21,434 nt of DNA from a virus. A model generated the notes under the pieces. That model made no database searches, was not told the origin of the DNA, and worked only from the letters and a program-made list of their open reading frames with translations. This document shows, piece after piece, positions 1 to 21,434 of the stretch. The position numbers were made by a program, and so were the translations under genes. Every line of letters begins with the position of its first letter. The first letter of the stretch is position 1. The stretch spans positions 1-21,434 of the IMG/VR virus record IMGVR_UViG_3300009163_000208; one strand, written 5' to 3'.

Positions 1-1363
1 GGATTCCGGGTTGACCTTACCCGCTGTAGATATAACTACGCCAGCGCTACCGCTACCGCAAGAAGAGCTACCTATTACCGGCCCTATGGGCAACAACACC
101 ATAACGGACTCTCCCCTACCGGTCAACCCTAATGTGGGCACGACGGATTCTGCGCTTGATAGCGTAACGATACGCGAAAAAGCATTGACCCCAGATACAA
201 CAGATACAAACACCGGTGTTAACGGAAACAATATCAGAACGGATTCGGGTTTGCCGGTCAGCCCTAATGTGGGCACAACGGACCCAGCGCTTGATAGCGT
301 AACGATACGCGAAAAAGCATTGACCCCAGAACCCACGGACACAACTGACTTGACGCTACCCCCGGTGGAGATACGCGAGCCAGCGTTGCCGACCACCGTG
401 GCGCCTAAAGCACCTGCTGTCCCTAAGATACCGACCATCCCTAAGATACCGACCATCCCTAAAATACCAGCCGTACCTAAAGCGCCAGCCACGCCTGCGC
501 CTACCGTTGCAGCGCCAACGGGCGCGCTACCAACAACAACAACAACCGAAGCAAGCGCTCCGGCTGGGAACGTATTTAAACTTGGGAAAATGGGAGATTC
601 GGAGATGGGCTACAACGCGCATTTAAAACAGCTTACCCTACCAGAACGCAAGGAGTTGGCCATGCAAGCCGATACAGCCCCGTCTAACGTCGATCTAAAC
701 AAGGCCTTGGCCGCGCTGGCAGCGTATGCGCCTGACGCCGAAAGAGACGTAACACCGGAGATATACGCCGCTGGGGGCACGGTGCAGCGTTTTGCTGAAG
801 GTAGCCAGCCCGATGTGCAGGCCATGATCGACTCGTATTCCAAGGATGACCTGCAATCGGCGCTCAAGAACCTAGGTAGCCTAGATACCGGGCTGGTCCA
901 GCCCAAGGGACAAATGTTCTCGCTCAAGCAGGTGGGCCCACCAAGCCAGCAACGCTCTTTGCAGCAAATGAGCGTGATACCCCAGCTCGCGGCGCTCTTG
1001 CACTCGCGGGGCATGCGCTTGGCCGAGGGTGGCCAGCCGGACCATACACACCCGCACTACGACGGCACGCCGCTGTTCCGCACTGGGGGCCTCGACAGCC
1101 TCGGCGGTAAGTACGTCGAAGGCAAGGGCGACGGCACTAGCGACGACATAGCCGCGATGCTGGCCAACGGTGAGTATGTCTTCTCCGCCGACGTGGTCTC
1201 GGCGCTGGGCAACGGCTCCAACAAGGCCGGGGCCAAGGAACTAGACCACATGGTGCAGGCTATCCGAGCCCGAGCGCGCTCCGCACCCCCTGACAAGCTC
1301 CCCCCGGATGCGAAGTCTCCACTAGAATACCTGAAATCCTCAAAGGGGAAAAAACATGGCTGA
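1..1363 (+). CDS. Putative virion protein, 5'-truncated, repeat-rich
   Basis: The reading frame is open to the left edge, so the protein start lies outside the window; the TTG at 11 is not taken as a start. About 453 residues are visible. The N-terminal third is low-complexity Pro/Thr/Asp with a 45-residue tandem repeat and a PKxPxx hexapeptide repeat. A middle part (from about nt 600) looks more globular and contains AAGGTVQRFAEG. The last 90 residues hold GDGTSDD and GEYVFSADVV, a Gly/Asp motif I recognise from virion proteins of podovirus-like phages. It overlaps the next gene by 8 bases (ATGGCTGA), so translation is probably coupled. An internal, ejection or tail-associated role is inferred from the motif and the company of three similar proteins; the exact function is unknown. 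Confidence 0.75.
   Translation, partial: DSGLTLPAVDITTPALPLPQEELPITGPMGNNTITDSPLPVNPNVGTTDSALDSVTIREKALTPDTTDTNTGVNGNNIRTDSGLPVSPNVGTTDPALDSVTIREKALTPEPTDTTDLTLPPVEIREPALPTTVAPKAPAVPKIPTIPKIPTIPKIPAVPKAPATPAPTVAAPTGALPTTTTTEASAPAGNVFKLGKMGDSEMGYNAHLKQLTLPERKELAMQADTAPSNVDLNKALAALAAYAPDAERDVTPEIYAAGGTVQRFAEGSQPDVQAMIDSYSKDDLQSALKNLGSLDTGLVQPKGQMFSLKQVGPPSQQRSLQQMSVIPQLAALLHSRGMRLAEGGQPDHTHPHYDGTPLFRTGGLDSLGGKYVEGKGDGTSDDIAAMLANGEYVFSADVVSALGNGSNKAGAKELDHMVQAIRARARSAPPDKLPPDAKSPLEYLKSSKGKKHG
85..335 (+). repeat. 135-bp in-frame tandem repeat
   Basis: Two adjacent copies with a 135-base (45-codon) period lie inside the first virion gene. The stretch at 152-195 recurs without mismatch at 287-330. 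The encoded core is LDSVTIREKALTP in both copies. Looser versions of the same motif flank it: LPAVDITTPALP at the window start and LPPVEIREPALP after the second copy. The array therefore has about four degenerate motif copies and probably continues off the left edge. Confidence 0.9.
404..493 (+). repeat. 18-bp repeat encoding PKxPxx, five units
   Basis: Five consecutive 18-base units start with CCTAA and encode PKAPAV, PKIPTI, PKIPTI, PKIPAV and PKAPAT. Units two and three are identical in nucleotides. The result is an extended, positively charged proline-rich linker between the repeat domain and the rest of the virion protein. Such linkers are usually stiff and unstructured. Unit number could vary between relatives by slippage. 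Confidence 0.9.
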
Positions 1364-2519
1364 TATAGGTCAATCATCGGCAACGACGACCACGACAACG
1401 CCGGAGTATTACACCAAGTACATGACGGACCTTGCTACGCAAGGTGGCGCGGCTGCGCCTAATTACGTTGGCGCGGACCCCTTGCAGACTAAAGGTTTTG
1501 ACTTAGCAAACACCAACGTGGGCAACTACAAGCCCGATTTAGACACCGCGGGTAACTTGATAAATAAAGGCGCGGCGGTAGACATCACCGGGGCCGCAAA
1601 CCCGTACCTGACTGCTGGCACGTCCAGTTCCGCTGATCTGGTGGGTGGGTACATGAACCCCTACACCCAGAACGTGGTGGACCAGATCAGGCTGGCTAAC
1701 CAGCAGAACATTGCGCAAAACTTGTCGCCGGGCATTACCGCTGGCGCAGTAGGCGCTGGCCAGTTTGGCTCGCAGCGCGGCGCCAACGCATTGGCGCTGG
1801 GCATCTCCAACGCCAACATTGGCGCGCTGGCCCAGCAAGCCGCCGCGTTGCAATCGGGCTACTCCGACGCGCTCAAGGCCGCGCAGGCCCAGCGCGCAGC
1901 GCAATTAAATGCGGGCCAGATAGCGGGCAATTTGGCCACGGCAGAGGCCCAGAAAAACCGGGACCTAGCCGCCAGCAGCATGAATTTGGGCACCCAAAGA
2001 CAGACCTCGGGCCTTACCGATGTGAACACGCTACTCACCACGGGCGCACAAAAGCAGCAGATTGAGCAGAATAAAGAGCTATTCCCGCTGGACGTGTTGG
2101 CCAAGAAAGCAAGCATCTTGAGCGGCGCGCAGATACCTACGTCCACCACTAGCACGATGGACAGCTCTACGCTGTCTAAGATTGCGACCTTGGGCTCCCT
2201 TGGCGCAGCGGCGTTTGCAAAAGATAAAAACGGCGGTCCATCCTACGCTGAACGGTTTATGGACTGGATCAGCAAAGGCGAACAAGGGCCTGCGCCTACT
2301 TACGGAAATACTGGGAATGCTCCACAAACCGGTGGCCAACCCGGAGGTTCCTTACCCGGTAACACCCCTAGCGTTATTGCCGACGGCAAAGGCGGGTACA
2401 TAGACACCGCTACCGGCTATCCTGTAAACGCAGATGGTACTCCGATTGATCAATCTGAGAGTGAAACAACCGGTGGTGGGTACTGGGATGACGAAGGTAA
2501 CTGGGTAGAAAACCCATAA
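1356..2519 (+). CDS. Putative virion (ejection/tail) protein, 387 aa
   Basis: Starts at ATG after AAAGGGGAAAAAAC, overlapping the preceding gene by 8 bases. A Thr-rich N-terminus is followed by a Gly/Ala/Asn/Gln-rich body (about residues 70-260) with the motif YMNPYTQNVVDQIR and many AQ/NQ pairs in predicted long helices. The C-terminal 90 residues are Gly/Pro/Thr-rich and end in a GGGYWDDEGNW patch. I recognise the YMNPYTQ-type motif from uncharacterised virion proteins of environmental podovirus-like phages, but I know no biochemical function. Composition, position before the late terminator and co-orientation support a structural protein, perhaps internal or ejected with the DNA. No transmembrane segment or enzyme motif is evident. 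Confidence 0.72.
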   Translation: MADIGQSSATTTTTTPEYYTKYMTDLATQGGAAAPNYVGADPLQTKGFDLANTNVGNYKPDLDTAGNLINKGAAVDITGAANPYLTAGTSSSADLVGGYMNPYTQNVVDQIRLANQQNIAQNLSPGITAGAVGAGQFGSQRGANALALGISNANIGALAQQAAALQSGYSDALKAAQAQRAAQLNAGQIAGNLATAEAQKNRDLAASSMNLGTQRQTSGLTDVNTLLTTGAQKQQIEQNKELFPLDVLAKKASILSGAQIPTSTTSTMDSSTLSKIATLGSLGAAAFAKDKNGGPSYAERFMDWISKGEQGPAPTYGNTGNAPQTGGQPGGSLPGNTPSVIADGKGGYIDTATGYPVNADGTPIDQSESETTGGGYWDDEGNWVENP

Positions 2520-2529
2520 GGACTAGATC

Positions 2530-4104
2530 ATGGCTGACAAATTAACGGGCGGTTTGCCCGACCCCTCCAAGATCAACCTGTACGGCGCCGAGCCTACGGA
2601 TGTTCAGGAGTACCAGCAGTCCCTAAAGGACAGCATATCCGCGCTTGAGCAGCGCTACGCCAACCCAAACTGGTTCAACGTAGCCGCAGGCTTTGCCAAG
2701 CCCCAACTGGGCGGTTTTTTTGCGTCCTTGGGCAGCGCGTCTCAAGCCCTTGGTGAGAACCTAGAGAAGCAGCGCGAATCGCAGTTGCCCATCGCGCAGA
2801 TGCGCGCGCAGCTTGCCGCGTCCAAGATAACTATGGGCCAAAACAAGACCGCTGCGGACATGGTTAAGGAGCATGAGGCTGGGGGCGCGCCGCTGCACCA
2901 ACTGCCTGACTTGGTTGCAAAACTAACACAACTGGGATCACCTTTGGCGGCTGGTCCACAAGCACGACTGGGTGAAGCACGTAAGAGCCAAGACACCATG
3001 GTGCAAAGAGCGCAGCTTGTCCGCGCCCAAAACGAACAGGAGATGGCCAAAATAAATTCTGATCTTGCCAACAAGACCATAACCATTGCGGAGGCCGGTA
3101 GAAGGCGTGCGGCGCTACCGCCAGTGCCTGATGTGCCTGATTTGTTTGCGGCGCCGCCCCCATCTAAACCACCCGAACTTTTAGACCGCAATGCGCCAGC
3201 TTATTCCGGCGCGCCTGCTGCGGCGGAAACCGCCGCGCCTGCTCCTGCCGATGTTGCTCCTGCGGCGCCTGCTGCTCCGGCTGCTCCGGCTGCTTCTGCT
3301 CCCGCTGCTGCCACTGAACCCCCGGTGAAAAAGACGTTTATTAAACCGGTCATAGACCTTAACGCTGAAACAAACCAAACTGAAGCCAATATTCGCGCTA
3401 GAGCCGAAACTGCGGCAATGTATGCTAAAGACGGCAACGAGGTGTACGGCTATTTGCGTAGCAGTGCTGGTCCTGAAGCCTATAACAGCACCGTGGCGCC
3501 CATACAAAATGCTTTAGGGCTTTTGGGGTACGGTGTTGCCGATCCAGTTAAAAAAGCTGAACTTGAAAGCAACGCCAAAAAAGTAATGAACGTGCTTTCT
3601 GGCAATGCTTTCAATGCTTTACTAAAATCCATAAACACCGGTGTGGGCGGAAAAATAGGCGATTTGTATGCCCAAGTAAATTTGCCTATTGAAGATTTTG
3701 TTAGGGCTAAGTTTCCCCCTAACCTACAAGACTACGCAAAAGATTTAGCGCAGAATTTGGCGCAAGCATCTCTTGCTCGCCAAAAGTTAGGTGGGATAAG
3801 TCCAAATGCAGCTCGTAATACCGAGTTGCATTTATACGGCGAAGCCTCCCCAACCATGGGTTCAACGCCTTTGTCCGCCATGAAAAACTTGATGCACTTA
3901 CATACGTCGTACGATCAATTACGTGACATGTATAACTTTGTAAATCAAGTGGATACCGGGGAGCACCCAGAGTATGAAGTCGATCCTAAAAACGATGTAA
4001 CGCGCATTTTTGACATCCTGCGTAGTAAAGGCTATAAGAACATAGGCGATGACTATGCTAAGAAGCACCGGGCCATTGAAGAAGCCAGCCAAAAAAGGAA
4101 ATAG
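2530..4104 (+). CDS. Putative virion/ejection protein with Ala-Pro linker, 524 aa
   Basis: Starts at ATG after TAAGGACTAGATC, 10 bases past the previous stop. Residues 20-195 are largely helical (QQSLKDSISALEQRY, then long Ala/Gln/Lys-rich helices). Residues about 195-266 are a Pro/Ala linker. Residues 267-524 form a more complex, probably globular domain. The helical N-terminus with Gly/Phe patches (GGFFASLGSASQALGENL) resembles internal virion or ejection proteins, but I recognise no named family. Base composition changes at the linker, from about 58% GC before it to about 37% in a hand-counted line after it. This suggests the C-terminal domain was acquired separately. It lies 2 bases before the next gene. 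Confidence 0.7.
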   Translation: MADKLTGGLPDPSKINLYGAEPTDVQEYQQSLKDSISALEQRYANPNWFNVAAGFAKPQLGGFFASLGSASQALGENLEKQRESQLPIAQMRAQLAASKITMGQNKTAADMVKEHEAGGAPLHQLPDLVAKLTQLGSPLAAGPQARLGEARKSQDTMVQRAQLVRAQNEQEMAKINSDLANKTITIAEAGRRRAALPPVPDVPDLFAAPPPSKPPELLDRNAPAYSGAPAAAETAAPAPADVAPAAPAAPAAPAASAPAAATEPPVKKTFIKPVIDLNAETNQTEANIRARAETAAMYAKDGNEVYGYLRSSAGPEAYNSTVAPIQNALGLLGYGVADPVKKAELESNAKKVMNVLSGNAFNALLKSINTGVGGKIGDLYAQVNLPIEDFVRAKFPPNLQDYAKDLAQNLAQASLARQKLGGISPNAARNTELHLYGEASPTMGSTPLSAMKNLMHLHTSYDQLRDMYNFVNQVDTGEHPEYEVDPKNDVTRIFDILRSKGYKNIGDDYAKKHRAIEEASQKRK

Positions 4105-4106
4105 TA

Positions 4107-5507
4107 ATGTCTGATTTTGCTATAAACCCCGGTGAAATCACATCTAGCTACGGTGGTAATACCGAGTCCGCAAAGCCCGCCGCTGCGCGCGAACTTGCGC
4201 CAAAAGTTAACAGCCAAGAAATTCTAAAAGAAGAACTGGCCAAGACACTTGCAAAAATAGACGCCGATACCGCCGCAGCGGCTAGTACGACCGACCCAAA
4301 ATACCGCCAAGAATTAATGGCTCGTATTGAACGCGCAAAACAAGATTTGCCGGGATTACAACGTGAAATAGCACGAGCTGGTGGCGCACCCGCGCCTGCT
4401 GCCGATGCGGCATCGGCGCCAGCAAGTGGCGCTGCGCCGGGGTTTGTAATAGACCCAAAAGTTCTTACCGATAGCTACGATGGTAAAGATAAAGCAGAAC
4501 AACCTTTGTCTAACACACAGATAGCCGCAGGCGCGGGCGCAGCAGCCGGCGCTTACTACGGCGCGCGAAAGCCTCTTAACACCGCAGACAACAGCCTTGC
4601 CGCTCGTTTAATGGAACGCCAATACGGCCTACCCACTGGTTCTTTGGCTGCTTTTGAAGGCGCGTTAACCCCAAGCATGCCAACGCCTGCTGAAGCATCT
4701 TTGGCGGCGGCGCGTAGCATTACCCCCTCAACACCTGCGCCTGTTTCTGCGCCAACTGTAGAAAATCCATTGTCGGCAATGGAAAAATGGGCAGCTTCGC
4801 AAGTTGGAAAAGAAAGCGTATTGCCTGCAAATGTTATTTCACAAGCCACCAGTAACTACGCAAATGATCCAACTGGAGCGCCGCAGATAATCCAACAACA
4901 AGCCGCAAATACTCGTTTGGCAAGGCAACTGGCGCCTCCTAGTTCGATGCAAACATCAGCGGGTGGGATACCCTACGTCGAAAGCCCTCAAGAACAAAGG
5001 GCTCGAATTATCGCGGAAGAAAATGCTCGGCGCCAAGCAGCCATAGAAACGGGGCTAAACCAACCCGTTGGCGCAGTTCCTACGCCTGCGCAGCAACAAC
5101 AGCAAACGGTGGAAAACACCGCGGCCAAAATTCGCGCTGCGTCCGCTCGGGCGCATGCCCTCCAACGCGGCGCCAACGTCGTTGTGCGCGGTGCTTTTGG
5201 CGCGCCACTTGTTGCGCAAGCCTACGGTATGGCCACGCAAGAGGAGCCCCTTGACTGGCAGCAATGGTTAAGTTTGGGCGGAAATGCGCTTGGTACGTTT
5301 GGGCCTTTAACGTCCAAGGTTCCATTTTTAGGCAGGATACCCGTAGCGGGGCCTTTGGCTACTTTGGCTCAACTACCTTACGCCGTTAAAAACCGCGAAG
5401 CGTTGTTTAGGGCTTTGCAAAAAGGCGATGTCATGCCGCCGGGGATTGTGACGGGAACCGAAGCCTCCGAATCTGCGTTTCCATTTTCCAACTTGGACCG
5501 CCCGTAA
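4107..5507 (+). CDS. Putative virion/ejection protein with glycine-zipper segment, 466 aa
   Basis: Begins at ATG two bases after the previous stop, with AAAGGAAATAGTA as ribosome binding site. The N-terminus (FAINPGEITSSYGG, residues 4-17) recurs in altered form at residues 113-126 (FVIDPKVLTDSYDG), with a charged probable coiled coil between the copies. Residues 138-152 (QIAAGAGAAAGAYYG) form a glycine-zipper-like stretch. The C-terminal 100 residues are hydrophobic and Gly-rich. Small-residue hydrophobic segments of this kind suit a protein that enters membranes during DNA ejection, which is inference only. It is the last gene of the late operon, followed by an intrinsic terminator. The specific family is not recognised. 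Confidence 0.7.
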   Translation: MSDFAINPGEITSSYGGNTESAKPAAARELAPKVNSQEILKEELAKTLAKIDADTAAAASTTDPKYRQELMARIERAKQDLPGLQREIARAGGAPAPAADAASAPASGAAPGFVIDPKVLTDSYDGKDKAEQPLSNTQIAAGAGAAAGAYYGARKPLNTADNSLAARLMERQYGLPTGSLAAFEGALTPSMPTPAEASLAAARSITPSTPAPVSAPTVENPLSAMEKWAASQVGKESVLPANVISQATSNYANDPTGAPQIIQQQAANTRLARQLAPPSSMQTSAGGIPYVESPQEQRARIIAEENARRQAAIETGLNQPVGAVPTPAQQQQQTVENTAAKIRAASARAHALQRGANVVVRGAFGAPLVAQAYGMATQEEPLDWQQWLSLGGNALGTFGPLTSKVPFLGRIPVAGPLATLAQLPYAVKNREALFRALQKGDVMPPGIVTGTEASESAFPFSNLDRP

Positions 5508-5537
5508 AAGTTGTCTCCTAGGTCAATAACGACCCTT

Positions 5538-5564
5538 AGCCCCCAGCGATGGGGGCTTTTTTTT
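5538..5564 (+). terminator. Rho-independent terminator of the virion operon
   Basis: A perfect 7-bp stem AGCCCCC/GGGGGCT with a 6-base loop is followed directly by a run of eight T residues (5557-5564). It lies 30 bases after the stop of the last virion gene. On the opposite strand no T-run follows the stem, so it should act mainly on rightward transcription. Confidence 0.92.
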
Positions 5565-5637
5565 ATCTGTGGTACAGCAGCCCGATCACCAACATGATCA
5601 CGCAAAACCAGAACCAAAGACGGACGGTGGCTATCAC
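5563..5637 (-). CDS. Candidate 24-aa membrane microprotein
   Basis: A GTG start overlaps the stop of the upstream 80-aa gene (GTGA, 4 bases), and the frame runs to TAA right at the edge of the terminator hairpin. The peptide begins (M)IATVRLWFWFCVIML and ends GLLYHR: one continuous hydrophobic helix with positive residues at each end, typical of a single-pass membrane peptide. GCGGGG lies 4-5 bases upstream as a possible weak ribosome binding site. Overlap coupling and the absence of spare sequence before the terminator argue that it is used. At this length chance cannot be excluded. Function unknown. Confidence 0.45.
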   Translation of the reverse strand: MIATVRLWFWFCVIMLVIGLLYHR

Positions 5638-5876
5638 ATAGCCCCGCGCTTCTCGCTCAGTGCCCGCGCCACCTCGGCGTTGAGCGGCTTCACGAACTTG
5701 ATGCACTCGGCGCGCTCAAGGCGGGCGTACTTCAAGGCCACAGAGTCTTCGACCTTCTGCCCGAACTCCACGATGTCGAGGTTGTCGGTGTACAGGCCCT
5801 TGGGGTCAATGGGCTGGCTGGGGTCTTGGCTCTTGCAGTCCATGAGGATGCGTTTCAGGTCGTCTTCGGTCATCAT
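5634..5876 (-). CDS. Small phage protein of unknown function, 80 aa
   Basis: Starts at the first ATG of an ATGATG pair; GGAG sits 6 bases upstream. The second half contains ARLERAECIKFVKPLNAE and ends in ARALSEKRGAM. This is a variant of the ERxxCA...IR helix common in short phage early proteins, two more of which occur here (13742-13939 and 19725-20006). No enzymatic residues are apparent. It lies at the distal end of the minus-strand replication operon, separated from the 57-aa gene by the antisense regulator, and could also have a promoter in the 47-base gap before 5924. Function not known. Confidence 0.75.
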   Translation of the reverse strand: MMTEDDLKRILMDCKSQDPSQPIDPKGLYTDNLDIVEFGQKVEDSVALKYARLERAECIKFVKPLNAEVARALSEKRGAM

Positions 5877-5887
5877 AGGGTTCTCCG

Positions 5888-5923
5888 GTTAGTGTAACTT
5901 TAGGTTTGAGTATAATACAAGCC
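5888..5923 (+). promoter_or_regulatory. Candidate promoter for a leaderless regulator mRNA
   Basis: A perfect -10 hexamer TATAAT lies at 5911-5916. The -35 region (around 5888-5893) is poor. TGTAACTTTA at 5893-5902, shared with the palindrome at 20037-20057, lies in the spacer and could bind a regulator. Seven bases downstream of TATAAT is the ATG of the regulator gene at 5924. No Shine-Dalgarno-like purine run precedes it, so a transcript from this promoter would begin at or next to the start codon. Confidence 0.6.
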
Positions 5924-6124
5924 ATGACCCTAGCCGAATACTTTAAGACCGACGTGCGCGGCGCCAAGAGCGAGATGGCCGAGTACCTCAAGATCACGCC
6001 CACGTGGATGGCGTTGCTTGTCGCGGGCAAGCGGCAAGCATCCCCGGTGCTGGCGCTGGCTATCGAGAAGGCTACCGGGGGTCTGGTAACCCGGCAGGAG
6101 CTTCGTCCTGACATCTTTCGGTGA
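5924..6124 (+). CDS. YdaS/Cro-like DNA-binding regulator, 66 aa
   Basis: A Cro-like helix-turn-helix protein. Residues about 15-35 (SEMAEYLKITPTWMALLVAG) form the helix-turn-helix, followed by the family tail VTRQELRPDIF. ATG 5924 is chosen over an upstream TTG because the TTG lies inside the promoter -10 region. No ribosome binding site is visible, consistent with a leaderless message. It lies on the + strand inside the minus-strand replication region and overlaps the 3' end of a 57-aa minus-strand gene by 53 bases. Likely role: repressor or activator at the phage operators. A YdaS-like toxin-antitoxin partner is not evident. Confidence 0.8.
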   Translation: MTLAEYFKTDVRGAKSEMAEYLKITPTWMALLVAGKRQASPVLALAIEKATGGLVTRQELRPDIFR

Positions 6125-6245
6125 CCGCCTTGCGCCACTGGTCCAGCAGCATCTTGTTGTCGGCCCTGAGCCGTTGGTTCTCATCGGTCAGGTCGTGGGC
6201 TAGGCGCGCTAGGTTTTCTCTTTGCCACAGGGCGAAATCAGCCAT
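6072..6245 (-). CDS. Small coiled-coil protein, 57 aa
   Basis: ATG at 6245 overlaps the helicase stop by 8 bases (ATGGCTGA), with AAGGA 6 bases upstream inside the helicase gene. The sequence starts MADFALWQRENLARLAHDL and continues with DENQRLRADNKMLLDQW, a charged amphipathic helix with heptad-spaced Leu. The strong ribosome binding site and coupled start support a real gene. The 3' end runs antisense to the regulator at 5924-6124 for 53 bases. Probable role: small phage accessory protein, perhaps partnering the helicase; function unknown. Confidence 0.65.
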   Translation of the reverse strand: MADFALWQRENLARLAHDLTDENQRLRADNKMLLDQWRKAVTERCQDEAPAGLPDPR

Positions 6246-7623
6246 TTGTTTTCCTTCGGCGCTTCATGGCGTCCATCAAAATATCTTGTACCTCGCGCTT
6301 GGTCTCCAAGCGCTCTAACACCAGCTCGTCTACGGTCCCCTTGGCCAGTATCCGGTGGATGAACACCGGTCTGTCGTGGCCAGCCTGCATCTGCCGGGTG
6401 GGCCCGATCCGCTCGATGATTTGGAGGTGCTCTTCCAAATTCCAGTTGACCGCAAAAAACACCAGTATGTTGCCGCCGTCCTGCAAGTTAAGGCCGTGCC
6501 CGGCGCTTGCCGGGTGGGCGAACATCAACGGTATTTTGCCCTCGTTCCAGTCGCGTATGGTCTGCGGGTTCTTGTCCAAGTGCCGCCCCTGCGGGAAGGC
6601 CTTGAGCAGCCGTGCAAGGTCGCTCCTGAAGTTGTAGGCCACCAGCACCGGCATGCCCGCGGCTTCTTCCACAATCGAGTCTAGGGCCTCTATCTTGGCC
6701 TTGTGCAGCTCGCGCCACTCAGCGGCGCCCTCACCCACGTACATGGCCCCGTTGGCTATCTGGAGGCACTTCTGGGTCTTTGCGGCGGCATTGAACGCCT
6801 CGACCTCGTGCCCAGAGTCCAGCGACGTGAACATCTCTTTTTCCATGTCCTTGTAGTGCTTGCGGGCCTTGGGCGGCAGCGTCACCATGATGTCGTTGAT
6901 GATGGGCTTCTTTAGGTCAAACCAGTCCTTGGCCTCGATGGTCAGGCACACGTCGCGCAGCTTGTCCTGTATCTCTTTCTGGGCGTGGCGCATGGGCTCC
7001 AAGCCAAAGCCGTCACGGGCCGTCTGAAACCAGCGCTGGCTAAAGGCCGTGAAGGTGCGCCCGAGGCGGTTGCCTGCGTCAAGGAACCACGCCTGCCCCC
7101 ACAGGTCTTTGAGGCCGTTGCTGGCCGGTGTGCCGGTCAGCTCAATGATCCGGTTGATGCGAGTGTGCGCGATAGAGCCCAGCGCCTGCGCGCGCTTGCC
7201 GCCTTGGCGTAGCCTAAACGACTTGACCCGCGTGGACTCGTCCAGCACCACGGTGCGGTAGGGCCACTTGTCGCCCCAGTAGGCCACCAGCCAGACCAGT
7301 TGCTCGTAGTTGGTGGTATAGACTTGCGCCGGGCTGCGGATGGCCTCTATGCGCTCTTTCTCGGTGCCCGTGATGCACACCACGTTTATGCCGCGCAGGT
7401 GTTCCCACTTGAGCACCTCGTCGGGCCACGTGCCGGTGGCCACGCGCAGGGGCGCCACGACCAGCACCGGGTCGTCCTCCACCATCAAGAGCGCCTCAAT
7501 GGCCGTGAGTGTGGCCACGGTCTTGCCCGTGCCCATACCGGCCCACACCGCGCAGCGCTTGCTGCCCAGTATGTGCTCGATGATCATGCCCTGATACGGG
7601 CGGGGGGTGAATACTTGTCTCAT
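6238..7623 (-). CDS. SNF2-family DEAD-like helicase/ATPase, 461 aa
   Basis: Superfamily 2 ATPase of the SNF2 type used in phage replication modules. Motif I is GMGTGKT (residues 29-35); motif II is VVLDEST (DEST 128-131 replacing DEAH); motif III is LTGTPASNGL (162-171). The helicase C-terminal half carries SAGHGLNLQ and motif VI-like QIIERIGPTRQ near residue 410. Length matches phage SNF2 proteins without accessory domains. It should couple ATP hydrolysis to movement on DNA, perhaps in replication or recombination. Its start overlaps the VRR-NUC stop (ATGA), and no strong ribosome binding site is visible, so it is probably translated by coupling. The VRR-NUC plus SNF2 pair is a recurrent phage arrangement. 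Confidence 0.93.
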   Translation of the reverse strand: MRQVFTPRPYQGMIIEHILGSKRCAVWAGMGTGKTVATLTAIEALLMVEDDPVLVVAPLRVATGTWPDEVLKWEHLRGINVVCITGTEKERIEAIRSPAQVYTTNYEQLVWLVAYWGDKWPYRTVVLDESTRVKSFRLRQGGKRAQALGSIAHTRINRIIELTGTPASNGLKDLWGQAWFLDAGNRLGRTFTAFSQRWFQTARDGFGLEPMRHAQKEIQDKLRDVCLTIEAKDWFDLKKPIINDIMVTLPPKARKHYKDMEKEMFTSLDSGHEVEAFNAAAKTQKCLQIANGAMYVGEGAAEWRELHKAKIEALDSIVEEAAGMPVLVAYNFRSDLARLLKAFPQGRHLDKNPQTIRDWNEGKIPLMFAHPASAGHGLNLQDGGNILVFFAVNWNLEEHLQIIERIGPTRQMQAGHDRPVFIHRILAKGTVDELVLERLETKREVQDILMDAMKRRRKTNG

Positions 7624-7889
7624 GCTAGTAGCGCGTCCACGCCCTCCATGCTGTCGATGACCTCAACAAACTCGCCCAGCCTGCGCATGCGGTTGTGCTC
7701 GCGTATCTGCGTGGAGCGGGGCTTGACGCCGGGCGCCTTCAGCTCAATCCAGATGGGCTGGCGCCCGGGCAGCATGACCCGGCGGTCCGGTGCGCCTACG
7801 TGGCCGATCCACTTAGCTTTGCGTATCTCACCGCCCAGCTCTTTTACCCGCTTGACGAGGTACTTTTCAATGTCAGATTCGCGCATCAT
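7620..7889 (-). CDS. VRR-NUC domain nuclease, 89 aa
   Basis: Stand-alone VRR-NUC (PD-(D/E)XK) endonuclease. The core is visible: GAPDRR (residues 32-37, catalytic D35), then IELKAPG (E49, K51) and a downstream Gln (Q61). Stand-alone VRR-NUC proteins of phages resemble Holliday-junction or flap-type nucleases, so it may resolve branched replication or packaging intermediates. Start: two ATGs are adjacent. AGGA lies 4 bases before the first and 7 before the second, so residue 2 may be the true start. It overlaps the polymerase stop and is followed by the SNF2 helicase with a 4-base overlap. About 90 aa is typical of the family. Confidence 0.92.
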   Translation of the reverse strand: MMRESDIEKYLVKRVKELGGEIRKAKWIGHVGAPDRRVMLPGRQPIWIELKAPGVKPRSTQIREHNRMRRLGEFVEVIDSMEGVDALLA

Positions 7890-9976
7890 TCTTTCCTGTA
7901 TCGGTGTGTCTCAAATCCCGCTGCTGCCAGCGGCATGTCTTGTGCCCACGAGGGCGGTGTGGCCAGCAGCGCGGCCATCTGGTCCACGTTGTACTCGGGG
8001 CTGTCTGGCGCCTCGGCGATGATCTCGTCATGCACCGTCAGCACGATCTGGTAGCCCGCCGCTTCGATCAGCGGCATGTTCGCGGCCATCACGTCGCGGG
8101 CGATGGCTTGGCACAGGTTCTCAAAGAGCTTGCCGCCGTGGGTGTGGACGCGCACCCACTTGCGCGTGAACTGGTCGATGCCCATGTAGGTGATGCCGTC
8201 CTCTACAACCTTGGGCGACGGGTAGCACAGCGTGCGGCCCGAGGGCAGCGTGATCAGCAGCCAGCTCTTCGCGGCCTTGATCTTCAAACCCAGCGTGGTG
8301 TAGGTCTGGCCCCGGGTGTGCAGGGCCTGTAGCACCACGTTCTTGAGCCTGCCCCAGTAGCCTGAGATGTTTGGGTGCGCGATGCGCCACGCGCGCTTTA
8401 GCACGTCGCAGGCCACGAAGGCGTCATCGGACAGCCCGTAGCGCGGGCGCTTGTCCTTGATGGCCCACTCCAAGAACTTGTCGGCCTTGGCCACCAGCTC
8501 CTCGTCGGCCAGCTCCAGTACCTTTATGGCAAGGTCTTCGAGGTTGATGCCGTAGGCCCCGGCAAAGGTCGCAAAGGCCCCCACGCCGCCCTCGTAGGCC
8601 AGCGCCAGCTCTTGGACCTTGCCCACCTGCCGCTGGTCATTGTTTACATCATCGGACTTGACGCCAAAGGACTTGCTGTACGCCAACTTGTACAAGTCAG
8701 GTCCTAGCCTAATTGGTTTGCCCTTGTTGTCTATGCCGATAATGGTGTCAAAGTCACGGAAGGCCTTGAGCTTCCACTCCTCGTTGGCCAGCCACGCCTG
8801 CACCCGGCCCTCAATGTTGGCCAAGTCGGCAATAACTAGTTTCTGCGCATCGGGCGCCACGATGCAGCTACGGATGGCCGAGCTGATCAGCTCCATGGTG
8901 TTGTCCGTTATCAAGTGGGCGCACTCGGCCTTGAGCGCCTCGATGCCTAGGTCGATCTGCTCTTGCTTGAGCGTTGGCCGGGGCAGGTTCTGGGGCTGGA
9001 ACAGCCGCCCGGCCCAGCGGCCAGTGCGCGCCGCGCCATTGAACTGCAACAGCCCGCGCAGGCGCCCATCCGCGCTCGTGCCCTTGCGCAGCACCTTGTA
9101 CTTGGCCGTGCTGGTGGAGCTGGCCTGCAAGCGCACCGAAAGCAGCTCCTTGAGCGCCGAGGGTACGTCCATGGCCAGCGTCTTCTCCACGGTGGCCATC
9201 TGGAGGTCCGGCATGTCGATACCAAAGGCCTCTAGTATGTGTAAGCGCAGTGCTGCGCCTTGCGTGGTATTGGCAACGTGGCCGTCGGTCAGCTCCACCG
9301 AGCGCTCGCTCAGCTCGTGCTGCGCCTTGCTCACGGCGTTGATGGCCGCGTCCACCAGCTCCATGTCGATGGCCACGCCGCGGTCGTTGATGGTCTGGTC
9401 TAGCTGCCACAGCGCCGTCTCGGCGGGGGTCATGTTCACCATGGGCAGGCGCTGCATCACTTCGCGCATGGCCTCGATGTCCGAGGCCGCGTAGGCCTTG
9501 AAGCGCTCCCACTCCGCCGGGTGTGTCTCGCGGGTGGCCCGGCGCAGGATGCGGTTCTTGCCCAGCGGCTTGCAAAAGAGCTGGATCAAGCGCTTGCCGT
9601 CCTTGTCCTTGGCCTTGTCCGTGGGCAGGCCCAGCACCTCGCACAGCATGCCCAAGGACGCCGGTAGGCCGTGGCTCAGGGCTTGGACCATGGTGTCGTG
9701 GATGCGCGCTGGGGAAATGTCTACGCCCCACGCATGCCGGATCACCGTGCGGTCGAAGTGGCTGTTATGGATCACCACCTTGACCTTGGGGTCCCTGAGC
9801 ACGGCCCTTATCCCGTCGGGCCGGGTATCGGGCAGAGTAAGGTCTATGACCTGCACGGGCTCATCGTCCCACGCATACGCCACCAGCAGTATCTCTGCGT
9901 CTGCGGCATACACGTGCGTGCCATGGGCGATGGGGGTCTCGGAGTAAGTCTCCAAGTCCAGATACAAAGTCTTCAC
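7886..9976 (-). CDS. Family A DNA polymerase with 3'-5' exonuclease, 696 aa
   Basis: Replicative phage PolA. The N-terminal DnaQ-like exonuclease has ExoI LDLET (D7, E9), ExoII HNSHFD (D75) and ExoIII YAASD (Y162, D166). The polymerase part has motif A DLANIEGR (D384, E389), motif B RQVGKVQELALAY (R449, K453, Y461) and motif C VHDE (648-651). There is no 5'-3' exonuclease domain. The residue matching E. coli Pol I Phe762 is Leu457. Translation starts with GTG at 9976; no in-frame ATG lies upstream and no strong ribosome binding site is seen, so coupling to the 66-aa gene six bases upstream is likely. It belongs to the phage group in which PolA is encoded beside DUF2815, DUF2800 and VRR-NUC/SNF2 genes. 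Confidence 0.96.
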   Translation of the reverse strand: MKTLYLDLETYSETPIAHGTHVYAADAEILLVAYAWDDEPVQVIDLTLPDTRPDGIRAVLRDPKVKVVIHNSHFDRTVIRHAWGVDISPARIHDTMVQALSHGLPASLGMLCEVLGLPTDKAKDKDGKRLIQLFCKPLGKNRILRRATRETHPAEWERFKAYAASDIEAMREVMQRLPMVNMTPAETALWQLDQTINDRGVAIDMELVDAAINAVSKAQHELSERSVELTDGHVANTTQGAALRLHILEAFGIDMPDLQMATVEKTLAMDVPSALKELLSVRLQASSTSTAKYKVLRKGTSADGRLRGLLQFNGAARTGRWAGRLFQPQNLPRPTLKQEQIDLGIEALKAECAHLITDNTMELISSAIRSCIVAPDAQKLVIADLANIEGRVQAWLANEEWKLKAFRDFDTIIGIDNKGKPIRLGPDLYKLAYSKSFGVKSDDVNNDQRQVGKVQELALAYEGGVGAFATFAGAYGINLEDLAIKVLELADEELVAKADKFLEWAIKDKRPRYGLSDDAFVACDVLKRAWRIAHPNISGYWGRLKNVVLQALHTRGQTYTTLGLKIKAAKSWLLITLPSGRTLCYPSPKVVEDGITYMGIDQFTRKWVRVHTHGGKLFENLCQAIARDVMAANMPLIEAAGYQIVLTVHDEIIAEAPDSPEYNVDQMAALLATPPSWAQDMPLAAAGFETHRYRKE

Positions 9977-9982
9977 TACGTG

Positions 9983-10183
9983 CTACCGGTACGGGTTTTT
10001 TGGCTGCAATTGTGGTTGCGGTGTATTGCTCAGGGCGCGTATAACATCCGCAATACCTTCGAGCAAGGCCTCTGATTGGAGCAAACGGCCCACCAGCTCG
10101 GGGTTTTTCTTGGCGTAGCCGTCACCAAGGATTTCGTCTATCGCTTCGATGGCGTCCCATAGTTTGTTCTTAATTTTGCTCAT
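9983..10183 (-). CDS. Small helical protein of unknown function, 66 aa
   Basis: ATG at 10183 (MSKIKNKLWDAIEAIDEIL) is preceded by GGAG at 6 bases. A longer in-frame extension to 10270 has no ribosome binding site and would run into the SSB gene, so it is rejected. The protein is mostly helical and acidic, with a Pro/Gln-rich tail (TPQPQLQPKNPYR). It lies between the SSB-like gene and PolA, so it probably acts in replication, but no family is recognised. The 83 bases between it and the SSB gene hold only its leader and a weak GTGG/CCAC hairpin. Confidence 0.7.
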   Translation of the reverse strand: MSKIKNKLWDAIEAIDEILGDGYAKKNPELVGRLLQSEALLEGIADVIRALSNTPQPQLQPKNPYR

Positions 10184-10266
10184 AAATTTCTCCGTGTATG
10201 TGTGTAGGTGGGGGTACTTGCCGCTCGTGGATGAACCCACAATGGTGGCGGCTTTCCCCCCAAAAA

Positions 10267-10803
10267 TCAAACCAAGTCGTCTGCGCTCAGGTCGTCAAAG
10301 TCGTCAGAGTCGGCCACGCCGCCGCCTGCAAAGCTCTCGCCGTCCTTGTAGAACTGCACACCCATCAGCGTGGCGTTGATGCGCTTGCCGTAGTTGTTGT
10401 CCTGCACCCACAGCTCGACGCTGGCGTTGACGTAGCAGCCAGCGTAGGGCTTGCCGTCCTGCGCCGTCAGCGGGGTCTTGTTGACGTCGATCACCAAGGG
10501 CTTGATCGCGTTGCGGGCGCTGATGTACATCATGCCCTCAAAGCCGTCGTAGTTGGCCTTGAGGTCACCGCTGTGCAGGCAGGTCTTGTCGGCTGCGCGG
10601 ATGGTCTTCATCATGGCGTCGGCCTTGGCGCCCCACTTCTCTTTGGCCACGGCGTCGATCGCCTCGGTGATGACCTTGATCTGCGGGTCCTTGGGGCTGA
10701 TCAGGAACGCCGCGGAAAAGGCAGGCTTGCCCTCGCCGTTGACGGTCTTGGCCTCAAAGAGCTGGGGGAACGACAGGCGCACGTTGTTAAGTTTTACTTT
10801 CAT
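10267..10803 (-). CDS. DUF2815/Enc34-type ssDNA-binding protein, 178 aa
   Basis: Starts MKVKLNNVRLSFPQLFEAK, the characteristic N-terminus of the DUF2815 family (Enc34_ssb), whose member from Enterobacter phage Enc34 binds single-stranded DNA through an OB fold. The middle contains YDGFEGMMYISARN and YAGCYVNASVELW, conserved family blocks. The C-terminus is very acidic (DSDDFDDLSADDLV), as in SSBs that recruit partners through an acidic tail. GGAG 7 bases upstream supports the start. The role is to coat ssDNA at the fork and recruit polymerase or nuclease; partner identity is inferred from gene order. Confidence 0.92.
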   Translation of the reverse strand: MKVKLNNVRLSFPQLFEAKTVNGEGKPAFSAAFLISPKDPQIKVITEAIDAVAKEKWGAKADAMMKTIRAADKTCLHSGDLKANYDGFEGMMYISARNAIKPLVIDVNKTPLTAQDGKPYAGCYVNASVELWVQDNNYGKRINATLMGVQFYKDGESFAGGGVADSDDFDDLSADDLV

Positions 10804-10819
10804 GGGGAATCTCCAAAGG

Positions 10820-11974
10820 TTAAGGGTTTGTCACGTCGTCAAAATCAGAAGCGGTCGCTGACGTAACCAGTGCGGGACGCTTATCGGAAACAGGGGCCAC
10901 CGAGGGCGAGCCCTCGGACTGGGTGATCAGCTCGGCGATCTTGGGCCACTGGCGCGGTCCGATCTCGCCTGCCTTGGCCAGCTTCTCAAGGCTGGTGGGG
11001 CTGGCCAGCTTGTAGTCGTACATCTGGTCGTGCTTGATGCGCATGGACTTGAGCAAGGCCTCGGCGTCCTCTGCGCTGGTCCACTGGCGGTTGCCCTTCT
11101 TGCCCTGCACCAGCTTGTAGCCGGGCACAGGCTCGCCGGCCAGCAAGCGCCGCTCTACCTCAGCACGCACGGCCTTGACCCACTTCTCGATCATGTCGGC
11201 GTTGGTCATCACACGGGCCAAATCGTCGTCATCCGCCGTCGCGGGGACCACGGCATCGAAGTCGTTCATCACCGCTGTGCGGATGGCCGGGCACGCGGCC
11301 TTGGCCCTGCACCACTGGCAACCCTTGGGGGAGGGCACGAGCGGCGCGTCCGGCTGGTAAGTCAGCTCGGCCAAGAACTGCACCTCGGCGGCGAAGTTGT
11401 TCAGCTCGTCTACGCTCAGGCTCCACTCAGGCGCCGCGTTCAGGCGGGGCTGGACGATGCCAACGCGCACGCGCTGGAAGTCGTAGGCGATGTCCCACTC
11501 CCTGAGCACACCGCAGGCGTACATCAGGAGCTGCGGGTTGTTTTCGGCCTCCACTTCGACGCCGCGCCCGAACTTGGCGTCCAGCACGATCAGCTCGTCT
11601 GGTGTCAGGATCACGGCGTCGGCAGTGCCTTGCGCGCCGGGTTCCCGGGTCAGGTGGTCGATGCCCACGCGCTGCTCCACGAGCAAGCGCCCATTGGTGG
11701 CCTTGACAACAGAGCGCACGTGGTCCACGTACTTTTGCACGGCCTGCGCCTGCTCTACCTGCAAGATCAGCCCGGTCTCGGTGTCGGTCACGCCGATGTA
11801 GCCCGAGGCGTCAGTGCCTGCGGCCAAGCAGTGCGCCGCCACGGTGTGCATCATCGTGCCCTCCTCGGCGCTGGACGATGATGTGTCGGGGATGTCCTTG
11901 GATAGCGCCACCGAGCCGGGGCAGGTCATCCAGCGCACTGCGCTGCTGGGTGATAGCTGGGCGTGTTCGCTCAT
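10820..11974 (-). CDS. DUF2800 RecB/Cas4-like nuclease, 384 aa
   Basis: PD-(D/E)XK nuclease of the DUF2800 family. Visible motifs: RWMTCPGS (Cys18), EEGTMMH (E38, H43), GTADA (D119), VLDAKFG (D132, K134), QLLMYA (Q148, Y152) and CQWCRAKAAC (Cys219, 222, 228). The four Cys fit a 4Fe-4S cluster as in AddB/Cas4-type nucleases, and the acidic/Lys set is complete, so an active exonuclease is expected. The C-terminal 100 residues form an extra helical region ending in ASDFDD. It probably processes DNA ends in recombination-dependent replication together with the SSB next to it. The start overlaps the upstream gene by ATGA. Confidence 0.92.
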   Translation of the reverse strand: MSEHAQLSPSSAVRWMTCPGSVALSKDIPDTSSSSAEEGTMMHTVAAHCLAAGTDASGYIGVTDTETGLILQVEQAQAVQKYVDHVRSVVKATNGRLLVEQRVGIDHLTREPGAQGTADAVILTPDELIVLDAKFGRGVEVEAENNPQLLMYACGVLREWDIAYDFQRVRVGIVQPRLNAAPEWSLSVDELNNFAAEVQFLAELTYQPDAPLVPSPKGCQWCRAKAACPAIRTAVMNDFDAVVPATADDDDLARVMTNADMIEKWVKAVRAEVERRLLAGEPVPGYKLVQGKKGNRQWTSAEDAEALLKSMRIKHDQMYDYKLASPTSLEKLAKAGEIGPRQWPKIAELITQSEGSPSVAPVSDKRPALVTSATASDFDDVTNP

Positions 11975-12324
11975 GCCAGCTCTGCCAAGAAGGCCGGGTA
12001 GTCGGCAGGCTTGAGCTGGGGGCCCTTAGCCGCGCCGAACTTGGACAGCGCCGCGAGGACCTTGGCCCGGTCCTTGGGGAAGGTGTCGGTGATGGCCTTG
12101 GCCACCATGTCGTAGGTCACCTCAGACGAGGATGCGGGGGATTGCGTCGTAGTAGGCTCCTCGGGTTTCGGCAAAGGTTTTAGCGCCTCGGCTTTTGGCG
12201 CCTTCTCCTTTGGGTAGACCACCTCGGTAACGAAGGTTGGCTCGGGTATGCGTGCGCTCTGTAGCGTCGCGTTAAGGGCGTTCACTGCTTCGGTGAGGCC
12301 CCGGATTGTGTCTTCTAGGCTCAT
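11971..12324 (-). CDS. Replication-module accessory protein, 117 aa
   Basis: The start is the ATG at 12324 (MSLEDTIRGLTEAVNALNATL), preceded by GGAG at 8 bases. An upstream in-frame ATG at 12351 lies in the operator and lacks a ribosome binding site. The N-terminus is a Leu-spaced helix; the middle is a Pro/Lys/Glu/Thr-rich linker. The C-terminal 50 residues (VTYDMVAKAITDTF then KVLAALSKFGA) form a small helical domain that I have seen in short phage proteins beside recombination genes. It is the first gene of the minus-strand operon. A scaffold or loader role for the nuclease or SSB is a guess. Confidence 0.75.
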   Translation of the reverse strand: MSLEDTIRGLTEAVNALNATLQSARIPEPTFVTEVVYPKEKAPKAEALKPLPKPEEPTTTQSPASSSEVTYDMVAKAITDTFPKDRAKVLAALSKFGAAKGPQLKPADYPAFLAELA

Positions 12325-12342
12325 GTGTGTATCTCCGTTAAC

Positions 12343-12362
12343 CCACAACACAATTGTTGTGG
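12343..12362. promoter_or_regulatory. Operator-like inverted repeat
   Basis: CCACAAC and GTTGTGG form perfect 7-bp arms around a 6-base AT-rich spacer (ACAATT). The site lies 19 bases upstream of the first minus-strand replication gene, where a repressor would block transcription start or elongation. Its half-site contains the same ACAAC/GTTGT pentamer as the array at 12419-12463. I could not fix a convincing minus-strand -10/-35 pair. Confidence 0.6.
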
Positions 12363-12418
12363 CGAGGCGATCTTACATCACATTTTGGGCAGTTGCTGTA
12401 ACTTTCTAAAAAATATTT

Positions 12419-12463
12419 GTTGTAAACCACAACTTTTTGTTGTATGCTTCGCTTCCCTACAAC
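12419..12463 (+). promoter_or_regulatory. Rightward early promoter overlapped by phased pentamers
   Basis: TTGTAA (12420-12425), a 17-base spacer and TATGCT (12443-12448) make a plausible sigma70 promoter for the gene at 12482. Pentamers GTTGT (12419), ACAAC (12429), GTTGT (12439) and ACAAC (12459) alternate in orientation and start at 10-base steps, with the 12449 position empty. They cover the -35, the spacer, the first base of the -10 and the start region. CTGTAACTTT at 12396-12405 lies just upstream. This looks like a cooperative operator on one DNA face. Confidence 0.6.
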
Positions 12464-12481
12464 TTTTTGGAGTACATCCAC

Positions 12482-12880
12482 ATGAACTGGAACCCTTTCA
12501 AACGCATCGCCGAACTAGAGGCAATGCACACCAAAAACCTAGCCGTGCTAGACGCGCTTACCACTAAGCTAAACGACCTACGCTTCAAACACGACGCGCT
12601 TGGCAAGTGGGTGGTGAACATAGAGGACCGCTTGCAAAAGATGGATCAAAGGCTCAACCCTTACGCCGCGGCTCCCGTGCGCAGTGAGGGCGAGTCGGTG
12701 TTCACTAAGGCCGAGGTGGCTGACGCCGCCGAGCAAAAGCGCATCAAGCACCGTGAGTACCAGCGGGCCTACTACACCCGTGAAAAGGCCAAGGCCAAGC
12801 AGCGCGAGTACGCCGCAACTTACCGGGCCCGCAAGAAGGCCGAGAAAGCCGCAGCGCAGGCCATTGGGGGCACAGCATGA
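12482..12880 (+). CDS. Early coiled-coil, basic-tailed protein, 132 aa
   Basis: ATG 12482 (MNWNPFKRIAELEAM) follows GGAG at 9 bases. An in-frame ATG 45 bases upstream lies in the promoter and is rejected. Residues 8-55 form a probable coiled coil (NDLRFKHDALGKWVVNIEDR). Residues 80-132 are rich in Lys/Arg/Ala/Glu/Tyr with a repeated look (REYQRAYYTREKAKAKQREY), suggesting a nucleic-acid-binding or simply charged helical tail. It is the first gene after the rightward early promoter. No named family recognised. It overlaps the next gene by ATGA. Confidence 0.72.
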   Translation: MNWNPFKRIAELEAMHTKNLAVLDALTTKLNDLRFKHDALGKWVVNIEDRLQKMDQRLNPYAAAPVRSEGESVFTKAEVADAAEQKRIKHREYQRAYYTREKAKAKQREYAATYRARKKAEKAAAQAIGGTA

Positions 12881-13080
12881 TGCGCCGCATAGGATTACGA
12901 GAGCTGCTCAAGGAGCCGTTCAAGAAGCCCACACCGCTGGAGGTGATTGCAGCCGAGTTGGCCGAGGCCCATTTGGCCAAGCTCCAAGCAGAGACCGGGG
13001 TCGAGTATGCCCAGAGCATAGTTGACTACAACCTTAAACGCATTGAGCGGCTTAACGACCGCATGGAGGAATACAAATGA
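12877..13080 (+). CDS. Small helical phage protein, 67 aa
   Basis: Starts with an ATGATG pair overlapping the previous stop, with a GGGGG run upstream as ribosome binding site. The body ELAEAHLAKLQAETGVEYAQ then RIERLNDRMEEY is a helical hairpin pattern I recognise in short hypothetical proteins of Burkholderiales phages. No catalytic residues. It overlaps the following gene by ATGA, so the set is translated as a coupled chain. Function unknown. Confidence 0.75.
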   Translation: MMRRIGLRELLKEPFKKPTPLEVIAAELAEAHLAKLQAETGVEYAQSIVDYNLKRIERLNDRMEEYK

Positions 13081-13289
13081 AAGACAACATTGAAAGCGCA
13101 AAAGACTACACAGACTGGCTGGTAAAGACCGGCGGCTTTGCAAGGGACAAAACTTTGCGTGATGAGTTTGCGGGGCTGGCTATGCAGAGTTTGATTGTCG
13201 TTTATAGGGACGATAGCCAACTTATCAGTGATTACACAGAACGCGCTTACCTGATAGCAAATGCCATGCTCAAGGAGCGTGCCAAATGA
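13077..13289 (+). CDS. Small phage protein, 70 aa
   Basis: ATGA overlap with the previous gene; ATGGAGGAATACAA supplies a strong ribosome binding site. The protein (MKDNIESAKDYTDWLVKTGG, ending AYLIANAMLKERAK) matches a recurrent phage type in which the C-terminal helix reads YxIADAMLxER. Soluble, mixed charge, no Cys motif. Function unknown. It begins the lower-GC part of the early region. Confidence 0.72.
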   Translation: MKDNIESAKDYTDWLVKTGGFARDKTLRDEFAGLAMQSLIVVYRDDSQLISDYTERAYLIANAMLKERAK

Positions 13290-13504
13290 CTCAATGCTGT
13301 AACGACATGGGAAACTGCACCCAAGGGCGTGACTGCCCTATCCGCAAGCAACGCGCTCAAGAAGCCAACGAGGCGTTTATGAAACTGCATCGGGGGGCAG
13401 ATGACCCTTACGATGATTTTGCTGCCAGCGTCAAAGGCTTGATTGCTTTGGTGTGCGTGGCGACTGGTGTGGCAATGCTTGCTTTTGCTATATGGGGGAA
13501 GTGA
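13286..13504 (+). CDS. Small Cys-rich membrane protein, 72 aa
   Basis: Start overlaps the previous stop by ATGA. The N-terminus has CC, then CTQGRDCPIR, a short Cys motif seen in many small phage/prophage proteins that probably binds metal or forms disulfides. Residues 50-70 (GLIALVCVATGVAMLAFAI) are a clear single transmembrane helix at the C-terminus, ending WGK. It is probably tail-anchored in the inner membrane with the Cys-rich part in the cytoplasm. Function unknown; superinfection exclusion or host membrane modulation would be speculation. Confidence 0.72.
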   Translation: MTQCCNDMGNCTQGRDCPIRKQRAQEANEAFMKLHRGADDPYDDFAASVKGLIALVCVATGVAMLAFAIWGK

Positions 13505-13505
13505 T

Positions 13506-13745
13506 ATGCCCGAATTAAATGAAAAAGAACTGGAAAAAACTTTACTTGGTTTGTGGGCAACGGGTAATTACCGATGTCCAAAATGCTGTTTGCCGTCTAA
13601 AGAGTGCAAATGTTTTATTTATAAGGGTGTACACCGTTGTGATATTTGCAACGGCACGTTTGAGGTTGGTGAGCATTACTACTCTGATTGCCCTGCAAGT
13701 TTTGTCCATACTAAATGCAGATTCTCAAAGGAGACAGAGAAATGA
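13506..13745 (+). CDS. Zinc-finger-like protein, 79 aa
   Basis: ATG 13506 (MPELNEKELEKTLLGLWATG) follows GGGGAAG; an upstream in-frame start at 13443 lies inside the previous gene and lacks a site. Nine Cys and one C-terminal His occur in pairs: CPKCC, CKC, CDIC, then DCPASFVHTKC. This fits one or two Zn ribbons or a LIM/treble-clef-like fold. It may bind nucleic acid or a host protein. It is unlike its neighbours, and I know no characterised homolog. Confidence 0.7.
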   Translation: MPELNEKELEKTLLGLWATGNYRCPKCCLPSKECKCFIYKGVHRCDICNGTFEVGEHYYSDCPASFVHTKCRFSKETEK

Positions 13746-13939
13746 ACATCATTGAACTAGCAAAGCGGGTGGGTTATCCGATACAGCACCCCGAATGGCA
13801 AAAAGCCACAGAGGAATTTGCCGCCTTGGTAGAAGCAGCAGCCCGTGCTGATGAGCGTGAGCGCATTGAAAAAGCGTGGGACAAGTTATACGGGTGGTGG
13901 GAATCTGATGACGAGACTAAAACAAGGGGAACAACATGA
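13742..13939 (+). CDS. Small acidic phage protein, 65 aa
   Basis: ATG 13742 overlaps the previous stop (ATGA) and has AAAGGAG 8 bases upstream; a longer in-frame start at 13715 is rejected. MNIIELAKRVGYPIQ is followed by EFAALVEAAARADERERI, then EKAWDKLYGWWESDD. The ADERERI helix is the same general module as the ERExCA helices in two other small genes here. No predicted membrane segment. Function unknown. Confidence 0.7.
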   Translation: MNIIELAKRVGYPIQHPEWQKATEEFAALVEAAARADERERIEKAWDKLYGWWESDDETKTRGTT

Positions 13940-14172
13940 AGTCAACGATAGACATGGCCCGTAAAGTTGATCCAGTAACCGCATTACTGTTAGACAAAAA
14001 ACATCCGCAAGGAATGAGTCATGATGTTTTTGTGTGGTTCCTTGAAAAGTTTGATAACTTGGTAGAAACAGCAGTCACTGAAAAACACATAACTGCAATA
14101 CAAAACATCAAGCGCAAAGGTGGATGTATAACACGCGAAGATGCAATCGAAGCGATTAGGGGAACAACATGA
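13936..14172 (+). CDS. Small phage protein, 78 aa
   Basis: ATGA overlap with the previous gene; ribosome binding site AAGGGGAACAAC. The protein (MKSTIDMARKVDPVTALLLD, ending TREDAIEAIRGTT) is helical and soluble. Its last residues RGTT and the leader GGGGAACAACATG also occur at the end of the preceding 65-aa gene, so the two junctions share a short duplicated sequence. GC is low (20 of 60 bases in the line beginning at 14041). Function unknown. Confidence 0.68.
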   Translation: MKSTIDMARKVDPVTALLLDKKHPQGMSHDVFVWFLEKFDNLVETAVTEKHITAIQNIKRKGGCITREDAIEAIRGTT

Positions 14173-14612
14173 CAGGCTATCAAAGCAAAAAGGCAGCGGC
14201 GCTGGACGAGGACGGGATGTATCTTGTGCATCACACTAAAGGTAGGACTTTTGATAAGTTTGGCAACAAAGTAACCAATGATGAAGACGATGACACACAG
14301 GTGTACAAAGACCACGGCGATGCGCTGACCGTCGCATATCAGTCTGGGTACTACGATGGCAAGAAAGCAGCACAGCCAGTAGGCCAAGCGCCATGTGCAA
14401 AACACTGCGAAGCCACGGCATTGCAGATCGTCATTAAAAATCTGCGGAATGAAATTGAGCGAATGAAAGCAGCACAGCGCACATGGGTAGGGCTGACAGA
14501 TGAGGAAATTGATGCTTTGCACATGGCGGTTAAAGTTCGCCTTATGGGAACTTTTAACACCAAAGATATTTACCGAGTCATTGAGGACAAACTCAAGGAG
14601 AAGAACACATGA
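14169..14612 (+). CDS. Early protein with WVGLTDEEI C-terminal module, 147 aa
   Basis: Starts at ATG overlapping the previous stop, with GGGGAACAAC upstream. The N-terminal 75 residues are charged with an acidic patch (NDEDDDTQVY). A central coiled-coil-like helix (ALQIVIKNLRNEIERMKAAQ) follows. The C-terminus WVGLTDEEIDAL plus about 28 residues ending in EDKLKEKNT matches a module that recurs at the ends of unrelated small phage proteins. Two Cys (CAKHC) lie near the middle. Role unknown. Confidence 0.7.
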   Translation: MTGYQSKKAAALDEDGMYLVHHTKGRTFDKFGNKVTNDEDDDTQVYKDHGDALTVAYQSGYYDGKKAAQPVGQAPCAKHCEATALQIVIKNLRNEIERMKAAQRTWVGLTDEEIDALHMAVKVRLMGTFNTKDIYRVIEDKLKEKNT

Positions 14613-14740
14613 AATTTATTTTGATACCACTTGCTTGGTTGATGACGCCTGTTGCATTTGTTGTTGTGGCATTTGATATTGCAAAAGCGTTTGTTGAGGA
14701 AAAAGCAGAAGCCAAACTCAAGGATGAGAACAGTGCGTAA
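14609..14740 (+). CDS. Small membrane protein, 43 aa
   Basis: ATG overlaps the previous stop (ATGA), and AAGGAG sits 8 bases upstream, an excellent start context. The N-terminal 27 residues (MKFILIPLAWLMTPVAFVVV and on to FDIA) form one transmembrane helix. The C-terminal 15 residues are charged (EEKAEAKLKDENSA), giving an N-in-membrane, charged-tail microprotein. The coupled start and good ribosome binding site make it credible. Function unknown. Confidence 0.68.
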   Translation: MKFILIPLAWLMTPVAFVVVAFDIAKAFVEEKAEAKLKDENSA

Positions 14741-15002
14741 GTCAACCCACGCCGACATCCGTGAGGCGCTCAGGAAGATGCCCGACGGGCTCACCATAAC
14801 GGCCATCTGCTACATGACCGGCCTGCGTAACGACACCGTGCGCCTAGCGCTGCCCAACATGCCCGACGTGTACGTGGACCGCTGGGAGAGGACCAGCCGC
14901 AAGTATGTTGGCCCCAACCCCCAGTGGCGCGCGGTGTACATCGCCGTGTCCGTACCGCCCAACCAACCCAAACCAACTAAGGAAGATACCCATGTTCGAT
15001 AG
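14733..15002 (+). CDS. Winged-helix-like DNA-binding protein, 89 aa
   Basis: GTG 14733 is chosen because AAGGA lies 8 bases upstream; an ATG at 14724 overlaps that same AAGGA and is less likely. The core ADIREALRKMPDGLTITAI then GLRNDTVRLALPNMPDVYVD reads as a small winged helix, with a wing ending in DRWER. This pattern is frequent in short phage proteins, likely DNA-binding regulators. The C-terminal 20 residues are Pro-rich. It overlaps the 43-aa gene by 8 bases and the next gene by 11. Confidence 0.7.
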   Translation: MRKSTHADIREALRKMPDGLTITAICYMTGLRNDTVRLALPNMPDVYVDRWERTSRKYVGPNPQWRAVYIAVSVPPNQPKPTKEDTHVR

Positions 15003-15252
15003 CTACCAAAAGATTCGCCTGCGTGACCTAGCATGGCGCTGTAACGAGAAGAAGCCCGACTATAGTTACAACAACCCGCTCCTTGATGCCTACATCGCGG
15101 AGCTGCAAGTGACGCACTCCGAGCTGTTCCACAACAGGGCTTCGCTACCCAAGCGCGTGTTCATGGACCAGCCCCTGCGCGCTGTGCCCTACAGCCACGC
15201 GCTGCGCTCTGTAGAGAACTCAACACTTAGCATGATCAGGAACACACAATGA
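14992..15252 (+). CDS. Small phage protein, 86 aa
   Basis: ATG 14992 (MFDSYQKIRLRDLAWRC) follows AAGGA at 8 bases and overlaps the previous gene by 11. The sequence is rich in Leu, Arg and Asn with no recognised motif. Residues NPLLDAYIAELQVTHSELF form a probable amphipathic helix. It ends in an ATGA overlap with the regulator at 15249. Base composition returns to high GC here. Function unknown. Confidence 0.68.
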   Translation: MFDSYQKIRLRDLAWRCNEKKPDYSYNNPLLDAYIAELQVTHSELFHNRASLPKRVFMDQPLRAVPYSHALRSVENSTLSMIRNTQ

Positions 15253-15461
15253 CCGGAATAGAAGAAGCCATCCACGCCGTGGGCTCGCAGGCCCAACTGG
15301 CCGACATCCTAGGCTGCACCCAACAGAACGTCTCCACCATGCTCAAAAAGGGCTACGTGCCCACCAAGTGGATCAGGGCGGTGGAGCAGGCCAGTGGCAT
15401 CCCCCGTGAGCGCCTGATCAACCCGGCACTGGCCGAGCTGCTGGCGCCCAACGACATCTGA
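15249..15461 (+). CDS. YdaS/Cro-like regulator, 70 aa
   Basis: The helix-turn-helix is clear: AIHAVGSQAQLADILGCTQQ then NVSTMLKKGYVPTKWI, followed by the family tail VEQASGIPRERLINP. It starts by ATGA overlap. This is the YdaS_antitoxin/Cro type that binds short inverted repeats as a dimer. It differs in sequence from the 5924-6124 protein, so the phage carries two such regulators, possibly acting on different operators. It closes the first early gene chain, before the primase-helicase. No YdaT-like partner is seen. Confidence 0.85.
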   Translation: MTGIEEAIHAVGSQAQLADILGCTQQNVSTMLKKGYVPTKWIRAVEQASGIPRERLINPALAELLAPNDI

Positions 15462-15488
15462 TAGACTGCCTCTTGAACCCGGCTAGGG

Positions 15489-15505
15489 GTGGGGTAGCTC
15501 CCCAC
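15489..15505. promoter_or_regulatory. GC-rich hairpin before the primase gene
   Basis: GTGGGG and CCCCAC form a perfect 6-bp stem with a TAGCT loop in the 105-base gap between the regulator and the primase-helicase. No T-run follows, so it is not a standard terminator. A second short CGCT-GAA-AGCG stem follows directly (15505-15515). It could be an operator, an attenuator or an RNA-stability element. No convincing promoter was found in the gap. Confidence 0.4.
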
Positions 15506-15566
15506 GCTGAAAGCGCCTTATCCACGCCCGCCGTCGTTCCTTCATTGGATAGCACATGGATGAACA

Positions 15567-17615
15567 ATGACAAACACAACGCCAGACCTGCCACCGATCG
15601 GACAGGTCTTTAACGGCTCCAACATACCCGCGGAGCTGAAGGCCTTGCGCCGCTGGGCGGTCTGGAAGGCCATCTGGAATGAGAGCCGCCAGAAGTACGA
15701 CAAGGTGCCCTACAGCGCCATGCACCGGGGGCTCTCGACCAAGAACGTGACCGACTGGGGCGACTACGAGAGCGCCGCGGCCACGCTGCGCCTGAACCCC
15801 ACGCGCTACCACGGGCTGGGGCTGGTGCTCACCAACATCTCAGACGTGGTAGGCATCGACCTTGACAACTGCCGCACCGATGGCCAGATCGCGCCGTGGG
15901 CGCGCGAGATCGTCGAGTCCATGGGCAGCTACACCGAGATCAGTCCCAGCGGCACGGGGCTGCGCATACTGGCCCACGGCAGCGCCGACATGGACTGGAA
16001 CAACCACGACGTGGGCATCGAGGTCTATGGTGGCCACACGGCCCGTTTCCTCACGATCACGGGCCACACCTCCAAGCCCCGGCCCATGGTCCCGGCCAAG
16101 GCTGATGTGCTCACCGCGTTGTTCGAGCAGCATGGCAAGACGCGCAAGGCCGCGCCCGTGATCCAGATTGCCATGCCCGAGCTGATCCACGAGCTGGCGC
16201 TGCCCGACGTGCAGGACATGGAGCTGCCAGAGGCCACCAAGGAGCTGCTGCTGCACGGCCCGGGCGAGGACGTTGGGGACCGCTCTGGCGCGCTGCACGC
16301 CGCTGGGGTCCAGCTCTACAGCGCCGGGTACGACGACGCCACGGTGCTGTCCATCTTCGCGGCCAGTCAGCCGGTGATGGACATAGCGCTGTCCCACCGC
16401 CGGCAGGACCCCGAGCGGGCTCTGGCCTACCTGTGGGTTGAGCATTGCCAGAAGGCCAAGCCCAAGGCGATCACCCGTGACAGCATCCTCTCAGACTTTG
16501 ACGACCTCACCAGCGACCCGGAGGTCGCCGAGCAGCTAAAAAAGTCCAACGAGGCCAAGGCCGTCAAGGAGAGCCGGTTCAAGCTGGAGACGGCCTCCGA
16601 GTTCGTGGTGCGCCGCAAGGCCTCGTGGATCATCAAGGGAGTGCTGCCCAACGCCAACCTAGGCGTGTTTTATGGGGCTTCCGGCTCGGGCAAGTCGTTC
16701 TTTGTTTTTGAGATGCTGGCCGCGGTGGCCCGGGGCATCGAGTGGCGTGGCCACAAGACCCGCAAGGCGCGCATCTGCTGGGTGGCCGCTGAGGGCCAAG
16801 AGGACATGCGCAAGCGCGTTGCCGGGTACTGCGCGCACCACGGCATCGACCCCAACGACTTTGAGATGCACTTCGTGAGCAACGCACCCAACCTGCTGGA
16901 CATAGACGACACCAAGGCCTTGGTCAAGCAGATCATGCTCAAGGGCCAGTTTGACATGGTGGCCATCGACACGCTGGCCCAAGTCATGCCCGGCGGCAAC
17001 GAGAACAGCGGCGAGGACATGGGCAAGGTGCTGGGGCACTGCAAGGAGATCACCCGCGTCACGGGCGCCATGGTCGGCCTAGTCCACCACAGCGGCAAGG
17101 ACGAATCCCGGGGCGCCCGGGGATGGTCAGGCCTACGGGCAGCGGCAGACTTTGAGTTTGAGGTCATACGCTCGGACGAGGAGCGTGTGGCCATCGTCAC
17201 CAAGATGAAGGGCGGGGCCGATGGCGAAGAGTTTGGCTTCAGGCTAGAGACCATCGTGGTGGGGCAGGACGAGGACGGCGACGACGAGACGACCTGCGTG
17301 GTGTCCTTCACCGACGGCAGCAGACAGTCCGTGGCGGCGTCCAAGGGGCCCAAGGGCGACACCAACGCGCTGGTGTTCCAGACGGCCAAGGACCTTATCG
17401 ACTTCAGCGGGGCGAGCCCGGTGACCGAGAACGAGCTGGTCACGGCAGCGGTCAGCAAGATGCCGGTGGGTGATGCCGGCAAGCGCGATACACGTCCCCA
17501 GATGGCCCGGCGCAGCTTGAAATCGCTTATCGAGGGCGGGTTTTTGGCCCAGAACGCCCATGGCCACGTGACTATCTTTGGTGGCTCGAAGCCGCAAAAC
17601 GATGCGAGTACGTAA
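15567..17615 (+). CDS. PrimPol-like primase fused to RepA/AAA_25-type helicase, 682 aa
   Basis: Bifunctional replication protein. The N-terminal archaeo-eukaryotic primase-like region has VVGIDLDNC (D98, D100), EISPSGTGLRI (124-134) and IEVYGGHTARFLTITG (151-166). The C-terminal ATPase has Walker A GASGSGKS (370-377) and Walker B DMVAIDTL (463-470), then HHSGKDESRGARGWSG, typical of hexameric RepA/AAA_25 helicases. The last 75 residues look like a winged helix. It should prime and unwind for the PolA encoded on the other strand. The position of the usual PrimPol motif II His holds Arg (R133), which may reduce priming. Start: ATG with GGATGAACA upstream, a weak site. The array at 17624 follows directly. 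Confidence 0.92.
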   Translation: MTNTTPDLPPIGQVFNGSNIPAELKALRRWAVWKAIWNESRQKYDKVPYSAMHRGLSTKNVTDWGDYESAAATLRLNPTRYHGLGLVLTNISDVVGIDLDNCRTDGQIAPWAREIVESMGSYTEISPSGTGLRILAHGSADMDWNNHDVGIEVYGGHTARFLTITGHTSKPRPMVPAKADVLTALFEQHGKTRKAAPVIQIAMPELIHELALPDVQDMELPEATKELLLHGPGEDVGDRSGALHAAGVQLYSAGYDDATVLSIFAASQPVMDIALSHRRQDPERALAYLWVEHCQKAKPKAITRDSILSDFDDLTSDPEVAEQLKKSNEAKAVKESRFKLETASEFVVRRKASWIIKGVLPNANLGVFYGASGSGKSFFVFEMLAAVARGIEWRGHKTRKARICWVAAEGQEDMRKRVAGYCAHHGIDPNDFEMHFVSNAPNLLDIDDTKALVKQIMLKGQFDMVAIDTLAQVMPGGNENSGEDMGKVLGHCKEITRVTGAMVGLVHHSGKDESRGARGWSGLRAAADFEFEVIRSDEERVAIVTKMKGGADGEEFGFRLETIVVGQDEDGDDETTCVVSFTDGSRQSVAASKGPKGDTNALVFQTAKDLIDFSGASPVTENELVTAAVSKMPVGDAGKRDTRPQMARRSLKSLIEGGFLAQNAHGHVTIFGGSKPQNDAST

Positions 17616-17623
17616 AAAATTGC

Positions 17624-17738
17624 TTGCAACAGTTGCAACAGTTGTGCAACAGTTGCATCTTGTTGCACGTTGCAAGTGCAACAGTTGCAACACTTACCTT
17701 TAGGTAGTGTTGCATGTTGCAGAGGTTGTTGCGTTGCA
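17624..17738. repeat. GTTGCA/TGCAAC repeat array (iteron-like)
   Basis: In 115 bases I count 13 hexamers: GTTGCA starting at 17632, 17652, 17662, 17669, 17684, 17709, 17716 and 17733, and TGCAAC starting at 17625, 17634, 17645, 17677 and 17686. Two sites (17632-17639, 17684-17691) are full palindromes GTTGCAAC. Spacing is irregular (7-25 bases), unlike CRISPR. It begins 9 bases past the primase-helicase stop and is followed by AT-rich DNA. Candidate origin iterons or an operator cluster. Confidence 0.85.
17686..17714. repeat. Long hairpin inside the repeat array
   Basis: TGCAACACTTACC pairs with GGTAGTGTTGCA across a TTTA loop: 12 base pairs with one bulged T. It incorporates two of the array hexamers in its base. 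No T-run follows. It could be a cruciform or ssDNA-origin structure, or an RNA hairpin. Confidence 0.7.
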
Positions 17739-17889
17739 GTTGGTAATTATTTGCAAAAACTATCGGTGGAAAGAAAACAATAGAATTATTTTACAAAAAA
17801 GATGTTGTAACAACAAAAAGCCGTGTACACTTCAGCCATCGCAGCAAAAACTGCGGTACTTCTCAACACAAACACATTGGAGTATCAAA
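17739..17889. other. AT-rich tract and leader, no gene
   Basis: Positions 17741-17820 have 20 G/C in 80 bases (25%), against about 60-68% in neighbouring genes. There are A-runs at 17784-17790 and 17814-17819. No coding frame with a ribosome binding site is seen. Next to the repeat array this suits a DNA-unwinding element. The remaining bases to 17889 hold the leader and ribosome binding site of the next gene. Confidence 0.6.
17803..17831 (+). promoter_or_regulatory. Operator-like palindrome and weak promoter
   Basis: TGTTGT and ACAACA flank a single A (17803-17815), again the GTTGT/ACAAC pentamer pair. A possible -35 TTGTAA (17805-17810) lies inside it, with TACACT at 17826-17831 as -10, but the spacer is only 15 bases. 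It lies upstream of the gene at 17890. The operator is clearer than the promoter. Confidence 0.4.
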
Positions 17890-18174
17890 ATGGCTAAAGC
17901 AAAACTGGTGGTGGAATTGAACGAAGGCTCGGTGGACCGTCTGGGCGTACTGCTCGCACAGATCAAGGACCTGACCGACCAAGCCGACGCGATCAAAGAG
18001 GCGATCAAGAAAAGCGGTGAGTCGCAAGAGGGCTCGCTGTTCAAGGCCACGCTGGTGGACATGGACCGCAAGGTATTTGACAAGGAGTTTTTCATTGAGC
18101 AGTATGGCGTTACTACCTACGATGCCTACACCAAGAACACTGTCTGCGTGTCAGTTCGCGTTACATCCCGTTAA
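17890..18174 (+). CDS. Conserved-looking phage protein beside DUF932, 94 aa
   Basis: ATG 17890 (MAKAKLVVELNEGSVDRLGV) follows TTGGAG at 7 bases. A longer in-frame start at 17707 runs through the repeat array and AT-rich DNA and is rejected. Residues 18-45 are a charged helix (LLAQIKDLTDQADAIKEAIK). The second half (SLFKATLVDMDRKVFDKEF, ending TVCVSVRVTSR) is probably beta-rich. Its position directly before the DUF932 gene suggests a shared operon. Function unknown. Confidence 0.75.
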   Translation: MAKAKLVVELNEGSVDRLGVLLAQIKDLTDQADAIKEAIKKSGESQEGSLFKATLVDMDRKVFDKEFFIEQYGVTTYDAYTKNTVCVSVRVTSR

Positions 18175-18196
18175 ACCAAACCCCTAGGAGTACATC

Positions 18197-19060
18197 ATGA
18201 TCCGTTTCGCATCCTCTTCCAAGCAGTCCAGCTTTCGTAGCCAGTCTGCCCTGTCCAACGAGCAGATCGCCTACCACGCCCCCAGCGTGATGGCCAGCGA
18301 GGCTCACGAGAGCCGTGGCGAGCGCTACAGCTTCATCCCCACGATCCAAGTGATCGACGGCCTGCGGGCCGAGGGCTTTCAGCCCTACGAGATTCGCCAG
18401 ACCAAGGTGCGCGACGCCGGTAAGCGCGAGCACACCAAGCACATGGTGCGCATGCGCCACGCCAGCTCCATCGTGGCAGACGAGGTCCCCGAGATCATCC
18501 TCCTGAACAGCCACGACGGCAGCTCCAGCTACCAGATCATGTCAGGCGTGTTCCGCTTCGTGTGCTCCAACGGCCTGATCGCCGGCGACATGTTCAACAA
18601 CATCCGCGTTCGCCACACCGGCAACGTGGTGGGCGACGTGATCGAGGGCGCCACCCGTGTGCTGGAGGACGCCAAGCAGATCGGCAGCCGTATCAATGAG
18701 TACAAGGCCATCAAGCTGGACCGTGACGAGCAGATGGCCTTTGCCACGTCGGCCTTGCAAATTCGTTGGGGCGATGAGCGCCCGGTGCACGCCGGCAACA
18801 TGCTGCTTGCCAGCCGCTGGCAGGACCAGAAGGACGACCTGTGGACCGTCTACAACCGCGTCCAAGAGAACATGATGAAGGGCGGCGTAGCCGGGCGCAG
18901 CTCCACTGGCCGGCGCACCACTACGCGCGCTGTGGGCGGCGTCACCGAGAACGTCAAGCTCAACAAGGCGCTGTGGACCCTTGCCGATACCATGGCGGCG
19001 CTCAAGCTGGACAAGTCCACCGACCAGTTCATCGCGGCCCACGAGCACGCCTACCTGTAA
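18197..19060 (+). CDS. DUF932 (DUF945) family phage/plasmid protein, 287 aa
   Basis: Recognised from ALSNEQIAYHAPSVMASEAH, FIPTIQVIDGLRAEGF, SSSYQIMSGVFRFVCSNGL and the C-terminal WTLADTMAAL. The family occurs in phages, plasmids and prophages and has no firmly established biochemical activity. Length is typical. The ribosome binding site AGGAG-TACATC-ATG is strong, and GC is high, suggesting good expression. Residues near 235-250 are a Ser/Thr/Arg-rich loop (GRSSTGRRTTTRAVGG). It lies 22 bases after the 94-aa gene. A GC-rich hairpin follows at 19068. Confidence 0.9.
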   Translation: MIRFASSSKQSSFRSQSALSNEQIAYHAPSVMASEAHESRGERYSFIPTIQVIDGLRAEGFQPYEIRQTKVRDAGKREHTKHMVRMRHASSIVADEVPEIILLNSHDGSSSYQIMSGVFRFVCSNGLIAGDMFNNIRVRHTGNVVGDVIEGATRVLEDAKQIGSRINEYKAIKLDRDEQMAFATSALQIRWGDERPVHAGNMLLASRWQDQKDDLWTVYNRVQENMMKGGVAGRSSTGRRTTTRAVGGVTENVKLNKALWTLADTMAALKLDKSTDQFIAAHEHAYL

Positions 19061-19067
19061 CCCCAAC

Positions 19068-19083
19068 GGCCCCCTCGGGGGCC
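19068..19083. other. GC-rich hairpin after the DUF932 gene
   Basis: GGCCCCC-TC-GGGGGCC is a perfect inverted repeat (a 6-bp stem with CTCG loop) 8 bases after the DUF932 stop. It lacks a T-run, so intrinsic termination would be weak. mRNA 3'-end protection or partial termination is more likely. Confidence 0.55.
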
Positions 19084-19099
19084 ACAACCGGAGAAGACT

Positions 19100-19387
19100 A
19101 TGCAAACGATAACCCTAGGCAAAGCCCGTTACACCGTGCGCGAGCAACGCACCGACTTTGTGTCGCAGTTGCTCAAGATCACCGGCAAGCCCAAGCGCAC
19201 CAAGCTCACGCCAGAGAAGCGCTATTTTCCCCGGACCGGGGAGAGCATGAGCACCAGCGAGTACGTGCACGCCTACTACAAGCTCAATCGTCTGGGCGAG
19301 CCCGAGGCGGTGGACCAGCTCTTTGGGCCGATGACCAAGCACATCAGCCTGCACATCGGTCAGGACACCATGGAGACGCTGCCGTGA
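19100..19387 (+). CDS. Phage protein of unknown function, 95 aa
   Basis: ATG 19100 follows CCGGAGAAGACT. The sequence is basic in the middle (KITGKPKRTKLTPEKRYFPR), with MSTSEYVHAYYKLNRLGEPE then a C-terminal HISLHIGQDTMETLP. It is soluble with no Cys pairs. The FPRTGESMSTSEYV segment looks conserved in style, but I cannot assign a family. Its stop overlaps the GTG start of the next small gene (GTGA). Confidence 0.72.
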   Translation: MQTITLGKARYTVREQRTDFVSQLLKITGKPKRTKLTPEKRYFPRTGESMSTSEYVHAYYKLNRLGEPEAVDQLFGPMTKHISLHIGQDTMETLP

Positions 19388-19506
19388 GATACCGCGAGCA
19401 CTACCCCGTCCACAAGCCCATGGCGCCGTGGGCCTATGCCCTCGGCATGCTGGCCCTTACACTCGTCTTTGCCCTGCTGGGCGTAACCATTGCCTACTGG
19501 ATGTGA
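19384..19506 (+). CDS. Small membrane protein, 40 aa, GTG start
   Basis: GTG 19384 overlaps the previous stop and has GGAG 8 bases upstream. The first 12 residues (MRYREHYPVHKP) are basic and polar, followed by a long hydrophobic helix (WAYALGMLALTLVFALLGV then TIAYWM) that reaches the C-terminus. Tail-anchored or single-pass topology with the positive N-terminus in the cytoplasm is expected. No lysis-gene signature such as a holin-endolysin pair is nearby. Function unknown. Confidence 0.65.
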   Translation: MRYREHYPVHKPMAPWAYALGMLALTLVFALLGVTIAYWM

Positions 19507-19508
19507 TC

Positions 19509-19721
19509 ATGGCCACCAAGACACTTAAAACAGCCCAAAACGAGCCCGCAGCCGTCGCGGAGTACCGTATGCCCACCGAGGTGGCCGACTGGATCAAGCA
19601 AGCCGAGAGCCGCCTTGCCTACCTGACCACCACGGTCGAGAGGCTCAAGGCCGAGAACGCTGGCCTGCGCAAGGCCAACAAAGTAATGGAGGCCCGTGTT
19701 ATGGGCCAATCACAGGAGTAG
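19509..19721 (+). CDS. Leucine-zipper-like phage protein, 70 aa
   Basis: ATG 19509 comes two bases after the preceding stop; a longer frame from 19428 lies inside the 40-aa gene. After MATKTLKTAQNEPAAV the sequence VADWIKQAESRLAYLTTTVE then RLKAENAGLRKANKVMEARV has Leu at heptad positions, a probable dimeric coiled coil ending MGQSQE. This is a frequent phage small-protein pattern with no known function. The ribosome binding site is weak (GGATGTGATC), so coupling is likely. Confidence 0.72.
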   Translation: MATKTLKTAQNEPAAVAEYRMPTEVADWIKQAESRLAYLTTTVERLKAENAGLRKANKVMEARVMGQSQE

Positions 19722-19724
19722 ATC

Positions 19725-20006
19725 ATGGAAAACAAAGAACTGAGTCCCCTCGCCCGGCAGCTACTTGGCCACGCCAACGTCATGCCGATGTTCACCCAGA
19801 AGGAGTTTGACCGGGAGCTGGCGCACGCCAAGGCCGAGATCATGGCCTTTGCCATCGACGCAGCCCGGCAGGCGGTGGCCATCGAGCGCGAGGAGTGCGC
19901 ACGGCTTGTGGAGCGCGCAGCCGAGGAGCAGGCCATCGCAGTGCGCGGAGTGCTGGAGACGCTGGCCACGGACATTAGGCAAAGGCTATCGGGCAAGCCG
20001 CATTGA
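19725..20006 (+). CDS. Helical early protein with EREECA motif, 93 aa
   Basis: ATG 19725 follows CAGGAG-TAGATC, a strong site, three bases after the previous stop. The N-terminal part is MENKELSPLARQLLGHANV. Then a long helix contains AIDAARQAVAIEREECARLV and ends ATDIRQRLSGKPH. The EREECAxLVE...IR pattern is a recurrent module of short phage proteins and is shared with two others here. Function unknown. It is the last gene before the regulatory gap at 20007-20091. Confidence 0.72.
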   Translation: MENKELSPLARQLLGHANVMPMFTQKEFDRELAHAKAEIMAFAIDAARQAVAIEREECARLVERAAEEQAIAVRGVLETLATDIRQRLSGKPH

Positions 20007-20028
20007 TAGAAATGTTTTTCTGTGGGCG

Positions 20029-20057
20029 TGATACAAACTGTAACTTTATGTTACAGT
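20029..20057 (+). promoter_or_regulatory. Extended -10 promoter inside a 21-bp palindrome
   Basis: ACTGTAAC and GTTACAGT form perfect 8-bp arms around TTTAT (20037-20057). The right arm contains TGTTACAGT, an extended -10 (TGn-TACAGT, -10 at 20052-20057). The -35 (TGATAC, 20029-20034, 17-base spacer) is poor. A repressor on the palindrome would occlude the -10. It drives the gene at 20092, with leader TCAACACACATACCCGGAG resembling that of 17890. Confidence 0.65.
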
Positions 20058-20091
20058 AGAGGCTCTTCAACACACATACCCGGAGATCACC

Positions 20092-20268
20092 ATGACCAAG
20101 ACCCTTCTCGAAATTGCTGTCAGCCGCCTGCACAAAGCGGGCTACCGCGCATCGCCCTCCAACATGTACGGCGGCTACATCACCGTGCTGGTGCCCGTGG
20201 ATGGCGGGCACAACCGCGTGACGATCCACCACACCGAGCTGTACTCTTTCCTCAACGCCCGCGCATAA
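20092..20268 (+). CDS. Small phage protein, 58 aa
   Basis: ATG 20092 (MTKTLLEIAVSRLHKAGYRA) is preceded by CGGAG at 6 bases and ends at TAA 20266-20268. The sequence continues SPSNMYGGYITVLVPVDGGH then NRVTIHHTELYSFLNARA, an alpha-beta-beta-alpha pattern of small phage proteins. It is the first gene after the palindromic promoter. Function unknown. Confidence 0.7.
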   Translation: MTKTLLEIAVSRLHKAGYRASPSNMYGGYITVLVPVDGGHNRVTIHHTELYSFLNARA

Positions 20269-20278
20269 GGGGAGCACC

Positions 20279-20464
20279 ATGGACTCAACACTCGTGAACG
20301 AGATAGTGGCCTACGGGCCAGACGGCAAGCAGCGCGCAGTCATCGAGCTGACCGACAAGGAGTTTGACGCCATGCAACGCGCCATGCAGTGGCCAGAAGA
20401 CCTAGCCCAATGGGACCGCCTCAACCGAGTCATAAACGGCTCGGAAATGGGCGCCCCGCTCTAA
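20279..20464 (+). CDS. Small phage protein, 61 aa
   Basis: ATG 20279 follows AAGGGGAGCACC. MDSTLVNEIVAYGPDGKQ is followed by AVIELTDKEFDAMQRAMQW and a C-terminal LNRVINGSEMGAPL. Predicted small alpha/beta, acidic. No motif recognised. It lies 10 bases after the 58-aa gene and 14 before the next, in one operon. Function unknown. Confidence 0.68.
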   Translation: MDSTLVNEIVAYGPDGKQRAVIELTDKEFDAMQRAMQWPEDLAQWDRLNRVINGSEMGAPL

Positions 20465-20478
20465 CGCAGGAGGACACC

Positions 20479-20667
20479 ATGAATATGTTTGATGAGGAAT
20501 TGCTAAAGCAAGTGGCGCGGTATAAAGCCATTCCGGCAGAGCAGCACGCCGAGGAGGAGCGCCTCCGACAAATACAACGCGATTGGGAAGCGGCGCACAC
20601 GGCCATCGAAACCGATGAGGACCGCGCTGACCCCGACGAGTATCCAGAAGAGGAAGAGACACCATGA
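20479..20667 (+). CDS. Small acidic protein, 62 aa
   Basis: ATG 20479 (MNMFDEELLKQVARYKAIPA) follows GCAGGAGGACACC, nearly a perfect ribosome binding site; an in-frame extension from 20389 is rejected. The C-terminal half is extremely acidic (DEDRADPDEYPEEEETP), reminiscent of DNA-mimic or chaperone-like phage proteins, but charge alone proves nothing. It overlaps the next gene by ATGA. Function unknown. Confidence 0.68.
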   Translation: MNMFDEELLKQVARYKAIPAEQHAEEERLRQIQRDWEAAHTAIETDEDRADPDEYPEEEETP

Positions 20668-20846
20668 TCATCCGCACGTCACCCCAGTACCCGCCCATCC
20701 CCGTGCGCGACTTCGATTGGCAGGCCTACGAGCCGGGCTACGAGCCCGGCGACGCGCTGGGCCATGGCGCCACCGAGGAGCAGGCCATAGCCGAGCTGCT
20801 GGCCGCGTTGGAGCTGCCTGCTGACACGCCCTACACAATCGGCTAA
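20664..20846 (+). CDS. Small phage protein with FDWxAY motif, 60 aa
   Basis: ATGA overlap with the acidic gene; GAGGAAGAGACACC upstream provides a ribosome binding site. The sequence PPIPVRDFDWQAYEPGYEPG then GATEEQAIAELLAALEL matches a short phage protein type I recognise by its IPxRxFDWxAY and ATEExAIADLL blocks. Function unknown; it is usually found among early genes of betaproteobacterial phages. Confidence 0.75.
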   Translation: MIIRTSPQYPPIPVRDFDWQAYEPGYEPGDALGHGATEEQAIAELLAALELPADTPYTIG

Positions 20847-20851
20847 ACTTC

Positions 20852-20884
20852 GCCCCACACGCGCTGCAAGATGCGCTAAGGGGC
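20852..20884 (+). promoter_or_regulatory. Nested hairpin covering the terminase ribosome binding site
   Basis: GCCCC (20852-20856) pairs with GGGGC (20880-20884), and GCGC (20861-20864) with GCGC (20873-20876) inside. The 3' strand AAGGGGC is the Shine-Dalgarno of the terminase small-subunit gene at 20889. Folding would hide it. No separate promoter or T-run is evident in the 42-base gap. Confidence 0.4.
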
Positions 20885-20888
20885 ACAA

Positions 20889-21380
20889 ATGGCAACTGGT
20901 AAGACAAAGCACGCGGGGGGCCGACCATCGCTTTACACCGATGTGCTCGTGGATGAAATCTGCGGGCGCTTGGCCAGTGGCGAGCCGATGGCAAAGATTG
21001 TGCAGTCCGCGCACATGCCGGACTCAGTAACAATCTACAGATGGCTTCGCGAGAAGCCAGAGTTTCAACAGAGATACGCGGATGCGCGCAAGGATGGCGC
21101 ACACTGCTTGGCGGACCAAATACAGGACATCGTGGACACCGAGCCGCTGGCCGTATTTGACGAGGCAGGCAACAAGCGCTACGACGCGGGCAGCATAGCG
21201 CACAACCGTCTGCGCATGGATGCGCGCAAGTGGCTGGCCGCAAAGTATCTGCCCAAGGTATACGGCGAGCGCACCGTGGTCGCGGGCGACGATGAGGCCC
21301 CACTGGTGGTAGAGGCCAGCTTCGATATCTTCGGCGAGCTGCTCAAAAACCTCGCACTCAAGCGCCAAGCCAGTGAGTGA
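20889..21380 (+). CDS. Terminase small subunit, 163 aa
   Basis: DNA-recognition subunit of the packaging motor. Residues 11-70 (GRPSLYTDVLVDEICGRL, then MPDSVTIYRWLREKPEF and QRYADARKD) form the typical N-terminal helix-turn-helix. Residues 106-127 (NRLRMDARKWLAAKYLPKVY) are the family signature before the variable tail, as in the Sf6-type small terminases. Length is typical. ATG 20889 follows AAGGGGCACAA. It marks the start of the packaging and head region, and its stop overlaps the next gene start. Binding to the pac/cos site recruits the large subunit. Confidence 0.93.
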   Translation: MATGKTKHAGGRPSLYTDVLVDEICGRLASGEPMAKIVQSAHMPDSVTIYRWLREKPEFQQRYADARKDGAHCLADQIQDIVDTEPLAVFDEAGNKRYDAGSIAHNRLRMDARKWLAAKYLPKVYGERTVVAGDDEAPLVVEASFDIFGELLKNLALKRQASE

Positions 21381-21434
21381 CCTAGCCGAGCTGCTCCAGA
21401 GCCCGCAGGTGCGCGAGCAGTACGCAAAGCTGCC
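21373..21434 (+). CDS. Probable terminase large subunit, 3'-truncated
   Basis: GTG 21373 overlaps the small-subunit stop by 8 bases and the frame stays open to the window edge: MSDLAELLQSPQVREQYAKL. Only about 20 residues are visible, so no ATPase or nuclease motif can be read. The call rests on position directly after the small subunit. A weak ribosome binding site suggests translational coupling. An intervening small gene is the main alternative. Confidence 0.5.
   Translation, partial: MSDLAELLQSPQVREQYAKL

Follow-up and report, generated by a model that had tools for sequence, protein, structure and literature searches.

A dense cluster of short repeats, followed by an AT-rich tract, stands immediately behind the gene for a 682-aa primase-helicase in the virus record analyzed here (21,434 bp at 58% GC, hereafter the window), raising the question of whether this locus is the replication origin of the phage and which protein reads the repeats. 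A sequence-only reading had proposed an origin from 13 GTTGCA or TGCAAC hexamers within 115 bases right after the gene and from 80 bases at 25% GC in a GC-rich genome. This description is accurate: exactly 13 hexamers occupy 17625–17738 (114 bp), directly 3′ of the ORF, whose stop codon lies at 17613–17615, and positions 17741–17820 have 25% GC against 58% for the window, the 80 bp from 17740 representing the window minimum of 23.7%. Outside the array, the hexamers occur eight times in 21.3 kb, corresponding to 0.043 expected per 115 bp. The densest 6-mer per 200 bp in the whole window reaches 13 copies at the array and never more than 6 elsewhere, and in simulated DNA with the same dinucleotide statistics (n = 500) the top 6-mer count per 200 bp averaged 3.3, with a maximum of 7. 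Two characters of iteron origins could thus be found, namely repeats far above chance (13 in 114 bp vs. about 0.04) and an adjacent AT-rich region, since the GC minimum of the window borders the array. The repeat unit is better described as the 7-bp TGCAACA than as a hexamer, and in the array's second half the units form a hairpin (Table 1). Elsewhere in the window, a divergent replication operon on the minus strand (6241–11974) encodes a helicase, a PolA-like DNA polymerase, a Gp2.5-like SSB, and an exonuclease.

Table 1. Features in and around the repeat array, in window coordinates.
Feature	Position	Strand	Basis
YdaS/CI-like HTH gene, 5′ of the primase-helicase	15249..15461	+	Pfam YdaS_toxin, E 2.3e-11
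Primase-helicase, 682 aa	15567..17615	+	Pfam AAA_25; PHROG DNA primase / helicase-primase; PDB primases
C-terminal winged-helix domain (predicted), aa 597-672, proposed origin-binding; recognition helix ~aa 643-656	17355..17582	+	
Array, left half: direct TGCAACA units at 17625, 17634, 17645; inverted units ~17651-17674	17625..17675	+	Unit mapping
Right hairpin: units at 17677, 17686; stem; TTTA loop 17699-17702; inverted units at 17708, 17715	17677..17721	+	
Degenerate inverted units, one or two more	17727..17738	+	Unit mapping
AT-rich tract, candidate unwinding element	17740..17820	+	Lowest-GC 80 bp in window; conserved in relatives
ORF of 94 aa following the AT tract; not tied to the repeat word	17890..18174	+	

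The 682-aa protein appears to combine three domains in one polypeptide. Its sole Pfam match, AAA_25 (PF13481; E 1.8e-32, 113 bits vs. a cut-off of 27), identifies a RepA/AAA_25 helicase core of the RepA family at about aa 345–580, and by sequence the RSF1010 RepA structure 1g8y is matched at E 0.69 only. An AEP-type prim-pol domain spans about aa 18–200: PDB prim-pols match aa 19–216 with E values of about 1e-22 to 1e-18 (7ola, 8e-22; 6a9w, 8e-19), and by this homology the N-terminal region is a predicted primase. The C-terminal ~75 residues are predicted to form a winged helix. AlphaFold2, run on 27 aligned C-termini, returned winged-helix topology with a mean pLDDT of 79.7, and among the leading Foldseek matches of this model in the PDB winged-helix domains predominated, with no E value below 0.001, the winged-helix domain of P4 being absent among the fold matches listed. 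At the sequence level, the C-terminal domain matched nothing in the PDB as a single sequence and only weakly as a profile (E 0.66 and above), and Pfam yielded no significant family for it, with scattered weak HTH matches.

Relatives of this protein numbered 60 from viral contigs, with 98–44% identity, and the genome contigs searched yielded one match only, which was distant and partial. An array lies behind the helicase gene in nearly all relatives with enough downstream sequence; none was counted in L055 or in L062 (a short bacterial contig), and L056 has a weak one. The layout is constant in about 50 relatives. Counted from the first loop base, direct units stand at about −74, −65, and −54, then comes a group that varies and holds units in either orientation, then a direct pair at −22 and −13, the loop itself (TTTA or TATA), inverted copies at +9 and +16, in many cases one more at about +29, and the AT-rich tract beyond. 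What changes is the word. The window and its closest relatives have TGCAACA, and other loci TGGATCA, TGCTTCA, TGCACCA, TGCTTCC, TGCCACA, or TGCACTT; nearly all copies in a given genome agree in their word, which is replaced in almost all of them at once. A conserved array beside the primase-helicase of related phages, which the sequence-only reading had suggested looking for, is therefore present, often in another word; because many relatives carry the same array in such a form, judging its absence by GTTGCA alone would misfire. Looking for the exact word in other phages returned mostly unrelated sequence.

Several loci show variations around this layout. The array begins after one additional small ORF in L023, L025, L027, L032, L040, L047, and L060. 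In the first four of these, the ORF placed between helicase and array resembles the 94-aa protein of the window, so that the position of the array relative to this ORF can shift. In L033, L034, L040, L047, and L051, a separate small ORF between the helicase stop and the array carries a second copy of the C-terminal winged helix; an in-frame domain duplication in L033, L034, and L051 was considered and rejected, because a stop codon sets off the second small ORF. The stand-alone copy is reminiscent of Cnr, the stand-alone regulator of P4, and might regulate the array or compete for it. A TGCAAC array with a C-rich hairpin was also seen at about 17089–17240 in L324 (G023; also L075), on a contig without a P0001-like helicase; since this array sits at the contig end, the gene next to it is missing from the contig. 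The contig of L007 (L182–L184; 56,760 bp) is bounded by a direct terminal repeat at least 100 nt long, and this relative of about 57 kb is therefore probably complete.

Comparison among the relatives points to the C-terminal domain of the primase-helicase as the reader of the word. Between loci with different words, this domain (aa 597–672) is 21–45% identical at any core identity, as in L011 and L020, where the cores are 95% and the C-terminal domains 34% identical. Between loci sharing a word, it is 42–97% identical, reaching 91% in L008 and L041 despite a core identity of 62%. Mapping the words onto the core tree takes twelve changes, and onto the C-terminal tree six, fewer than which no tree could need. 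With core identity controlled, the partial correlation with sharing a word was 0.82 for the C-terminal domain and 0.77 for the recognition helix, vs. 0.19 for the primase, 0.28 for the helicase, and −0.23 for the linker. The most word-dependent residues include 642, 644, 646, 648, and 650, which lie within the predicted recognition helix or next to it. In four pairs of loci (L011/L020, L022/L024, L026/L036, and window/L009), DNA identity is high over the helicase core, drops to about 0.4–0.5 between roughly −280 and +140 relative to the stop codon, and recovers in the AT tract and the next gene. Across related phages, the repeat word and the protein tail have been swapped as a pair on many occasions, and the C-terminal domain is a candidate iteron-binding domain.

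Neighboring genes do not follow the word, the same partial correlation being 0.03 for YdaS, 0.04 for the 94-aa ORF, and −0.11 for DUF932, and nearly identical copies of each of the three occur alongside different words. The sequence-only reading had named a YdaS-like protein as a possible binder of the repeats, and several of these phages do have an HTH gene of this kind just 5′ of the helicase gene, whose product could read the array as an operator or for toxin–antitoxin control. Nevertheless, the YdaS proteins of L046 and L004 are 100% identical and their words are TGGATCA and TGCAACA, respectively, so that YdaS is excluded as the determinant of word specificity, and the reading as a whole is left with a negligible probability.

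The same design is not confined to these relatives. Arrays behind a helicase gene could be found in the cultured Roseobacter phages CRP-811 and CRP-823 (CTACAA), Idiomarinaceae phage 1N2-2 (GGTACA), BcepGomr (AAAATA), and Salicola phage CGphi29 (GGGACA), and in the uncultured record ct3Oc712 (TGGGAC). For Vibrio phage 1.076.O (CGGACA) and CGphi29, the unit counts lie within the shuffle range and the calls rest on the hairpin too; no array was seen in Caulobacter phage GB2A or in ctyzp037, both of which are distantly related. Two further helicase families, those of 1N2-2 and the CRP phages, were expanded, and both switch words. In the 1N2-2 family, for example, L226 and L227 have cores 94% and C-terminal regions 16% identical, with different words. 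In the CRP family, smaller steps are seen between helicases with 99% identical cores, with a one-base word change in nearly all units and few C-terminal substitutions in L295/L302, and likewise a two-base change in L288/L291. Rough word classes number about 8 in the 1N2-2 family and about 14 in the CRP family, hence more than 20 words overall, in which some AT-rich words are possibly inflated by composition and, in family I, L212 and L214, counted as different words, probably have one overlapping word.

Joint switching could in principle be a by-product of recombination between the conserved flanks, namely the helicase core and the AT tract, with no functional link between domain and word. The two lie within about 400 bp of each other with breakpoints at conserved sequence, and given this adjacency some joint replacement by a single tract is to be expected to some degree even without contact. 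However, the 94-aa ORF is about equally near the array on its other side, yet it does not co-switch. Among about 50 loci there are no mismatched combinations of domain and word, and the halved number of word changes on the C-terminal tree and the high C-terminal identity of same-word loci even at a core identity of 62% also stand against a mere by-product, as does the recurrence of switching in two more families, including small word changes with few C-terminal substitutions. The absence of mismatches, the sharp right border, the small matched changes, and the three families together argue for a functional link, and we regard recombination alone as a very unlikely explanation.

The right half of the array, taken as single-stranded DNA, folds at −16.5 kcal/mol (z = −5.4). 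Across 26 aligned relatives, 87% of cells pair and 16 of 19 pairs have changed on both sides in a compensatory manner, counts that are if anything low because the MAFFT alignment mis-registers a few rows, and shifting the partner by one column halves the pairing. In the unit parts of the stem, the inverted repeats would by themselves produce pairing, which confounds the signal there. Outside the units, however, the four pairs of the tip likewise vary on both sides (CCCC/GGGG, TACC/GGTA, CCTC/GAGG), which favors a single-strand structure or cruciform, besides protein sites. In the hairpin tips of L016, L023, L025, and L027, TATA or a longer TATATATA palindrome replaces TTTA; 1N2-2 and Vibrio phage 1.076.O have comparable CTATATAG loops. 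A strong hairpin with compensatory changes would also suit an RNA element, such as a structured 3′ UTR, a terminator, or a regulatory RNA, in which the words would co-change only for pairing. Against this, the units outside the hairpin co-change as well, the word follows a predicted DNA-binding domain, no U-run comes after the hairpin, a terminator scan gave only a chance-level site elsewhere, and Rfam has no significant family at the array, which together make an RNA element extremely unlikely.

The AT tract is kept in the relatives, with a mean lowest-80-bp GC of 0.29 vs. 0.58 for the locus, and it may also house a promoter that drives the next operon. Between the array and the 94-aa ORF (17741–17890 of the window), a conserved TTGTA...TACACT (TATACT in relatives) looks promoter-like, and a promoter consensus scan of this stretch gave a weak minus-strand match only. 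The array might accordingly be read as an operator or autoregulatory site for a promoter in the AT tract, bound by the primase-helicase or another regulator, and no origin at all. Iteron initiators often autoregulate, and the tract, promoter-like by eye, lies just 5′ of the small ORF. Nevertheless, the word is independent of this next gene (partial correlation 0.04), and L052, L054, and the cultured phages have a different next gene with the array still behind the helicase. In L023, L025, L027, and L032, the array matches the helicase domain despite the intervening small ORF. Furthermore, the word's probable reader is the helicase itself, which bears the predicted primase and helicase domains, and an operator alone is therefore an unlikely, if the least unlikely, alternative.

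With a primase-helicase as its probable reader, the array would most simply serve as an origin on which the replicative helicase is assembled, and we consider it highly probable that the array is the replication origin of the phage, or that the replicative helicase is at least loaded there. The origin proposed by the sequence-only reading gains strong comparative support from the position of the array and the co-change of word and C-terminal domain, which an iteron-binding initiator would be expected to show and from which we infer origin activity itself. GC skew in five relatives of 47–57 kb was below about 1%, with no switch at the array, and is too small to locate an origin. As a possible mechanism, the C-terminal winged helix would bind the 7-bp units beside its own gene, as the very strong covariation suggests, and protomers on units of fixed phase could form or load a RepA-type hexamer. 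The strands might open in the adjoining AT-rich tract and/or where the hairpin is extruded, and the exposed strand could be primed by the N-terminal prim-pol, possibly at the hairpin, for which RSF1010, pRN1, and NrS-1 provide precedents. Since domain and units are adjacent, they could be exchanged as one cassette, which would give related phages different, presumably mutually blind, origins.

Our results raise, more tentatively and with slightly more doubt than conviction, the possibility of a widespread undescribed class of phage origins in which a primase/RepA-helicase bears its own exchangeable origin-reading domain, selection drives repeated switching among many specificities, and the word behaves like an incompatibility or immunity type. 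If so, satellites, origin-directed nucleases, defence systems, or co-infecting relatives could be the selecting agents. The arrays point to the origin of a large phage group whose hosts or environments include alpha-, beta-, and gammaproteobacteria, and no described origin for this group was found among open-access papers. With many small DNA-binding domains each matched to a 7-bp word between conserved flanks, these phages constitute a natural experiment, by which phage origin specificity becomes testable through the swap of one domain, and provide data on how winged-helix specificity changes. For annotation, a repeated word plus a CTTTAG-like hairpin just 3′ of a helicase gene could serve as a rule.

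Among known systems, the alpha protein of phage P4 has an SF3 helicase, whereas the window protein is of the AAA_25/RepA type, and P4 alpha gave no sequence match and no fold match among those listed. The likeness to P4 alpha with its ori1/crr lies in a primase, a helicase, and a winged-helix origin-binding domain in one polypeptide acting with repeated sites, although the P4 alpha primase is Toprim-type (PMC4234260) and the prim-pol predicted here AEP-type. The oriV of RSF1010 likewise involves a RepA-family hexameric helicase, iterons, and a primase acting at hairpins (PMC4234260), but through three separate proteins (RepA, RepB′, and RepC) instead of one fused protein. ORF904 of pRN1 shares the prim-pol/helicase/winged-helix order and a stem-loop origin just 3′ of its gene, conserved in structure and not in sequence (PMC4234260); unlike the window phage, pRN1 has an SF3 helicase and no iterons. 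The prim-pol of NrS-1 initiates at specific template motifs (PMC8718748).

The closest layout is that of SaPIs and PICIs, with an initiator helicase, sometimes fused to a primase, a 3′ origin, and an AT-rich region (PMC6092414; PMC7581432). The C-terminal domains of SaPI Rep and SCCmec Cch2 bind iterons just 3′ of their own genes (PMC7581432), and in Gram-negative PICIs the region tested as an origin, with its iterons and AT-rich stretch, directly follows pri-rep (PMC6092414). The window has such an origin-like array immediately 3′ of its helicase gene. However, SaPI and PICI helicases carry DUF927 or D5/Primase_Cterm, and here Pfam finds AAA_25 alone; the PICI origin has two iteron sets around its AT region, whereas here the AT tract is one-sided, with only a 4-nt AT loop between the unit groups. 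Beyond that, SaPIs and PICIs are satellites or islands, in contrast to a free phage with a 7-bp unit and a covarying hairpin.

The selection behind such frequent switching is the question that these phages raise, and the worked-out precedent found is that of PLE and ICP1. In PLEs, satellites of Vibrio cholerae, the DNA-binding domain of the initiator also covaries with the origin through module exchange, and only cognate RepA/ori pairs replicate, but with a RepA_N initiator, iterons of about 30 bp, and two specificity groups described (PMC8263062). The earlier statement that no described phage origin is known to have this repeat may hold for the word, but the layout is known from SaPIs and PICIs (PMC6092414; PMC7581432); what is new here is a helicase of the RepA type, a hairpin that covaries, and how broadly specificity has switched.
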